In this document: piece after piece, positions 1 to 64,000 of the stretch | Layout: each line of letters begins with the position of its first letter | Position numbering within the stretch: the stretch's first letter is position 1 | Assembly (NCBI RefSeq): GCF_000013345.1 | Contig: NC_007777.1 | Span: 744,001-808,000 of the forward strand | DNA from: Frankia casuarinae | GTDB taxonomy: Bacteria > Actinomycetota > Actinomycetes > Frankiales > Frankiaceae | Direction: 5' to 3' | DNA: 64,000 nt | Notes under the pieces: model-generated | Databases searched by the model: none | What the model was told of the DNA's origin: nothing | The model's input: only the letters and a program-made list of their open reading frames with translations | Position numbers and translations under genes: made by a program

Positions 1-1
1 A

Positions 2-616
2 GGCCCGGCACCCGGCCTGTGGCCGGTCGGACCGCCGCCACCCGCATCGGCCTTTCGGCCCGCCGTGCCATTACCCCCCGCGGCTCCGCTGCGACCGGTC
101 GCCCCGCCAGCGGTCGCCCCGCCAGCGGTCGCCCCGCCAGCGGTCGCCCCGCCACCATCGTCGGGAGCGGTTTCCCCGGGGGGGTGGGCGGATCAGGCGC
201 CCGCGGGGCGTCGGGGCACGACCGCCGCGGACGTGGCGTCCGATCCGGGACGGTCGGAGGTGACCTATCGCTCCAGCGACCCGACTCCGCCGGCGCGTCC
301 TCCGGATCCATCGGCCTTCCCGCCAGCGGGTCGACCGGCTGCGCCGCGGGTCGGGCGGTGGACCGACGCCAGGCGGGCCGAGGCGTCGCGGCGCCGGCAC
401 TGGAACAGCGCCGCGATGCTGTCGGTTCTCCTGGCGGTACTCTGGATCTTCGGGATTGGGAGTGCCGCGGCTGTCGTGGTCGGCCTGGTCGCGCGGGTTC
501 GGATCCGCCACAGGGATGAGCGTGGCGCCACAGTGGCGGCCTTCGGCATCGGCCTGGGTTGGCTCGGGATCGGACTAACGATGATCTTGATCGTCGTTAT
601 CCTGAAATTCGTCTAA
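2..616 (+). CDS. DUF4190-like two-helix membrane protein, start outside the window
   Basis: The frame is open from the left edge of the window, so the true start is probably upstream; about 204 residues are visible. The visible N-terminal part is Pro/Ala-rich and includes a short tandem repeat (VAPPA units, 15 bp each, about 98-153). The C-terminal third has two hydrophobic segments separated by a basic loop (RVRIRHRDERG). This is the pattern of DUF4190 proteins: a disordered cytoplasmic tail followed by two transmembrane helices. The family has no established biochemical role. It is followed by a gap of about 420 bp before sucC, so it is probably not in that operon. The GTG at 65 is a possible internal start, but the frame continues upstream of it. 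Confidence 0.7.
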   Translation, partial: GPAPGLWPVGPPPPASAFRPAVPLPPAAPLRPVAPPAVAPPAVAPPAVAPPPSSGAVSPGGWADQAPAGRRGTTAADVASDPGRSEVTYRSSDPTPPARPPDPSAFPPAGRPAAPRVGRWTDARRAEASRRRHWNSAAMLSVLLAVLWIFGIGSAAAVVVGLVARVRIRHRDERGATVAAFGIGLGWLGIGLTMILIVVILKFV

Positions 617-1035
617 CTGGTCCGGAGGGGCCGGCCACGATCGGTGTTTCTTCCATGTGATTTCCGGCATAATGAGGGTCTCAACTTTCGTGACGTCAGA
701 CACGGGACGGCCTAGGGCAGATCCCGGCGGTCACGCTCAGCGGCTCCCGGCGGACCCGCGCTCTGAGAGCGGCGAGGCGGAAGCCACCCTCGGTGCGACA
801 GGTGTCCACCTCATTTGTCCTGTATCTGTCCTGTATCGACGACCCTGCCGGGTCCCCGGAGCGGGTCGAAGGATGCGCCGGACCGGCCCGTTCGATCCCA
901 CCCGCGGGCCGCCAGCGACGGCGGTGGTGCACGGCGCGTGGCGCGCGCCGTAACGCCCTCGTCAGTAGGCTCGCAGGCGTTCTGTGCAGCTCTACGTATC
1001 CCAACCCGTAACGACCGCATCCGACTGGACGGACC
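617..1035. other. sucC upstream intergenic region
   Basis: No convincing gene. It must hold the promoter and leader of sucCD. The only structure I see is a close direct repeat of tcctgtatc at about 818-838, which could be an operator. I could not define a confident -35/-10 pair. The short frames here have no recognisable protein. Confidence 0.4.
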
Positions 1036-2202
1036 GTGGATCTTTTCGAATACCAGGCGAAGAAGCTGTTCGCCGAACATGGCGTACCGGTGCCCACCGG
1101 GAAGACCGCGACCACCCCCGAGGAGGCCCGCGCGATCGCCACCGAGCTCGGTGGCAGGGTCGTCGTCAAGGCGCAGGTCAAGACCGGAGGCCGGGGCAAG
1201 GCCGGTGGCGTCAAGGTAGCCGACGGGCCGGATGACGCCTTCGCGAAGGCGACAGCGATCCTCGGCATGGACATCAAGGGCCACACGGTCCACTCGGTGC
1301 TCGTCGAGGAAGCCAGCAACATCGCCGAGGAGTACTACGCATCCTTCCTGCTGGACCGGGCGAACCGCACCTTCCTCGCCATGGCCTCCCGAGAGGGCGG
1401 CATGGAGATCGAGGAGGTGGCGGCGACCAAGCCGGAGGCGCTGGCCCGGATTGCGATCGACCCGCTCAAGGGAGTCGACGCGGCCAAGGCTCGCGAGATC
1501 GCGGTCGCGGCGAAGCTGCCCGAGGCGGCTCTGGACGGCGCGAGCGAGCTGCTGGCCAAGCTCTGGACCGTGTTCGTCAAGTCGGACGCCACCCTCGTCG
1601 AGGTCAACCCGCTGATCCTCACCGGTGACGGCCGGGTCGTCGCCCTCGACGGCAAGGTCAGCCTGGACGACAACGCCGACTTCCGCCACCCGGAGCACGA
1701 GGCGTTCGTCGACGTGGCCGCGGTGGACCCGCTGGAGCAGAAGGCCAAGGAGAAGGGCCTCAACTACGTCAAGCTCGAGGGCGAGGTCGGGATCATCGGA
1801 AACGGTGCCGGCCTGGTCATGTCCACCCTCGACGTGGTGACCTACGCCGGGGAGGAATTCGGCGGCAAGCGCCCGGCGAACTTCCTCGACATCGGCGGCG
1901 GTGCGTCCGCCGAGGTCATGGCGAACGGTCTGTCGATCATCCTTGGTGACCCGGCGGTCAAGAGCGTCTTCGTCAACATCTTCGGTGGCATCACCTCCTG
2001 CGACGCGGTGGCCAACGGCATCGTGCAGGCCCTGAAGATCGTCGGCGACGTCAGCACCCCGCTGGTGGTGCGCCTCGACGGCAACAACGCCGAGGAGGGC
2101 CGCCGCATCCTGGCCGAGGCGAACCTGCCGGTGGTCAAGCCGGTCGACACGATGGACGGCGCGGCGAAGCTCGCCGCCGAGCTCGCCGCGGCCGCGGCCT
2201 GA
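1036..2202 (+). CDS. sucC: succinate--CoA ligase (ADP-forming) subunit beta
   Basis: Catalyses, with SucD, succinyl-CoA + ADP/GDP + Pi to succinate + NTP + CoA in the TCA cycle (cytosol). The 388 aa match the usual length. The N-terminus ([16 protein letters not shown]) is the start of the family's ATP-grasp domain. The C-terminal ligase domain carries [25 protein letters not shown] and [10 protein letters not shown]. The start is GTG at 1036, chosen because the conserved N-terminus begins exactly there. sucD follows after 25 bp with its own ribosome binding site, so the two are co-transcribed. A long antisense frame here is a codon-bias shadow. Confidence 0.97.
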
Positions 2203-2227
2203 CCTGGGCGAAGGGGATTGCGAACCG

Positions 2228-3100
2228 ATGGCTATCTGGCTTGACGAGAACAGCCGGGTGGTGGTGCAGGGCATCACCGGCTCGGAGGGCAGCAAGCACA
2301 CCCGCCGCATGCTCGCCGCGGGCACGAACGTCGTCGCCGGCGTGAACGCGCGCAAGGTGGGCCAGCAGGTCGAGGGCGTGCCGGTGTTCGGCTCCGTCGC
2401 CGACGCGATGGCGCAGACCGGCGCCAACGTCTCGGTGATCTTCGTTCCGCCTGCGTTCACCAAGGACGCGGCGATCGAGGCGATCGACGCGGCGATCCCA
2501 CTCGCGGTGGTCATCACCGAGGGCGTGCCGATCCACGACACGACCGAGTTCTTCGCCTACTCCCGGTCCAAGGCGACGACGCGGATCATCGGGCCGAACT
2601 GCCCGGGTATCGCGAGCCCCGGTCTGTCCAATGCCGGCATCATCCCGGCCGACATCACCCCCGGCGGGCGCATCGGCCTGGTCAGCAAGAGCGGCACGCT
2701 GACCTACCAGATGATGTACGAGCTGCGGGAGTTCGGCTTCTCCACCTGTGTCGGCATCGGTGGCGACCCGGTCATCGGCACCACGCACATCGATGCGCTC
2801 GACGCCTTCCAGGCCGATCCGAACACCGACGCGATCGTGATGATCGGTGAGATCGGCGGTGACGCCGAGGAGCGGGCCGCGGCGCACATCGAGGAGAACG
2901 TGACCAAGCCGGTCGTCGGCTACGTGGCCGGCTTCACCGCGCCGGAGGGCAAGACGATGGGCCACGCGGGCGCCATCGTGTCCGGTTCGTCCGGTACCGC
3001 GCAGGCCAAGAAGGAAGCCTTGGAGAAGGCCGGCGTCCGGGTTGGCAAGACCCCGTCGGAGACCGCCCGGCTGATGGCTGACATCATGCGGTCGTTGTAG
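2228..3100 (+). CDS. sucD: succinate--CoA ligase subunit alpha
   Basis: CoA-binding and phospho-histidine subunit of succinyl-CoA synthetase. The 290 aa are full length. The N-terminal Rossmann CoA domain carries VQGITGSEG (about residues 14-22). The phosphorylated histidine is His246 in GHAGAIVSG, the same number as the catalytic histidine of the E. coli protein. GPNCPGI and [12 protein letters not shown] are also conserved. The start ATG follows a purine-rich site (gaagggga). A strong hairpin begins 11 bp after the stop, so the sucCD operon ends here. Confidence 0.97.
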
Positions 3101-3111
3101 GCCTATCCTGA

Positions 3112-3144
3112 TGCCGAGCCCCCGCGGGACGCGGGGGCTCGGCA
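3112..3144 (+). terminator. hairpin terminator after sucD
   Basis: Perfect 15-bp stem (3112-3126 pairs with 3130-3144) with a 3-nt loop, starting 11 nt after the sucD stop. The stem is almost pure G/C and has no T-tract, as is usual for terminators in high-GC actinobacteria. Confidence 0.85.
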
Positions 3145-3285
3145 CCGGGACAGGTAGGGGTCTCGGCCGCGGGGCTTCGGGACGGACGTCTTCCCTTCGC
3201 TTCCGACGGCTGCAAGACTCCTGCATCGGTGCATCGACGACTCTCGTCCCCGCACCGACCGACCAGACGAAGTGGGGTTGCCGTC

Positions 3286-4215
3286 GTGGCACAAATCGGC
3301 GGTCGTAGCGTCGCCACCAACGACATCGGGGTGATCGCCTCCGGGGCGGTCACGTTCATCGTGAGCTTCCTGCCGTGGTATTCGGTGAGCCTGGGATTTT
3401 TCGGCCGCTCGGCGGAGGCTCACAAGAACGCCTGGGGGCTCGGGTTCAACTCCTGGTTCCCGGTATTCCTGGTGGTCGTGGTCGCCGGTCTGGTGACGGC
3501 GCGCGTCGCCGCCAACGTCCGCATCCCGGACGTTGGTCCGGTCTCGATCCTGTGGATACTGCCGGCCGTCTCGGCGTTCGCCGTCCTCCTGCTGTTGATC
3601 AGATGGATTCGGTTCCCCGACGTGCCGAGCGGAGTGGATGCCGGGCCGAGTTTCGGGTTCTACCTCGCCTTGCTGCTGACGATCGTGCAGACCGTCTTCG
3701 GGGTGCTCACGGCGCTGGCGAGCGGAGCGCCCATTCCCGGCCGGCCAGGTGCCCGTCCCACCGGGCCCGGTCAGCCGGGCGCCTGGCCTCCGTATGGTGG
3801 TCAGCCGCCTTACGGCCAGCCCTACGGCCAGCAGCCCACGCCCGGTTACGGTCAGCCGCCCACGGGGTACGGGCCGCCGCCGGGCTATGGGCCGCCCGCT
3901 GGCGGGTATGGGCAGCCGGCCCAGCCGGGCGGATACGGCGCGCCGCCCGCTGGCGGGTATGGGCAGCCGGCCCAGCCGGGTGGTTACGGCCAGCCGTCGC
4001 AGGGTCATGGTCAGTCGCCCACGGGGTATGGGCAGCCGGCCCAGCCGGGCGGATACGGCGCGCCGCCTGCTGGCGGGTATGGGCAGCCGGCCCAGCCGGG
4101 TGGTTACGGCCAGCCGTCGCAGGGTCATGGTCAGTCGCCCACGGGTTATGGCCAGCAGCCGCCTCCGCCGGGGCCGGGTGGTTACGGCCAGCAGGAGTCT
4201 CCTCCCGGTCGTTGA
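3286..4215 (+). CDS. DUF5336-type membrane protein with GYGQP-repeat tail (Rv0954-like)
   Basis: About 309 aa. The N-terminal half has four hydrophobic segments (around [49 protein letters not shown] and [17 protein letters not shown]). The C-terminal half is a disordered tail built from GYGQPxQP/GYGAPPA repeats. By position (between sucD and the PerM-like gene) and architecture it matches M. tuberculosis Rv0954, a membrane protein linked to the cell-envelope/division machinery; that link is inference here. I prefer GTG at 3286 (VAQIGG), preceded by gaagtgggg, over the upstream GTG at 3229, because the hydrophobic domain begins soon after it. The tail contains a recent 120-bp duplication. Confidence 0.8.
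3901..4140 (+). repeat. 120-bp tandem duplication in a GYGQP tail
   Basis: Two directly adjacent 120-bp copies (3901-4020 and 4021-4140) differ at only a few bases: the first codon and one C/T. They encode 40 residues of Gly/Tyr/Gln/Pro repeat. The near identity suggests a recent duplication within the gene. Confidence 0.9.
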
Positions 4216-4387
4216 TCCGATGCCCCGGCGAGTGGTTCATGACGGTCGCTCGGGGGATGTGGCGTGGGGGATGCGGTGGGTCGACCTCTCCGGCCAACCA
4301 TAACTATTCGTCCTACTTCGGGCATTTCCCGCGCCGACGACGGCGTGTTGTCCGCTGAGCCGCGCATCTGCGTGCGAGCGTCCTAAC

Positions 4388-5887
4388 GTGCCCGCCTCCA
4401 TGCAGCCGCCCCGACTGCCGCGACGCCTCACCGATCGGATCTGGCAGCGGGGCGGACGGCCTCTGGCGGAGGCGGTCGCCGCGTCGGCCGCGGGCCTGAT
4501 CTTCATCGAATTCGTCGTTCTGGTTGTGTGGGGAGCCGACACCGGCTCCTCCACCGGACCCGCCGCGGCTCTGCGCGTCGGAGCCGATCTGTGGCTTGCC
4601 GCTCACGGAACGACGCTGCGGCTCCCTGACGGGATCATCGCGTTCCGGCCGTTGGGCCTCGCCCTCTTTCCGCTGGCCGCGGCGCTGAGCGCGGCGCATC
4701 GGCGGGCGAGCGCGGCACCACTGCAGTCGCATGCCGTGCTCAACCGGATGCCCCTGGGCCGGACGCCCCTGGGCCGGGTGTCGCTGAACCGGGTCTCGCT
4801 CGGTCGGATGCCGCTGGGCCGGGTGTCGCGGTTGCGGCCCGCACGGTTCGGCGGAGGGCGCCCCGCCGCTTCGGGGGCGAACCCCGGGGACTCCCGCGGG
4901 GGCCGATGCCGGTCGGATGGCGCCCCCGGGGTCCCCTGGCGGGCCGTGGCGGGCGACGTCATCGGCGTCGTGGGCGCCCAGACTCTCTTCGTCGTGGTCG
5001 TCGCGGTCATCGTGCGCACGCATTCGGTACGGCCGACCCCCGGTTCCGCGGCGCTGGGGACGGTCGCGTTCGGGATACCGGCCGCCCTGCTCGGCGCGCT
5101 GGCCGGTCGCCATCGGCTGCGCACGGCATGGCGGATGCTGCCCGTGATGCTGCGCGTCCCCCTGCTGTCCGGCGCGGCGGCGTTCATGGCGTTGCTGGCG
5201 GCCGCCGCGTTCGGGGTCGCGCTGGTGCTCGCGGCGACCGAGCCCGAGGTCGCCGCCGCCGAGCGCTCGCTCGACGTGGGCGCGCTCGGGGGTCTCGGGC
5301 TCACGGCGACCCAGCTTGCGCTGCTGCCCAACCTGGTCCTCTGGGGTCTGTCCTACGCCCTTGGACCAGGATTTCGAACGGGTTCGGGTCTGGTCCGGGC
5401 GGATGTCGTCCGCCCGGCCGATCTACCGGACCTCCCGGTGCTGGCGGCCCTTCCGCCGAGCGCGTTGCCCAGGCCCGGGTGGCTCGTGCTGGCGCTGGTG
5501 CCCGTCGTGGCCGGAGTCGTGCTTGCTGTCATGGTCCATCGGGCGAGCCTGGGACGCCGCTCCCGGGCTCGCCTCCTGACCGTCCTGCTCGGGGCGGTGG
5601 TCTGCGGTGCCCTCGTGGGTCTGGCGGTCCAGGTGTCGATGGGACAGGTCGGGACCGTGACGGGTCAGGGCAACCACTATGGTCCCTCGTCCGGATGGCT
5701 GTGCGGCCTGATTGCCGGGGGGGAGACCGCGCTTGTCGGACTCCTGTTGATCGGCGGCATCGACCTGGCGGCCCGTCGGGCCGAGCGGCCGTTCGTCGCC
5801 GACGACGCGGCGGCGTCCTCCTGGTGGCGCCGGCTGCAGCCATCCGGCTCATGGTCGTCAGCCCGGCTGTCACGACGACACCCCTGA
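4388..5887 (+). CDS. perM: PerM-like polytopic membrane protein (DUF6350)
   Basis: A 499-residue protein with at least eight hydrophobic stretches (for example GLIFIEFVVLVVWG, VIGVVGAQTLFVVVVAVIV, AFMALLAAAAFGVALVLAA, LVLALVPVVAGVVLAVMV, LLTVLLGAVVCGALVGLAV). The motif LPNLVLWGLSYALGPGF is typical of DUF6350. In mycobacteria the gene between sucCD and purN is perM (Rv0955), a membrane protein needed for division under stress. Gene order and family both agree, so an envelope or division role is likely but inferred. A polar segment near residues 110-180 contains repeated RMPLGR/RVSLxR units. The start is GTG at 4388. Confidence 0.82.
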   Translation: MPASMQPPRLPRRLTDRIWQRGGRPLAEAVAASAAGLIFIEFVVLVVWGADTGSSTGPAAALRVGADLWLAAHGTTLRLPDGIIAFRPLGLALFPLAAALSAAHRRASAAPLQSHAVLNRMPLGRTPLGRVSLNRVSLGRMPLGRVSRLRPARFGGGRPAASGANPGDSRGGRCRSDGAPGVPWRAVAGDVIGVVGAQTLFVVVVAVIVRTHSVRPTPGSAALGTVAFGIPAALLGALAGRHRLRTAWRMLPVMLRVPLLSGAAAFMALLAAAAFGVALVLAATEPEVAAAERSLDVGALGGLGLTATQLALLPNLVLWGLSYALGPGFRTGSGLVRADVVRPADLPDLPVLAALPPSALPRPGWLVLALVPVVAGVVLAVMVHRASLGRRSRARLLTVLLGAVVCGALVGLAVQVSMGQVGTVTGQGNHYGPSSGWLCGLIAGGETALVGLLLIGGIDLAARRAERPFVADDAAASSWWRRLQPSGSWSSARLSRRHP

Positions 5888-6067
5888 CTGGCCTCGCGGC
5901 CCCGCTGTCGCGGCCTCGTCGAGGTCTGTGGGTCCGCAGCTTCCCGCCCGGCGTGGATCTTTCCCCGCCCGCTCCCTCCCCGCCCGCCCGGCACCCCGTC
6001 GGCATCCGAAAACTGTCCGCGCAGTCGGTTACCGTGACCGCACTGGATCATCTTCACGGAGGTCGTC

Positions 6068-6613
6068 GTGGCGGTCACGGTCGCCCGTATCCGGGCTGAA
6101 GCACTCCGCCTGCGGGAGCTGGGCTGGTCCTATCGCCGCATCGCCCGAAGACTGCAGGCCCGCCATCACCTGAGCGCGCTCGTCGCGTTCCGCCTCGCGC
6201 ACGGCTGGACGCAGGAGGAGGCCGCACGCCGCTGGAACGAGCGGTGGCCCGGTTCTGGGCCGGCCAAGACCGGTAAGACCTTCTCGTACTGGGAGAGCTG
6301 GCCGGCCAAGGGCAGCCGGGCGCCTTCCACGCAGGTCCTGTCACGGCTGGCTGAGCTCTACCTGTGCCGGCCGGGTGATCTGCTGGACGGGCGGGACTAC
6401 GGCGAACTCGACGAGGGCTTCGAGGGAGGGGCGGGCCCCGCGGCCTCCGTCGGGTGCACCTGCGCAGCAGGCGGCACGGAGGAGGACGGGTGTGCGGGGC
6501 TGCGCTCGTTGGCTGACGGGCTGTCGTCTCCGGCGGCCTGCGAGGTCCCGTCCGCCCAGGCCCTCGACGCGTGGCTGGCAAATCTCCTCGCCGGATGGGT
6601 TCCGGCGGCATGA
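6068..6613 (+). CDS. helix-turn-helix (XRE-like) regulator
   Basis: 181 aa. Residues about 5-30 (RIRAEALRLRELGWSYRRIARRL) and 36-90 (LSALVAFRLAHGWTQEEAARRWNERW through SRLAELYLCRPGDLL) look like two DNA-binding helix-turn-helix units, the second of XRE/Cro type. The C-terminal 70 residues are low-complexity and contain a CTCAAGG segment. It probably acts as a cytosolic transcriptional regulator with unknown targets. It lies between perM and purN on the same strand, about 190 bp before purN. GTG at 6068 is the natural start of the first helix. Confidence 0.75.
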   Translation: MAVTVARIRAEALRLRELGWSYRRIARRLQARHHLSALVAFRLAHGWTQEEAARRWNERWPGSGPAKTGKTFSYWESWPAKGSRAPSTQVLSRLAELYLCRPGDLLDGRDYGELDEGFEGGAGPAASVGCTCAAGGTEEDGCAGLRSLADGLSSPAACEVPSAQALDAWLANLLAGWVPAA

Positions 6614-6809
6614 TCGGCAGTCCCGGGCTCGGGTGGCCGCCTGGCGGGCCGCGCCCGGCGGGCGCCGGTGCGCGCGTTTCCGGTGGGAAGCGGCGGAGCT
6701 GGTCGAGTCAGTACAGTCGGACCGGCCATTGTTCCGCCGTCGTCCGCAGGTGGCGGTTGCGCAGCGGGCGGCTCGTCGCGTCGCCTGATTCTGCTTACGG
6801 AGTGTGTTT

Positions 6810-7460
6810 GTGTCTGCTCGTCTCGTCGTACTCGCCTCGGGAGCGGGAACCACCCTGCAGGCGATCCTCGACGCAACCGCGGACCCCGGGTTCGGCGCGG
6901 CGGTCGTGGCGGTCGGCACCGACCGCTACGGCACCGGAGCGGAACGGCGGGCCCGGGCCTCGGGGGTCCCGGTGTTCACCGTTCGTCTCGAGGACCACCC
7001 GGACCGGGATGCCTTCAACGCCGCGACGGCCGGGCGGATCGCCGAATTCGCGCCCGATCTGTTGGTCCTGGCGGGTTACATGAAGATTCTCAGTGCCCGG
7101 GTGATCGGCCGGTTCCGGACGATCAACACCCACCCGTCGCTGCTGCCTGCCTTTCCGGGAGCCACCGCGGTGCGTGACGCGTTGGCCGCCGGGGTGAAGG
7201 TCAGCGGGGTGACGGTGCACTGGGTCGACGAAGGCGTCGACACCGGTCCGATCATCGCTCAGCGGGCGGTGCCGGTTGAGCCAGGCGATACCGAGCAGAC
7301 ACTTCATGCACGGATCCAGAGCGTCGAGCGAGGACTGTTCGTCGCGACGATCGGCGGGATCGTGCGGGCCGGGAGCGGCGACTCGACCCCGGCCGGACAT
7401 CGGCGGGGCGAGCATGGGTCTCCCGCATCGGCAGAAGTTTGGGTACAGGAGGAATCATGA
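6810..7460 (+). CDS. purN: phosphoribosylglycinamide formyltransferase
   Basis: Transfers a formyl group from 10-formyl-THF to GAR in purine synthesis. About 216 aa. It has the GART features: the N-terminal [16 protein letters not shown] nucleotide fold, the catalytic [12 protein letters not shown] (Asn/His) and [14 protein letters not shown] (Asp). I chose GTG 6810 rather than GTG 6804, because the acggag site ends 7 nt before 6810 but abuts 6804. The stop overlaps the purH start as ATGA, so the genes are translationally coupled. Confidence 0.93.
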
Positions 7461-9103
7461 CGTCATCGGGCGAAGGTGTGGCCGGCGAGGGCGGGGCTGT
7501 CCGCGGATCCGAACCCGGCGAAGTGGTCCCCACCGGGCGGCGGCCGCTGCGACGGGCGCTTGTCAGCGTCTACGACAAGAGCGGGCTCGACGTCCTCGCG
7601 GAGGCGTTCCTTGCGGCCGACGTCGAGGTGGTCTCGACCGGTTCGACCGCCGACGTCCTGGCCCGTCACGGGCTGGCGGTCACACCGGTGAGCACCGTGA
7701 CCGGATTTCCGGAGGTGCTGGGCGGTCGCGTCAAGACGCTGCACCCCCACGTGCACGCCGGTCTGTTGGCCGATCTGCGTAACGCCGAGCACGCCGCGGT
7801 GTTGGCCGAACTCGACATCGCTCCGTTCGACCTGGTCGTCGTCAATCTGTACCCGTTCGCCGCGACAGTCGCCGCCGGTGCGAGCGAGGACGAGGCGATC
7901 GAGCAGATCGACATCGGCGGTCCGGCCATGATCCGCGCGGCGGCGAAGAACCATGCGTCGGTCGCCGTTGTCGTCGCACCCGGCGACTACGCCGAGCTGG
8001 CCGCCGCAGTCCGCGGATCCGGATATGATCTTCCCGCTCGCCGCCGGCTCGCCGCGAAGGCGTTCGCCCACACCGCGGCGTACGACATCGCCGTGTCCTC
8101 GTGGTTCGCCGGCGTCGTCGCGCCGGACGAGGTGGCGCGGGAGAGCGGATGGCCCGACGTGCTGTCCGCGCAGTGGCACCGTACGGAGGTCCTGCGTTAC
8201 GGCGAGAACCCCCATCAGCGCGCCGCGCTCTACGTGGAGAGCGACGCCGAGGGTCGGCCCGGCCTCGCCTCGGCCCGTCAGCTGCACGGCAAGCAGATGT
8301 CCTACAACAACTACACCGACACCGACGCCGCCCGCCGAGCGGTGTTCGACTTCACCGAGCCCGCCGTGGCCGTGATCAAGCACGCCAACCCCTGCGGCAT
8401 CGCGATCGGCGCCACCATCGCCGAGGCCCACCGCAAGGCGCATGCCTGCGACCCGGTCTCCGCCTTCGGCGGGGTGATCGCGACCAACCGTCCGGTCTCG
8501 GGCGAGCTCGCCGAACAGATCGCGGAGATCTTCACCGAGGTCGTCGTCGCACCGGCCTACGAACCCGCCGCGGTGGAGATCCTCTCTCGTAAGCCGTCGA
8601 TCCGGCTGCTGGAGTGCCCACCGCCGCCGCACCAGCGCGGGATCGAACTGCGCCAGATCAGCGGAGGCCTGCTCCTGCAGTCGCGGGACGCCGTCGATGC
8701 GCCGGGCGACGAGCCGTCCGGATGGACGCTGGAGGCGGGATCGCCTGCGGACGAGGCCCTGCTGGCCGAGTTGCGGTTCGCCTGGCGGGCGGTGCGCTCC
8801 GTGAAGTCGAACGCCATCCTCCTCGCGTCCGGCGGTGCCACCGTCGGAGTCGGGATGGGCCAGGTGAACCGGGTGGACGCTGCCCGGCTCGCGGTGACCC
8901 GGGCAGGGGACCGGGCGAAGGGGGCTGTCGCCGCGAGCGACGCCTATTTCCCGTTCCCCGACGGTTTCGAGGTGCTCGCCGAGGCGGGGGTGCGGGCCGT
9001 GGTCGAACCGGGCGGGTCGGTGCGCGACGAGCTCGTCATCACGGCTGCCCGGGAGGCCGGCGTCACGCTCTACTTCAGCGGTGTCCGCCACTTCGCGCAC
9101 TGA
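7457..9103 (+). CDS. purH: bifunctional AICAR formyltransferase / IMP cyclohydrolase
   Basis: Performs the last two steps to IMP. 548 aa. The N-terminal MGS-like IMP cyclohydrolase domain (about 30-165) has [13 protein letters not shown] and [16 protein letters not shown]. The C-terminal transformylase domain has [23 protein letters not shown], the catalytic KHANPCG and AYFPFPDG. The ATG at 7457 lies just after a perfect aggagg (7449-7454) and overlaps the purN stop by 4 bp. Unlike in many actinobacteria, folD does not follow directly. Confidence 0.96.
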
Positions 9104-9683
9104 CAGCGGGCCACCCAGGCCGGTGGCACCGGCGTGTGTTCCGCCAGCCATCGGCCGAAGCCTTTGTCGAGGAGGTCGTCGGCGGCCCCGGCACGCATGT
9201 CTTCACCGGCGCATGTCTTCACCGGAATCGGCGGCCCCATCGCAGATGCCCGTCCGTACGCCGATACTCCAGTTCGATCGAAGGAGTCGGCTCCACGGCG
9301 TCGCCGATGATCCCGGTCCCGGTCCCGGTGCTCGCCACGACGCCGGGTGCCCCCGGCCCGTCGGCGCGCGTGTCCGGTGGGGCACTGGGCAGGCGTCCGG
9401 GATGCCGGTCGACCTCCGGTAGATGATCGCTGTCAGATCGATGATCGGCCTGGGACAGCGATAATCTGGCCGCGCCGGGCCGGCCTCCCGTCCACCCGTC
9501 CGCTCCGGATGGCCATGGCGGATCGGACGACTGCTGATCGGTGCCCGGTCGTCTGTCCCCGGACGTTCTGTCCCGACCCGCCGGCAGGCTGGCCTCGGTC
9601 GATGTTCCGACCGGCTCTGGTGGCTCTGGTGGTTCGTCCGTGGCGCCGCCCAACGGCGCCGTGCGCCGTTCGGTGCCCTCACT
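9104..9683. other. long intergenic region after purH, no gene seen
   Basis: About 580 bp without a frame I can support on either strand. The Pro/Arg-rich frames lack ribosome binding sites and homologous motifs. The only structure noted is the 15-bp direct repeat listed separately. Confidence 0.4.
9195..9225. repeat. 15-bp direct repeat pair
   Basis: gcatgtcttcaccgg occurs at 9195-9209 and again at 9211-9225, flanked on both sides by cggcggcccc. Short local duplication of unknown role, downstream of purH. Confidence 0.6.
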
Positions 9684-10019
9684 TCACGAGGCGGCGTTCG
9701 CCTCCGCGGCCGCCGAGCCCCGGCGCCCGCTGGCGCTGCCGTTGGACGTCGTTGCCGTTGGGCTGGCCGCCGCCGCGAGCACACCGCCGGGCTGGTCGCC
9801 GTTCGGCACATAGCGCTGGGCTACCCAGTCCAGGGCGTCGCGCCAGCTCGCGCCGTAGAGCACCGAGATCCGATCCGCCGTCTGCCTCGCCAGCGCCTGG
9901 ACGAACACCCGGTCGTCGCTGTCCAGGTGTCGGGCGTCCCCGAAGGTCTCCCAGGCCCGGAACATCAGTTCCTGCAGCTTCTTGCTGTGTGGTGATTCGT
10001 CTGTCACGTCACGCTCCAT
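9684..10019 (-). CDS. conserved small protein of unknown function
   Basis: 111 aa on the minus strand. Residues about 10-75 (HSKKLQELMFRAWETFG, DDRVFVQALARQTADRIS, LYGASWRDALDWVAQRYVPNG) look like a compact alpha-helical domain. The last 35 residues are Ala/Ser/Gly low complexity. I do not recognise the family. The fifth codon (GTG, 10007) is an equally good start because a ggag lies 6 nt before it; the ATG at 10019 is kept as the longest form. It stands alone between purH and a DUF3017 gene, both on the other strand. Confidence 0.65.
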   Translation of the reverse strand: MERDVTDESPHSKKLQELMFRAWETFGDARHLDSDDRVFVQALARQTADRISVLYGASWRDALDWVAQRYVPNGDQPGGVLAAAASPTATTSNGSASGRRGSAAAEANAAS

Positions 10020-10411
10020 CCCACTTGGGCACTGCGGCCGGAAGTCTGCCCTAAGCCTGCATGATGCCTATAGGTGGGGGTGCTGCATATTGTGCGCGTG
10101 ATGTGCTCGGATGGGGTAATCGTATCCTTTGTCGCTGGCATGTGATATAGGGCTGTCATCCCCGCTTCGGCAGGTCGTGGCATCGGGCAGATCACCGTCG
10201 TGGAGGATCCGCCGCCCGACGGGCCGGCCGTTCACCCGGGCCACCCCTGCGTGGCCTCGGCGTGGCCCCGCCGTGCTCCCTGCGCCCGTGGGCGCCGATG
10301 CCGCAGGCGGCCTACCGTGTGTCCGTAAGGACCGATGCCCTGGTTGGATTGGTGTTCGATGCATCCTGCACTTGGGTGGAAGTCGTCGCCGATGACGGCG
10401 GGGACGCCACC
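10020..10411. other. intergenic region upstream of the DUF3017 gene
   Basis: About 390 bp. The part around 10060-10150 is visibly less GC-rich than its surroundings (gtaatcgtatcctttgt, tgtgatatagggc) and probably contains promoters for one or both divergent neighbours. No gene is supported, although the downstream reading frame is open back to 10262. Confidence 0.35.
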
Positions 10412-11329
10412 ATGTCCCGTACGGGACCACTGTCCAGCAGGAGATCTCGACCGCTGCCGGAGGCGAGGGTGACCGACGCGGTGCGCCGCTCCGGCCCGGC
10501 TCGACCCGGGGATGATCCAGGCCGCCCCGGGCCGGGGGGGCGGCACCGATCCGGCGGATATTCCGGCGGATATGAGGCGCCCGATCCCCGGGCGGAACGG
10601 GCAGAGCTGCCGCCGCGCCGCGCTGGGGCGGAAGCGGACCGGCGGCGTCCGTCGTGGCCGGGCACCGCCCGCGTTGACGTCTTCCGTCCGAGCGAGGATC
10701 GTGACGAGCGCCTTCCTGCCGAGTATCGCGGGTTGCGCCGGTTCGACCGTCCCGTTCCGCCGACGCCGGCCCCGCCGGCCGCCCCGGGTCAGCCCGGATC
10801 GTCCCCACCGGAGCGGGTCGCGGGCGACGGCATCCCATCGCACGACCCGTGGCGTTCGGTGTCCTCCCCGCTGGTCGGCCTCGGGGAGCACCGGAAGCCG
10901 GCGGTCGGTGCGGAGCCTGGGCCACCCGTGGCAGGGACCATCTCCGGATCCCGGAGAACACCGGTCCCAGCTGCCTCCCCGCCGCCACTCGTCACGCCCG
11001 GCGCACCCGCCGGGCCCGGGCCTGCCGAGCCCGGCAGGCGTGGCGACGGGGGCGGGATCGGCGGCTGGCTACGGCAGGAGGCCACCTTCGCGTTGGTGCT
11101 CGCCGGGGTCACCGTCGGGCTGATGCTGGTCTTCCAGGACAGATGGCGCCGAGGAATGGTGGTCGTCGGCGTGGTCCTGGTGATGGCCGCTTTGGCCCGT
11201 CTGGTGCTGCCGGCACGGCGGATCGGCCTGCTGGCGGTGCGAGGACGGGCCTTCGATGTGAGTATTCTCCTCCTGTTTGGAGTATCTGTGATAATCCTCA
11301 CATTCGCCGTTCCCTACGTCGGCCCGTGA
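10412..11329 (+). CDS. DUF3017 membrane protein with long disordered N-terminus
   Basis: About 305 aa. The last 85 residues hold three hydrophobic segments (ATFALVLAGVTVGLMLVF, GMVVVGVVLVMAALARLVL, VSILLLFGVSVIILTFAVPYV) around RRIGLLAVRGRAFD, the pattern of DUF3017, which in actinobacteria lies downstream of purH/folD. The preceding 220 residues are Pro/Arg/Gly-rich and probably unstructured. The start is uncertain: ATG 10412 is preferred, but the frame is open from 10262. Function unknown. Confidence 0.7.
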   Translation: MSRTGPLSSRRSRPLPEARVTDAVRRSGPARPGDDPGRPGPGGRHRSGGYSGGYEAPDPRAERAELPPRRAGAEADRRRPSWPGTARVDVFRPSEDRDERLPAEYRGLRRFDRPVPPTPAPPAAPGQPGSSPPERVAGDGIPSHDPWRSVSSPLVGLGEHRKPAVGAEPGPPVAGTISGSRRTPVPAASPPPLVTPGAPAGPGPAEPGRRGDGGGIGGWLRQEATFALVLAGVTVGLMLVFQDRWRRGMVVVGVVLVMAALARLVLPARRIGLLAVRGRAFDVSILLLFGVSVIILTFAVPYVGP

Positions 11330-11403
11330 CGGCTTGTCCACCGCACTCGGCCCGTGGCCGTCGCGGGTCTTGCCGGGGTGGGTCGGGCGCGGCCCGTGAC
11401 GGG

Positions 11404-12684
11404 TTAGCGCAGGCCGGTCATGGTGCGCCGCATCGCCAGACGGGTCAGGGAACTCGTCGGGATGGTGCCGCGGCCCAGCCCGATCTCGACGAGCATGTCG
11501 TACAGCTCGGTACGGGTGCGGGCGGCCCGGACCGCCGCGTCCATCAGGGTGCGGCGCCGCCCGGCGAGACCGGCGAGCAGAGCCGTGTGCCGCAGATGCC
11601 GTCCCAGCTCCGCGTCGAGAGCGCGTCGGTAGACCCGGCCCGCGGCGGCCGGGTGCGCCGCGCGGACGGCGGCATGCCCGGCCAGCGACCCCGACAGCAC
11701 CGCGTAGTAGATGCCCTCCCCGGTCAGGGGGTTGATCAGGGAGGCCGCATCCCCGGCGAGCAGCACGGGACCGTTCGGCTGCCGGGGGCGATGGGTCGAC
11801 AGCGGCAGATGATGGGCCCGCAGCGTGGCCGGGTGCGCCGGTGTCTCGGGCAGCATGCGGGCGAGCGTGCGACGCAGGACGGTCTTGGCACTCGTTCCGT
11901 CCGTCCCGCCGGCCAGCCGGGACCGCAGCATCCCGTAGCCGATGTTCGCACGGCCGTCGCCGATCGGGAACGACCAGGCGTAGGCTGGCCAACCCTCGTC
12001 GGTCATGTGGATGAACTGTTCGGGGGGGCCGTCGCCGAAGGCGACCTCGGTATAGGCCCGCACGGCGATCGCCATTGCCCCGGGGGGGTTACCCGGCAGC
12101 CCTAGCCCGCGGCGTACCGCGGAGTTTGCGCCGTCCGCGCCGATGACGACCCGCGCCGTGAGCGAGCCGTTGACCACGACGACCGGCTCCCGTCCCCGAC
12201 CGTCCAGGCGCGGCCGGTCGGTAAACTCCAGGGACCGCACGCGCCGCCGGATCAGCTGAGCTCCACGTGCCTGGGCGGCGGCCACGAGACGGGCGTCGAA
12301 GACCTCCCTGGGTACCACGTAGTTGGCTCGGGCTGAGGGAGTGGCCACCTCGGCGCCCCCTGGGGTGCGCAGGCGCATGCGGTCCACCGGCCGGTACCCG
12401 GCGACCGCATCGGTCACGCCGAGATCACGCAGGACGTCCAGGCCGTGTGGGGCGATGCCGTCACCGCAGGTCTTGTCCCGGGGGAACTCGGCGGCGTCGG
12501 CGATGACGACGTGTGCGTCCGGGCGTTCCCGCAGGGCGCCCAGAGCCGCCGCGCTGCCGGCCGGGCCGCCCCCGACGACAAGGACGTCAATCGTACGGGA
12601 GAGCAGGTCGGCAGCCTCGTCCACGCGCACGATCGGGGTGGCGACGGTGATCGTGTCAGCATCCTTGACCGGCCCTGCCGTCAC
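11404..12684 (-). CDS. geranylgeranyl reductase family FAD-dependent oxidoreductase
   Basis: About 426 aa. The N-terminal dinucleotide fold IDVLVVGGGPAGSAAAL, followed by FPRDKTCGDGIAPHGLDVL and RVVIGADGANSAVRRGLGL, is diagnostic of the geranylgeranyl-reductase / digeranylgeranylglycerophospholipid-reductase-like flavoproteins. VLLAGDAASLINPLTGEGI is the second FAD contact. These enzymes saturate prenyl chains such as the menaquinone tail or other isoprenoids; the substrate here is not evident. I start it at GTG 12684, which gives the normal family length. The frame stays open to 12930 and would add a low-complexity extension containing three GVAPGD repeats. Convergent with the DUF3017 gene. 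Confidence 0.85.
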   Translation of the reverse strand: MTAGPVKDADTITVATPIVRVDEAADLLSRTIDVLVVGGGPAGSAAALGALRERPDAHVVIADAAEFPRDKTCGDGIAPHGLDVLRDLGVTDAVAGYRPVDRMRLRTPGGAEVATPSARANYVVPREVFDARLVAAAQARGAQLIRRRVRSLEFTDRPRLDGRGREPVVVVNGSLTARVVIGADGANSAVRRGLGLPGNPPGAMAIAVRAYTEVAFGDGPPEQFIHMTDEGWPAYAWSFPIGDGRANIGYGMLRSRLAGGTDGTSAKTVLRRTLARMLPETPAHPATLRAHHLPLSTHRPRQPNGPVLLAGDAASLINPLTGEGIYYAVLSGSLAGHAAVRAAHPAAAGRVYRRALDAELGRHLRHTALLAGLAGRRRTLMDAAVRAARTRTELYDMLVEIGLGRGTIPTSSLTRLAMRRTMTGLR

Positions 12685-12747
12685 GTATCGTGGTCCCGCG
12701 GTTCCCGCGTTGTCACGTCTCTCCGCCCGTTCCCGCGGACCTGGGCC

Positions 12748-12801
12748 GTCTCCCGGGGCCACGCCGTCCCCCGGGGCCACGCCGTCCCCCGGGGCCACGC
12801 C
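12748..12801. repeat. three 18-bp tandem repeats (GVAPGD codons)
   Basis: Three consecutive 18-bp units, differing only at one base in the first, in the region upstream of or within the possible 5' extension of the GGR-family gene. On the minus strand they read as GVAPGD repeats. The period keeps the frame open. Confidence 0.85.
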
Positions 12802-13003
12802 GGATCCTCGGGTATCCGTGGGGGGGTTCTCTCCGAGGTGCTCGTCACGCGGGGCGGGCGGGCCGGACGGGGATGTGGGGGTCTGCACGCCCGCCAGTCT
12901 CGCAGCCGGCTGCCCCCCGGGGGGACGCATGCCCCGCCTTGCCGGGCCCGCGGGGTGGAACCGGGTGCCTGGGTCGTCGGGACCGGCGGGAAAACCTCGT
13001 ACA

Positions 13004-13909
13004 GTGCGGAACGTGGACGCTCTTGGACAGGTGGCGGCGTGGCCGGTCGAGACCGTCGCGGTCGTGGTGATGGGTCGGGAGGACGAGGCGGTCGGACCGG
13101 GTGCGGGGTCCGGGTGGCCGGGCGCAGCGGTGACCCCGCGGGTCCGGGAGGTGGCGCGGACCGGACCACTCGATCATCTCTTCCGGCTGGCCTCGGTGTC
13201 GAAGCTGCTCAGCGCCTATGCGGTCCTGATCGCCGTGGAGGAGGGCGCGATCGGGCTCGACGATCCCGCCGGACCCCCCAGGTCCACCGTGGCTCATCTG
13301 CTCGCCCACACCTCCGGGCTCGCGTTCTCGGGGACCCGCGTATTGGCCCCCCCGGGTACCCGTCGCATCTACTCCAACACCGGGTTCGAGCGACTGGGGG
13401 AGGCGCTGGAGAAGGCGACCAGCATCGCCTTCGCCGACTACCTCGCCCAGGCGGTCTTCGAGCCCCTCGGGATGCACGATGCCCGGCTGACGGGATCCCC
13501 GGCCTCCGGCGTGACGGCGACGCTTGCCGACATGCGACGCTTTGCTGCCGAGCTCCTCGCCCCGACGCTGATCACCTCCGCGACGTTCGCCACGGCCATC
13601 TCGGTCGCCTTTCCCGGACTTGCCGGCGTGCTGCCGGGTTTCGGCCAGCAGACCCCCAACGACTGGGGACTCGGCTTCGAGATCCGCGGCGACAAGCACC
13701 CGCACTGGACGGGCAGCTCCAACGCGCCGTCGACCTTCGGCCACTTCGGGCAGAGCGGGACCTTCCTGTGGGTGGATCCCGTCGCCCGCCTCGCATGTGT
13801 GACTCTTTGTGATCGTGATTTTGGCGAGTGGGCCCAGCGAGTCTGGCCACCGCTGGCGGACGCGATCCTGGCGCAGGCCCCCTCGTGGTCCGCAAACCGC
13901 TTGGCGTGA
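13004..13909 (+). CDS. serine hydrolase of the beta-lactamase / class C family
   Basis: About 301 aa with the three class C motifs: Ser64-x-x-Lys67 (SVSK), Tyr123-Ser-Asn125, and a HFGQSG motif (about 247-252) replacing the KTG box, as in many serine hydrolase/esterase-type members. TVAHLLAHTSGLAF and FEPLGMHDARL are also typical. No clear signal peptide is visible, so a cytosolic esterase or peptidase is more likely than a secreted beta-lactamase. The start is GTG 13004 or 13013 (MDALGQ). The frame runs upstream but that part overlaps the divergent gene antisense. Confidence 0.83.
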   Translation: MRNVDALGQVAAWPVETVAVVVMGREDEAVGPGAGSGWPGAAVTPRVREVARTGPLDHLFRLASVSKLLSAYAVLIAVEEGAIGLDDPAGPPRSTVAHLLAHTSGLAFSGTRVLAPPGTRRIYSNTGFERLGEALEKATSIAFADYLAQAVFEPLGMHDARLTGSPASGVTATLADMRRFAAELLAPTLITSATFATAISVAFPGLAGVLPGFGQQTPNDWGLGFEIRGDKHPHWTGSSNAPSTFGHFGQSGTFLWVDPVARLACVTLCDRDFGEWAQRVWPPLADAILAQAPSWSANRLA

Positions 13910-14183
13910 CGTGCGAGAAAGGGCGGGTGCGGCGCAGCCGTCGGTGAGCATTTCCGGTCGGATGCCGGTTTTTCCCGAGGGTATTGTCAGCTTTTGGTCA
14001 TGATCTGGAATCCGCATCCCCTTCCCATGGTCCGCGCGGGACGGCCGTGGCTCATGGGCCATGATGTCGGCATGCTTCCTCGGCGAGACCGATCCCGACG
14101 GCCGGTTCTTCACCCGGCGCAGGCAGGCATGTGGATACGCAGAGTAGCGATCGTCACTGCTTTCGTCGGGGAGCCGGTCCCGC

Positions 14184-14846
14184 ATGACTGAGGGGGTGAA
14201 CGGTCATACCGTCCAGGTTGTCCCGGCCGTTGATCCCGGTGAATCGGTCGATCCGCTCGGTTCCGCGGCTCGGGTGGACATCGGGGTGGCGATCGGCATC
14301 CCCGAGCCGTACCGCACAGAGCTTCAGGACTGGCGGGAGCGACTCGGCGACCCGAACGCAGCCCTCATCGTCCCGCACGTCACCCTGCTGGGTCCGACCT
14401 CCGTCGGGTTCGTGGAGCTGCCCATGATCGAGCGCCACCTCGCGCAGACGGCGCGGACGAACTCCCCGTTCACCATCCGCCTGCGGGGATCCGGCACGTT
14501 CCGGCCGTTGTCCCCGGTCGTGTTCGTCGCCCTCGCCATGGGTATTCTCCGGTGCGAGAAACTGGCGGCGGTGGTACGGTCCGGTCCTCTCGACCGGCCG
14601 CTCAGCTTCGCCTACCATCCGCACGTCACCGTCGCGCACGATCTTGCCGAGGACGCGTTAGATCGCGCCTTTGATGCGCTCGCCGAATATCAGGCGCAGT
14701 TCGAGGTCAACGGATTCGGGCTGTACGAAAGAGGCGCCGACCTGCGCTGGCGGCAACTACGCTTCTTCCCGTTCGGTCGCCCTGAGCGTGGGCCGGAACC
14801 GGTGGGCGGCGGGGGGCGACGCGCCACACTCGGATCTCGGGAGTGA
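14184..14846 (+). CDS. 2H phosphoesterase (2'-5' RNA ligase-like)
   Basis: 220 aa. It has the two catalytic HxT motifs of the LigT/2H superfamily: HVTLLG (about residue 66) and HVTVAH (about residue 149). The spacing and the YRTELQDWRERLG start fit the 2'-5' RNA ligase family protein fold. It probably acts on a cyclic nucleotide or RNA phosphodiester; the real substrate is unknown. The stop overlaps the next start as GTGA, coupling it to the YihY-type membrane gene. Confidence 0.85.
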   Translation: MTEGVNGHTVQVVPAVDPGESVDPLGSAARVDIGVAIGIPEPYRTELQDWRERLGDPNAALIVPHVTLLGPTSVGFVELPMIERHLAQTARTNSPFTIRLRGSGTFRPLSPVVFVALAMGILRCEKLAAVVRSGPLDRPLSFAYHPHVTVAHDLAEDALDRAFDALAEYQAQFEVNGFGLYERGADLRWRQLRFFPFGRPERGPEPVGGGGRRATLGSRE

Positions 14847-16111
14847 GCGCACGTCGTCGGGGGACAGTAACGAATGTGACGGGACCTCGTCAGGCGGTAC
14901 GGGCCGGTGTCGGGACGGTTTCCGGTACCGCTGTGGCGGTACGCCGGAAACGTCCGTTTCTCGATCACCTCGTCCGGGCATATTCCCGCTACACAGCCGA
15001 TGGCGGTGATCGTCTCGCGGCGTCGGCGACCTACTTCGCGTTCCTGTCATTCTTCCCGCTGATCGCGCTGGCCTTCGCGGTCACCGGCTTCGTCGTAGAC
15101 GCGTACCCCGATGTGCAGGAGAGCCTGACCCGGCAGATCAACGACTATCTTCCGGGCCTGGCGGACAAGCTCGACGTCGCCTCGATTGGCAACGCCAAGG
15201 TCGGTGTGGGCATTATCGGTCTTGCCGGCCTCCTGCTCGCCGGACTCGCGTGGATCGACGCGCTGCGGGACGCCATCCGTCTCGTATGGCACCAGGACAT
15301 CGATGTCGGCAACATCATCACCCGGCGGCTGCGGGATGTCACGGTGCTCGCGGGACTGGGGCTGACTCTGTTGGCCTCACTCGTCGTGACCAGCCTCTCG
15401 ACCTCGGCCACCGGGTCATTCCTGAGCTGGATCGGATTGTCCGGCAGCACCGCCGCGGCCTGGGTGACCGGCCTACTGGCCCTGCTTGTCGCCCTCGCGA
15501 TCGACACCGCGGTTTTCCTCTATCTGTTCTGGCGGCTGCCGCAGCAGACCGACCGGGTGCGGACGGTCCGGGGTGCGGTGCTCGGCGCCGTCGGAGTCGA
15601 GATCCTCAAGATCGTCGGCACCTGGCTAGTCGGGCAAACCATGAGCAATCCGGTGTACGGTACGTTCGCGGTGATCGTCGGGTTGCTCATCTGGATCAAT
15701 ATTGTCATGCGATGGACGCTGTTCGTCGCGGCCTGGACCGTGACGGCGCCCTACAACTCCGACGTCTTCCCCTCCGGTTCGGCAGCCCGGCATACCGTCT
15801 CCGAGGCGGCCGACCGCGCGGCGGCGGGGAGCGCGGGCGCGGCAGGCGCGGGATCCACGGGGCCGGAGTCCTACCGGTCGAGCGGCTCGCCGAACCCGGA
15901 GGCCTCCCGCCGCCTGGTGCCCGGCTCCCAGAACGGCTCGACGCCGCTCGCGCCTGCTTCATCCGACCCGTCGTCGGCGAAGCCATCCTCGGCCGGACCG
16001 GTGCGGGTGGCGTCGGAGAGCAACCCGCGTGGCACGGTGCCCCTCCCCGCCCGGGTACGGGCATTTCTGCGCCGCCGCATACCCTCGGGGACATCCAGCA
16101 GATCGGACTGA
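14843..16111 (+). CDS. YihY/virulence factor BrkB family membrane protein
   Basis: 422 aa. The core (about 35-310) has the YihY features: GDRLAASATYFAFLSFFPLIALAF, a GLAWIDALRDAIRLVWH segment and at least five to six membrane helices. The final 100 residues are a polar Ser/Pro/Gly-rich tail. Despite the old name (ribonuclease BN-like) members are integral membrane proteins of unknown transport or envelope function. It starts with GTG inside the stop of the preceding gene. Its last 241 bp overlap the end of the convergent D,D-carboxypeptidase. Confidence 0.88.
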   Translation: MSARRRGTVTNVTGPRQAVRAGVGTVSGTAVAVRRKRPFLDHLVRAYSRYTADGGDRLAASATYFAFLSFFPLIALAFAVTGFVVDAYPDVQESLTRQINDYLPGLADKLDVASIGNAKVGVGIIGLAGLLLAGLAWIDALRDAIRLVWHQDIDVGNIITRRLRDVTVLAGLGLTLLASLVVTSLSTSATGSFLSWIGLSGSTAAAWVTGLLALLVALAIDTAVFLYLFWRLPQQTDRVRTVRGAVLGAVGVEILKIVGTWLVGQTMSNPVYGTFAVIVGLLIWINIVMRWTLFVAAWTVTAPYNSDVFPSGSAARHTVSEAADRAAAGSAGAAGAGSTGPESYRSSGSPNPEASRRLVPGSQNGSTPLAPASSDPSSAKPSSAGPVRVASESNPRGTVPLPARVRAFLRRRIPSGTSSRSD

Positions 16112-17526
16112 TCAGGTCCGGCAGCCGGCCTCAGCGTTACGGACACGTGTCCGTAACGCGGTGCGGGCGGCCGACCCGACGGGCGCTCGACGTCCCGGAG
16201 GCCCGCCGCCGCGTGCCGCCGCCGGCGCTGGCGTCGGCGTACCCGGGCGGCCCGATGGGTGAGTGCGGTGAGCAGGCATGCTACGACGGTGCAGCCGATC
16301 GCGATCCAGGTTATCGGGCCGATGTCGCTGCCAGGATCGCCCGCGCGGGCGACTCCGTGCCGCGAGGAGGAAGAGGAGGATGTTGCCGTGCCGGCGGTCG
16401 GCGCGACCCCTGGACCCGCCGGGCTGATGGAGGGCCGGTCTCCCGCGGGCCCGCTCGACGCCGCCGCCGTCGCCCCGGGGTTCGCGAGATACCCGACCGG
16501 GGTGACCGTGTCGGCGTGCGCGAAGCCCCAGTCGAGCAGCGCGCGCGCGTCCTTGCCGTAGGCGGGAGCCGTCCGCAGCAGGGCGACGATGAGGGTGTGG
16601 CCGCCGCGGGTGGCCGCGCCGACGAACGTCGCGCCGGCCGCGATGGTGTAGCCGTTCTTCACCCCGATAGTCCCCTCGTAGGAACGCAGCAGGGCGTTGT
16701 GGTTCTGGATCTCGAAGCGGGTGCTCCCCCGGCCGGCGAGCGAGGCGCGCGGGATCGTCAGGTAGCCGCGCACCGTCGGGTTGTCCAACGCCGCCCGACC
16801 GAGCACGGCTAGGTCGTGCACACTGGTGACCTGGCCGGGACTGTCCAGTCCGGTCGGGTCACCGGCGACGGTGTCCGTTGCGCCGAGTGACCTGGCTAGA
16901 GCGTTCATCCGCTGCAGCACGGCGGGAGTTCCCCCGCTCGCCTGGACCAGGGCCATGGTCGCGTCGTTTCCGCTGGAGATCAGCATGGCGGTCGCCAGGT
17001 CACGGACGGTGTATCCGACCCCCGGCACGAGACCGACCTTCGTGCCGTCCACCCGAGGGGCGTTCTCGTCGACCGTCACGACCCGGTCCGGCGGCAGGCC
17101 GGGCAGCACGGTCAGCGCGGTCAGGATTTTCATCGTGCTGGCCGGGAGATCCTGGGCGTGTGGGCGGTAGGCGGCGAGGATGGCGCCGCTTCCCGCGTCC
17201 GCGACAAGCCACTCGGCGGCCGTGAGACCGGCCGGGGGAGCGGAGTCGGAAGCGGCGGTGGGTGCCGGTGCGGCGAGCGGGACGGTGGGCGGGACCGCGG
17301 GTGGGGCGCTGGCCGCAGCCGGCGGCCCGAGGCCGGCCGCGGGGGACGCGGCGGTACCCAGGCCGCTCGTGGGACCGGGAGTGGGTGCGGGGACGGCCGC
17401 GGTCGCTGGAACGATCTTCAGGAACGGGGTGAGGATTGCTCCGAGGACCGCCACGGCCACCAGCGCCCGCCCGAGGCTTCCGCGGAGGCGACGCGGGTCA
17501 TGCCGGGGCGGACAGGGGACACGCAC
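15871..17526 (-). CDS. D-alanyl-D-alanine carboxypeptidase (PBP5/peptidase S11) with C-terminal anchor
   Basis: 551 aa. It trims or rearranges peptidoglycan stem peptides outside the membrane. A signal-type hydrophobic segment (ALVAVAVLGAILTPFL) precedes a Pro/Ala-rich linker. The catalytic domain has S130-T-M-K133, S185-G-N187 and K290-N-G292 (KTG in most homologues, here KNG). After the domain, one transmembrane helix (WIAIGCTVVACLLTAL, about 405-425) is followed by a very basic cytosolic tail. The last 80 codons overlap the YihY gene on the other strand and contain a perfect 26-bp palindrome, so the real C-terminus may be shorter in practice. Related genomes keep this gene next to SCO4848-type and YihY-type genes. 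Confidence 0.88.
   Translation of the reverse strand: MRVPCPPRHDPRRLRGSLGRALVAVAVLGAILTPFLKIVPATAAVPAPTPGPTSGLGTAASPAAGLGPPAAASAPPAVPPTVPLAAPAPTAASDSAPPAGLTAAEWLVADAGSGAILAAYRPHAQDLPASTMKILTALTVLPGLPPDRVVTVDENAPRVDGTKVGLVPGVGYTVRDLATAMLISSGNDATMALVQASGGTPAVLQRMNALARSLGATDTVAGDPTGLDSPGQVTSVHDLAVLGRAALDNPTVRGYLTIPRASLAGRGSTRFEIQNHNALLRSYEGTIGVKNGYTIAAGATFVGAATRGGHTLIVALLRTAPAYGKDARALLDWGFAHADTVTPVGYLANPGATAAASSGPAGDRPSISPAGPGVAPTAGTATSSSSSSRHGVARAGDPGSDIGPITWIAIGCTVVACLLTALTHRAARVRRRQRRRRHAAAGLRDVERPSGRPPAPRYGHVSVTLRPAAGPDQSDLLDVPEGMRRRRNARTRAGRGTVPRGLLSDATRTGPAEDGFADDGSDEAGASGVEPFWEPGTRRREASGFGEPLDR
16134..16159. terminator. perfect 26-bp palindrome, probable bidirectional terminator or binding site
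   Basis: All 26 bases are self-complementary about the centre (acgt). It starts 22 nt after the stop of the YihY gene and lies inside the 3' part of the convergent carboxypeptidase frame. It could form a stem of 11 bp with a 4-nt loop on either strand. No T-tract. A protein-binding palindrome is the alternative. Confidence 0.6.
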
Positions 17527-17568
17527 CTGCCGAACGCTACTGGGTTGACCCGTTCCGCAGAAGGGTGG

Positions 17569-18615
17569 TTACGACCCGTGTCGCGAGTGGACGTTTCCTG
17601 GGTAGGAATCCACTGGTTGCGGCTTTCCCAATGAATGCCAGGAGGAGCCCGTATGGGCAGAGAGACTATGGTGCCCGTGCGTTGTAACTCCTCTGTTCTT
17701 GAGGTGCGTCGTCGCGCCGGCCTCCCGGGTGGGGTCGTCGAGCGTGGTCTTCGGGGTGGGACCGGTGGCGATGGTCGGCGTCGTTTTCCTGTCGGGACCG
17801 CCGTTTTCGCGGTTCCCGGTGCGGGTGGCATACCCGGCGTCCGTGGAGTGAGGGGGGATGCCGGTCGTGCTCACACCCGTGGTGTTCCTGCGCTTGTGGT
17901 GCTTGGGCCGCCGGGGGCGTTCCGGGTTCCCGATGTTCGGCTTGCCCGTGGCGGGTGGGCCCTCGGTCTCGGGGTCGCTCGTTTCCCGGGGGGCACCACC
18001 GGGGGTGGGCGTCGGCCCGCCGTGCCGTGACGGCGATCGTGCGGCGGTCGGCTCCCGTTCATCCGACGCCGTCTGGGGCGGAACGCGAACCGCGTCCCGC
18101 ACCAGACTCTCGATGTCGCCGCGAAGAGATTCGAGTTGGCCGGCCAGCTCGCCGCGCATGTACTGCCGGGTCGCCGCATCGCTCTGGGCAAGCCGGAGCG
18201 CGGCGATCTCACGCGCGAGAAACTCGGTGTCTTCCCGCATACGTACAGCGACCGCCCGATCCTCGGCCAGCGAGGCACGGTCACGGTCGTCCTGTCGGTT
18301 CTGGGCGAGCAGGATCAACGGTGCCGCGTAGGCGGCCTGGGTCGAGAAGGCCAGGTTCAGCAGGATGAAAGGGTAGGGATCCCACCGCAGCAGCGGTAGC
18401 GCGATGTTCAAGGCTATCCAGACGATCACGATACAGGTCTGAATGGCGAGGTAGCGCCCGGTTCCCAGGAAACGGGCGATGGCCTCCGCGAAGCGACTGA
18501 CCGATTCCCGGTCCATGCCCCGGGGGATCAGTGTGACCCGGCCGGAGGCGGGCAGGTCGAGACGCTCGGTGCAGGCACGACGACGTCCCGCGGTCCGCGA
18601 TGTTGAGATGCTCAT
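17569..18615 (-). CDS. DUF1003 membrane protein
   Basis: About 348 aa. The DUF1003 core lies at about residues 45-150: FLGTGRYLAIQTCIVIVWI, then YPFILLNLAFSTQAAYAAPLILLAQNRQ, followed by a coiled-coil-like charged stretch. Two membrane helices; the family is sometimes called CrcB-like/cyclic nucleotide-binding associated, but its function is not established. I chose ATG 18615 (MSISTSRTAG) because gagggggacc lies 8 nt before it. The last 150 residues are a Thr/Pro/Gly/His-rich tail with weaker codon bias near the end, so the tail may be a non-conserved extension. It lies 42 bp upstream of the carboxypeptidase gene's start on the opposite side and reads away from it. Confidence 0.78.
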   Translation of the reverse strand: MSISTSRTAGRRRACTERLDLPASGRVTLIPRGMDRESVSRFAEAIARFLGTGRYLAIQTCIVIVWIALNIALPLLRWDPYPFILLNLAFSTQAAYAAPLILLAQNRQDDRDRASLAEDRAVAVRMREDTEFLAREIAALRLAQSDAATRQYMRGELAGQLESLRGDIESLVRDAVRVPPQTASDEREPTAARSPSRHGGPTPTPGGAPRETSDPETEGPPATGKPNIGNPERPRRPKHHKRRNTTGVSTTGIPPHSTDAGYATRTGNRENGGPDRKTTPTIATGPTPKTTLDDPTREAGATTHLKNRGVTTHGHHSLSAHTGSSWHSLGKPQPVDSYPGNVHSRHGS

Positions 18616-19202
18616 GGAAGGTCCCCCTCCGCGCGCCCCAGCCACTGCCGGACAGCTGCGAGCGCGCATTCCTCGAGCAGGCCGCGGGCGGCATCGCCAC
18701 GGCGACCTCTGGTCGATACGACTTCGATCGACCGCACCTGCTTGTGCACTGCTCGCGGCCCACGCGACTGCCGACCCGGACGGATCAGGGAAGCGCGGCC
18801 GGGACAGGATGGCTCCGTGCTACCGGCATGAACCGGTCGGGCCGGGAGAGCGGTGACCGTCGTCTCCGAGGCGGAGACGACGTCGCCGACGGCACGGCCG
18901 CACCGGACAGGAGGGCCGTGCGTCCGAACAGGCCGGACTTCCGAACAGTGCCCCGGGCGTCGTCTACCCGGGTTCCGTGGACGCGGGCCGGGCGCGACGG
19001 TGCGCGCTCATCGGCCCGGGATTCAGTGCTGGCTGACGTCCACGAGCAGGAAGCGGCCTTTACTGGAGCACCCGCCAGGACTCACAGCGGCCACCTCCTC
19101 GTGTTGGTCCTCCGTAGAGGATTTTTCGGGGGCTTGTCAAGGATAACCGCCGGAGCTGTTCCCCAACCCACCGGGGCACCCGTGATACCGGTCGCGGTGA
19201 CG
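18616..19202. other. intergenic region with a strong hairpin
   Basis: About 590 bp between the DUF1003 start and the GNAT stop. No gene is supported. It contains the promoter of the DUF1003 gene, the hairpin at 18858-18882 listed separately, and an A/T-richer stretch near 19115-19145. Confidence 0.4.
18858..18882. terminator. 11-bp perfect hairpin
   Basis: 18858-18868 pairs perfectly with 18872-18882 around a 3-nt loop. It is about 320 bp beyond the GNAT stop on the minus strand, so it could end a long 3' UTR or act as a different structured site. Confidence 0.45.
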
Positions 19203-19763
19203 TCACCCGAAGCGGGGACTGTCAGCGGGCGGCGGGGGCCGGGCGGGATACAGCGGCAGCAGCATCGGAACGAAGACCTTGACGGTCGGATCGTCGGTGA
19301 CGGGTTTCGGCCCGCCCAGGACGAGGAATCCGTGGCGGGCGTAGAGGCGCCGCGCCGGACGGTTCCCGGGGACCACCCAGAGCTTCACCGCCTCCGCGCC
19401 CGCCTGGCGGGCCCAGTCGATCGCGGTGGCCAGGAGGGTGTCGGCGGCTCCGGTGCCCCGCGCCTCGGGAGCGACCCACATGGCGCCGAGTTCCCGTAAC
19501 CAGGGACGGCCCACCGGGGTGAAGCCCTGCACCATCCCGGCGGCCTCGCCAGCCACGGCGACGATGGCCACCAGATCGGCGGACGAGTAGGCCCCGGCGC
19601 GGGCGCGGGCGTCCCACTCCTCGGCGGGCAGCGCGCTCGCCTCGGCCAGGGTCTGCCAGAACGCCGAAGGAGCATCGGTGAGCGCGGCAAGACGCAGCCT
19701 TCGCAACAGCATTCCTTCGTCTGGTCCGATCCGGCGCCCCCGGATGTCGTCGGCCCCCACCAC
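19203..19763 (-). CDS. GNAT family N-acetyltransferase
   Basis: About 186 aa. The acetyl-CoA site is seen in MWVAPEARGTGAADTLLATAI (about 110-130), followed by AVKLWVVPGNRPARRLYARHGF, the usual beta5-alpha4 signature, and RRLRLAALTDAPSAFWQT at the N-terminus. The acceptor substrate is not predictable. It begins with tandem GTG codons (19763 and 19760) after a gggaggga site; the spacing slightly favours the second. The frame runs on upstream but without any domain. Confidence 0.88.
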   Translation of the reverse strand: MVGADDIRGRRIGPDEGMLLRRLRLAALTDAPSAFWQTLAEASALPAEEWDARARAGAYSSADLVAIVAVAGEAAGMVQGFTPVGRPWLRELGAMWVAPEARGTGAADTLLATAIDWARQAGAEAVKLWVVPGNRPARRLYARHGFLVLGGPKPVTDDPTVKVFVPMLLPLYPARPPPPADSPRFG

Positions 19764-20021
19764 CGCTCCCTCCCTCCCGCCGTCTGGCCCGCCGACCTGG
19801 CCCGCCGACCTGGCCCGCCTTGCGGATCCCTTGCGCATCCTCCGTGTCAGTGCCGCCCGTGACCAGACCGTCGGCCGGGAGAGGTCGGTGTTGTGCGGGA
19901 CAGGCCGGTGTTGCGCGTAATCGGTCCGGCCTTTACCGCAAAGTGCTCCCGGGCAGCGAGGGAAGCGCGGATACTGATCAAAGCGGCGGGACGGCGGAGG
20001 AGTCGCGCGAGATGATCTATC

Positions 20022-20597
20022 GTGGGTAGGCCCGTCTCGTTGATCGTGCGGCATGACGGGCCTTCGTGGTCGGCCTGGTCCCCGCAGTGCCCGGGGCTGG
20101 CGATGGCCCAGCCGTCCGCCGCGGAGCTGCGGGCCGCGTTGCCCGACGTCCTCGCGTGGTACTTCGGTGAGGCCACCGAGATCGACGCGCAGATCCACGT
20201 CGAGCGGAGGCTGTGCGGTGGCGTCGCCGTCCGGATCGCCCAGGATGCGCAACTGTGGGAACGTCAGCTGGTCGCCGACCGGCTGGGCGAGGCCTTGGCC
20301 GCCGGGGACCAGGCGGCGCGGCTGCGTGCGGCCCCGGGCAACGCGGCCGGCGAGGTGATCTATGTCTGCGCGCTGCAGTCGGACCGCGTCTCCTGGCTGA
20401 CGGGCCAGCTGGAGGATGAGAACGACGCGGTCGTGGCCACCCTCCCGGTGGCCGAGACGATGCTGTGGACCATGCGGTTCGGAGCGGCCCGCAGCGGGGC
20501 CGGGGAATCGGTCCAGCCGCCCGCCTACCGTCCCGACACGACGTTCAGCGAGGTGATGCGGACCTTCGCCGGGCCGCTCCAGCACCTGCGGGCGTGA
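20022..20597 (+). CDS. protein with HicB-like N-terminal fold, function unknown
   Basis: 191 aa. Residues about 8-50 (LIVRHDGPSWSAWSPQCPGL, then AELRAALPDVLAWYFGE) resemble the HicB/UPF0150 double-stranded RNA-binding-like fold. The remaining 140 residues are an alpha/beta region with no motif I recognise. There is no HicA-like frame beside it, so it is probably not a toxin-antitoxin partner. It diverges from the GNAT gene across a roughly 260-bp gap and ends just before an IS4 remnant. Confidence 0.65.
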   Translation: MGRPVSLIVRHDGPSWSAWSPQCPGLAMAQPSAAELRAALPDVLAWYFGEATEIDAQIHVERRLCGGVAVRIAQDAQLWERQLVADRLGEALAAGDQAARLRAAPGNAAGEVIYVCALQSDRVSWLTGQLEDENDAVVATLPVAETMLWTMRFGAARSGAGESVQPPAYRPDTTFSEVMRTFAGPLQHLRA

Positions 20598-20690
20598 GCC
20601 GCGGGACGTCGAAGGCCATGGTCGTCGGATCGTGGTTCTTCGTCGGCCGGCCCCTCCGGGCCGGGTTGTCCGATCGACCTCGCAGCGCGA

Positions 20691-20954
20691 CTATCCGTGC
20701 CGTGGTCGCGATTCCCGCTGGGTGTGCCCTTCTCCATGACCTCCTCGTTCGTCATCGAAGAACAGCCACATCGCCAGCGTGAAGTACACCATCACCCGTG
20801 CGGGCAGTTTCCGGGACCGTTTCTCAACCCGGCCCGTCTCCACCAGAACATCGTCCACAAGATCATGGTGAACGAGGCCAGTCAGCACTCCGAGCGAAAT
20901 ATGATCCGTCAACCTTCCTGCCGGCCTGCCGCACCCATTCTTACTCGTCACCAC
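20691..20954 (-). pseudogene. remnant of an IS4-type transposase (N-terminal domain)
   Basis: 87 residues that match the start of IS4-family transposases: LTDHISLGVLTGLVHHDLVD, then RKLPARVMVYFTLAMWLFFDD. The frame then leaves the homologous path (a frameshift moves the expected EEVM into the neighbouring frame at about 20740) and stops. Nothing of the catalytic DDE domain follows in the roughly 90 bp before the HicB-like gene. So this is a dead fragment marking an old insertion at the left edge of the accessory island. Confidence 0.7.
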
Positions 20955-20993
20955 GGAATTCTACCGCGACCGATATGACCGCTCCACGACGAC

Positions 20994-21043
20994 AACCGCA
21001 CCAACAAGATCAATCCACTGAAGTGGATCTTGTCGGTGCGGTT
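20994..21043 (+). terminator. long bulged hairpin
   Basis: 20994-21011 pairs with 21026-21043 with one mismatch, and the inner part adds CACT/AGTG after a 4-base bulge. The stem is followed by gttcttaatt, T-rich for this genome. It may be a terminator on the plus strand or a structural end of the adjacent IS remnant. Confidence 0.5.
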
Positions 21044-21070
21044 CTTAATTCACTGGCATTGCGCCTTGGA

Positions 21071-21357
21071 TCGACTCCCACCTGAAAAGCACAGCCTGAC
21101 TCTTCGGCTTTTGCTGGCGGAAGTGCAGGGTTCGACAAAAACCGTCTAGTCTTGCTGCTGCGTACGTAGGAGCAAACACGGGTCAAATGGCCCATCAATC
21201 TCTTCCTGGATTGGATCTTGAATGGGAGGCTACTACGGGGACCGGGGTAGTGAGGCGGGGTGAGCGCCGATCCCGTGCGCAGGCACCGTACGGGATGCGT
21301 GGCTCAGGGGCGCTTGGGTGCCAAGCAACCGTGTACACAACCCGACTTGCAACGGCC
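21071..21357 (+). repeat. diverged direct repeat, copy 1 (recombination-scar element)
   Basis: This 287-bp stretch recurs in the same orientation at 24472-24854. Shared parts include a possible hairpin (aaaagc...gctttt), accgtctagtctt, cgtaggagcaaac, a 35-bp block before the first gaatggga, and the end tgtacacaacccgacttgc followed by GGCC. In the one long shared frame about two thirds of the differences change the amino acid, so it behaves as DNA sequence rather than as a gene. At its right end it joins a reversed fragment of an SCO4848-type gene. Confidence 0.75.
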
Positions 21358-21440
21358 AGATGGCCCACGTCCAGACGCCGACTGCGATCAAGAACCAGGA
21401 CGCACGCTTTGAGAGGGTCACCCCTCCAGCTTGCACCCGG
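21354..21440 (-). pseudogene. truncated reversed copy of the SCO4848-type membrane gene
   Basis: On the minus strand this segment encodes VTLSKRASWFLIAVGVWTWAIWP and then leaves the homologous sequence at a GGCC. The same codons, with one base different over about 64 bp, open the intact gene at 26767. The copy lacks everything after residue about 24, so it is a 5' fragment created by rearrangement. Confidence 0.75.
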
Positions 21441-21453
21441 GATCCCGTCGGGC

Positions 21454-21681
21454 TCAGGTGAGCAACATCCTAAGCTCCTCCGCCTCGATGCCCGCCTGGC
21501 GCAGAACAGAGGCGAGAGTGCCCGTCGCCAGCTCCCGGTGGAGCGGCACGATCACAACCCGAGCGCTCTCCTTGTGCCGCAGCTTGCAGTGCGAGCCACG
21601 AGTAGCGACCTCCTCGAAGCCGGCACGCCCCAGAGCCTTCACCACCTTCGCCCCGGAGATCCGAGGCAGCGCGGGTGTCAC
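21454..21681 (-). CDS. hicA: HicA toxin (mRNA interferase)
   Basis: 75 aa, the normal size for the double-stranded RNA-binding-fold toxin HicA. SGAKVVKALGRAGFEEVATRGSH carries the usual Lys and the catalytic His of the GSH motif. VIVPLHRELATGTLASVLRQAGI is the conserved second half. It would cleave mRNA in the cytosol unless bound by HicB. It overlaps the hicB stop by 4 bp (21678-21681), and hicB lies first, the order of many hicBA operons. Confidence 0.85.
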   Translation of the reverse strand: MTPALPRISGAKVVKALGRAGFEEVATRGSHCKLRHKESARVVIVPLHRELATGTLASVLRQAGIEAEELRMLLT

Positions 21682-21899
21682 GCCGACAGGCGGATGTCCA
21701 GCGGAGCGACGATGGGACCGTCCGCGGCGGTCACGGGGAACGGCTGGTCCTCGAAGTACAGCTCCAGCGCCTCGCGAAGATTCGCCAGCGACTCCTCGAC
21801 GCTGGCTCCCTGGCTGGTCACCTCGACCTCCAAAGCCCGCGCCACATACCAGTCACCCTCGTGCGTGACGACAGCCGTCAGCCGCGCCGCTCGCTCCAT
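21678..21899 (-). CDS. hicB: HicB antitoxin, short form
   Basis: About 73 aa starting at ATG 21899 (MERAARLTAVVTHEGDWYVA). The HicB fold is clear: YVARALEVEVTSQGASVEESLANLREALELYFED. It should bind HicA and block its active site. No ribbon-helix-helix or HTH domain follows, so this form may not repress its own promoter as longer HicB proteins do. The frame is open upstream to 22040 but the family starts here. The next 250 bp upstream carry the putative recombination site. Confidence 0.82.
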   Translation of the reverse strand: MERAARLTAVVTHEGDWYVARALEVEVTSQGASVEESLANLREALELYFEDQPFPVTAADGPIVAPLDIRLSA

Positions 21900-22050
21900 G
21901 GAGATCAGCCTAGCCGTCCCTGCCACACCTGGCGAAGCGCTCACCGCCACCTCCTCGACATGATCAACAAGCCCCCTGTCGACCATACGAGCAGAAGCCA
22001 TCTCCAACGGCCCGAGTACACACGAGAGGCACGAGGCCACCCCCGACTCG

Positions 22051-22118
22051 CTGGAATACCTAGGTCATAAATGAATGCTCTACAAATTCGGCCATAGGTT
22101 GCCGGGTAGTGTACACGG
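22051..22118. other. putative serine-recombinase attachment site upstream of the recombinase
   Basis: This 68-bp stretch reappears inverted at 24826-24893 with roughly 80% identity, split by a GGCC core (22090-22093). The half after the core contains CGGGTwGTGTACACGG in both copies. It ends 40 bp before the recombinase start, the usual place for attP/attL of large serine recombinases. Function is inferred from position and repetition. Confidence 0.5.
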
Positions 22119-22157
22119 CGTAGGTCGTGATCAACGCTGGCAGCGAGGGGTGGCACA

Positions 22158-22916
22158 GTGGGCACTCTAGGCGCCGGATTTGTCCGGGTTTCTACAGGTA
22201 GCCAGGACGAGACGTCACAGGTCAAGATCCTTACCGAGGAAGCCTCTCAACGCGGAATCACGATCGTCAAGTGGTTCACGCTTCACGGGTACTCGGCCAG
22301 CCACGGAGCGCAGGAACCTGCCCTGCGAGAAGCAATCGCCGATATCCAGCGTCGGGATTACACGACTTTGATGGTTACCGAGTCGTCGCGGCTTGACCGC
22401 CGTGACGACTCGGATGCGCAAGCGGAGATCCTGCTCAGCATTCGGTCCGCGGGTGGCGACATCGTCTCAGTTGCCGAACCTCAGTTCGGCAAGACTGACT
22501 TCGCCGGTCGTATCGTCACTCTCGTTGCTCAGCACGCGAATGCGGAGAAGTCCAAGACGGTCAAGGCAACCACCTACCGTGGCGTTTCCATGATTATCGC
22601 GAACGGCGCGCACCATGGTCCGCTTCCGTCGTTCTGGGCGACTAGAGGAGAACGCTACGCAAAGCAAGCGTACTGCGCAGACCCGGAATCCGTTAGAGAT
22701 ATTTACGGGCGGGTCGCCAACGGCGATTCCCTGCTCTCCATTGGCCGGGCATACGATCTGCATTCGACATCGATCAGGACGCTTATTCAATTCGCCGCAA
22801 ATCACACCGGCGTCGAGGAATGCAGGTACCAGGGTGACCCGCAAAGTCTGTTTGTGCAGGTAGACGGTGTGAGACGGGGTGCGGGGGGCTGGGGGCTGGG
22901 GCCGGTGGTGGTGTGA
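22158..22916 (+). pseudogene. serine recombinase (resolvase/integrase) truncated by an IS
   Basis: The first 224 codons are native recombinase: the resolvase domain has the catalytic Ser in GFVRVSTGSQDE, the Arg of TESSRLDRR and a C-terminal HTH-like part (DIYGRVANGDSLLSIGRAYDLHSTSIRTLI). At 22830 the IS begins and the frame continues for 28 IS-derived codons to a chance stop. Large serine integrases are over 400 residues, so the zinc-ribbon/coiled-coil part is missing. The rest of the gene is not found beyond the IS, so the insertion was followed by a deletion or recombination. Codon usage is less GC-biased than in the core genes, a sign of transfer. Confidence 0.82.
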
Positions 22917-24471
22917 GGATCCGGGCCCGGCTGCTGTTTCGTCGCTGTGAGTAGCGCGTGTGAGGGTGGGTTCCGGCGCCGGCGGAAACGCCACCGATGA
23001 CGTTCTGTGACAGCCGGTGGGGTGGGTGGGGCGGTGGGGCCGTGGGGTCCGGGGGAACAACGGCGGGCCACCACGGTGAGGGTGGCTGCGGTGAGGCAAC
23101 GGGGTCCCGGTAGGACGGGGATTGCCTAGATCACCAGCCGTAGGGAGCCCCGTTGCCGGTCCAGTCTCGCATGCCCGTCACTCCCACCGATCTCGGACAG
23201 GCCGGGTCGGGGCAGCTGGTCCGGATGCGGCGGTCGCTGCGGGTCCTGGGGGCGCACGGCGGTGAGGTGCAGGGGCTCGCCGACGTACTCGCCGGGGTGC
23301 CTGACCCGCGGGACCCGCGAGGGATACGTCACCGGCTCCCGGTGATCCTGGGACTGTCCGCCGCAGCGGTCGCCGCGGGGGAGAAGTCGGTGGAGGAGAT
23401 CGCGGCCTGGGCTGCGCACGCCCCGACGCAGGTCCTGACCGCTCTCGGGGCGCGGGTCCATCCGGTGACCGGGCAGCCGCAGGCACCGTCGGTGGACACG
23501 ATGATCCGGGTCCTGTCCGCGGTGGACAGCTCGGCGCTGGCGAGGGCGGTCGGGATGTTCGCCGCGGCCCGCGCCCGCCAGGCCCGTGGTGGTGGGCGGC
23601 GGGTGGTCGCGGTCGACGGGAAGACCCTGCGTGGCGCGGCTGGGCCTGAGGGGCGGGCACCGCACCTGCTCGCGGTCGCCGAACACGGCACGGGTGTGGT
23701 GCTCGCCGAGCATGAGGTCGGCGCGAAGACGAACGAGGTCACCGCGTTCGCACCGCTGCTCCGCGAACTGCATTCCCATGATCCGCTGGATGGGGTGGTG
23801 GTGACCGCTGATGCGTTGCACACGACCCGCGCCCACGCCGACCTGATCGTCACCGAGCTGGGAGCGCACTTCGTGTTCACGGTGAAGGCGAACACCCCGG
23901 CGTTGTCGGTCGACTGCCACCAGGCGACCGACTGGACGAAGATCCCGATCGGGCACAGCGCCGAGGGCAGGGCCCATGGACGGTTCGAACGACGCACCAT
24001 CCAGCTGGCCCAGGCCAGCGAGGCGATCCGTGCCCGCTATCCCCATGCCCGCACCGTGGCGCGGATCCGCCGTCATGTCCGGCGGACCGTGACCACCGGC
24101 ACGGGCCGGGCCCGGGTCACCCGGACGATCCCGAGCACTGTCACGGTCCACGTCCTGACGAGCCTCACCCTCGACGCGGTCACACCCGCTGATCTCGCGG
24201 GCTACGCCCGAGGGCATTGGACGATCGAGAACAAGGTCCACTGGGTGCGCGATGTGACGTTCCGTGAGGATGCCTCGCGGGTTCGGACCGGCCCACTGCC
24301 CCGCATCATGACCACACTCCGTAACCTGATCATCGGGCTGATTCGCCTCGCTGGCCATAACCGCATCGCCCCGACCATCCGCAGAATCCGACACGACAAC
24401 GCCCTGCTCCTGGCCATCCTCACTCTCGACAACCCCGCTGACCTGCATCAATGACTTTGCGGGTCACCCTG
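22830..24471 (+). mobile_element. complete ISAs1-family insertion sequence
   Basis: 1642 bp bounded by a perfect 19-bp terminal inverted repeat: cagggtgacccgcaaagtc at 22830-22848 and its complement at 24453-24471. CAGGG ends are typical of the ISAs1 group. One intact transposase gene lies inside. The flanking 8-mers (gcaggtac on the left, tcggctcc on the right) do not match, so no target duplication remains. Confidence 0.92.
23153..24454 (+). CDS. ISAs1 family DDE transposase
   Basis: 433 aa, full length. The N-terminal helix region has VLAGVPDPRDPRGIRHRLPVI. The DDE triad is visible as D155 (VAVDGKTLRGA), D220 (VVTADALHTTRAH) and E359 (GHWTIENKVHWVRDV). VFTVKANTPAL and FREDASRVRTG are also family hallmarks. 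TTG at 23153 is chosen because tagggag lies 6 nt before it; ATG 23171 is the alternative. It appears intact and may be active. The 300 bp between the left IR and the gene contain no other frame of note. Confidence 0.93.
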   Translation: MPVQSRMPVTPTDLGQAGSGQLVRMRRSLRVLGAHGGEVQGLADVLAGVPDPRDPRGIRHRLPVILGLSAAAVAAGEKSVEEIAAWAAHAPTQVLTALGARVHPVTGQPQAPSVDTMIRVLSAVDSSALARAVGMFAAARARQARGGGRRVVAVDGKTLRGAAGPEGRAPHLLAVAEHGTGVVLAEHEVGAKTNEVTAFAPLLRELHSHDPLDGVVVTADALHTTRAHADLIVTELGAHFVFTVKANTPALSVDCHQATDWTKIPIGHSAEGRAHGRFERRTIQLAQASEAIRARYPHARTVARIRRHVRRTVTTGTGRARVTRTIPSTVTVHVLTSLTLDAVTPADLAGYARGHWTIENKVHWVRDVTFREDASRVRTGPLPRIMTTLRNLIIGLIRLAGHNRIAPTIRRIRHDNALLLAILTLDNPADLHQ

Positions 24472-24854
24472 TCGGCTCCCACCCGAAAAGCACAGCCTGA
24501 CTCTTCGGCTTTTGCTGACGGAAGTGCAGGGCTCGGTAAATACCGTCTAGTCTTACCGTTTCGCACGTAGGAGCAAACGCAGATTTTCTTCTACCGTTCG
24601 CGAGTCGAGGGCTTTCGTGTGTCTACGACAATGGAATGCGATATTTTCTCGATTTCGGCACTTCACGTGATCTGTTCAGGATTGACGCCAATCAATCTCT
24701 TCCTGGATTGGATCTTGAATGGGAAGCTACTGCGGGGGTCGGGGTAGCGAGACGAGATAAGCGCCGATCCCGTGCGCAGGCCCCGTACGGGACGTGTGAC
24801 TCAGGGGCGCTTGGGCGCCAAGCGACCGTGTACACAACCCGACTTGCAACGGCC
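24472..24854 (+). repeat. diverged direct repeat, copy 2
   Basis: Second copy of the sequence at 21071-21357. It begins exactly where the IS right end stops and carries about 95 extra bases in the middle relative to copy 1. At its right end GGCC is followed by aaatttgtagagcc, instead of the SCO4848-gene fragment of copy 1. No protein-coding constraint is evident. Confidence 0.75.
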
Positions 24855-24893
24855 AAATTTGTAGAGCCTTCACTCATGACCTAGGTACTCCAG
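24826..24893. other. inverted copy of the putative attachment site
   Basis: Reverse complement of the 22051-22118 site. The 43-bp half containing ctctacaaatt and acctaggtcat matches at about 37 positions, and the other 25-bp half at 18. The two sites bracket the broken recombinase plus IS as an inverted pair around GGCC cores. Confidence 0.55.
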
Positions 24894-25070
24894 CCCGCCG
24901 TATCGCAGTCAGTGACGGATGGGGTGGTTTTGGCGACGGCCTGTGCTCGGACCGAGGCGAGTCAAGGGCATGTCGTGCGATGGGTCGGCGGGGTGGCGCT
25001 GGGACGGGCTCTGCAAGCGGACTTGGAGCCGCGTGGGAAGATTTCAAGTTCTTGCCCGTAGACTTGGATT

Positions 25071-26267
25071 GTGGATCGGGATCGGTTCGAGCGCAGCCCT
25101 ACTGGACATCTCGTCAAGATCACTGGAACTGACGGGCGGTCGGGCGTCGCGTACGAACATGTGGCCTTCCAGCCGGACCCGCTGGCGGGCGCCGAGCCGG
25201 CGCTGGCGGGAGGGACGTGGCGGAACGTGGCCCGCGCGGGGCGCGCTCTCGGTCGTCTCGATCAGGCTGGTCGACAGATTCCTGAGCCCGCCTTGCTACT
25301 GCAACCCACGCTTCGGACGGAGGCGCAGAGCACGTCCGCGTTGGAGGGGACCTTCGCTCCCCTGGAGGACGTGCTTGCGGCTGAGGTCACAGAGCCGACC
25401 TCGCAGAGCGAGGAGGTTCGGGAGGTCCTCAACTATGTCCGGGCGGCGGAGGCGGCCTTCGCGTGGATAGGCGATGGTCGCCCACTCACCGTAGCCGCGC
25501 TTTGTCAGGTGCATCGAGATCTCGTGCGTGGAACTCCTGCGGACACCCGTGATGCGGGGAGGATCCGCTCGATTCAGGTTGCGATCGGAAGCCGCGGTGG
25601 TGCGATCGACACCGCTCGCTTCGTCCCGTCGCCGCCCGGACTGGAACTGGACGCGGCTGTACGTGATCTGCTGGACTGGATCACCGTGGATTCGAAGTCC
25701 ATTGACCCGGTCGTGGCTGCGGCGATGGCGCACTATCAGTTCGAGACTCTTCATCCATTCAACGATGGAAACGGCAGAATCGGGCGGCTTCTCGTGGTCC
25801 TCGATCTTTGTTGGAAGGGGATACTCTCGGAGCCGTTGCTGGCTGTGTCGCCCTGGTTCGAGGTGCGTCGGGAAGAGTACCAGGACCATTTGAGGGAAGT
25901 TAGCGCAACGGGAGACTGGGACGGCTGGATCTCGTTCTTCTCCGAAGGTCTGGTCGAGTCCTGTGAGCGGACTATTCGGACAGTCGACGACCTCCTCGGT
26001 CTCCAGGCCGAATACGTGCGACGACTCAAGGTGGCGGGTCTGACCGGTGGGTTGGTCCGCGATATCATCGACGGGCTGATCGGGAGTCCGTTTGTCACGG
26101 TGCGTTCGGTCAGTGAAGATACCGGGAGGACTTTGCAGGCGGCGAGCAACGCCGTCGCCAGGCTTGTGGAGCTGGAAATTCTGCGGGAACGTACCGGGCG
26201 AAGCTATGGTCGTGTCTTTGAGGCGGTGGAGGTCACCTCAGTGCTACGGGCCCAATCGGGCCGCTGA
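25071..26267 (+). CDS. Fic family protein (class II, probable AMP transferase)
   Basis: 398 aa. It has the complete Fic motif HPFNDGNGRIGR (His228-Arg239), expected to transfer AMP to a target hydroxyl. The inhibitory motif TSALEG (Thr88-Gly93, Glu92) lies N-terminal to it, which defines class II Fic proteins that hold themselves in check. A winged-helix-like C-terminus (VRSVSEDTGRTLQAASNAVARLVELEIL) suggests DNA binding or dimer control. The target protein is unknown. It starts at GTG 25071 and ends 32 bp before a convergent Phd-like antitoxin gene. Confidence 0.9.
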   Translation: MDRDRFERSPTGHLVKITGTDGRSGVAYEHVAFQPDPLAGAEPALAGGTWRNVARAGRALGRLDQAGRQIPEPALLLQPTLRTEAQSTSALEGTFAPLEDVLAAEVTEPTSQSEEVREVLNYVRAAEAAFAWIGDGRPLTVAALCQVHRDLVRGTPADTRDAGRIRSIQVAIGSRGGAIDTARFVPSPPGLELDAAVRDLLDWITVDSKSIDPVVAAAMAHYQFETLHPFNDGNGRIGRLLVVLDLCWKGILSEPLLAVSPWFEVRREEYQDHLREVSATGDWDGWISFFSEGLVESCERTIRTVDDLLGLQAEYVRRLKVAGLTGGLVRDIIDGLIGSPFVTVRSVSEDTGRTLQAASNAVARLVELEILRERTGRSYGRVFEAVEVTSVLRAQSGR

Positions 26268-26299
26268 GGGTTCGCCGGTACCGGCGTCGACTACGAGGG

Positions 26300-26560
26300 C
26301 TATGACGCCACCTCGTTGGAGAGGATCTCCTCCATGCGTTCGGAGATGTCCTGCCGGCCGCTGTGGCCTGCGCCCCGGGCGCCGAGCACGCGCCGTCCGT
26401 TGGTCGTCTCGCCCCGTTCGAGGAGTTCGGCGAGACCGGCCGGCACGATGGCGGCCAGCCGCTGGCCCTTGTCCGTCAGGTAGACGACCTGACCAGATGC
26501 GGCAGCCTCTCGGACGACCTCGGCAAGTTGGTCATCGGGTGGGAGCGGCATCTCCGTCAT
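26300..26560 (-). CDS. Phd/YefM-like antitoxin
   Basis: About 86 aa. The N-terminal half (LAEVVREAAASGQVVYLTDKGQRLAAIVPAGL) fits the prevent-host-death fold, which binds DNA as a dimer. The C-terminal half (ELLERG through GRQDISERMEEIL) is where such proteins bind their toxin. No small toxin frame lies beside it. The nearest candidate partner is the convergent Fic gene, which is notable because Doc, the classic Phd partner, is a Fic-fold protein. The start at ATG 26560 is preferred over the upstream ATG 26584. Confidence 0.65.
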   Translation of the reverse strand: MTEMPLPPDDQLAEVVREAAASGQVVYLTDKGQRLAAIVPAGLAELLERGETTNGRRVLGARGAGHSGRQDISERMEEILSNEVAS

Positions 26561-26766
26561 GGCGACATCGTAACTTCGGTTCACCCGCCCTACCCTCCGT
26601 CGATCATCTTGCCCCGGGGTGGGCCCATGTGGTCCCCTCGCCCAAGAACGGTTCGGCAGCTGGTCGTCGAAAATCTGGCTGCCATCTCACCCTATGGTCG
26701 ATCAACGTGGCTGAAATCGCGCGCCCACGGAGAGGCCACGGCGCCTGTGAGTGCGAGGCTGGTGAG

Positions 26767-27042
26767 GTGACTCTGTCGAAGCGTGCGTCCTGGTTCTTGA
26801 TCGCGGTCGGCGTCTGGACGTGGGCCATCTGGCCAAATTTCCTGCGGAACGTGTGGAAGGATGATCGTTCCTGGGACGACGGCCCGACTGGCTTCTTCAC
26901 GGTCCACCTGGTCCTGACTGTCGCTTCCCTCGCCATCGGCTCCGTCGTTGGCTGGCTCGGCATCCGCGGCGCACGGGCCGTCCGCCATGGCGATACCGGT
27001 GATGATGCCTCATCCAGGCGGCTGATCAATTCGGGTCGTTGA
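26767..27042 (+). CDS. SCO4848-type small membrane protein
   Basis: 91 aa with two hydrophobic helices (RASWFLIAVGVWTWAIWP and FFTVHLVLTVASLAIGSVVGWLGIRG) and a short charged tail, the pattern of the SCO4848 family of actinobacteria. GTG 26767 follows ggtgag. In Streptomyces the family member sits next to the D,D-carboxypeptidase and YihY-type genes, here about 9 kb away on the other side of the island. Its first 64 bp are also present as a reversed fragment at 21358-21440. Function unknown. Confidence 0.82.
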   Translation: MTLSKRASWFLIAVGVWTWAIWPNFLRNVWKDDRSWDDGPTGFFTVHLVLTVASLAIGSVVGWLGIRGARAVRHGDTGDDASSRRLINSGR

Positions 27043-27230
27043 CATGCCGAAAGCGGCGGTAGTCTTCGAAACCGCTCCGTTTCATGATCGGCTCTACGTC
27101 GTGTGATTCTCCTGGCGTTGGGAAACAGGGGCTGACCTGCGCGGCTGCTTCGCGTTGATCGTCGTGTGTGGTCGCACCGAGTCCCAATTGAGTGATTGAG
27201 CGCGTGGGCCCACTCCGGGGGCGCGGAGCG

Positions 27231-27257
27231 GCGTGTCCCGGAAAATCCGGGACACGC
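27231..27257 (-). terminator. hairpin terminator after the SDR gene
   Basis: Perfect 12-bp stem (27231-27242 with 27246-27257) around an aaa loop, about 40 nt past the SDR stop on the minus strand. Confidence 0.8.
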
Positions 27258-27297
27258 CCGACCAGTCCGGCGCCAGGGGTTCCCGCGCGACGCGGTG

Positions 27298-28062
27298 TCA
27301 GCCGACCTGCTCGGTGGGCCGCATGAGCAGTTCGTTGATCGCGACCCGCCGCGGCCGGGTGACGATGTAGGCAACGGCGTCCGCGATGTCCTCGGACTGC
27401 ATCGGCTCGATGTCGGCGATGCGGCGCATGACGATATTCCGGATCTCCTCGCGGATATGGGACCTCAGCTCGGTCTCGACGGAGCCCGGTTCGACCACCG
27501 AGACGCGCACGTGCCGGGCGGTGACCTCTTGGCGCAGCGACTCGGTGAACGCGTTCACCCCGAACTTGGTGAGGTTGTAGATGCCGGCGCCCATGGTGGC
27601 GTGCCGTCCCGCCACCGAGCTGATGTTCACCAGGTCCGCGACCTGGCGGGGGCCGCCGTCCGCGGCAGTGAGCAGATGCGGCAGCGCCGCATGGGTGACG
27701 TACAGCAGGCCCTGCAGGTTCAGGGCCACCATCCGGTCCCACTCCTCGGTCGGCGCGTCGAGGATCGGCCCGGGCAGCATGATACCGGCGTTGTTGACGA
27801 CGGTATCGAGCCGGCCGAGCTCCGCCACGGTGCGCTTCACCGCGTCGGCGGCCTGGGCCTGGTCGGTGATGTCCAGCGGGAGGGGGAGGGCGGTGCCGCC
27901 GGCGCCGGTGATGTCGGCGGCGAGGCGCTCGAGCCGGTCGCCGCGCCGCGCGACCAGCGCCATCGCGGCGCCGTGCCGGGCCAGCTCGCGGGCGGTCGCC
28001 TCACCGATGCCGCTGCTCGCACCGGTCACCAGGGCAACGGTGCCGTCCAGCCGTTCGCTCAT
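27298..28062 (-). CDS. SDR family NAD(P)-dependent oxidoreductase
   Basis: 254 aa classical short-chain dehydrogenase. The coenzyme motif TGASSGIG (13-20), NNAG (90-93) and the catalytic Ser149, Tyr162 and Lys166 (IYNLTK) are all present. The length and the C-terminal segment (IADAVAYIVTRPRRVAINELLMRPTEQ) match the YdfG/serine-dehydrogenase-like clade often annotated as clavulanate-dehydrogenase-like. The substrate is unknown. The Arg at 39-40 after the second strand suggests a preference for NADP. It is monocistronic between two plus-strand genes. Confidence 0.92.
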   Translation of the reverse strand: MSERLDGTVALVTGASSGIGEATARELARHGAAMALVARRGDRLERLAADITGAGGTALPLPLDITDQAQAADAVKRTVAELGRLDTVVNNAGIMLPGPILDAPTEEWDRMVALNLQGLLYVTHAALPHLLTAADGGPRQVADLVNISSVAGRHATMGAGIYNLTKFGVNAFTESLRQEVTARHVRVSVVEPGSVETELRSHIREEIRNIVMRRIADIEPMQSEDIADAVAYIVTRPRRVAINELLMRPTEQVG

Positions 28063-28311
28063 GTGTACGCGCTCCTGAGTCGTGGGCGAGTCGCCGGGTC
28101 AGTCAGCGTGGTCAGGCGCCCTACCTGGAGCGGCTGGAAGAGGGTGCCGCGGCCGGCCGCACGAACCGGTGGAACCCGGCGACAGGCACTGTCCGGTCAT
28201 GCCGGGCGAAGCCTACCGTGATCGGGTATCTGCCGAGCCGTCACGGTGACTCCGTCCCGCTGTGACCTGGGACGATCCGATCTTGTCGGTGGCATCGGGT
28301 AGACACCTCTC

Positions 28312-30675
28312 ATGGCAGCAGACGAGACGACCTCCGCGCTTCCGGGGGCTTCCGGCCCGGCGTCGCCGGTCGCGCATGCCCCGGATCGGGCGGAGGCCTG
28401 GCCGGGCCCGATGTTCCCGGCGGGCCTGGCGGACCCGGCGGAACCGGGGCCCGGTGGGCTGCGGGAGCGCGCGGAGGAGCTGCTGCGGGCGCTTGCCGGG
28501 CCGGCCGCGGCGCTGCGCGAGGACCAGTGGCAGGCCATCGACGCGCTCGTGACCCACCGGCGCCGGGTGCTGCTCGTCCAGCGCACCGGTTGGGGCAAGT
28601 CGGCGGTGTACTTCCTCGCCACGGCACTGCTCCGCGGCGCAGCGGGACGCGCTGCTCCGACGGTGATCGTCTCCCCGTTGCTCGCGCTCATCCGCAACCA
28701 GGCGGCGGCCGCGGCGAGGCTGGGCATCCGCGCCGGCGAGATTCACTCCGGCAACGTGACCGAGTGGGACGAGGTCTACGCGGCGTTGCGGTCGGGCGAG
28801 CTCGACGTGCTGCTCGTCGGGCCGGAGCGGCTGAACAATCCGACCTTCCGGGACGACTACCTGCCCGAGCTCGCCGCCACCACCGGGTTGCTCGTCATCG
28901 ACGAGGCGCACTGCATCTCCGACTGGGGGCACGACTTCCGGCCCGACTACCGGCGGCTGCGCACTCTCGTCGCCGGGCTGCGTCCGCGGGTCCCGGTGCT
29001 GGCCACGACGGCCACCGCCAACACCCGCGTGGTCGAGGACGTCAGTGAGCAGCTCGGAACCTCCGCTCCCGCCGGCCCGGCGTCCGCCGGGACGTTGGTG
29101 CTACGCGGGAGTCTCGATCGGGAGAGCCTGCGGCTCGCGGTCGTGTCGCTGCCGCAGGCCGAGCACCGGTTCGGCTGGCTCGCCGACCATCTCGGCGAGC
29201 TGCCCGGATCGGGGATCGTCTACACGCTGACGAAGGCGGCGGCGGAGGAGCTGACCATCTTTCTGCGCGGTCAGGGTCATGCCGTCGCCACCTATCACGG
29301 TGGCATCGAGGCGGCCGAGCGCATCGTCGCCGAGGAGGATCTGCTCGCGAACCGGGTCAAGGCGCTGATCGCCACCAGCGCGCTCGGAATGGGCTTCGAC
29401 AAGCCGGACCTCGGCTTCGTCGTCCACATCGGAGCTCCGTCGTCGCCGATCTCCTACTACCAGCAGATCGGCCGGGCCGGCCGGGCGCTCGACACGGCCG
29501 AGGTCGTGCTCCTCCCGGCGGCTGAGGACCGGGACATCTGGCGCTACTTCGCGGACACCTCTTTTCCGCCGGAGCACGTCGTCCGCCGGGTGCTCGGAGT
29601 GCTCGCGGGCGCCGACCGGCCGCTGTCGACCCAGGCGTTGCTCGCGTCCGTCGACCTCGGCCCCAGCCGACTCGACCAGATGCTGAAGGTTCTCGACACC
29701 GACGGGACGGTCCGGCGAGTCAGGGGCGGCTGGGTGAGTACCGGTGAGCCCTGGTTGTACGACGAGGAGCGTTACCGGCGTGTCGCCGCGGCGCGCTCTC
29801 GGGAGCAGCAGGCGATGCTCGACTACATCGTGACGACCGGCTGCCGGATGGAGTTCCTGCGCCGGCAGCTCGACGATCCCCACGCGGCGGCCTGCGGGCG
29901 GTGTGACCGGTGCACCGGTCGGTCGTGGTCGTCCGCGGTCTCGGAGTCCTCGCGGACGCGGGCCCGGGATGAGCTGCGCCGGGCGGGCGTCCCGGTCGAA
30001 CCGCGGCGGATGTGGCCGACTGGGATGGGCCGGCTCGGGGTCGACCTGGCCGGGCGTATCCCGGCGTCGGCCGCTGCCGAGCCCGGGCGGGCGCTCGCCC
30101 GACTCAGCGATGTGGGCTGGGGCAACCGGCTGCGCCCGATGTTCACGTCTGCCACCCTCGCTGTGCCCGGCGCCGCTGTGCCCGGCGCCGCTGTGCCCGG
30201 CGCCGCTGTGCCCGGCGCCGCTGTGCCCGGCGCCGCTGTGCCCGGCGCCCTCGACGGCCCGCTTCCCGGCGATCTCGTCGAGGCGGTGGTCGCAACGCTC
30301 GCCGGTTGGGGATGGCAGCGGCGGCCGGTGGCCGTCGTGTCGATCGCGTCCCGCAGCCGGCCCCGGCTCATCGCGAGCCTCGCCGAGCGCATTTCCACCA
30401 TCGGACGCCTGCCGCTGCTGGGGCAGCTCGACCGGGTCGCCGGCGGGCCGCACACCGGGCAGGTGCACAACAGCGCGCACCGGCTCGCCGGCCTGTGGGA
30501 TGCGTTCACGGTCTCCCCGGCCCTTGCCGCCGCCCTGGGCGAGCTCGGCGGCCCGGTGCTGCTCGTCGATGATCGGATCGTCACCGGCTGGACGATGACG
30601 GTCGCCGCTCGCCTGCTCCGGCAGGCCGGAGCGCCGTCGGTGCTGCCGTTCGCGCTCGCGGTGGACACCGCATGA
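28312..30675 (+). CDS. recQ: RecQ family ATP-dependent DNA helicase with C-terminal PRTase-like motif
   Basis: 787 aa. 3'-5' helicase for recombination and repair. The N-terminal helicase domains hold Walker A RTGWGKS (91-97), DEAH (197-200, DEAHCISDW) and the QQIGRAGR motif VI. A zinc-binding cysteine cluster (CRMEFLRRQLDD, then CGRCDRC) follows near 510-535. In place of an HRDC domain the last 200 residues end in LLVDDRIVTGWTMT (about 749-763), a phosphoribosyltransferase-type PRPP loop, as in some actinobacterial RecQ proteins. A linker carries six identical AVPGA repeats. The gene ends 17 bp from the convergent sdhB stop. Confidence 0.92.
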   Translation: MAADETTSALPGASGPASPVAHAPDRAEAWPGPMFPAGLADPAEPGPGGLRERAEELLRALAGPAAALREDQWQAIDALVTHRRRVLLVQRTGWGKSAVYFLATALLRGAAGRAAPTVIVSPLLALIRNQAAAAARLGIRAGEIHSGNVTEWDEVYAALRSGELDVLLVGPERLNNPTFRDDYLPELAATTGLLVIDEAHCISDWGHDFRPDYRRLRTLVAGLRPRVPVLATTATANTRVVEDVSEQLGTSAPAGPASAGTLVLRGSLDRESLRLAVVSLPQAEHRFGWLADHLGELPGSGIVYTLTKAAAEELTIFLRGQGHAVATYHGGIEAAERIVAEEDLLANRVKALIATSALGMGFDKPDLGFVVHIGAPSSPISYYQQIGRAGRALDTAEVVLLPAAEDRDIWRYFADTSFPPEHVVRRVLGVLAGADRPLSTQALLASVDLGPSRLDQMLKVLDTDGTVRRVRGGWVSTGEPWLYDEERYRRVAAARSREQQAMLDYIVTTGCRMEFLRRQLDDPHAAACGRCDRCTGRSWSSAVSESSRTRARDELRRAGVPVEPRRMWPTGMGRLGVDLAGRIPASAAAEPGRALARLSDVGWGNRLRPMFTSATLAVPGAAVPGAAVPGAAVPGAAVPGAAVPGALDGPLPGDLVEAVVATLAGWGWQRRPVAVVSIASRSRPRLIASLAERISTIGRLPLLGQLDRVAGGPHTGQVHNSAHRLAGLWDAFTVSPALAAALGELGGPVLLVDDRIVTGWTMTVAARLLRQAGAPSVLPFALAVDTA
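30160..30249 (+). repeat. six 15-bp tandem repeats in recQ
   Basis: The unit gctgtgcccggcgcc is repeated six times without change and encodes AVPGA. It lies in the linker between the zinc region and the PRTase-like end. The perfect identity suggests a variable-number repeat. Confidence 0.95.
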
Positions 30676-30692
30676 CCGGCCGGGAGGAAGGC

Positions 30693-31390
30693 TCAGACGC
30701 GGCGGAACAACAGCGCCCGCTTGACTTCCTGGATGGCCTTGGTCACCTGGATGCCGCGTGGACAGGCGTCGGTGCAGTTGAAGGTGGTCCGGCAACGCCA
30801 GACCCCCTCGCGTTCGTTGAGGATCTCCAGGCGCTCGTCGGTACCGGAGTCACGGCTGTCGAAGATGAACCGGTGGGCCGCGACGATCGCCTGCGGGCCG
30901 AAGTAGTCGCCGTCGGTCCAGAACACCGGGCACGCGGTGGTGCACGCCGCGCACATGATGCACTTGGTCGTGTCGTCGAAGCGGGCCCGGTCCTCGGTGG
31001 ACTGCAGCCGCTCGCGGGTCGGCTCGTGGTCGTCCGTGATCAGGTAGGGCTTCACTGCCCGGAACGCGTCGAAGAACGGTTCCATGTCGACGATGAGGTC
31101 CTTCTCTACCGGCAGACCTTTGATCGGTTCGATGGTGATCTCCGAGCCGAGGTCCTTCACCAGCACCTTGCAGGCGAGGCGGTTGGCGCCGTTGACCCGC
31201 ATCGCATCCGAGCCGCACACCCCGTGCGCGCAGGACCGGCGGAAGGCGAGCGTCCCGTCGAGGTTCCACTTGACCCACATGATTGCGTCGAGCAGCCGGT
31301 CGCTCGGATCGAACGGCACCTGGTAGCTCTCCCAGTGCGCCTCGTCGACCGTCTCCGGGTCGTAGCGACGGATCTTGAGGGTGACTGTCA

Positions 31391-31391
<1 letters not shown>
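30693..31391 (-). CDS. sdhB: succinate dehydrogenase iron-sulfur subunit
   Basis: 232 aa. It carries electrons from SdhA FAD to the membrane quinone site. The plant-type [2Fe-2S] site is SCAHGVCGSD. The [4Fe-4S] and [3Fe-4S] sites are CIMCAACTTACP and CRTTFNCTDACP. Last gene of sdhCDAB; its ATG shares one base with the sdhA stop (TGATG). Confidence 0.96.
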
Positions 31392-33145
<1,754 letters not shown>

Positions 33146-33193
33146 GCCTACCTCCATCCGTCCGATGCTGGGGTCACGGGATCACCGGCGCGT

Positions 33194-33655
33194 TCAGATG
33201 TCGGGATCGAAGGTGAAGATGACGAGGGTGCCGAGGGCGACGACCAGGAACGCCGAGGTATAGAGTAGCGTCTTCAGCCAGAACCGGGTCTGGGGCCGCC
33301 CGGCGTAGTCGTTGATGATCGTGCGCAGGCCGTTGGTGCCGTGCAGCTCCGCCAGGAGCAGCATCACCAGGTCCCAGGTGCGCCAGAACGGTGACGCCCA
33401 GCGGCCGGCGACGAATCCGAAGTTCACCCGCTGCACCCCGCCGTCGAGGATGTTCATGATGAACAGGTGGCCGAGCACCAGAAAGAACAACAGCAGGCCG
33501 CTGACCCGCATGAATACCCAGGCGTAGAGCTCGAAGTTGGTGCGCGCCTTGGCGCTGCCCGGCTTCCCCCGCCGGCGGGAGAGCCCGGGGGTGCGGGGCG
33601 CGACGAGTTCCGGCGCGCGCGGGCCCGCCGGGCCACCGGGGGGAGCGGTCGTCAT
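33194..33655 (-). CDS. sdhD: succinate dehydrogenase membrane anchor subunit
   Basis: 153 aa. After a polar N-terminal 40 residues there are three membrane helices (YAWVFMRVSGLLLFFLVLGHLFIM, WDLVMLLLAELHGTNGLRTII, LLYTSAFLVVALGTLVIFTF). ELHGTNGLR carries the conserved haem/quinone histidine. The ATG shares one base with the sdhC stop. Confidence 0.93.
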   Translation of the reverse strand: MTTAPPGGPAGPRAPELVAPRTPGLSRRRGKPGSAKARTNFELYAWVFMRVSGLLLFFLVLGHLFIMNILDGGVQRVNFGFVAGRWASPFWRTWDLVMLLLAELHGTNGLRTIINDYAGRPQTRFWLKTLLYTSAFLVVALGTLVIFTFDPDI

Positions 33656-34050
33656 CAGGTCGTGCTCCCGAACAGCGTCTCGAAGGTGTGCAGCAGCATG
33701 CGGGAGGCGGCCGCAACCAGCAGCACGACGAAGATGACGAGCTCGACGTACAGCATCTGCTTCTGGTATCTCGGGCCGGACTCCCAGAAGTCGATCAACA
33801 TGATCCGGATGCCGTTGAGGGCGTGGTACAGCACCGCCGCGACCAGGCCGACCTCGAGCAGGTTGACGATCGGGCTCTTGTAGACCTCGATCACCTCGTT
33901 GTACGACGTGGGGGAGACCCGGACGAGAGCGGTGTCGAGCACGTGGGCGAAGAGGAAGAAGAAGACCAGGACACCGGTGATCCGGTGGGCCACCCAGGAC
34001 CACATACCCTCTCGACCGCGGTACAGCGTGCCCGCTGGTGCCTTCGGCAA
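33655..34050 (-). CDS. sdhC: succinate dehydrogenase cytochrome b556 subunit
   Basis: 131 aa. First gene of the operon. The signature SWVAHRITGVLVFFFLFAHVLDT includes the haem-ligand His and the quinone-site Ser/Arg. LYHALNGIRIMLIDFWE is the second conserved helix. Three membrane segments anchor SdhAB to the respiratory membrane. Confidence 0.95.
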   Translation of the reverse strand: MPKAPAGTLYRGREGMWSWVAHRITGVLVFFFLFAHVLDTALVRVSPTSYNEVIEVYKSPIVNLLEVGLVAAVLYHALNGIRIMLIDFWESGPRYQKQMLYVELVIFVVLLVAAASRMLLHTFETLFGSTT

Positions 34051-34123
34051 TGAAAGCTCCTCCGGATCGGCCCAGCCGATGGGCCGGAAAGGTCATGTCT
34101 GGGGGCGCTCTGGCGACCCGACA

Positions 34124-34139
34124 CATCGTCGAGACGATG
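34124..34139. promoter_or_regulatory. palindrome upstream of sdhC
   Basis: catcgtcgagacgatg: two 7-bp arms with a 2-bp centre, 74 bp upstream of the sdhC start, in the only gap (about 250 bp) that can hold the sdh promoter. It could be an operator for a dimeric regulator. Confidence 0.4.
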
Positions 34140-34300
34140 GTGCATCTCACCCAGATGCTAGTGCCGGGCCTGGTGGAGGGCATGTTCGGGCCGGGCGCGT
34201 CCGGGTGAACTCGGCCACAGGCGGCACTGGGACGCCCCACCCCCGGTTCCGGCGCCGTCCGGTGCCGGCCCGCTCCCCGAGCCGTCCCTCGACCGGGTCG

Positions 34301-36325
34301 TCAGGGCACGAAGGTGGTGGTTCCGGTCGGCGCCGGTGCCGTCGTCGAAACGACGGGCGGCGTTGTGCCCCCTGGAGAGGCCGGCGCCGTCCGGCTCGGC
34401 GAGGGGGTGACCCTGGGGGGTGGTGTCTGGGTCGGCGGCGGGGAGGTCTGAACCTGGGTGCTCGGCTGGGGAGTCGGGGTGGGTGTCTCCGTCGTCGGCG
34501 TCGTCGTTGGGGTCGCGGACGACGACGGCCGGGGGCGGGGGGTATAGCGCGGGGAGTCCGGGGCGACTACCTCAGACGCGGCGGACCGTGAAGTCACGGC
34601 CGGGGGGGATGAAGCGATGGTCGCGATGGGCGGTGGCGTGGTCTGCTGCGCGGTGACATCGTTCGGCCCGGGGGTCGAGCCGCCGGAGGTCAGACCGACG
34701 GTCAGGGCGATGGCCGCGCCCATCACGAGCATGGCCGCTCCGGCCACGACCGCGATCGTCCGCTGCCGACGCCGCTGGGGGTCGCCCGGTCCGCGACCGT
34801 GTCCGTCGTGGCGGGCAGGCTCGGCGCGGCGCCGGGCCTCGCCGAGGGGCAACAGTCCGGCGGCGTGATTGTCGTCGTCGAACAGATCCAGGTCGGAGGT
34901 CGCCGACACGGGGGTGACCGCGCCGATGCGGGTCACGTCGTCGTCCACCGAAGGCCCCGCCACGCTGTTGAGCCCGATGCTGGTCGGCGCGTCGTGGTCG
35001 GGGTCGGGCCGCGTCCGGCCGGGCGGTGCTGCGCGGTTCTGCGGCGTGGTCCGATCCGGCGGGATCACGCGGTTCGATGGGCCGGCGCGGTCGGGTTCCC
35101 TACGACCGGTGCGCGACCCGGCAGCGCCCGCGGCCGCCACGGCGGCCCCGCCAAGGGGGTTGAGCAGGGGATCCACGGTGACGTCGCGGTCAGCGGGGAC
35201 GGGCGGCGCGGCGGCGGACGCCGGGCGGTTCGCCGGGCCCGGGACAGCCCCCTGGTCTCCCACGGCCGCCGAAGCTGCCTCGCCCGCCTGGACTCCCGCG
35301 GTCCCGGCGACACCGCCGCTCGACCCCGACCGGGAATCCGCGGCCGGTCCGGCGCCTGCTGCCGGCTCGGCCGGGTCGTCGAGGTTCTCCAGGCCGACGT
35401 CGACGGAACTCGCGTCCGTCTCCTCGTCAGTCCGAGGACGGGCGTGCATGACCGAAGCCGGTACCGGATTCGCATTGCGCGCGATCGGGATCAGCCGCCG
35501 GCGGATCTCCGTCACGTCGGGCCGCTCCTCGGCCGGCCGGTCCATCAGGTCACTGAGCAGGTTGCGCAACGGACCGGCTAGCCGGAAGGCCCGCCGGCGG
35601 CCCTCCACCACGGCGGTCAGTACGGCGTAGGTCTCCGGGCCCTCGAACGGAGGCTGACCCTCGACGGCCGAGTACAGCGTCGCGCCGAGCCCCCACAGGT
35701 CGCTCGCGGGAGTACCGGAGGAGCCCCGGACCCGCTCGGGAGCGATGTAGGCCGGGGAACCGACCAGGGCCCCAGTGCCGGTCAGGGTCACGTCGCCCTC
35801 GGTCGCGGCGATGCCGAAGTCGGTGAGCCGCACCCGGCCGTCCCGCCCGAGCAGGACGTTCCCGGGCTTGACGTCGCGGTGGAGCACGCCCGCCGAATGA
35901 GCCGCGGCGAGCGCGTCGGTCAGCGCCAGCCCGATCGCGGCGACCTGGTCGAAAGGCAGCGGGCCCTGGTTGCGGATCACATCGCCGAGGCTGTCCGCGT
36001 CGACGAGTTCCATGATGATCCAGTGCCGCTGATGTTCCTCGACCACGTCGTACACCGAGACGATGGCGGGACTGTGCAGCCTGGCCAGGGCGCGGGCCTC
36101 GCGAAGAACCCGGGCCCGAATCGCGTCGCGCTCGTTCTGCGCGCCGGCCATCGGCACGAGGATCTCTTTGATGGCGACCGGACGCTGGAGTAGTTCGTCC
36201 TCACCGCGCCAGACGACACCGGCTCCACCACGCCCGATGGGCGTGTCGAGCCGGTAGCGTTGCGCTACGTAGCGAGGTGTGCCGTGCCGGGAGGTGTCCG
36301 GGGGCACGCTTGCCGATTTAGCCAT
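34301..36325 (-). CDS. receptor-type serine/threonine protein kinase
   Basis: 674 aa. The kinase domain (about 23-285) has the Gly loop GRGGAGVV, Lys53 (AIKE), catalytic HRD at 149-151 (HRDVKPGN) and DFG at 169-171. A long linker is followed by one membrane helix (TIAVVAGAAMLVMGAAIALTVGL, about 522-548) and a Pro/Thr/Ser-rich outer tail without a folded domain. It is expected to autophosphorylate and act on other proteins. A second kinase lies 94 bp upstream on the same strand. Confidence 0.93.
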   Translation of the reverse strand: MAKSASVPPDTSRHGTPRYVAQRYRLDTPIGRGGAGVVWRGEDELLQRPVAIKEILVPMAGAQNERDAIRARVLREARALARLHSPAIVSVYDVVEEHQRHWIIMELVDADSLGDVIRNQGPLPFDQVAAIGLALTDALAAAHSAGVLHRDVKPGNVLLGRDGRVRLTDFGIAATEGDVTLTGTGALVGSPAYIAPERVRGSSGTPASDLWGLGATLYSAVEGQPPFEGPETYAVLTAVVEGRRRAFRLAGPLRNLLSDLMDRPAEERPDVTEIRRRLIPIARNANPVPASVMHARPRTDEETDASSVDVGLENLDDPAEPAAGAGPAADSRSGSSGGVAGTAGVQAGEAASAAVGDQGAVPGPANRPASAAAPPVPADRDVTVDPLLNPLGGAAVAAAGAAGSRTGRREPDRAGPSNRVIPPDRTTPQNRAAPPGRTRPDPDHDAPTSIGLNSVAGPSVDDDVTRIGAVTPVSATSDLDLFDDDNHAAGLLPLGEARRRAEPARHDGHGRGPGDPQRRRQRTIAVVAGAAMLVMGAAIALTVGLTSGGSTPGPNDVTAQQTTPPPIATIASSPPAVTSRSAASEVVAPDSPRYTPRPRPSSSATPTTTPTTETPTPTPQPSTQVQTSPPPTQTPPPRVTPSPSRTAPASPGGTTPPVVSTTAPAPTGTTTFVP

Positions 36326-36418
36326 CGTGTCAAGTCTGACAGATGGACTGATGCGCGCGCCGGACGGCCCGCATCTTTCCGAACACTACGGGCACCGCAA
36401 ATCCATCGATGACCGACA

Positions 36419-38506
36419 TCACGGACCGGGCCGGAAGGTGGCGAACAACTGGCGCATCAACGGTTGATCCTGCAGCCACAGATCCTCCCTGGTATGCCAG
36501 TACAGGGCATATCCGTGGCCGTTGCGAATCGCACCCCGGTTGAGCACATGCACCATGACCCCGTCCGACCCGCGGTACCCGAACTCCCAGTCGGCCTGGT
36601 TGGTGCCATCCCCACCATCGCTGGGAGCCAGCCGTATCTGCCGATAATCCCGCACGCTCTGCCGGAAGCCGGCCTCGTTGCGTTGCCAGTCGCCGATGGC
36701 AGAGGTGTTTGCCTGCCTGACGCTACCGACACGTAGGAAGGACCGGGTAGCCGGGTCCACGAAGTCGACGTTTCCGGGTCCGCCGGGCCCCTCGCGGCGC
36801 TGCCAGTCCGAGGGGTACGCCACGGACCAGCCGGCGGTGGGATCGACGTAGGACACCCAGCCAGGCGGGCCCGTAACCGGGGTGGTTTCCCGGGCGACGG
36901 GGTCCCTGGCCGCCGCCGGATCCGCCAGGGCCGACCCGCCGGCTCCGGTCGGCGACGAGATGCCGCCGGTCTGGTTGGCCGAGGTGTCGCGGCTCCTGTC
37001 GTCCGGGCCCCCTGTCACCACGATCACGATGCCAATGATCGCGGCGGCGACCAGCGCCACGAGCGTCGCCACGGCGATGGTCACGCGACGTCGATCCCCG
37101 GCGCCGGGGTCGCGTGGCGGATCTTCCGCCGGCCCGATTCCTGCCGGCTCGATTCCCGCCGGCCCGTCGGGCGCCGGCCGCAGCCGGGCGGTCGACGGCG
37201 GGGAGGCCGGTGCGGCAGTGGCGAAGAGATTAGCCAGTTCGACGTCGCCGCCGGTGAGACCGTTGCCGTGCCCTCGGCCGATGAGCCGGGCCCGGGCCGG
37301 GATTCCGCCCAGGGCACGCATCCGGTCGATCGAGTGCATGCGCTCCAACGGCCCGGTGGGACGGGACCGAGGTGTCCGCGACGGCGTGGCCTCCTGACGC
37401 GTCTCGGTGTCCTGACGCGTCTCGGTGTCCGGCGTGGTCAGGGCGGCCACCGGTGCCGGGACGGCACTGATCCCGGAGACGGCACTGGTCTCCGACCGGA
37501 CCTCGGTCTCCGGGAACCCGGTGACGTCGCCGGAGGGGACGGCTTCGGTGGCGGACTCGGCCGGTGTGGTCGGTATGGCCCGTGCGGCCGGGGAGGTGGT
37601 ACGTGTCGATGAGCGGGGGCGAGTGGGCCGAGAAGGACGCGAGGGCCGGCGGACCGCATCTCGTTCGACTATCTCGCGCAGTCGCCTGCGTACGACGGTG
37701 AGCGGTGGTCGGCTCGCCTCGTGCGGGGCCATCAGGTCGTCGATCACCGGTATAAGCGGTCCGGCCAGCCGGAAGGGCTGGCGTCGTCCCTGAACCAGGG
37801 CGGCGAGCACCGAAATCGGGTCACCGCCGGTGAAGGGCGGGTAACCTTCGACGGTGGTGAACAGCGTGGCGCCCAGTCCCCACCGGTCACCCGCGGCGCT
37901 GCCGGCATCGCCACGGGCGCGTTCCGGCGGCAGGTAGGCGGGGGAGCCCATCACCATCCCGGTGCTGGTAAGCCGGGGATCCCCCTGGCTGACCGCGATG
38001 CCGAAGTCGGTCAGCCGGGCCCGGCCGTCCGCGGTCACCAGCACGTTGCTCGGCTTGACGTCGCGGTGCACCACGCCGAGCCGGTGCGCGGCCTCCAGGG
38101 CGTAGGCGAGGCTGATGCCGATCCGGCACGTCTCCTCGACCGGCAGCGGTCCGCGATCGTTGATGATTGTGGCGAGGGACCGGCCGTCAACGTATTCCAT
38201 GATGATCCAGGGCAGCTCGCCATCGTCGATGACGTCGAGGACGGCGACGGCACCGGGATGATGCAGCCGACCGGCGGCGCGCGCCTCGCGCAGGACCCGC
38301 TCGCGGGTCAGGCCGCGTTCGTCCGCGTTCTCCCCGAGCGGCAGCCGTACTTCCTTGACTGCAACCACGCGCTGGAGCAGCTCGTCGGTGGCCCGGTGCA
38401 CGACGCCGAATCCGCCGCGTCCGATGACCCCGTCGAGCCGGTACCGTCCCCCGACGAGGGTCACCGCCCTGGCCGAACCCGGATTGTCCGGGGACTCGCC
38501 TGCCAT
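36419..38506 (-). CDS. receptor-type serine/threonine protein kinase with folded sensor domain
   Basis: About 695 aa, starting at ATG 38506 after gaaggga. The kinase domain has GRGGFGVV, Lys51, HRDVKPSN (147-154) and DFG 167-169. The linker is Thr/Pro-rich. The membrane helix (VTIAVATLVALVAAAIIGIVIVVTG) lies near 473-498. The outer part ends in a roughly 120-residue domain starting GWVSYVDPTAGWSVAYPSDWQ, a pattern seen in extracellular PsbP-like/sensor folds. The sensed signal is not known. Divergent from cdd. Confidence 0.93.
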   Translation of the reverse strand: MAGESPDNPGSARAVTLVGGRYRLDGVIGRGGFGVVHRATDELLQRVVAVKEVRLPLGENADERGLTRERVLREARAAGRLHHPGAVAVLDVIDDGELPWIIMEYVDGRSLATIINDRGPLPVEETCRIGISLAYALEAAHRLGVVHRDVKPSNVLVTADGRARLTDFGIAVSQGDPRLTSTGMVMGSPAYLPPERARGDAGSAAGDRWGLGATLFTTVEGYPPFTGGDPISVLAALVQGRRQPFRLAGPLIPVIDDLMAPHEASRPPLTVVRRRLREIVERDAVRRPSRPSRPTRPRSSTRTTSPAARAIPTTPAESATEAVPSGDVTGFPETEVRSETSAVSGISAVPAPVAALTTPDTETRQDTETRQEATPSRTPRSRPTGPLERMHSIDRMRALGGIPARARLIGRGHGNGLTGGDVELANLFATAAPASPPSTARLRPAPDGPAGIEPAGIGPAEDPPRDPGAGDRRRVTIAVATLVALVAAAIIGIVIVVTGGPDDRSRDTSANQTGGISSPTGAGGSALADPAAARDPVARETTPVTGPPGWVSYVDPTAGWSVAYPSDWQRREGPGGPGNVDFVDPATRSFLRVGSVRQANTSAIGDWQRNEAGFRQSVRDYRQIRLAPSDGGDGTNQADWEFGYRGSDGVMVHVLNRGAIRNGHGYALYWHTREDLWLQDQPLMRQLFATFRPGP

Positions 38507-38615
38507 CCCGTCGTCCCTTCCGATCGCCGGTGGGGCCCGCGTCCATGGGATCACATCGTGGCCGGATCGTGGGGGGTCGGGCATGCTGGCGACAGCGACC
38601 GAACGGACCACGGAC

Positions 38616-39062
38616 ATGGGGTGGAGTGTGAACGACAAAGACTGGGAGCGGTTGCGGAACGCTGCTGTCCGTGTCGCACAGAGTGCCTACGCGCCCTACT
38701 CGGGTCTGCGGGTTGGTGCTGCCGCACTGGTCGTGGATCTGCCGGACGCCGCCGGACGTACCACCGGTGACGACCCGTGGATCGTCGTCGGCTGCAATGT
38801 CGAGAACGCGTCCTACGGCCTCGGGCTGTGCGCCGAATGCGGTCTCGTCTCGGCGCTGCACGCCAGAGGCGGTGGTCGGCTGCTGGCGTTCGCTTGCGTC
38901 GACTCCGACGGTGCGCCGTTGGCGCCCTGCGGACGGTGCCGTCAGCTGCTCTACGAGCACGGCGGGCCGGATCTGCTCGTCGCCATGGGCGACGGCGTGC
39001 GCACCATCGCGGACCTGCTCCCCGCAGCGTTCGGACCGCACGATCTGCCGGGTGTCGCGTGA
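38616..39062 (+). CDS. cdd: cytidine deaminase
   Basis: About 148 aa. Converts (deoxy)cytidine to (deoxy)uridine. The zinc motif is C72-A-E74 (CAECG) and P-C-G-R-C (Cys105, Cys108). NVENASYGLGLCAEC is the family signature, and SAYAPYSGLRVGAA is the substrate strand. ATG 38616 is chosen; GTG 38628 is possible. The stop overlaps the deoA start (GTGA). Confidence 0.93.
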   Translation: MGWSVNDKDWERLRNAAVRVAQSAYAPYSGLRVGAAALVVDLPDAAGRTTGDDPWIVVGCNVENASYGLGLCAECGLVSALHARGGGRLLAFACVDSDGAPLAPCGRCRQLLYEHGGPDLLVAMGDGVRTIADLLPAAFGPHDLPGVA

Positions 39063-40363
39063 GCGGAAGCTTCGACGTCGTCGATCTGATCCGGGCCAAG
39101 CGGGACGGTCGACCCGTCGATCCCCGGGCCGTCGACTGGCTCGTCGACGCCTACACCCGGGGTCTGGTTGCCGACGAGCAGATGTCGGCGTACCTGATGG
39201 CGGTGGTGTGGCGCGGGATGACTCCCGCCGAGCTGGACCGCTGGACCGCCGCAATGATCGACAGTGGGGAGCGCCTGGATCTGACCGGTGTGGGACGTCC
39301 CACCGTCGACAAACACTCCACCGGAGGGGTCGGCGACAAGGTCTCGCTCGTGCTGGTGCCGCTGGTCGCCGCCTGTGGGGCCGCGGTCCCACAGCTCGCC
39401 GGGCGGGGGCTCGGTCACACCGGTGGAACGCTGGACAAGATGGAGGCGATCCCCGGCTGGCGGGCGGATCTGTCGGCCGCCCGGATGCGTGAGCTCCTCG
39501 CCGAGGTGGGTGCGGTGATCGCCGCCGCGGGTGCCGGCCTCGCCCCGGCCGACCGCCGGCTCTACGCGCTGCGGGACGTCACCGGAACCGTCGAGTCGAT
39601 CCCGCTCATCGCATCGTCGATCATGAGCAAGAAGATCGCCGAGGGCACGTCGGCGCTGGTCCTGGACGTCAAGGTCGGCTCCGGGGCCTTCATGACGTCG
39701 GTGGATGAGGCCCGTGAGCTCGCCCGGACGATGGTTCGGATCGGCGTTGCCGCCGGGGTCCGCACCGAGGCCCTGCTGACCGGGATGGACCATCCCCTCG
39801 GCCGGACCGCCGGGCATGCGCTGGAGGTGGCCGAGGCCGTGGAGACCCTCCGTGGTGGTGGGCCGGCGGATCTGGTGGAGGTCACCGTCGCGCTGGCCAG
39901 GGTGATGATCGACCTCGTCGCCGCCGAACTCGGCCACCGGTCCGGTGCTCTTCATGATCCCGCGCAGGTACTGGCTGCCGGGGACGCTTTTGCGGTGTGG
40001 CGGGCGATGGTCGCGGCCCAGGGCGGCGATCCGGACGCGCCGCTTCCGGCGGCGAGCCATGTCGAGACCGTCCCCGCGCCGGCGACCGGCCATCTCCACC
40101 GCCTGGACGCCCGAGCGGTCGGCCTGGCGGCCTGGCGGCTTGGCGCGGGCCGGGTCCGCAAGGAGGACGCGGTCTCCGCGACGGCGGGCGTGCGGTGGCG
40201 GGTGGGAATCGGTGACCCGGTCACGGCCGGCGAGCCGTTGCTGGAACTGCACACCGATGACCCGGCCAGCGTCGAGCGGGCCCGGGAGGCCCTGGCGGGA
40301 GCGGTGGAGGTCGCCGCGACGCCGCCCCCGAGCACACCGCTTGTCCTCGATCACATCAGCTGA
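39059..40363 (+). CDS. deoA: thymidine phosphorylase
   Basis: 434 aa. Splits thymidine with phosphate to thymine and deoxyribose 1-phosphate. KHSTGGVGDKVSLVLVPLVAACG is the phosphate and nucleoside site. The C-terminal PYNP-like domain begins after about residue 340. GTG 39059 overlaps the cdd stop by 4 bp, so cdd and deoA are coupled. With deoC and the mutase nearby it feeds deoxyribose phosphate to central metabolism. Confidence 0.95.
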   Translation: MSGSFDVVDLIRAKRDGRPVDPRAVDWLVDAYTRGLVADEQMSAYLMAVVWRGMTPAELDRWTAAMIDSGERLDLTGVGRPTVDKHSTGGVGDKVSLVLVPLVAACGAAVPQLAGRGLGHTGGTLDKMEAIPGWRADLSAARMRELLAEVGAVIAAAGAGLAPADRRLYALRDVTGTVESIPLIASSIMSKKIAEGTSALVLDVKVGSGAFMTSVDEARELARTMVRIGVAAGVRTEALLTGMDHPLGRTAGHALEVAEAVETLRGGGPADLVEVTVALARVMIDLVAAELGHRSGALHDPAQVLAAGDAFAVWRAMVAAQGGDPDAPLPAASHVETVPAPATGHLHRLDARAVGLAAWRLGAGRVRKEDAVSATAGVRWRVGIGDPVTAGEPLLELHTDDPASVERAREALAGAVEVAATPPPSTPLVLDHIS

Positions 40364-40450
40364 ACCGGTCCCGGCGGTCCGGGTCGTCATCGTGCCGTCG
40401 CTGTTCTGTCGTACCCGTGGCCTACCGTCGAGACGATGACGGAGGACATG

Positions 40451-41551
40451 ATGACGAACGACGCACGGTCCCCGACGATCACGGTCGAGGATATCCGCCG
40501 GGTACCGAAGGTACTGCTTCATGATCATCTTGATGGCGGGCTCCGGCCGGCCACGGTGGTAGAGCTCGCCGACGAGACCGGTTACCGCGATCTGCCGACC
40601 ACGGACGTCCACGCCCTGAGCACCTGGTTCCGTGGCGGCGCGCACAGCGGTTCGCTCGTCCGCTACCTGGAGACGTTCCGGCACACGGTGGGGGTGATGC
40701 AGACCCAGGATGCGATCATGCGGGTGGCGCGGGAGTGCGCGGAGGATCTCGCGGCCGACGGCGTCGTCTACGCCGAGGTGCGGTTCGCACCCGAGCTGCA
40801 CCTCGAGCGCGGGCTGTCCCTGGACGCGGTGGTCGAGGCCGTGCTTGACGGGTTCCGAGCCGGTTCGGCCGGCACACCGCTGCACCTTCGCGCCCTGCTC
40901 ACCGCGATGCGCCATCAGGCCCGTTCGCTGGAGATCGCGCAGCTCGCGGTCCGGTGGCGCGATGCCGGCGTGGTCGGGTTCGACATCGCGGGCGCCGAGG
41001 CGGGTAATCCGCCCACCCGTCACCTGGATGCCTTCCAATACATCCAGCGGGCGAACGGCCACTTCACGATCCATGCGGGCGAGGCGTTCGGCCTGCCGTC
41101 GATCTGGGAGGCCGTGCAGTGGTGCAACGCCGATCGGCTGGGGCACGCAGTGCGCATCGTCGATGACATCACGGTCGATCCGGACGGTAAGGCGATCCTC
41201 GGTGATCTCGCGAACTACGTGCGCGACGTCCGGGTGCCGCTGGAGATGTGTCCCTCGTCGAACGTGCACACCGGAGCCGCGCCAAGCATCGAGCGGCACC
41301 CCATCGGGCTGCTTCGCCGGCTGCAGTTCCGGGTCACGGTCAACACGGACAACAGGCTGATGAGCGGCGTGTCGCTGTCGAGTGAGTTCGCGACCCTCGT
41401 GGACGTCAACGGCTACGGCTGGTCCGACATCCGCTGGCTTACCCTCAACGCGATGAAGTCCGCCTTCCTGCCCTTCGACCGGCGGCTCGATTTCATCAAC
41501 GACGTCATCAAGCCGGGCTATGCGGAGCTCGTCTCCGCGGAGTCAGCCTGA
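40451..41551 (+). CDS. add: adenosine deaminase
   Basis: About 366 aa. Deaminates adenosine and deoxyadenosine. The zinc ligands His24 and His26 (HDHLDG) and the catalytic segments HAGE, GHAVR and VNTDN are all present. I start it at ATG 40451 because ggagga ends 4 nt before it; ATG 40436 contains that site downstream of itself. Its stop shares a base with the tag start. Confidence 0.95.
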
Positions 41552-42342
41552 TGAGCGGTGGTCCGCTGAGCGGTGGTCCGCTGAGCGGCGGTCCGCCGGG
41601 CGCTGAACCCGATCTGCTCGGTAGCGGGATCTCCGGGTCCGGGACGTCCGGGCCGGTGAGGCCCGCCTCGGATGTCCCGGTGAGGCCCGCCTCGGATGTC
41701 CCGGTGAGGCCCGCCTCGGATGTCCCGGTGAGGCCCGCCTCGGATGTCCCGGTGAGGCCCGCCTCGGATGTCGTGGTGGGAGCCGATGGTTGCCCGCGAT
41801 GCCCGTGGGGTCTGTCCACGCCGGAGTACGTCGCCTACCACGACTACGAGTGGGGGCGTCCGGTCAGGGACACGGTCGGTCTGTTCGAGCGGCTGACCCT
41901 GGAGGCGTTCCAGTCCGGCCTGTCGTGGTTGACGATCCTGCGCAAGCGGTCGGCGTTCCGGGCGGCGTTCGCCGGATTCGACCCGGCAGCCGTGGCCGCG
42001 TTCGGTTCCGCGGATGTCGACCGGTTGCTCGCCGACGCCGGCATCGTCCGAAACCGTCGCAAGATCGAGGCGACGATCGTCAACGCCCGCGCCGTCCTTA
42101 CGCTCGACCATCCTCTGGAGGAGCTGATCTGGTCGTTCCAGCCGGAGCCGACGGGGCGGGCGGCGCCGGCCACCCTCGCCGACGTGCCGGCGAAGACCCC
42201 CGAGTCGGTGGCGCTCGCCAAGGGGCTGCGCGCGGCCGGGTTCGTCTTCGTCGGTCCGACCACCGCCTATGCTCTGATGCAGGCCTGCGGGCTCGTTGAT
42301 GATCATCTGTCTGGCTGCTGGGTGGCGGGGGGCGTGGGCTAG
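41551..42342 (+). CDS. tag: DNA-3-methyladenine glycosylase I
   Basis: 263 aa. Removes 3-methyladenine from DNA. The Tag core (about 78-255) has a zinc-type CPRCPWG, HDYEWGRPV and the catalytic LTLEAFQSGLSWLTILRKR. The first 75 residues are an extension containing five tandem copies of an eight-residue unit. It is translationally coupled to add (TGATG), an unusual pairing of repair and salvage that may only reflect operon position. Confidence 0.92.
   Translation: MSGGPLSGGPLSGGPPGAEPDLLGSGISGSGTSGPVRPASDVPVRPASDVPVRPASDVPVRPASDVPVRPASDVVVGADGCPRCPWGLSTPEYVAYHDYEWGRPVRDTVGLFERLTLEAFQSGLSWLTILRKRSAFRAAFAGFDPAAVAAFGSADVDRLLADAGIVRNRRKIEATIVNARAVLTLDHPLEELIWSFQPEPTGRAAPATLADVPAKTPESVALAKGLRAAGFVFVGPTTAYALMQACGLVDDHLSGCWVAGGVG
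41656..41775 (+). repeat. five 24-bp tandem repeats in tag
   Basis: Five consecutive 24-bp units encode VRPASDVP; the fifth differs in its last three bases. They extend the N-terminus of the glycosylase and are not part of the Tag fold. Confidence 0.95.
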
Positions 42343-42372
42343 CCGTCAGATCTCGGCTGTGGCCGTCGGCGG

Positions 42373-42397
42373 CGGTTCAGTCCGTGGCCGTGAACCG
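42373..42397. terminator. weak hairpin between convergent tag and deoC
   Basis: CGGTTCA (42373-42379) pairs with TGAACCG (42391-42397) across an 11-nt loop, 30 nt after the tag stop and about 50 nt after the deoC stop. Confidence 0.35.
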
Positions 42398-42444
42398 GCC
42401 GGATGGGCTGGGTGGAGCTCCGGCGGATCATCCGGGGAAGCCGG

Positions 42445-43227
42445 TCACCTGGGAAAGCCGGCGAGCACATCCGCGGAGGCGGACAGCCCGAGCCGGGTCG
42501 CGCCGGCCTCGATCATCTCGATCGCCTTCTCGGTGGTGCGGATGCCGCCCGAGGCTTTGATGCCGAGCCGGCCACCCACGGCCGCCGCCATCGCCCGCAC
42601 TGCGCGCACGCTGGCCCCGCCGGCCGGGTGGAAACCGGTGGAGGTCTTGACGAACTCGGCGCCGCCGGCCTCCGCTGCCCGGCAGGCGGCGCCGATGCTC
42701 TCGTCCGGCAGCAGGGCCGTCTCCAGGATGACCTTGAGCACGACGTCCGGCGGCACCGACAGCCGGACCTCGGTGATTTCGGTCTCGATCGCTCGCCAGT
42801 TCTCGTCCATCGCGTTGGCGATGTCGATGACCATGTCGATCTCCGTGGCGCCGTCCGCGACCGCCCGCCGCGCCTCCTCGGCCTTGATGACGGTCAGGTG
42901 CGTGCCGTGCGGAAAGCCGATGACAGAGGCGACGCCGAAGGCCGGCCTGACCTCACCGCGGTCCCGTCGGGTACTCGCGGCGGCCAGGTAGACATGGGTC
43001 GGCGCCACACAGACGGCACCGACACCCAGCTTGGCAGCCTCCCCGCACAGCGCGAGTATCTCCTCGCCGGTGGCGGACGGCTGTAGCAGTGTGTGGTCGA
43101 CCATCCGGGCCACCTCGGCGCGCCGCAGGGTGGGGCGAGCGCCGGCGGCCGGTCGGGAGGGGGACTTCTCGGGTTCCTCGCCGGGACGGTCCGATCCTGC
43201 CGGAGCCGTTGTCATACGTTGCATCAT
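42445..43227 (-). CDS. deoC: deoxyribose-phosphate aldolase
   Basis: About 260 aa. Splits deoxyribose 5-phosphate to glyceraldehyde 3-phosphate and acetaldehyde. The family signature is VKTSTGFHPAGGA with the adjacent KASGGIRT Schiff-base region. VDHTLLQPSATGEEI is the N-terminal start of the barrel. The start is one of several ATGs (43227, 43224, 43215). Divergent from upp with 37 bp between starts. Confidence 0.92.
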   Translation of the reverse strand: MMQRMTTAPAGSDRPGEEPEKSPSRPAAGARPTLRRAEVARMVDHTLLQPSATGEEILALCGEAAKLGVGAVCVAPTHVYLAAASTRRDRGEVRPAFGVASVIGFPHGTHLTVIKAEEARRAVADGATEIDMVIDIANAMDENWRAIETEITEVRLSVPPDVVLKVILETALLPDESIGAACRAAEAGGAEFVKTSTGFHPAGGASVRAVRAMAAAVGGRLGIKASGGIRTTEKAIEMIEAGATRLGLSASADVLAGFPR

Positions 43228-43264
43228 TGCCGATCGCCCGGCTTCGCGTACGAGGAGTCCTTCC

Positions 43265-43903
43265 GTGCAGCTGCACATCGTCGACCATCCCCTCGCGGCC
43301 TCGTCGCTGACCGTCCTGCGGGACGAGCGCACGCCTCGGTCCCGGTTCCGGCCCGTCCTGTACGACCTGGCGATGATGCTCGTGTACGAGGCGACCCGTA
43401 CGCTGCCGACGATGCCGGTCGCCGTCACGACTCCGCTGGCCACGACCTCCGGGGTGCGGCTGGCCGCGGAGCCGGTCGTCGTCCCGGTGCTGCGGGCCGG
43501 GCTCGGCATGCTGCCGGCGGCGCTCAACCTGCTTCCCGACGCCCACACCGCGTTCATCGGGCTCTCCCGCGACGAGACGACCTTCGAACCCACGGTCTAC
43601 CTGGAGGCGGTGCCCAGCGATCTGGCCGGCCGCCCGGTGCTGCTGCTCGACCCGATGCTCGCCACCGGCGGTTCGGCCCTGCACTGTCTGCGGCTGCTCG
43701 CCGACCGCGGGGCGCGGGGCGTCACCGTGGTCTCCGTGGTGGCAGCACCGGAGGGCCTTGCGGCGCTGGAATCCGGTGGCCCTGCGGTCGGCACGGCGGA
43801 CCTGACCGTTGTGACCGCCGTGGTCGACGAGAGATTGAACGAGACGGCCTATATTGTGCCCGGGCTCGGCGACGCGGGTGATCGGATCTTCGGCGAGATG
43901 TGA
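43265..43903 (+). CDS. upp: uracil phosphoribosyltransferase
   Basis: About 212 aa. Makes UMP from uracil and PRPP. The PRPP loop is LLLDPMLATGGSA. The N-terminus VDHPLAASSLTVLRD and the VVPVLRAGLGM strand are typical of Upp. GTG 43265 follows cgaggag at a spacing of 8. Its last 55 bp overlap the end of the convergent mutase gene. Confidence 0.95.
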   Translation: MQLHIVDHPLAASSLTVLRDERTPRSRFRPVLYDLAMMLVYEATRTLPTMPVAVTTPLATTSGVRLAAEPVVVPVLRAGLGMLPAALNLLPDAHTAFIGLSRDETTFEPTVYLEAVPSDLAGRPVLLLDPMLATGGSALHCLRLLADRGARGVTVVSVVAAPEGLAALESGGPAVGTADLTVVTAVVDERLNETAYIVPGLGDAGDRIFGEM

Positions 43904-45891
43904 TCTCCGTCGCGTCCGTCGAGCAGATTGCCCGCGGCCGTATGCAGGTGGAGCAGGCGTGCCGCGGCCTGGTCCCGAGCCGCGGGCACCGCGTCAACGG
44001 CATGCCCCGGCACCGGCTCCACGGTCTCGAGGTACACCTTCAGTTTGGGTTCGGTCCCGCTCGGGCGGAAGATCACCCGGTCCTCGTCGAGGAACAGCAT
44101 GAGCACGTCGGCGGGTGGCAGAACCGGATGCGCCGCGTCGGCGCGGTCCACGGGGCGTGCGGGTCGAGGGGGAATGCCTCCCGCCGGTGCGTCCCCGTCC
44201 CGCGGACCGGCCAGCAGGTCACGGACCGCGGTGACGGGACGCCCGGCGAGGCTGGTCGGCGGCTGGGCCCGCAGGCGGTGCATCGTCTCGTCGATCTGGG
44301 TGACGTCGTCGAAGCGCGCCGAGCGTTGCCCCGTGAGATGGACACCGAGTCGTGCGGACAACTCGTCGAGTAGGTCTGGCAAGGTCCGGCCTCGTTGCTT
44401 CGCCCGCGCGGCGACCAGGGCGATGGCGAGGGCGGCGGTGATGCCGTCCTTGTCGCGGACCAGCTCCGGGGCGACGGCGTAGCCGAGTGCCTCCTCGTAG
44501 CCGAAGACCAGCCGCGCGTCCGCACGCATGATCCACTTGAATCCGGTCAGCGTCTCGGCGTAAGGAACGCCGACCTCGGCGGCCAGCGCACGCAGACCGG
44601 AGGAGCTGACGATGGTGGTCGCCACCGGACCGGGGCAGGAGTGCAGGACATGATCGGCGAGAAGCAGACCGACCTCGTCGCCGCTGAGTACCCGCCCTCC
44701 GACGGCGACGGCGCACCGGTCGGCGTCGGGATCGTTGGCGAGTACCAGATCGGCGTCGATGCGCTCGCCGAGCGCCAGAACCCGGTCCATCGCCCCCGCC
44801 TCCTCGGGGTTCGGCCACTGGACTGTCGGAAACTCCGGATCGGGTTCGGCCTGCTCGTGGACGACCCTGGGTGCGGCGAGACCCGCGGCGGTGAACACGG
44901 CGCCGAGAACGCCTGCGCCGACACCGTGCAACGGGGTGTACGCAACGGTCAGGGCCGTCGGGTCTGTGGTCACGTCTGTGCGTAGGTCGGTGGCTGTGGC
45001 TGTGGCGGTGGCTGTGGCGGTGGCTGCCCGGCCGGCCGTGGCCGCCGCGTGTATGTAGTCGTCGACGACATCCGCATCGAGCCTCCGCCAGGTCTCGGCG
45101 AGTGGGATCGCCCGGGCGGGGCCGGCAGCCGCGATCATTCCTTCGATCTCACGGTCCGCCGGAGCCACGAGCTGCGCTCCCCTCGCGGCGTCAGAGGAAG
45201 CATCACCCAGGTAGACCTTGTAGCCGTTGTCGGTGGCCGGATTGTGGCTGGCCGTGACCATCACGCCGGCGTCCGCGCCCAGCCTGCGCACGGCGAAGGC
45301 CAGCACCGGAGTGGGTAGCGGCCCGGGGAGTACCAGCGCCCGCAATCCGGCACCGGCGAACACCCGGGCGCTGTCGAGGGCGAACGCCTCGCTGCGATGC
45401 CGGGCGTCGTAGCCGACGACGACGGTCGCCGTCGAGGAATTCGGGGCCGCGGCCGAGCCCGGTGCGGCGTTCATGGAGCTCCCGGCCGTGGCCGGATCCG
45501 GCTTCGGTGCCGCCGGTGCTGGTGGTGCCGGTGCTGGTGGTGCCCTGCTCGTGAGCCAGGTGGCGAGTCCGGCGGCGGCGCGGCGCACCACGGCAGTGTT
45601 CATGCCGGCTGGACCGGCGCGCAGTGGCCCGCGCAACCCGGCTGTGCCGAACCGCAGCGGTCCGTGGAAACGTGTGGTCAGTTCCGCGAGCAGCGTGGCA
45701 TCGTGACCCGCGCCGTCGCGCAGCCGGGCCAGTTCGGCCCGGTCGGCGGGATCCGGATCATCGTTCAGCCAGGCCTCGACCTGCTCGGCGAGCGGGCTGG
45801 GCAGGGACGTCGGGCTGGGCAGGGACGTCGGGCTGGGCAGGGACGTCGGGCCGGGCAGGGACGTCGGGCCGGGTCGGGACGCGGACGGCAT
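43849..45891 (-). CDS. phosphosugar mutase (phosphomannomutase/phosphopentomutase-like)
   Basis: 680 aa. The alpha-D-phosphohexomutase motifs are complete: phosphoserine Ser215 in TASHNP, metal loop DPDADR, sugar-binding GYEEALG and phosphate-binding RPSGTEPK. In mycobacteria the same-position gene is pmmB (Rv3308). Beside deoA, deoC and punA it could also act as a phosphopentomutase, turning (deoxy)ribose 1-phosphate into 5-phosphate; the sequence does not decide. The N-terminus carries PTSLPS repeats and a second Pro/Ala insert (about 118-155). It lies 18 bp after punA in one operon. Confidence 0.92.
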   Translation of the reverse strand: MPSASRPGPTSLPGPTSLPSPTSLPSPTSLPSPLAEQVEAWLNDDPDPADRAELARLRDGAGHDATLLAELTTRFHGPLRFGTAGLRGPLRAGPAGMNTAVVRRAAAGLATWLTSRAPPAPAPPAPAAPKPDPATAGSSMNAAPGSAAAPNSSTATVVVGYDARHRSEAFALDSARVFAGAGLRALVLPGPLPTPVLAFAVRRLGADAGVMVTASHNPATDNGYKVYLGDASSDAARGAQLVAPADREIEGMIAAAGPARAIPLAETWRRLDADVVDDYIHAAATAGRAATATATATATATDLRTDVTTDPTALTVAYTPLHGVGAGVLGAVFTAAGLAAPRVVHEQAEPDPEFPTVQWPNPEEAGAMDRVLALGERIDADLVLANDPDADRCAVAVGGRVLSGDEVGLLLADHVLHSCPGPVATTIVSSSGLRALAAEVGVPYAETLTGFKWIMRADARLVFGYEEALGYAVAPELVRDKDGITAALAIALVAARAKQRGRTLPDLLDELSARLGVHLTGQRSARFDDVTQIDETMHRLRAQPPTSLAGRPVTAVRDLLAGPRDGDAPAGGIPPRPARPVDRADAAHPVLPPADVLMLFLDEDRVIFRPSGTEPKLKVYLETVEPVPGHAVDAVPAARDQAAARLLHLHTAAGNLLDGRDGDHISPKIRSPASPSPGTI
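45794..45865 (-). repeat. four 18-bp tandem repeats at the mutase N-terminus
   Basis: Four units of gggctgggcagggacgtc (last one with a single change) plus a degenerate fifth. On the minus strand they encode PTSLPS repeats ahead of the catalytic domain. Confidence 0.92.
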
Positions 45892-45909
45892 CGCGATTCC
45901 GCCGCGGTC

Positions 45910-46722
45910 CTACAGCCGGGTGACGATGTCGGCGAGCAGGATACCCAGGCGTTCCGCGGCGGCGGCTCCCGCGGTCAGCACCTCGAGATGATCCAGCGGC
46001 TTGCCGCTCATCCCCGCCGCGAGGTTGGTGACCAGGGACAGGGCCAGCACCTCCGCTCCGGCGGCCCGCGCCGCGATCGTCTCGTGCACGGTCGACATGC
46101 CGACCAGGTCGGCTCCCAGGAGCCGCAGCATGCGGATCTCCGCGGGTGTCTCGAAGTGCGGACCGGGCAGTCCCGCATACACCCCTTCGGTCAGGGTGGG
46201 ATCGACCTCGCGGGCAAGCGTCCGTAGCCGGGGGGAATAGGCGTCGGTCAGGTCGGTGAACGCCGGGCCGACCAGGGGCGAGCGGCCGGTCAGGTTCAGA
46301 TGGTCAGCGACGAGGACGGGCTGGCCGACGTACATGTCCGCGCGCAGACCGCCGGCGGCGTTCGTCAGTATGACGGTCGACGCGCCGGCCGCACAGGCCA
46401 GGCGGACCGCGTGGACCACCCGGGACAGGTCATGGCCCTCGTACGGATGCACGCGACCCAGATAGATCAACAGGCGACGGTCGCCGAGCTGGACGGAGCG
46501 TGCGGTCGGCTTGTGCCCGGGAACGTCGGTGTTGGAGGGGAAGCCGCCGAGTTGGGTAAACGTGACCTCGGTGACGTCGGTCGCCTGCCGGGACAGTACA
46601 TCGGCGGCCGGGGGCCAGCCCGATCCCAGCACAATCGCGATGTCGTGCCGGTCGGCTCCGGTCAGCTCGGCCAGGGTGGCGGCCGAGGCCGCCGCATTCG
46701 GTTCGTCCGCCTGTGCCCTCAC
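45910..46722 (-). CDS. punA: purine-nucleoside phosphorylase
   Basis: About 270 aa. Splits purine nucleosides with phosphate. The trimeric PNP family motifs are present: [70 protein letters not shown] 46722 gives the family's length. First gene of a punA-mutase unit. Confidence 0.94.
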
Positions 46723-46761
46723 CCGGCGACTGTACGGGGTGTGTGGAGGACACTGACGCCC

Positions 46762-47148
46762 GTGCCCCTGATACCGTCCCACCGTCGTCTCCCGGCAGTG
46801 CCCCTGGAGTCCGGCGAGTTCACCGAGGTCGTGCTGCGCGGTCGGCTCACCGACCCGAGCGGACCCGGACGGTTCACGGCGAAGGTCGAATCCTTCGTCG
46901 GACACCGGTTCGGGGCCTCGCGCTGGATCGTGCTGACCGATCGGCGGCTGCTGGTCCTCGCCCCCTTCCCGCGGGAGGGCGACTGGTTCGACGTCGTCTT
47001 CGACCGTCGTGAGGTGACGGCGTCCCGAGGCGTCAAGCACGGAGATGTGATCACCGTCGAGCTCACCACTCCCCGCGGCCGTCAGGTTCTGCGCATCCCG
47101 GCCCGGCTACGCGGGGAGGCGAGCCGTTTCATCCGCGCGCTGCGCTAA
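46762..47148 (+). CDS. small PH-like domain protein
   Basis: About 128 aa. [50 protein letters not shown] and [16 protein letters not shown] fit a single bacterial PH-fold barrel. No membrane segment and no known role. The GTG 46762 start has ggagga 11 nt before it; GTG 46741 is possible but would leave only 18 bp to the divergent punA start. Confidence 0.72.
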
Positions 47149-47329
47149 CAGTGAACGATCTCGCTGTGCGGCCTGTGTGGCCCGTGCGGCCGCCGGGAGC
47201 GGCGGTCTCGCGGTTACCGGCCGATAGGGTCAGGACTGGATCCCGCGACGGGCGCGGTGACATCGCCACACATCTGGCGAGAAAAGTACCCGGCGGGCCG
47301 GACCAGACTGCGATGGGAACAACGGATCG

Positions 47330-49192
47330 ATGACTACGACCCAGTCGACCACCGGCGAGCTACCGATCCCGGTGGCGGGGGCCGCCACCTCGGGCGGGCG
47401 GCAGCGCACGGCCATGCGCACACATATGTGCGGTGATCTGCGATCGGATCACGTTGACCAGACCGTGACGGTGTGTGGCTGGGTGGCGCATCGCCGTCAG
47501 CATGGCCAGTCGCTGACCTTCGTCGACCTGCGTGACCATTCCGGGATCATTCAGGCGGTCGTCGACGGCTCGGTCGACGTCCGGACCGAGTACGTATTGC
47601 GGATCACCGGTACCGTCGCCGTCCGCCCGGAGGGGACCGCGAACCCCGCCCTGGCCACGGGCGAGGTCGAACTACGCGACTGCGAGGTGCAGGTGCTCTC
47701 GGTCGCGACACCGCCGCCGTTCCCGCTGGACGATCGAGCCGACTCCGTCGATGAGGCCACTCGTCTCGCCTACCGCTATCTCGATCTGCGCCGTGACCGG
47801 ATGCAGCGCAACCTGCGGATCCGCTCGGCGGTTCTTGCGGCGATGCGCTCGGCGCTTGCCCCGCTGGACTTCGTCGAGGTCGAGACGCCGCTGCTGATGC
47901 CCTCGACCCCGGAGGGAGCACGGGAGTTCATCGTTCCGTCGCGCCAGTTCCCAGGCAGTTTTTACGCCCTCCCGCAGTCACCCCAGCTTTTCAAGCAGCT
48001 GCTCATGGTGGGTGGGACGGATCGCTATTTCCAGTTCGCCCGGTGCCTGCGCGACGAGGACCTACGGGCCGACCGGCAGTACGAGTTCACCCAGCTCGAC
48101 CTCGAGATGAGCTTCGTGGACCAGGACGACGTGCTCGACGTGACGTCGGCGGCGGTTTTGGCCGCGGCCCGGGCGGTGACCGGCGGCCCCGTGCCGCCGA
48201 TCGAGCGGATGTCCTGGCACGAGGCGATGAACCGCTTCGGGGTCGACAAGCCGGACCTGCGGTTCGGCATGGAACTCGTAGAGCTGACCGCGGTCTTCGC
48301 GGGTAGCGGTTTCAAGGCGTTCGCCGGGGCCGAGGCCGTCAAGGGAATCCGCGTACCCGGCGGATCGGCCTCGCACAACCGGCGCAAGCTCGACGATCTC
48401 ACCGCGCGGGCGAAGGGACTGGGCGCGAAGGGCCTGGTCTGGATGCGGGTCGGTCCCGGCGGTGAACTGGAGTCCCCGGTGGCGAAGTTTCTCTCCGCCG
48501 AGGAACTCGCCGGCATCGTCGCGGCAACCGCGGCGGTGGCGGGAGACCTTCTTCTCCTGGTCGCCGACGAGTGGGCGACCACCTGCGAGGTACTCGGCCA
48601 GCTTCGCAACGATCTGGGCCGCCCACCGGCCGGCGAAGGTCCGTTGCGGTTCGTGTGGGTCGTCGACTTCCCGCTGTTCGTCGGGGTGGACCCTGGCACC
48701 GGACGGCCGAAGCCGGGGCATCACCCCTTCACCCGTCCGCACCCCGACGATGTGGACAAGCTGGAGACCGATCCGCTCGCGGTGCGTAGCCGGGCGTACG
48801 ATCTGGTGCTCAACGGCTGGGAACTCGGATCCGGTTCGATCCGGATCCATGAGAGCGGTCTCCAGCAGCGCATCTTCGGGATCCTCGGAATCTCGCCGGC
48901 GGAGGCGAAGGCTCGATTCGGCTTCTTCCTCACCCCTTTTGGCTACGGGGCACCACCGCACGGCGGATTCGCGGTGGGGATCGACCGGTTGGTGGCGATC
49001 CTCGCCGGTGAGGAGAACATCCGGGAGGTCATCGCCTTTCCCAAGACCCAGTCGGGACTCGACCCGTTGACGGGCGCCCCGACGCCCGTGACCGATCGTC
49101 AGCTGCGTGAGCTGGGGGTGCGGGTGGTCACGGCACCGGCACCGGCACCGGCACCGGCACCGGGACAGGGGCAGGGCCCGGTAGCCGTCTGA
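47330..49192 (+). CDS. aspS: aspartate--tRNA ligase
   Basis: 620 aa. Charges tRNA-Asp (possibly also tRNA-Asn, as in bacteria that use GatCAB). The OB-fold anticodon domain starts MRTHMCGDLRSDHVDQ (about residue 29). Class II motif 2 is FARCLRDEDLRADRQYEFTQLD, and motif 3 is GFAVGIDRLVAILAGEENIREVI. ATG 47330 is kept because aacgga lies before it; ATG 47414 is the family's usual start. The last residues are an AP repeat. Confidence 0.95.
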   Translation: MTTTQSTTGELPIPVAGAATSGGRQRTAMRTHMCGDLRSDHVDQTVTVCGWVAHRRQHGQSLTFVDLRDHSGIIQAVVDGSVDVRTEYVLRITGTVAVRPEGTANPALATGEVELRDCEVQVLSVATPPPFPLDDRADSVDEATRLAYRYLDLRRDRMQRNLRIRSAVLAAMRSALAPLDFVEVETPLLMPSTPEGAREFIVPSRQFPGSFYALPQSPQLFKQLLMVGGTDRYFQFARCLRDEDLRADRQYEFTQLDLEMSFVDQDDVLDVTSAAVLAAARAVTGGPVPPIERMSWHEAMNRFGVDKPDLRFGMELVELTAVFAGSGFKAFAGAEAVKGIRVPGGSASHNRRKLDDLTARAKGLGAKGLVWMRVGPGGELESPVAKFLSAEELAGIVAATAAVAGDLLLLVADEWATTCEVLGQLRNDLGRPPAGEGPLRFVWVVDFPLFVGVDPGTGRPKPGHHPFTRPHPDDVDKLETDPLAVRSRAYDLVLNGWELGSGSIRIHESGLQQRIFGILGISPAEAKARFGFFLTPFGYGAPPHGGFAVGIDRLVAILAGEENIREVIAFPKTQSGLDPLTGAPTPVTDRQLRELGVRVVTAPAPAPAPAPGQGQGPVAV

Positions 49193-49359
49193 GTGCGTCG
49201 GGCCTGGCCGATGAGCGGTGCGGTGGTCGGGGCCGGGCATTGCCGCGACCAGGCCTTTGGCCAGCTTCCCCGGTGGGGTGGTGGGGTAGGAACGGGCCGA
49301 ATGGGGTAGTCACCTTCTGCTGCCCGTGAGCCGAGCCGGTGGGTGACGGCTGTCTGGTG

Positions 49360-49393
49360 CTGTTACCGACCCCGAGCTGTTACCGACCCCGAG
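49360..49393 (+). repeat. 17-bp tandem duplication in the YbdK leader
   Basis: ctgttaccgaccccgag occurs twice in direct contact just upstream of the ybdK-type ribosome binding site, so it lies in the 5' leader. Confidence 0.8.
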
Positions 49394-49413
49394 ACCCGAC
49401 CCCAGGAGGCCAG

Positions 49414-50562
49414 GTGCAGATCCCTTTCTCGTCGTCGTCGAGCACCAGTCTCGGCATCGAATGGGAGCTGCAGCTCGTCGACCAGCAATCGCGCGAACTT
49501 CGCGGCGAGGCCAGCGGGATTCTTCACGAGCTGCGGGCGAAGGTCGGGGAGTGCGAGGCGGCCAAGGCCAAGCACGAGCTGTTCGAGTCGACCATCGAGG
49601 TCATCACCGGGGTCTGCGACTCGGTGGAGGAAGCGACCGCGGACCTGTCTGGAACCGTCTCGCTGCTGCGCGATCTGGCGGAACGGCGCGGGATCGGGCT
49701 GATGTGCAGCGGCACGCACCCAGCCAGTGACTATATGGGACAGCGCATCACCGAGGATCATCGCTATTTCCGGTTGGTCAGCCAGATGCAGTGGTTGGCC
49801 CGGCGGCTGCTCATCTTCGGCGTCCACGTACATGTCGGAGTGCGGTCTGCGGACAAGGCCATGCCGATCGTGAACGCTCTGATGGCCTATGTCCCACATT
49901 TTCTCGCCTTGTCGGCGTCGTCGCCCTACTGGCTGGGCGGAGACACCGGGCTGGCCTCATCGCGATCACAGGTCTTCGCGAGCCTGCCCACCGCGGGGCT
50001 GCCGTACCCGTTGGAGGACTGGCCGGGTTTCGAGTCGTTCATGGAGACACTGATTGTCTCCGGCACCATCGAGACGATCCGCGAGGTCTGGTGGGACATC
50101 CGTCCACATCCCAACTTCGGCACCGTGGAACTGCGGGTCTGCGATGGTCTGCCGTCCCTGATGGAGGTGGGGGCGGTTGCGGCTCTCGCGCAGTGCCTGG
50201 TTGACCGCATGAACACCCAGATCGATCGTGGGTATCGTCTCCCGACCCCGCAACGATGGCTCGTGCAGGAGAACAAGTGGCGGGCGGCCCGGTACGGTCT
50301 GGACGCGCAGATCATCGTCGATGGTCGGGGCGGTATCCGGCCGGTCCGGGATGACATCACCGATCTCGTGGAGGATCTGCTTCCGGTCGCCCACCGTCTC
50401 GGTTGTTCATCCGAGCTCTCCGACACGCTGACCATCCTGCGGACGGGCGCGAGCTATATCCGGCAGCGGGACGCCGCCCGGCGGGCCGGTGGAGATCTCA
50501 CCCGGGTCGTCGATACCCTTCTCGAAGAGATGAACACCGGCCGTCCGGTAGTCGACGGCTAG
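49414..50562 (+). CDS. YbdK-type carboxylate-amine ligase (glutamate--cysteine ligase family 2)
   Basis: About 382 aa. SLGIEWELQLVDQQSREL, HELFESTIEVITGVC, GTHPASDYMGQRITEDHRY and GVHVHVGV are the GCS2 signatures. It would join glutamate to an amine such as cysteine with ATP; actinobacterial members with this exact branch have weak activity and an uncertain substrate. GTG 49414 has a perfect aggagg 4 nt before it, which settles the start against GTG 49339. Confidence 0.9.
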   Translation: MQIPFSSSSSTSLGIEWELQLVDQQSRELRGEASGILHELRAKVGECEAAKAKHELFESTIEVITGVCDSVEEATADLSGTVSLLRDLAERRGIGLMCSGTHPASDYMGQRITEDHRYFRLVSQMQWLARRLLIFGVHVHVGVRSADKAMPIVNALMAYVPHFLALSASSPYWLGGDTGLASSRSQVFASLPTAGLPYPLEDWPGFESFMETLIVSGTIETIREVWWDIRPHPNFGTVELRVCDGLPSLMEVGAVAALAQCLVDRMNTQIDRGYRLPTPQRWLVQENKWRAARYGLDAQIIVDGRGGIRPVRDDITDLVEDLLPVAHRLGCSSELSDTLTILRTGASYIRQRDAARRAGGDLTRVVDTLLEEMNTGRPVVDG

Positions 50563-50637
50563 ACACGCCGGCGAATACCCCGAACCGCCTGCGTTCAGGG
50601 CCCGCGTGGCGTGTGCAGGGAGGAGCCCGGCCGGCAG

Positions 50638-51855
50638 ATGAAGGTTGACGAGACCGCGGCGGTCGCCGGGTGGGTGGCCGCGCACGAATCCGAGCTGATC
50701 GCGTTGCGTCGCGATCTCCACGCTCACCCGGAGCTCGGCCGGCAGGAGCACCGCACCGCCGAGCAGGTCGAGGCGCGGCTTCGGGCCGCGGGACTGTCGC
50801 CGCAGCGCCTGCCGGACCTTCCTGGCCTGTGGTGTGACATCGGTGCCGGCGTCGATCATGATCCAGGCGCTCCCGTGATCATGCTGCGGGCCGACATGGA
50901 CGCTCTTCCGCTCTCGGATATCAAGGACGTGCCGTACCGCTCCACCGTTCCGGGTGTGGCTCACGCCTGCGGACATGACGTACACACGACCGTGGCGCTC
51001 GGCGCCGGACTCGCGCTTGCCGAGGTCGCACGCGTGTCCACGCTGCCCGGGACCGTGCGCCTGGTGTTCCAGCCCGCGGAGGAGCTCATGCCGGGCGGCG
51101 CGTTGGACATCATCGACGCGGGCGTGCTGAAGCCGGTGACCACGGCGATCGCGCTGCACTGCGATCCGGCGCTCGACCTGGGCATGATCGGTCTGCGGAC
51201 GGGTCCGATCACCTCTGCCGCCGATGCCGTCGAAATCACGCTGGCCGGGCCCGGCGGTCACACCTCCCGGCCACAGAACACAGTCGACCTGGTGTACGCG
51301 CTCGTCCGCCTTGCGGCCGATCTCCCTGCCGCGTTGGGGCGACTGGTCGATCCCAGGTCGGCGCTCTCCCTGGTCTGGGGTCAGGTGCAGGCGGGAACCG
51401 TTGCCAACGCCATCCCTCGTACCGGTCAGCTTCGAGGCACGGTCCGCACCCTGTCCCGGGAGACCTGGGAGAGCGTGCCGGCGCTGGTCACTCAGGTTGC
51501 CGAGCAGCTCGTCGCACCGTACGGAGCACAGATCGTGGTCGACTACCGCCGTGGCGTGCCGCCCGTGGTGAACAGCGTGGATGTCGTCGAGGTCCTTCGG
51601 ACCGTCGTCGACCGCGTGTTTGGTCATGGGGCCTCCACCATGGTGGCGCAATCGCTTGGTGGTGAGGACTTCGGTTGGTATCTGAACCACGTGCCGGGGG
51701 CCTTGGCCCGATTGGGCACTCGGACACCCGGCGGCCACACCTACGACCTTCACCAGGGCAGCTTCGACGTGGACGAGAGGGCGATCGGTGTGGGCGTGAA
51801 GCTGCTTGCCGGCGCGGCTCTCGATCTGCTGACCCATACGCCCCCGGCGCCGTGA
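50638..51855 (+). CDS. M20 family amidohydrolase
   Basis: About 405 aa. The M20D pattern is clear: LRRDLHAHPELGRQEHRTAEQV, MLRADMDALPL, VAHACGHDVHTT, VFQPAEELMPGGA and GGEDFGWYL. Metal ligands (Cys/His, Asp, Glu, His) are in place. The dimerisation domain (about 185-290) has GPGGHTSRP. In mycobacteria the neighbouring amiA1/amiB1 genes are of this family. The natural substrate is unknown. ATG 50638 is preferred over GTG 50611. Confidence 0.9.
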   Translation: MKVDETAAVAGWVAAHESELIALRRDLHAHPELGRQEHRTAEQVEARLRAAGLSPQRLPDLPGLWCDIGAGVDHDPGAPVIMLRADMDALPLSDIKDVPYRSTVPGVAHACGHDVHTTVALGAGLALAEVARVSTLPGTVRLVFQPAEELMPGGALDIIDAGVLKPVTTAIALHCDPALDLGMIGLRTGPITSAADAVEITLAGPGGHTSRPQNTVDLVYALVRLAADLPAALGRLVDPRSALSLVWGQVQAGTVANAIPRTGQLRGTVRTLSRETWESVPALVTQVAEQLVAPYGAQIVVDYRRGVPPVVNSVDVVEVLRTVVDRVFGHGASTMVAQSLGGEDFGWYLNHVPGALARLGTRTPGGHTYDLHQGSFDVDERAIGVGVKLLAGAALDLLTHTPPAP

Positions 51856-51899
51856 CGCTACGTCCGCCTCTGTCCGGATCCGCGGCCGCGCCTCATGGT

Positions 51900-51971
51900 G
51901 TGATGCGTCACGCTGCCGTGATGCGTCACGCTGCCGTGATGCGTCACGCTGCCGTGATGCGTCATGCGGTC
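51900..51971. repeat. 18-bp tandem repeats between convergent genes
   Basis: gtgatgcgtcacgctgcc is present three times without change (51900-51953) and once degenerate (51954-51971). Each unit contains an imperfect palindrome (gtgatgcgtcac). The array fills the gap between the M20 and GGCT stops and runs into the GGCT stop codon. Confidence 0.93.
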
Positions 51972-52402
51972 GGTCGCGAACGGAGTTCGGCCACGTAATC
52001 GGCGGGTGCCCCGGCCTTCTCCGCGGAATCGGCGATCATCTCGAGGTACCGGCGCGACGGGAGTCCTCCCTCGTAGGCGTCGAGAACATAGGTCCAGGCG
52101 AGGGCCTCCCCATCAAGGGTGGAGACCCGCACCCGGATGCGGGTGTACAGGCCGGTGTCCGCGCCCTCCCAGACGTCGAGCCGTTCCAGGTCGTAACGGT
52201 CGAGGTCGTACAGAAGGACGTACGCGTGAGCACCCGGAGCCTCGACGATGGTCGGCAAGGCTCCATCCCAACCGACGTTTTCACCGCCGAACGTGAGACG
52301 CCAGCCATTGATCCATCCAGTGCCGGTCACGGGCGAGTGCGGGGCCCGCTCCTTCATCTGCGCCGGGTCGAGGTTGCCGGCGTAAGCCGCGTACAAGGTC
52401 AT
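51962..52402 (-). CDS. gamma-glutamylcyclotransferase-fold protein
   Basis: 146 aa. YAAYAGNLDPAQMKERAPHS is the GGCT N-terminal signature, and YVLLYDLDRYDLERLDVWEG the second. It would cyclise a gamma-glutamyl amine to 5-oxoproline, which fits next to the YbdK ligase, but the family is broad. ATG 52402 follows ctccgagagatcaca. The fold's acidic residue in LERLDVWEG is present. Confidence 0.88.
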   Translation of the reverse strand: MTLYAAYAGNLDPAQMKERAPHSPVTGTGWINGWRLTFGGENVGWDGALPTIVEAPGAHAYVLLYDLDRYDLERLDVWEGADTGLYTRIRVRVSTLDGEALAWTYVLDAYEGGLPSRRYLEMIADSAEKAGAPADYVAELRSRPTA

Positions 52403-52595
52403 TGTGATCTCTCGGAGGGTTACGGTGCGTGATTGTAACTGTAATTTCCGCTCATGAAAGGAGGAAGATGGCCCTACCTGACATCGCCGATGTCGGACTC
52501 CGTCTGCGATCCTACGGAGCCTCCCGCACCGGCAGGAGAGCGGCCGCGGCGGCGGGGCAAGATGATAAGGAAGCGATACCGGATCGGGAGGGCAC

Positions 52596-54077
52596 GTGAC
52601 TCGCATCGTCATTCTTGGTGGAGGGCCCGGAGGCTACGAGGCGGCTCTCGTCGGCGCCTCACTCGGCGCGACGGTCACCGTCATCGACTCGGAGGGGGTC
52701 GGTGGTGCCTGTGTGCTCACCGACTGCGTTCCCTCCAAAACCTTGATCGCAACTTCGGAGACCATGACGAACCTCGCTCTAGCTCCCGGCCTGGGTGTCC
52801 GCCCGCATAGTCTTGGCTCTGGGCCGGAACCGGCGTTGCCCCCCGTGGCCTGGGGGATCAGTACCGGCACGGACTCGGGCACCCGGCCGCTCACGCCCCC
52901 GGAGGTCGTCAATGTGGATGCGGAGCAGGTGTACGAACGGGTCCGTGATCTAGCCAAGGCCCAGTCCCTGGACATCGAGCGCCGGCTCGAGCGCGAGAAG
53001 GTCGATGTCGTGCACGCCTCTGGGCGCCTCGTCGGGCCGCACGCAGTCGAGACCAGCACCGGTGAAACCTTCGTCGGTGATGTGATTTTGATCGCGACCG
53101 GCGCCTCACCACGCGACCTCCCCACGGCCCGGCCAGATGGTGAGCGGATTCTCACCTGGCGCCACCTCTACGACCTCAAGGAGATACCCGAACATCTGGT
53201 CGTCGTCGGTTCCGGCGTCACCGGAGCCGAGTTCGCCAGCGCGTATCGGGCGCTTGGCGCCGAGGTCACGCTGGTTTCCTCGCGCGAACGCGTGCTGCCG
53301 GGGGAGGACCCGGATGCCGCCCGGGTCATCGAGGATGTGTTCGTGCGGCGTGGGATCGAGGTGCTCAACCGATCGAGGGCGGCGTCGGTACGGCGCATCG
53401 GGGACGGTGTGATCGTCGAGCTGACCGACGGCCGGACCGTTACGGGAAGCCACGCTCTGATGGCGGTTGGTTCGGTACCACGCACCAAGGGCCTGGGACT
53501 GACTGACGTGGGGGTACGGCTTGGGCCTGGTGGGCATGTGAACGTGGACCGGATGTCGCGGACCTCGGTGCCGGGTGTCTACGCGGCCGGTGACTGCACC
53601 GGAGTCCTCCCGCTCGCATCGGTCGCCGCGATGCAGGGGCGTATCGCCATGTGGCACGCCCTCGGCGAGGCCGTCACACCCTTGCGGCTCGGGACGGTGT
53701 CGTCCAACATCTTCACCGAGCCGGAAATCGCCACCGTCGGAGTCACGCAGGTGATGAAGGACACCGGGGCAGTCGCAGCCGAGGTGACCACAGTTCCACT
53801 CTCGCGGAATCCGCGGGCGAAGATGATGGGTATTGAGGACGGCTTCGTGAAACTGTTCTGCCGTCCGGGGAGTGGAAGTGTGCTTGGCGGTGTCATTGTC
53901 GCGCCGCGTGCATCCGAACTCATCCTCTCTATCTCGCTCGCGGTCGAACACGGTCTGACCGTCGATCAAATCGCACATACGTTCTCGATCTACCCGTCGC
54001 TCTCCGGATCGATCACCGAGGCGGCTCGCGTCCTGCGTACGCGCGACTTCTTCGCGGGATTCGACAACCCAGAGTGA
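52596..54077 (+). CDS. lpdA: NAD(P)H-quinone dehydrogenase of the LpdA type
   Basis: 493 aa pyridine nucleotide-disulfide reductase. IVILGGGPGGYEAALVGA binds FAD, the redox pair Cys39-x4-Cys44 is GACVLTDCVPSK, VVVGSGVTGAEFA binds NAD(P)H, and GVYAAGDCTGVLPLASVA the flavin. The C-terminal active-site His-x-His-P of true lipoamide dehydrogenases is replaced by SIYPSLSGS, as in M. tuberculosis LpdA (Rv3303c), a quinone reductase. Here, unlike Rv3303c as I recall it, both cysteines are present. Start ATG/GTG at 52596. Confidence 0.9.
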   Translation: MTRIVILGGGPGGYEAALVGASLGATVTVIDSEGVGGACVLTDCVPSKTLIATSETMTNLALAPGLGVRPHSLGSGPEPALPPVAWGISTGTDSGTRPLTPPEVVNVDAEQVYERVRDLAKAQSLDIERRLEREKVDVVHASGRLVGPHAVETSTGETFVGDVILIATGASPRDLPTARPDGERILTWRHLYDLKEIPEHLVVVGSGVTGAEFASAYRALGAEVTLVSSRERVLPGEDPDAARVIEDVFVRRGIEVLNRSRAASVRRIGDGVIVELTDGRTVTGSHALMAVGSVPRTKGLGLTDVGVRLGPGGHVNVDRMSRTSVPGVYAAGDCTGVLPLASVAAMQGRIAMWHALGEAVTPLRLGTVSSNIFTEPEIATVGVTQVMKDTGAVAAEVTTVPLSRNPRAKMMGIEDGFVKLFCRPGSGSVLGGVIVAPRASELILSISLAVEHGLTVDQIAHTFSIYPSLSGSITEAARVLRTRDFFAGFDNPE

Positions 54078-54123
54078 GCAGGGGCCCGGCAGGGCCGCGC
54101 GCGGCACCTCCTGCCATCTTGGG

Positions 54124-54149
54124 CTGCCGTGTTGGGCCGCGGACGGCAG
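54124..54149. terminator. hairpin between convergent lpdA and DUF5313 genes
   Basis: ctgccgt (54124-54130) pairs with acggcag (54143-54149) across a 12-nt loop. It is the best structured site in the gap. Confidence 0.3.
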
Positions 54150-54267
54150 TCGCCGCTGCCGGGCGCTGCCCGCAGACGCAGACGAGTGGCGCGGGCACCG
54201 ACCCGTCCCGACTCTCATGACGAAGGTCGGCGCGGCGAGTACTGCCGACGCCTGCCTGTGGAGAAGG

Positions 54268-54678
54268 CTACGAGTTGTCCCCGTCCCCCTCGTCCTCATC
54301 GTCGCTCGTGGGGAAAATTGGAGGAAAGCCATGCTGTTCCAGCCGGCGGTTCCGGAAGAACCCGCTGGTGGCGAAGCCGAGCCCGATCCCAGAAATCAGA
54401 AGAAACGCGACGACGATGGCTCGGACTTCGAGCTCACCGGGCAGCAGGGCAAAGATCAGCGCGAAGGGCAACATCAGCAGGAAGGGCCGTGTCGCCTGGC
54501 GCAGCCTCCAGCCGGGGCCGGTGAGGTCATGCGAGACCCAGTCGTTGTAGGCCGGAGGAAGGGTCCCCCCAAGCAGGTAGTGCACTCGCCCGGTCAGCGG
54601 TGGTCGCTGAACGACCGGGCGGGCCACCGCCAGCTTCCGGTCCTGGCCGCTCACCGTCGGGCTGTCGTTACCGTCCAT
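54268..54678 (-). CDS. DUF5313-type small membrane protein
   Basis: 136 aa. Two hydrophobic helices (ATRPFLLMLPFALIFALL and IVVAFLLISGIGLGFATSGFF) preceded by GRVHYLLGGTLPPAYNDWVSHDLTGPGWRLRQ, the actinobacterial DUF5313 pattern, and a very acidic end (DDEDEGDGD). No known function. It follows the carboxylase alpha gene by 71 bp on the same strand and may be co-transcribed. Confidence 0.8.
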   Translation of the reverse strand: MDGNDSPTVSGQDRKLAVARPVVQRPPLTGRVHYLLGGTLPPAYNDWVSHDLTGPGWRLRQATRPFLLMLPFALIFALLPGELEVRAIVVAFLLISGIGLGFATSGFFRNRRLEQHGFPPIFPTSDDEDEGDGDNS

Positions 54679-54749
54679 ACCTCGCAGCCTATGAAGTCTG
54701 CGGTGGAGAGGTGGCAGTCGACGGTGGGCAGGTCGAGCTTCAGTGTGCT

Positions 54750-56507
54750 CTAGTCTTTGATCTCACAGAGCACGGTGCCGCTGGTGACAACGGCGCCGAC
54801 GGTCGCAGCCAGTCCGGTGACCGTGCCATCCCGATGCGCGTTGATCGGCTGTTCCATCTTCATCGCTTCCAGAACAATGATCAGATCACCCGCGGAAACG
54901 GTGTCGCCGTCGTTGACCGCGACCTTCACGATGGTGCCCTGCATGGGACTGGCCAGGGCGTCGCCCGTGACCCTGGCCGCCGCCGTGCCGCGAGCGCGCC
55001 GCTTGGGCGCCGCTCCCCGGGAAGCGGCGACGGGGGCAGAACCGAATCCGGCGGGTAGCACGACTTCGAGGCGTTTGCCGCTCACCTCGACAACCACGGT
55101 CTCCCGCGGCTCGGGGGTGGTGTCGGCCTCAGTCCCTCCCGCGAAGGCCGGGATGGTGTTGTCGAACTCGGTTTCGATCCAGCGGTTGTGGATACGGAAA
55201 GGCTCTGCGGCGTCCTCCGGGGCGAAGGCGGGATCCCGTACGACCGCGCGGTGGAACGGCAGCGCCGTCGCCATTCCCTCGATGACCATCTCATCGAGGG
55301 CACGCCGAGCCCGCTGCAGAGCTTCCTGCCGGGTTGCTCCGGTGATGATGAGCTTTGCGAGCAGGGAGTCGAAGGCGCCGCCGATGACGCTGCCGCTTTC
55401 GATGCCGGTATCGAGCCGGACGCCGGGGCCGGCCGGCGCGATCAGCTTGGTGACCGTGCCGGGTGCGGGAAGGAAGTTACGGCCGGGATCCTCACCGTTG
55501 ATGCGGAATTCGATGGAGTGACCGCGAGGAGCCGGATCGGTGAAGTCGAGTGCCTCACCCTCGGCGATACGGAACTGGGCACGAACCAGGTCCACTCCGG
55601 AGACCTCTTCGGTCACCGGATGCTCGACCTGGAGGCGGGTGTTGACTTCAAGGAAGCTGATCATGCCATCGCGGGCGACGAGGAACTCGACGGTCCCGGC
55701 CCCGACATAGCCGGCTTTCTTGCAGATCGCCCTCGAGGCGTCGTACAGCGAGTGGAGCTGAGCCTCCGAGAGAAACGGTGCCGGCGCCTCCTCCACGAGC
55801 TTCTGGTAACGGCGCTGGAGTGAGCAGTCGCGGGTACCGACCACGACGACGTTGCCGTGCGTATCCGCCAGGATCTGGGTCTCGACGTGGCGCGGCTGGT
55901 CCAGATACCGCTCGACGAAGCATTCCCCGCGACCGAACGCCGCGACCGCCTCCCGGACGGCACTGTCAAACAGTTCGGGGAGCTCCTCCGCGGTCCAAGC
56001 GACCTTCAGTCCGCGCCCTCCGCCACCAAAAGCGGCCTTGATGGCAACCGGAAGGCCGTACTGCCCGGCGAAGGTGACAACCTCATCGACGCCGGCCACG
56101 GGGTCTGCGGTGCCGGGCGCGAGCGGCGCGCCGACCGCTAGTGCAATATGCCGGGCCGCGGTCTTGTCTCCGAGACGGCGGATGGCCTCCGGCGGCGGGC
56201 CGATCCAGGTGAGGCCTGCGGAGATCACGGCCTCCGCGAAGTCCGCATTCTCCGAGAGAAAACCGTATCCCGGGTGGACGGCGTCGGCCCCGGAGGACTC
56301 GCAGGCATCGAGAATTTTGTCGATGCGCAGGTACGAATCACCAGGGGTCGCGCCTCCCAACGCAAATGCCTCGTCAGCAACGCGTACGTGCAGGGCATTG
56401 ATATCTGGTTCCGCGTAGACTGCGACGCTGGTGTATCCGGCGTCGCGGCAGGCGCGGGCCACTCGAACCGCGATTTCTCCCCGATTGGCGATGAGGATCT
56501 TACGCAC
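54750..56507 (-). CDS. acyl-CoA carboxylase alpha subunit (biotin carboxylase + biotin carrier)
   Basis: About 585 aa. Carboxylates its own biotin for malonyl- or methylmalonyl-CoA synthesis. The biotin carboxylase half has [48 protein letters not shown] and [16 protein letters not shown]. The biotin carrier end has EAMKMEQPI with the target lysine. The M. tuberculosis counterpart is AccA3 (Rv3285). GTG 56507 follows gggag. Needs BirA, encoded nearby. Confidence 0.95.
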
Positions 56508-56623
56508 GTCGCTCCCGTCCTCGTCCGGCCTGCCTGCGTGTAGGTGAGTCGGGCCGCACATTTTGCTGTCATTGTACCCAGATGTGATGCTGCAGACATC
56601 CCGACGTCATGTCTATCGGTTGA

Positions 56624-56875
56624 TCACCAGTCGGCTCGAGTGCGCGCACCCGGCGTCATCCCGGACCTTTGCCACGCCCCCGGTCCGGTGGTGAGACTGC
56701 CACGGAGCGCCAGCGTCGGGCTGGCCCAGGACGAACGGCGGGTGGCCGGTGCCGACGAGGGAACGGCGCGAGCCGTCAGGAGCGCCACCACGGCGGCGAT
56801 CTCCTCCGGCGTCGCCTCACCGCGGATCAGCTGCAGCCGAGGCTGACTCGCCCGCCTGTCATCGTCCTGAACCAC
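56624..56875 (-). CDS. acyl-CoA carboxylase epsilon subunit
   Basis: 83 aa. The short helix LIRGEATPEEIAAVVALLTARA is the signature of AccE, which stabilises the alpha-beta complex in actinobacteria. The N-terminus is disordered and the rest Ala/Arg-rich. Between the beta and alpha genes on the same strand. Confidence 0.88.
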   Translation of the reverse strand: MVQDDDRRASQPRLQLIRGEATPEEIAAVVALLTARAVPSSAPATRRSSWASPTLALRGSLTTGPGAWQRSGMTPGARTRADW

Positions 56876-57000
56876 GTTTTTCTCCTCGGTACCTCGAGTA
56901 GCTGGTGCGTCGTACGTATGCCGTCCGTGGGCCCGCGGCCCGGGAGATCTCCGCCGCGGGCGGATTCCCCTTCCGGCGAGCCGGCGACGGCAGATCCCGC

Positions 57001-58596
57001 CTATAGCGGGATGTTGCCGTGCTTCTTCGGTGGCAGGGATTCACGCTTGGTACGCAGCAGACGCAGTGCTCGAATGAGCTCGCGCCGCGTTTCCGACGGG
57101 CTGATGACCGCGTCGAGATAGCCCCGTTCCGCCGCGATGTAAGGGGTCGCGAAGTGATCGGTGTAGTCTTGGATCAGCTCGGCCCGACGAGTCTCCGGTG
57201 ACTCGGACCTGGCTAGATCCCGTCGATAGATGATGTTGACGGCACCCCGGGCGCCCATCACCGCGATCTCGGCGGTTGGCCAGGCAAGGTTGATGTCCGC
57301 CCGCAGGTGCTTGGACCCCATGACGTCGTAGGCACCGCCGTAGGCCTTCCGAGTGATCACCGTCACTTTCGGTACGGTGGCCTCTGCGTAGGCGTAGATC
57401 AGCTTGGCGCCACGGCGAATGATGCCGTTCCACTCCTGGGAGGTGCCGGGAAGGAAGCCGGGGACGTCGACCAGAGTCAGCACCGGGATGTTGAATGCGT
57501 CGCAGGTCCGGACGAACCGGGCGGCCTTCTCGCTGGCGTCGATGTCGAGGGTGCCGGCGAACTGCATCGGCTGGTTGGCGACCACCCCGATAGAACGTCC
57601 ATCCACCCGGCCGAATCCGACGATCATGTTCTGGGCGAACTGAGCGTGGACCTCGAGAAAGTCACCCTCGTCGAGGACCCGCTCGATGATCTGGTGCATG
57701 TCGTACGGAGTGTTCGGGGAGTCGGGGATGAACGTGTCGAGATCCGGGTCGATCTCGGCGTCCAGATCGTCCACGGCGTCGTAGCTCGGGGCGTCGTCGA
57801 GATTGTTCGACGGAAGGAACGACAGCAGCGCACGGGCGAGTTCGAGGCACTCCGTCTCGTCGGCCGACTGGAAGTGCGCGACACCGCTGCGGGAGTTGTG
57901 GGTGTGTGCGCCACCCAGTTCCTCCATGCCCACGTCCTCGCCGGTGACCTCCTTGATCACGTCGGGGCCGGTGATGAACATGTGGCTGGTCTGGTCGACC
58001 ATCAGGGTAAAGTCGGTGATCGCCGGAGAGTACACGGCGCCACCGGCGCATGGCCCCATGATCAGTGAGAGCTGTGGGACGACGCCGGAGGCCATCACGT
58101 TGCGGTAGAAGATTTCGCCGTACAGACCGAGGGAGACGACACCCTCCTGGATACGCGCTCCGCCGGAGTCGTTGATGCCCACGACGGGGCAGCCCGTCTT
58201 CAACGCAAGATCCATGATTTTGACGATCTTCTCACCGAAGACCTCACCCAGGCTGCCACCGAAAACGGTGAAGTCCTGGCTGAACACGCAGACCTGCCGG
58301 CCGTCGACAGTCCCGTACCCGGTCACCACGCCGTCGCCGTACGGCCGGTTGGCCTGGACGCCGAAGTCGTGCGCGCGATGGCGGGCGAAGGCGTCGGTCT
58401 CGACGAACGACCCGGGGTCGAGGAAGGCCTCGACCCGTTCGCGGGCTGTCATCTTGCCCTTGGCATGCTGCGCGTCGACCGCTCGCTGGGACCCGGCGTG
58501 GACGGCATCATCGTTCACGCGCCGCAGGTGGGCGAGTCGGCCTGCGGTGGTGTGCGGGTCGGGAGCGGAATCCTCTGCGGACGCGGGAAGAGCCAT
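57001..58596 (-). CDS. acyl-CoA carboxylase beta subunit (propionyl-CoA carboxyltransferase)
   Basis: About 531 aa. Carboxyltransferase with [23 protein letters not shown] in the N-domain and [14 protein letters not shown] in the C-domain. [13 protein letters not shown] and [20 protein letters not shown] are also conserved. By order it corresponds to AccD5 (Rv3280). No Shine-Dalgarno precedes ATG 58596; the frame is open further upstream but the family begins near here. Divergent from birA. Confidence 0.95.
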
Positions 58597-58712
58597 AACC
58601 GGCAGCGTACGACCCCCGTGGGTCCACGCGTGTGATTGATGTGCAGCGGATCTCACCGGATAGGCGAGATTCGTGGGCCTCCGGCGAGTTGACCGTATCC
58701 CGGATCAGCTCG

Positions 58713-58756
58713 CCGATCGTCCGCCGATCGTCCGCCGATCGTCCGCCGATCGTCCG
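58713..58756. repeat. four 11-bp iterons between accD and birA
   Basis: ccgatcgtccg is repeated four times without change (58713-58723, 58724-58734, 58735-58745, 58746-58756). Each contains the palindrome cgatcg. The 11-bp spacing is one helical turn, so bound proteins would face the same side. It lies in the only space that can hold the divergent promoters. Confidence 0.95.
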
Positions 58757-58797
58757 AGTCGCCGACGGGTGACCGGACGGTCTGGCAGGGTGGACCG

Positions 58798-59730
58798 GTG
58801 CCACCCTCGAAGGAGCCCGCACCCGCGGGACCCTCTCCCGAGCAGCCCGCGTCCGGCAAGCTCCCGTCCGGCAAGCCCTCGCCGGCGTCCCCTCGGGCCC
58901 GCCCTGCCGGAGAGGGGCGATTCTCGTCCGTCGGAACACGTGAACCGCTGGACGCCGCACGCCTCGCGGCCCGTGCCGCCGCGGTCGGTCTCGACCTGAC
59001 GGTGGTAGAGGAGACCGACTCGACCAACGCCGCGCTGGCGCGCATCGCCCGGGGCGAAGACACCGCCCGGGGCGAAGACACCGCCCGCGGCCGGGGACGG
59101 GTTCTCGTCGCCGAACGGCAGACGGCGGGTCGTGGTCGGCTCGACCGATCATGGGAGTCTCGCCCTGGTGCCGGGTTGACGGTCTCGCTGCTGCTGCAAC
59201 CCCGGCTACCGATGTCACTGTTCGGCTGGCTGCCCATGGTGGTCGGAACCTCGCTTCTGGCGACGCTACGCGAGGTGGCGGCGGTTCCCGCAGTCCTGAA
59301 ATGGCCCAATGACGTTCTCGTTGACGATGCGAAGCTCGCCGGCATCCTGGTCGAGGTCGTCCAGGTCCCACTATCGTCACCCTCGGTGATTATCGGTTTT
59401 GGGTTGAATGTCATGGCGGAGCGTGACGAGCTCCCGGAGCGGTCGACAAGCCTGCTGCTCAGCGGCGCGCTTCCGGCGGCTCTGGACCGGACCGAGCTGC
59501 TCGGGGTGGTACTCGCGGATCTCGTCGGGGCGATCACTGGCTGGGAGGCCGACCCGCAAGCGGCTCGCGCGGAGTACCTACGGGTGTGCGCGACGATCGG
59601 CAGGCGGGTGCGCGTCGAGCTGCCGGACGGTTCGGCGGTGCTCGGGACCGCCACCGACGTTGACCCCGACGGCCGGCTCGTCGTCAACGGGCGACCCTAC
59701 AGCGCCGCCGACATCGTTCACCTGCGGTGA
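58798..59730 (+). CDS. birA: biotin--[acetyl-CoA-carboxylase] ligase
   Basis: 310 aa. Makes biotinyl-AMP and transfers biotin to the carrier lysine. ETDSTN, the GRGRLDRSWES loop and KWPNDVLVDDAKLAGIL are the ligase core, followed by a C-terminal SH3-like domain (RRVRVELPDGSAVLGTATDVD). No N-terminal DNA-binding domain is present, so this form cannot act as the classic BirA repressor. The N-terminal 50 residues are low complexity. An 18-bp in-frame duplication (ARGEDT) lies near residue 85. Confidence 0.95.
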   Translation: MPPSKEPAPAGPSPEQPASGKLPSGKPSPASPRARPAGEGRFSSVGTREPLDAARLAARAAAVGLDLTVVEETDSTNAALARIARGEDTARGEDTARGRGRVLVAERQTAGRGRLDRSWESRPGAGLTVSLLLQPRLPMSLFGWLPMVVGTSLLATLREVAAVPAVLKWPNDVLVDDAKLAGILVEVVQVPLSSPSVIIGFGLNVMAERDELPERSTSLLLSGALPAALDRTELLGVVLADLVGAITGWEADPQAARAEYLRVCATIGRRVRVELPDGSAVLGTATDVDPDGRLVVNGRPYSAADIVHLR

Positions 59731-59779
59731 CGAGGGACCCGGCAGTGATCTGTCCGCCCGAGATGCGACGATCGTTGCC

Positions 59780-60289
59780 GTGGCGTTTCCCGACGATATC
59801 CTCACCCAGGACGAAGAGGTTGTCCTTCATGTGCACCCGCACTGGGTCAGCCTGGTAGTCCCGGCGTTCTGGACGGTTGCCGCCCTCCTTTTCGCCGTGC
59901 TGGGGGTTTTCTTCGCACCCGGAGGGGTGTTGCAGAAGCCCATCCAGTATCTCGTGCTTCTGGTCGCCTTCGGTGCGATCGGTTACCTGAGTGTGATGCC
60001 ATGGTTACGTCGGATGACGACCCATTACGTCGTGACGAACCATCGACTGGTGATCCGCGAAGGGGTCGTCACGCGGGTCGGGCGTGACGTCCCGCTCGCC
60101 TGGTTGGTTGGCGCGACGGTGCAGCAGAACGTCATCGACCGGCTTCTGGGCTCGGGTGAGCTGATCATTGAGGCGGTGGGGCAGCGGGGCCGGGTCAGCC
60201 TGTCGTGTATGCCGCACGCCGAGCGGGTGCAGGAAACCCTCGCCGATCTCTCCGCGCCCTACCAGTCACGGGGCTATCCGGGGGCCTGA
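59780..60289 (+). CDS. PH-domain membrane protein (YdbS/bPH2 type)
   Basis: About 169 aa. Two membrane helices (WVSLVVPAFWTVAALLFAVLGVFF and IQYLVLLVAFGAIGYLSVMPWL), then a bacterial PH barrel (HYVVTNHRLVIREGVVTRVGRDVPLAWLVGATVQ). The same gene follows birA in mycobacteria (Rv3278c). No known reaction. It starts at GTG 59780, 49 bp after birA, likely in one operon. Confidence 0.9.
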   Translation: MAFPDDILTQDEEVVLHVHPHWVSLVVPAFWTVAALLFAVLGVFFAPGGVLQKPIQYLVLLVAFGAIGYLSVMPWLRRMTTHYVVTNHRLVIREGVVTRVGRDVPLAWLVGATVQQNVIDRLLGSGELIIEAVGQRGRVSLSCMPHAERVQETLADLSAPYQSRGYPGA

Positions 60290-60327
60290 CGCCGGGACGG
60301 CCGGAGGCGGTAAGCACGGCAGATCCG

Positions 60328-61041
60328 TCACACCGGATCGAACTCCCGCCACCATGCGAGCAATTTGTCGGCCTGCGGATCCTCCGTGGCGAAGCCGAGA
60401 CGCTCGTCGTCAACCGTCCAGAACACCGAGAACCGGCCGGGTCTTGCATCGCACAGGAAGGTGCCACGGCGTCGGGAGCCGCGTGCCCAGCGTTCGATGC
60501 CGGTCTGTCCCTGATAACAGTCGCCGACGTCGGCGAGGGCTGCGGACCGGCGGGCGATGTCGCGGGTCAGGGCCGAGGCGTCCCGGTAACGCAGGACGAG
60601 GATTCGAGCGGGGGCTGGAGCGTCGGTCGCCACCCCGGGGACGCAGCTGAGGGCCGCCTCCACGCCATCGGGTACCGCCTGTCCCTCGCTGGGCGGCGCA
60701 CTCGTGCACTCGTCGACCGCGAACGGCTTGAGCGAGGACCGCAGCCGGGCCTCGGCGGCGTCGAGCGTCGGGCCCGGCGACGGTCCGACGCCGGGCCCTC
60801 CGGAGGCCACGGTGCCTGCGGTGCCCGTCGTGCCGGACGCCGACGGGTGGCGACCGGCGGGGCTGTCGCTCGGATCGTGGGTCACGGCGAGTCCGATGGT
60901 GATGCCACTCGCGATCAGAGCCGCGATGATCAGGACGATCGCGGTGAGGGGTCCACGACGCCACCACGAGCCGGTTCCACCGGATGGATCCTCGTCACCG
61001 TCGGCCGGATTCCGCGGGAATCCGTCTTCGGAACCGTTCAC
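60328..61041 (-). CDS. membrane-anchored four-Cys / WWxxFDP protein, paralogue A
   Basis: 237 aa. One helix (GPLTAIVLIIAALIASGITIGLAV, about 30-53) and an extracellular part. Four cysteines (ECTS, LSCVPG, GDCYQG, FLCDAR), FSVFWTVDDERLGF and the end LLAWWREFDPV are shared with the next two genes. GTG 61041 has gggagg before it. 29 bp downstream of paralogue B's stop, probably one operon. Function unknown; a binding or sensor ectodomain is my inference. Confidence 0.8.
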   Translation of the reverse strand: MNGSEDGFPRNPADGDEDPSGGTGSWWRRGPLTAIVLIIAALIASGITIGLAVTHDPSDSPAGRHPSASGTTGTAGTVASGGPGVGPSPGPTLDAAEARLRSSLKPFAVDECTSAPPSEGQAVPDGVEAALSCVPGVATDAPAPARILVLRYRDASALTRDIARRSAALADVGDCYQGQTGIERWARGSRRRGTFLCDARPGRFSVFWTVDDERLGFATEDPQADKLLAWWREFDPV

Positions 61042-61070
61042 AGGTATCCGGCCTCCCGAGGAAGGTCAGC

Positions 61071-63008
61071 TCAATGGCGGAGTGGATCGAACGACTTCCA
61101 CCATCTGTTGAGGTTACCCGGATCTTGATCATCCGCGGAGAACGCGATTCGATAGTCGTCGTAGGTCCAGAACTCGTAGAAACGCTTCGCGAAGAAGTAG
61201 CACAGCCGGGTGCCACCGGTCGACTCGGCCGGCGAGCTCCACTGCTCCGAGCTCTGCTGGCCATCGTCGCAGTTCCCCTCGTCATAGTAGTACGTTTCAC
61301 GGGCGCCGATCTGCCGGTCCATGGCGGACTGACTCGGGAAGTGGAAGGCGGTGACCTCGATGCCGCTGGAATCCTTGCAGACGAGGGCGGCGTCGGCGTA
61401 GGCGCTGTCACGGTGTGCGGGGACGGCGCATCCCGTCATGACGACCGGGTTCAGTAGTGAGCGGAGGATCTCCTGTGGATTGCCGGCCGGCTGTCCACCG
61501 CTCCCCGACGCTTCGATGGTCGATGTTCTGGCGACGGATTGTCCGCTCGTCGTGTCGGCGCCGTCCCCGCCGGTGAAGACGACGACTCCGAGCAGGATCA
61601 CCAGGGTCAGGAGGAGACCGCCGCCCGCGAACAGCAGGCGTCGATCCACGCTGACCTCGTGCCGGGAGGCCGTGCCGCGCTTGGCCATGGGGGCCAGGGG
61701 GGCCACGGCGCGCTCGGTGAGCCCGGGTCCGGCCGCGCCGGCGGGGATTCCCGTCGGGTGGACGGGCGGCTCCGGCGGAAGTCCCGGCAACAGCCCCGGT
61801 AACGACGAGGGCCGTCTGGAATCCGCAGGCGCGCCGAGCCGCACGGCGGTGGCCGTGTCGACCGAGGGGGCGGACGTGCCGAGGAGATTGACGGGCGCCG
61901 ACGCTGGAAAGCCGCCGGTCGGGACAGGCGTCCCGCCCGTCAACGGGTGGTCGGCGGGTGATACGGGAAGCGGAGATGCGCCGGATGTGACCGGAGTTCC
62001 GCTCACCGAAGGGAATCCGTTCGGCGGGTTGACACCGATTGTCGCTCCGGGAGTTGGCGCCGGATAACCGATGGGCGGTGCGGACGGCTCGGCCTGCGCG
62101 TCAACGCCGTTCGTGGACCTGCCCCGGGCCTCGAAGGCTCCGAGGAAGGCCGTGTCACCGTTCGTGCCGAGCCCGGTGCCGGTTTCGGCCGCGAGGGTTC
62201 CGGGCTGGTTCGCGAGGGTTCCGGGCTGGTTAGGGTCGCCGCCCTGGATGCCGGGCCGTCCGGTGGGCGGGGTCAGGCGATAGGTGAGGTCGCCGTCGTC
62301 CGGCCACGGTGACGATGGGGTGTGGTGTGGGGACATCGACACTCCGGAGGACGTCTGAGGTCCCGAAGGCAGGGGGGGGCCGAAGGCCACCGGGGAGTCA
62401 GAGCTGCCGGATCTGGTTGGCGAGCCGTAGTAGAGCGGACCGGGCGGGCCGGCCATGCCTGTGGGTGGCCCGGGGGGGCCCGGGGGGCCGGGAGGTCCCT
62501 GCGTCCCCGACCGAGCCGGCAGGCCAGGCGGTCCCTGCCCGCCCGGACCAGGCTGGTCCGCCCGGGCGGACCAGGCGGGGGGGCCGGTGGGCGGGGCGGA
62601 GCCGGGCGGGGCGAGAGATTCGGGTGGCCCGGGGGGAGCGGGAGGCCATGACGGAGTGGAGGGCGCGGGCGGCCCCGGCAGGCCACCCGGACCGGGCAGT
62701 CCCCCGAAGCGGGGGGGAACCGTGGGAACCGCGGGAACCGGCGGGCCCGGTGGCAGAACCGGGCCTTGCGGTATGGAACCCGGCGGCGGTCCCGAGCCCA
62801 GGGCCGACGGCGGTGGGACCGGATTCGTGTATGGCGGAGGCGACAAGGCATGCCCCGGCTCCACCCCTGGTCCCCGGTGCAGTGGATACAGGATGGTCCG
62901 GTCAGGCCCGTCCGGGTCTGCATCGGGGCCGCTCCCTGGCCGCGGCAAGTCCGGCGGTGGCTCGGACACCTGCGACGCTTCGTTGTCGCCTTGGCCGGGG
63001 CTGGGCAC
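61071..63008 (-). CDS. membrane-anchored four-Cys / WWxxFDP protein, paralogue B with long Pro-rich cytosolic part
   Basis: 645 aa. The first 450 residues are Pro/Gly-rich and disordered (with NQPGTLA repeats), facing the cytosol. One helix (LLFAGGGLLLTLVILLGVVVF, about 456-480) precedes the same outer domain: cysteines in TGCAVP, LVCKDS, GNCDDG and RLCYFF, then FWTYDDYRIAF and LNRWWKSFDPLRH. GTG 63008 follows gggaggaacc. No enzymatic motif. Confidence 0.8.
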   Translation of the reverse strand: MPSPGQGDNEASQVSEPPPDLPRPGSGPDADPDGPDRTILYPLHRGPGVEPGHALSPPPYTNPVPPPSALGSGPPPGSIPQGPVLPPGPPVPAVPTVPPRFGGLPGPGGLPGPPAPSTPSWPPAPPGPPESLAPPGSAPPTGPPAWSARADQPGPGGQGPPGLPARSGTQGPPGPPGPPGPPTGMAGPPGPLYYGSPTRSGSSDSPVAFGPPLPSGPQTSSGVSMSPHHTPSSPWPDDGDLTYRLTPPTGRPGIQGGDPNQPGTLANQPGTLAAETGTGLGTNGDTAFLGAFEARGRSTNGVDAQAEPSAPPIGYPAPTPGATIGVNPPNGFPSVSGTPVTSGASPLPVSPADHPLTGGTPVPTGGFPASAPVNLLGTSAPSVDTATAVRLGAPADSRRPSSLPGLLPGLPPEPPVHPTGIPAGAAGPGLTERAVAPLAPMAKRGTASRHEVSVDRRLLFAGGGLLLTLVILLGVVVFTGGDGADTTSGQSVARTSTIEASGSGGQPAGNPQEILRSLLNPVVMTGCAVPAHRDSAYADAALVCKDSSGIEVTAFHFPSQSAMDRQIGARETYYYDEGNCDDGQQSSEQWSSPAESTGGTRLCYFFAKRFYEFWTYDDYRIAFSADDQDPGNLNRWWKSFDPLRH

Positions 63009-63210
63009 GGTTCCTCCCGAGATGGGTGACAGGTGCGACCCCAGCGTAGGCCCCTCACCACCCGGATATGGGCGATGTCAGGCTACTGCGTCACAAATAC
63101 TGCTCTATCACCACCCGCCCGGCCGAAGGCAAGCAGGCAAGATCGAATTCACAGCAAACGGCGCCCCGCCGTGTGGACGTGGCCGCGTCCCGGCGGCGTC
63201 CACCGCGACG

Positions 63211-64000
63211 TCAGGCCTTGGGCACCGGATCGAAATTACTCCACCATTCGTACAGGGCCGCCCCGTCGGGGCCGGTCGCCATGAAGGAGACCAACGTGGA
63301 GTTGTAGGACCAGAAGATGAAATGATCACCGTCACGTACGTTGCAGACGGCCGTGCCCTGGGTCGCACCCTCGTGGAAGTTCCAGGTAAAGACCTCGTCG
63401 CCGCCCTGCTCGCATTTGCCTCCGGTGGTGGTGACCAGGGACTTGCGCACCTCGACGTCGCTGTTCAGATCACTGGTGGTCGCGTAGGAGTAGGCGGCTA
63501 CCACCTTCCCATCATCCGAGTTGCAGAACAACGACGCCTTGATGTGGCCGCCCTCGGCTTCGCTGTTGGGCTCGCAGTCCATCATCACGGACGAGTCGAG
63601 CTTGGCCAGCAGGGCGTGCTGCGCCGAGGTGAACTGCGCCGAGGGACTCACACTCGGACTCACACTCGGACTCGGACTCGGACTTGGCGAGGGCGATGAC
63701 GATGGGCTTGTCGAGGTCGGCGAGGCGCTGGGGCTTTCGGACGCGGCCACCGTGCCCGGGTTGTCGGAACCTCCGGAGAGGAGCGCAACCGAAACAACGA
63801 TCAGGAGGAGTGTCGCCGCCACCGCGGCAGCGATGATGGTGTTACGCCGACGTTGAGAGCCGCCGGGCCGGGGGGGCGCCCCCGGCGGCGGATAGCCTCC
63901 GTAACCGTCCGCCGCGGGGTAGCCCTGCTGCTGATAGCCCTGTTGGTAACCCGGCTGATAGTTCTGCTGATATGCCTGTTGCGGATAACTCTCCGTGGGA
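63211..64000 (-). CDS. membrane-anchored four-Cys / WWxxFDP protein, paralogue C, start outside the window
   Basis: The frame continues to the right edge of the window, where it reads as Tyr/Gln-rich repeats (GYQQGY, QQNYQ), so the N-terminus is missing. One helix (IIAAAVAATLLLIVVSVALLSGG) and a Ser/Pro linker lead to the domain seen in the previous two genes: MDCEPN, LFCNSD, GKCEQG, AVCNVR, FIFWSYN and LYEWWSNFDPV. The linker has 6-bp repeats (SPSPSP). Confidence 0.78.
   Translation of the reverse strand, partial: PTESYPQQAYQQNYQPGYQQGYQQQGYPAADGYGGYPPPGAPPRPGGSQRRRNTIIAAAVAATLLLIVVSVALLSGGSDNPGTVAASESPSASPTSTSPSSSPSPSPSPSPSVSPSVSPSAQFTSAQHALLAKLDSSVMMDCEPNSEAEGGHIKASLFCNSDDGKVVAAYSYATTSDLNSDVEVRKSLVTTTGGKCEQGGDEVFTWNFHEGATQGTAVCNVRDGDHFIFWSYNSTLVSFMATGPDGAALYEWWSNFDPVPKA

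Follow-up and report, generated by a model that had tools for sequence, protein, structure and literature searches.

We find that the window, the whole 64,000-nucleotide stretch analysed here (positions 744001-808000 of one chromosome of 5,433,628 bp), probably contains a degraded serine-recombinase element within an array of toxin-antitoxin and defence cassettes at an SCO4848-type gene, with one cassette, hicBA, inverted by recombination at a palindromic core. The junction sequences, the cassette arrays, the ends of the elements and the truncation of the recombinase are direct observations, and their coordinates are collected in Table 1. In what follows, P1 and P2 are the inverted attP halves of a serine-recombinase element, Pr is the left end of a cassette, and gene5 is a copy of the SCO4848 5' end.

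Table 1. Element and cassette features around the SCO4848-type gene (window positions).
Feature	Position	Strand	Basis
Older element E2, distal end, adjoins P2'	21071..21328	+	88-90% to 24472-24825
P2' half-site of E2	21329..21353	+	same half-site at distal element ends of six relatives
GGCC core, junction C (P2'|gene5)	21354..21357	.	sequence
gene5, SCO4848 5'-end copy on hicBA cassette	21354..21430	-	92% to 26758-26834; leader matches hicBA cassettes elsewhere
hicA toxin, inverted cassette	21460..21690	-	PF07927, E=2e-17
HicB-type antitoxin, inverted cassette; start codon uncertain	21678..22040	-	PF24113, sub-threshold, E=1e-5; orthologues adjoin hicA in other arrays
Pr, hicBA cassette left end	22051..22089	-	conserved cassette end
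GGCC core, junction A (Pr|P1)	22090..22093	.	sequence
P1 half-site of E1, beside recombinase	22094..22118	+	precedes int in every related element with int end read
Large serine recombinase gene, 5' part (224 of ~490 codons)	22158..22829	+	PF00239; alignment to intact homologues
ISAs1-family insertion	22830..24471	+	19-bp perfect terminal inverted repeats; NF033564, E=1e-48; no target duplication
E1 distal end	24472..24825	+	89-90% to 21071-21328
P2 half-site of E1	24826..24850	+	element ends of relatives
GGCC core, junction B (P2|Pr)	24851..24854	.	sequence
Pr, Fic cassette left end	24855..24893	+	conserved cassette end
Fic protein, cassette cargo	25071..26267	+	PF13784/PF02661; PADLOC SoFic, E=2e-88
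Phd-like antitoxin by resemblance, cassette cargo	26300..26584	-	no Pfam match; homologue adjoins PIN toxin in other arrays
Leader and gene5 at array end, meeting gene remainder at GGCC 26831-26834	26743..26834	+	sequence comparison
Intact SCO4848-family membrane protein gene	26767..27042	+	NF046117, E=8.5e-31

Junctions at four GGCC cores

The original prediction had described two 68-bp repeats, inverted relative to each other and with GGCC cores, and this description is exact. Repeat comparison within the window gives arms of 69 nt (22050-22118 and 24826-24894) that are 83% complementary, and the whole genome (5.43 Mb) holds no copies away from this locus (E = 8e-62, 2e-33 and 6.5e-13). Because the next-best match genome-wide reaches only E = 0.3, the copies are not due to chance. 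There are four GGCC cores in all, at junctions C, A, B and D, the last of which lies inside the SCO4848-type gene and is followed by AAATTT. The segment 22090-22118 is matched, in inverted orientation, by 21329-21357 (76%), and the reverse complement of 26758-26834 by 21354-21430 (92% over 77 nt), which is the one additional copy of the SCO4848-type 5' end in the genome (E = 2e-25). The reading of C was likewise accurate: its half-site changes to the 5' part of the gene exactly at GGCC, where the intact gene continues GGCC-AAATTT, and the profile match in Table 1 places that gene in the SCO4848 type.

The junctions differ in what they join. Both A and B link Pr to an element end (P1 or P2), and C links P2' to gene5. 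The likeness between C and B reaches ~290 nt leftward as direct repeats (21071-21361 versus 24472-24858, 89-90%), and C and B are therefore the ends of two related elements. Immediately left of the E2 remnant, we also observe a strong, terminator-like inverted repeat (20994-21043; 18-bp arms, 94%).

A Frankiaceae family of serine recombinases

The window's recombinase is broken, as had been proposed: it retains a Resolvase domain (PF00239, E = 8e-15) with the R-x-S motif (R27, V28 and S29 are invariant in the recombinase alignment), and the fragment stops where the ISAs1-family insertion starts (inverted repeats 22830-22848/24453-24471). The insertion lacks a target duplication, and therefore a deletion probably accompanied it, probably removing most of element E1. 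Homologues with full-length frames of ~490-500 aa and CxxC occur in other Frankiaceae. The family comprises 11 loci in 9/35 Frankiaceae genomes, the window included, with 65-100% identity to the query homologue, and it was not found outside Frankiaceae in the other genomes of the class (395 searched in total). The intact homologues have no match to the Recombinase domain PF07508. Scores for the zinc-ribbon PF13408 (17.7 and 22.9 bits) fall below the curated cut-off of 25.3, and this region is missing from the truncated window copy. No relatives were found among 50,697 phage records at E 1e-5, a search in which the family likewise gave no match to the phiBT1 integrase, and viral, plasmid and PDB sequences yielded none useful at the thresholds used. 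One member, at L038 5045-6547, belongs to this family without PF07508, PDB or phage relatives at those thresholds.

Elements whose recombinases are 65-74% identical carry P1 (...GGGTAGTGTNCACG) next to int and P2 (GTGTACACAACCCGACTTGCAAC) at their opposite end, and a core of four bases, usually GNNC, separates each half-site from the host DNA. From these ends, the attP of the recombinase is P2-core-P1, here P2-G-GC-C-P1, an imperfect palindrome about the central dinucleotide. The P2' half-site recurs at the distal ends in G002, G008 and G033 (exact or with one change) and also in G027, G028 and G032. When the relatives were searched and their insertion sites read, the usual target proved to be an S-adenosyl-methyltransferase gene (PF04672; 8/11 elements, at gtcgacaac-GACC-cgatcgt). 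The idea that the recombinase is specific for SCO4848 does not survive this result, and the SCO4848-type gene is nonetheless supported as a real insertion target. The related element in G002 (~8.5 kb) encodes an FtsK/SpoIIIE translocase (PF01580) that is absent from the 2.7-kb window remnant.

Cassette arrays upstream of SCO4848

Across 35 Frankiaceae genomes, cassettes of the form Pr-cargo-gene5 are arranged in tandem upstream of an intact SCO4848 gene, in the layout gene5|Pr-cargo-gene5|Pr-cargo-...-gene5|gene3. There are 28 gene5|Pr sites in 10/35 genomes, and G020 (Parafrankia sp. EUN1f) has seven consecutive cassettes. Each gene5 supplies a new leader and about 20 initial codons for SCO4848, which keeps the gene at the array end whole; in the window, the last cassette has rebuilt the start of the intact host gene. 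Wherever one contig carries both, the cassettes are oriented like SCO4848, the sole exception being the hicBA cassette of the window.

The cargo includes HicBA, a second HicA module, SoFic-type Fic, DUF433/DUF5615, a PIN toxin with a Phd-like protein (VapBC-like), Abi-like proteins resembling PD-T4-5/AbiD, and a sigma70/carboxymuconolactone-decarboxylase (CMD) pair. Two genera have ORF-less mini cassettes, each exactly 186 bp long (L113 10187-10372 and L121 8273-8458, in G020 and G025), which may be promoters or a minimal unit. The cassettes are shuffled among genomes: hicBA cassettes that are 91-97% identical sit at differing array positions in different genomes, and the sigma cassette is 99.3% identical across 2 kb between G017 and G019. 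Two SCO4848 copies (gene5|gene3) with a cassette between them are seen in L114 (G016; 9167-9402 and 12378-12607) and in L066 (G004; 9962-10119 and 11196-11472), and thus a whole or decayed SCO4848 copy can remain inside an array. On the far side of the array, a neighbour gene (window 20022-20597 and L065 10675-11250) encodes a product of ~190 aa that is similar to the HicB-like protein found in the second HicA cassette; this gene may be an old cassette remnant.

Pr is spelled aaatttgtagagc...ATGACCTAGGTAC (also given as GAATTTGTAGAACATTCACTTATGACCTAGGTAC). Allowing up to 3 mismatches, we count 25 copies in 9/35 Frankiaceae genomes against 0 for a reversed control, and over 84,980 species genomes the exact form occurs in Frankia and Parafrankia records only. 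Outside the window, nearly every Pr lies immediately after a duplicated SCO4848 gene start. Pr is not found on an autonomous phage or element, either in viral contigs or outside arrays in the 35 genomes. It belongs to a separate cassette family, not to the recombinase's attP, and is found without any recombinase in many Frankiaceae. A and B are thus not an equal pair of att sites, since the relatives end in P1 and P2 and Pr is a cassette end. The objection, raised with the prediction itself, that the repeats might be dispersed and unlinked to the recombinase holds for the Pr half, which occurs in cassettes without a recombinase, and fails for the P1/P2 half.

Conservation per position is 0.94 over the 34 bp of Pr (0.51-0.42 beyond) and 0.86 over the 84 bp of gene5 (0.46 beyond). 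From these alignments, the better conservation of the non-coding Pr suggests a protein-binding site. Copies of gene5 that precede Pr carry 38 silent versus 14 amino-acid-changing changes, where the possible changes stand at 40:131, and the reading frame is therefore kept; Pr supplies an in-frame TAG, giving a peptide of ~25 residues (VTLSKRASWFLIAVGVWTWAIWPNL).

Inversion of the hicBA cassette

From left to right, the window reads E2 end-P2'|gene5(rev)-hicAB(rev)-Pr(rev)|P1-int fragment-IS-E1 end-P2|Pr-fic/Phd-like-gene5|gene3. Flipping only the interval between the C and A cores gives E2-P2'|Pr-hicBA-gene5|P1-E1-P2|Pr-fic-gene5|gene3, which is how an ordinary array would look with two elements, each of them integrated at a gene5|Pr joint. 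At exactly 736 bp, the inverted piece is as long as the hicBA cassettes of G006 and G020, and in all other genomes that carry it hicBA has the usual orientation. That two related elements integrated at cassette joints, with an inversion at the core, is well supported by these comparisons.

The original reading, in which a recombinase with an unusual SCO4848 specificity has full attachment sites at both A and B, flanking an invertible or integrated segment, would account for the 69-nt match between A and B, for GGCCAAATTT being common to B and the gene, and for the recombinase lying between them, but we consider it very unlikely, as the 28 gene5|Pr sites are almost all without this recombinase and the family's own ends are only P1 and P2, with another gene as the usual target. 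The element ends in G002, G008, G027, G028, G032 and G033 led us to reject two full attPs at A and B and largely refute this reading.

Under the inversion model, E2 and then E1 would have integrated at the G-GC-C of gene5|Pr joints flanking the hicBA cassette. Since the GC centre is palindromic, the right end of E2 (P2'|Pr) could pair antiparallel with the left end of E1 (gene5|P1), and this attR x attL recombination would invert the 736-bp cassette and produce P2'|gene5 (C) and Pr|P1 (A) in one step. In the parallel reaction, the cassette would instead leave as a circle in which gene5 and Pr are joined again. A later ISAs1 insertion would have deleted the C-terminal half of the recombinase and fixed the arrangement. 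This order of events, the assignment of the inversion to this recombinase and the capacity of the elements to carry cassettes or free them as circles are what we infer from the map. Element ends joined to cassette ends are seen in the window's genome only. Because the surviving recombinase fragment is dead and no E2 recombinase is present, activity on gene5|Pr is not visible in the window. The flanks of E1 and E2 differ by ~10%; the P1 of E1 and the P2' of E2 need not have shared one synapsis, and several steps could give the same map.

Central dinucleotide and orientation

In serine integrases, the central dinucleotide sets the orientation of insertion. Read outward from P1, the dinucleotide is AC in eight of the 11 elements, GT in G017, AT in G011 and GC in the window. 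Six AC elements lie in the methyltransferase gene with P1 toward the gene's 3' side, and the elements of G017 (GT) and G011 (palindromic AT) have the opposite orientation there, in agreement with what the dinucleotide rule predicts. The ends of the G008 element are mismatched, with AC at one and AT at the other, and the rule therefore requires one later mutation in that element. The GC centre of the window's elements is palindromic, and the proposal that such a core permits both orientations is supported; with a palindromic GC centre, phiBT1 integrase gives antiparallel products in vitro (PMC3836970). The junction sequences, with half-sites swapped exactly at a short palindromic core as had been noted at the outset, fit a serine recombinase. 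Strand exchange by such an enzyme at the G-GC-C core is strongly supported. The family offers a natural dinucleotide series (AC, GT, AT, GC) with matching orientations, in which the inversion of the palindromic case is preserved in a genome.

Movement of the cassettes

How likely we hold the routes below to be concerns the movement of cassettes and is separate from our reading of the window. We give somewhat less than an even chance to an integron-independent platform: toxin-antitoxin and defence cassettes with replacement SCO4848 starts would insert serially upstream by means of a recombinase encoded elsewhere, and conjugative serine-recombinase elements would enter and shuffle the arrays.

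A dedicated, unlinked recombinase (serine or tyrosine) that acts in trans on gene5|Pr, which it would recognise, to move the cassettes is a possible though doubtful explanation. It agrees with the conservation of Pr, the same orientation of all cassettes and the recent transfer of the sigma cassette between genomes (99.3% over 2 kb), but no candidate stands out among the 4-22 serine and 11-25 tyrosine recombinase matches in each of the ten array genomes. Among the matches listed for these genomes, none is at an array except the window's own, and none, serine or tyrosine, is within ~9.8 kb of any other array, the closest, of resolvase type, lying 9.8 kb past the G020 array. A Pfam scan of 60 flanking ORFs likewise shows no recombinase beside the arrays among the 25 commonest families listed.

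Alternatively, the cassettes might spread when gene5 copies of 60-90 bp undergo ordinary homologous recombination, the element junctions being a separate accident; we regard this as rather unlikely. Permutation tests show that the leader 5' of the start codon tracks the cargo (p=0.0005). The coding stretch near the core (the final 60 nt of gene5) shows no such association (p=0.22) and tracks the genome weakly (p=0.04); in the 99.3%-identical sigma cassette, the haplotype switches ~40 nt before the core. Exchange within gene5 has therefore occurred, through either homologous recombination or recombinase cleavage at a site other than GGCC. The haplotype change inside gene5 opposes crossover at GGCC as the sole route of cassette insertion. 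Homologous recombination, however, involves a short homology (60 bp), leaves the first origin of the gene5|Pr joint around unrelated cargo unexplained, and does not predict that Pr should be more conserved than gene5, as a protein-binding site would be.

Finally, the recombinase-bearing elements (type E) could be general carriers that excise and insert gene5|Pr circles and later leave, the element-free arrays being the end product. Type E is the only recombinase-bearing element at gene5/Pr sites in the 35 genomes, the matches listed place no recombinase near the other arrays, and the window has elements flanking a cassette on both sides. We nevertheless judge this unlikely: if a decayed cassette in G011 is set aside, a type E element and an array occur together only in G017 and the window; the normal sites of these elements are AC-centred; and a crossover at GGCC only would not predict that, among cassettes with like cargo in different genomes, the last 60 nt of gene5 fail to travel with the cargo.

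Comparison with known systems

The recombinase family resembles large serine integrases in its Resolvase-type catalytic domain, a possible zinc-ribbon-like region scoring below the cut-off, its attP with inverted halves around a dinucleotide and the position of int at one end. It is unlike the known ones in lacking PF07508 and any PDB or phage match, in being found only in Frankiaceae and in having a methyltransferase gene as its usual target. With its FtsK/SpoIIIE translocase, the 8.5-kb G002 element resembles actinomycete integrative elements (AICEs); a survey of actinomycete conjugative elements in Frankia has been published (PMC3218068).

The phage phiBT1 also inserts in SCO4848 (PMC5937489, PMC3836970). 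The cassettes use the same gene family as the phiBT1 attB in Streptomyces, at nearly the same codons, whereas the phiBT1 centre is GT against GC in the window, and phiBT1 disrupts SCO4848 where the Frankiaceae cassettes rebuild it. By alignment to the Streptomyces sequence, the phiBT1 crossover is presumably shifted by ~4 bp from the cassette core.

The arrays share with integrons their small, tandem, same-direction, toxin-antitoxin-rich cassettes, a conserved joint site and ORF-less mini cassettes, but the Frankiaceae joint includes the beginning of a protein-coding host gene, which is restored where the array ends. No integron integrase was seen beside the arrays (no tyrosine recombinase among the matches listed), and attC-like single-strand folding of the cassette joint was not found (fold z-scores +0.8 and +1.2). 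The staphylococcal cassette chromosome (SCC, Ccr) is similar in that its units, with direct repeats between them, insert serially at a single host gene, which is kept intact. The Frankiaceae arrays differ from it in using the 5' rather than the 3' end of the gene, in unit size (~0.2-5 kb), in the ~90-bp repeat, in cassettes without a recombinase (no ccr) and in the target, SCO4848 instead of rlmH. In its operation the array resembles those of integrons and SCC but fits the definition of neither.

We found no published description of the Frankiaceae cassette arrays in the open-access literature, a scope outside which most subscription papers fall, and the row of cassettes may be previously undescribed. 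Cassette arrays that stockpile toxin-antitoxin systems are best known from integrons. If our reading is true, a second integron-shaped system, this one using the 5' end of a protein-coding gene, would mean that such arrays arose more than once. The hosts are actinobacteria that fix nitrogen in plant nodules, and the array is a natural place to search for a new recombinase. In several loci, SCO4848 has as its neighbour a RecQ-like helicase gene (window 28312-30675), the C-terminal part of whose product weakly matches ComF-type phosphoribosyltransferases.
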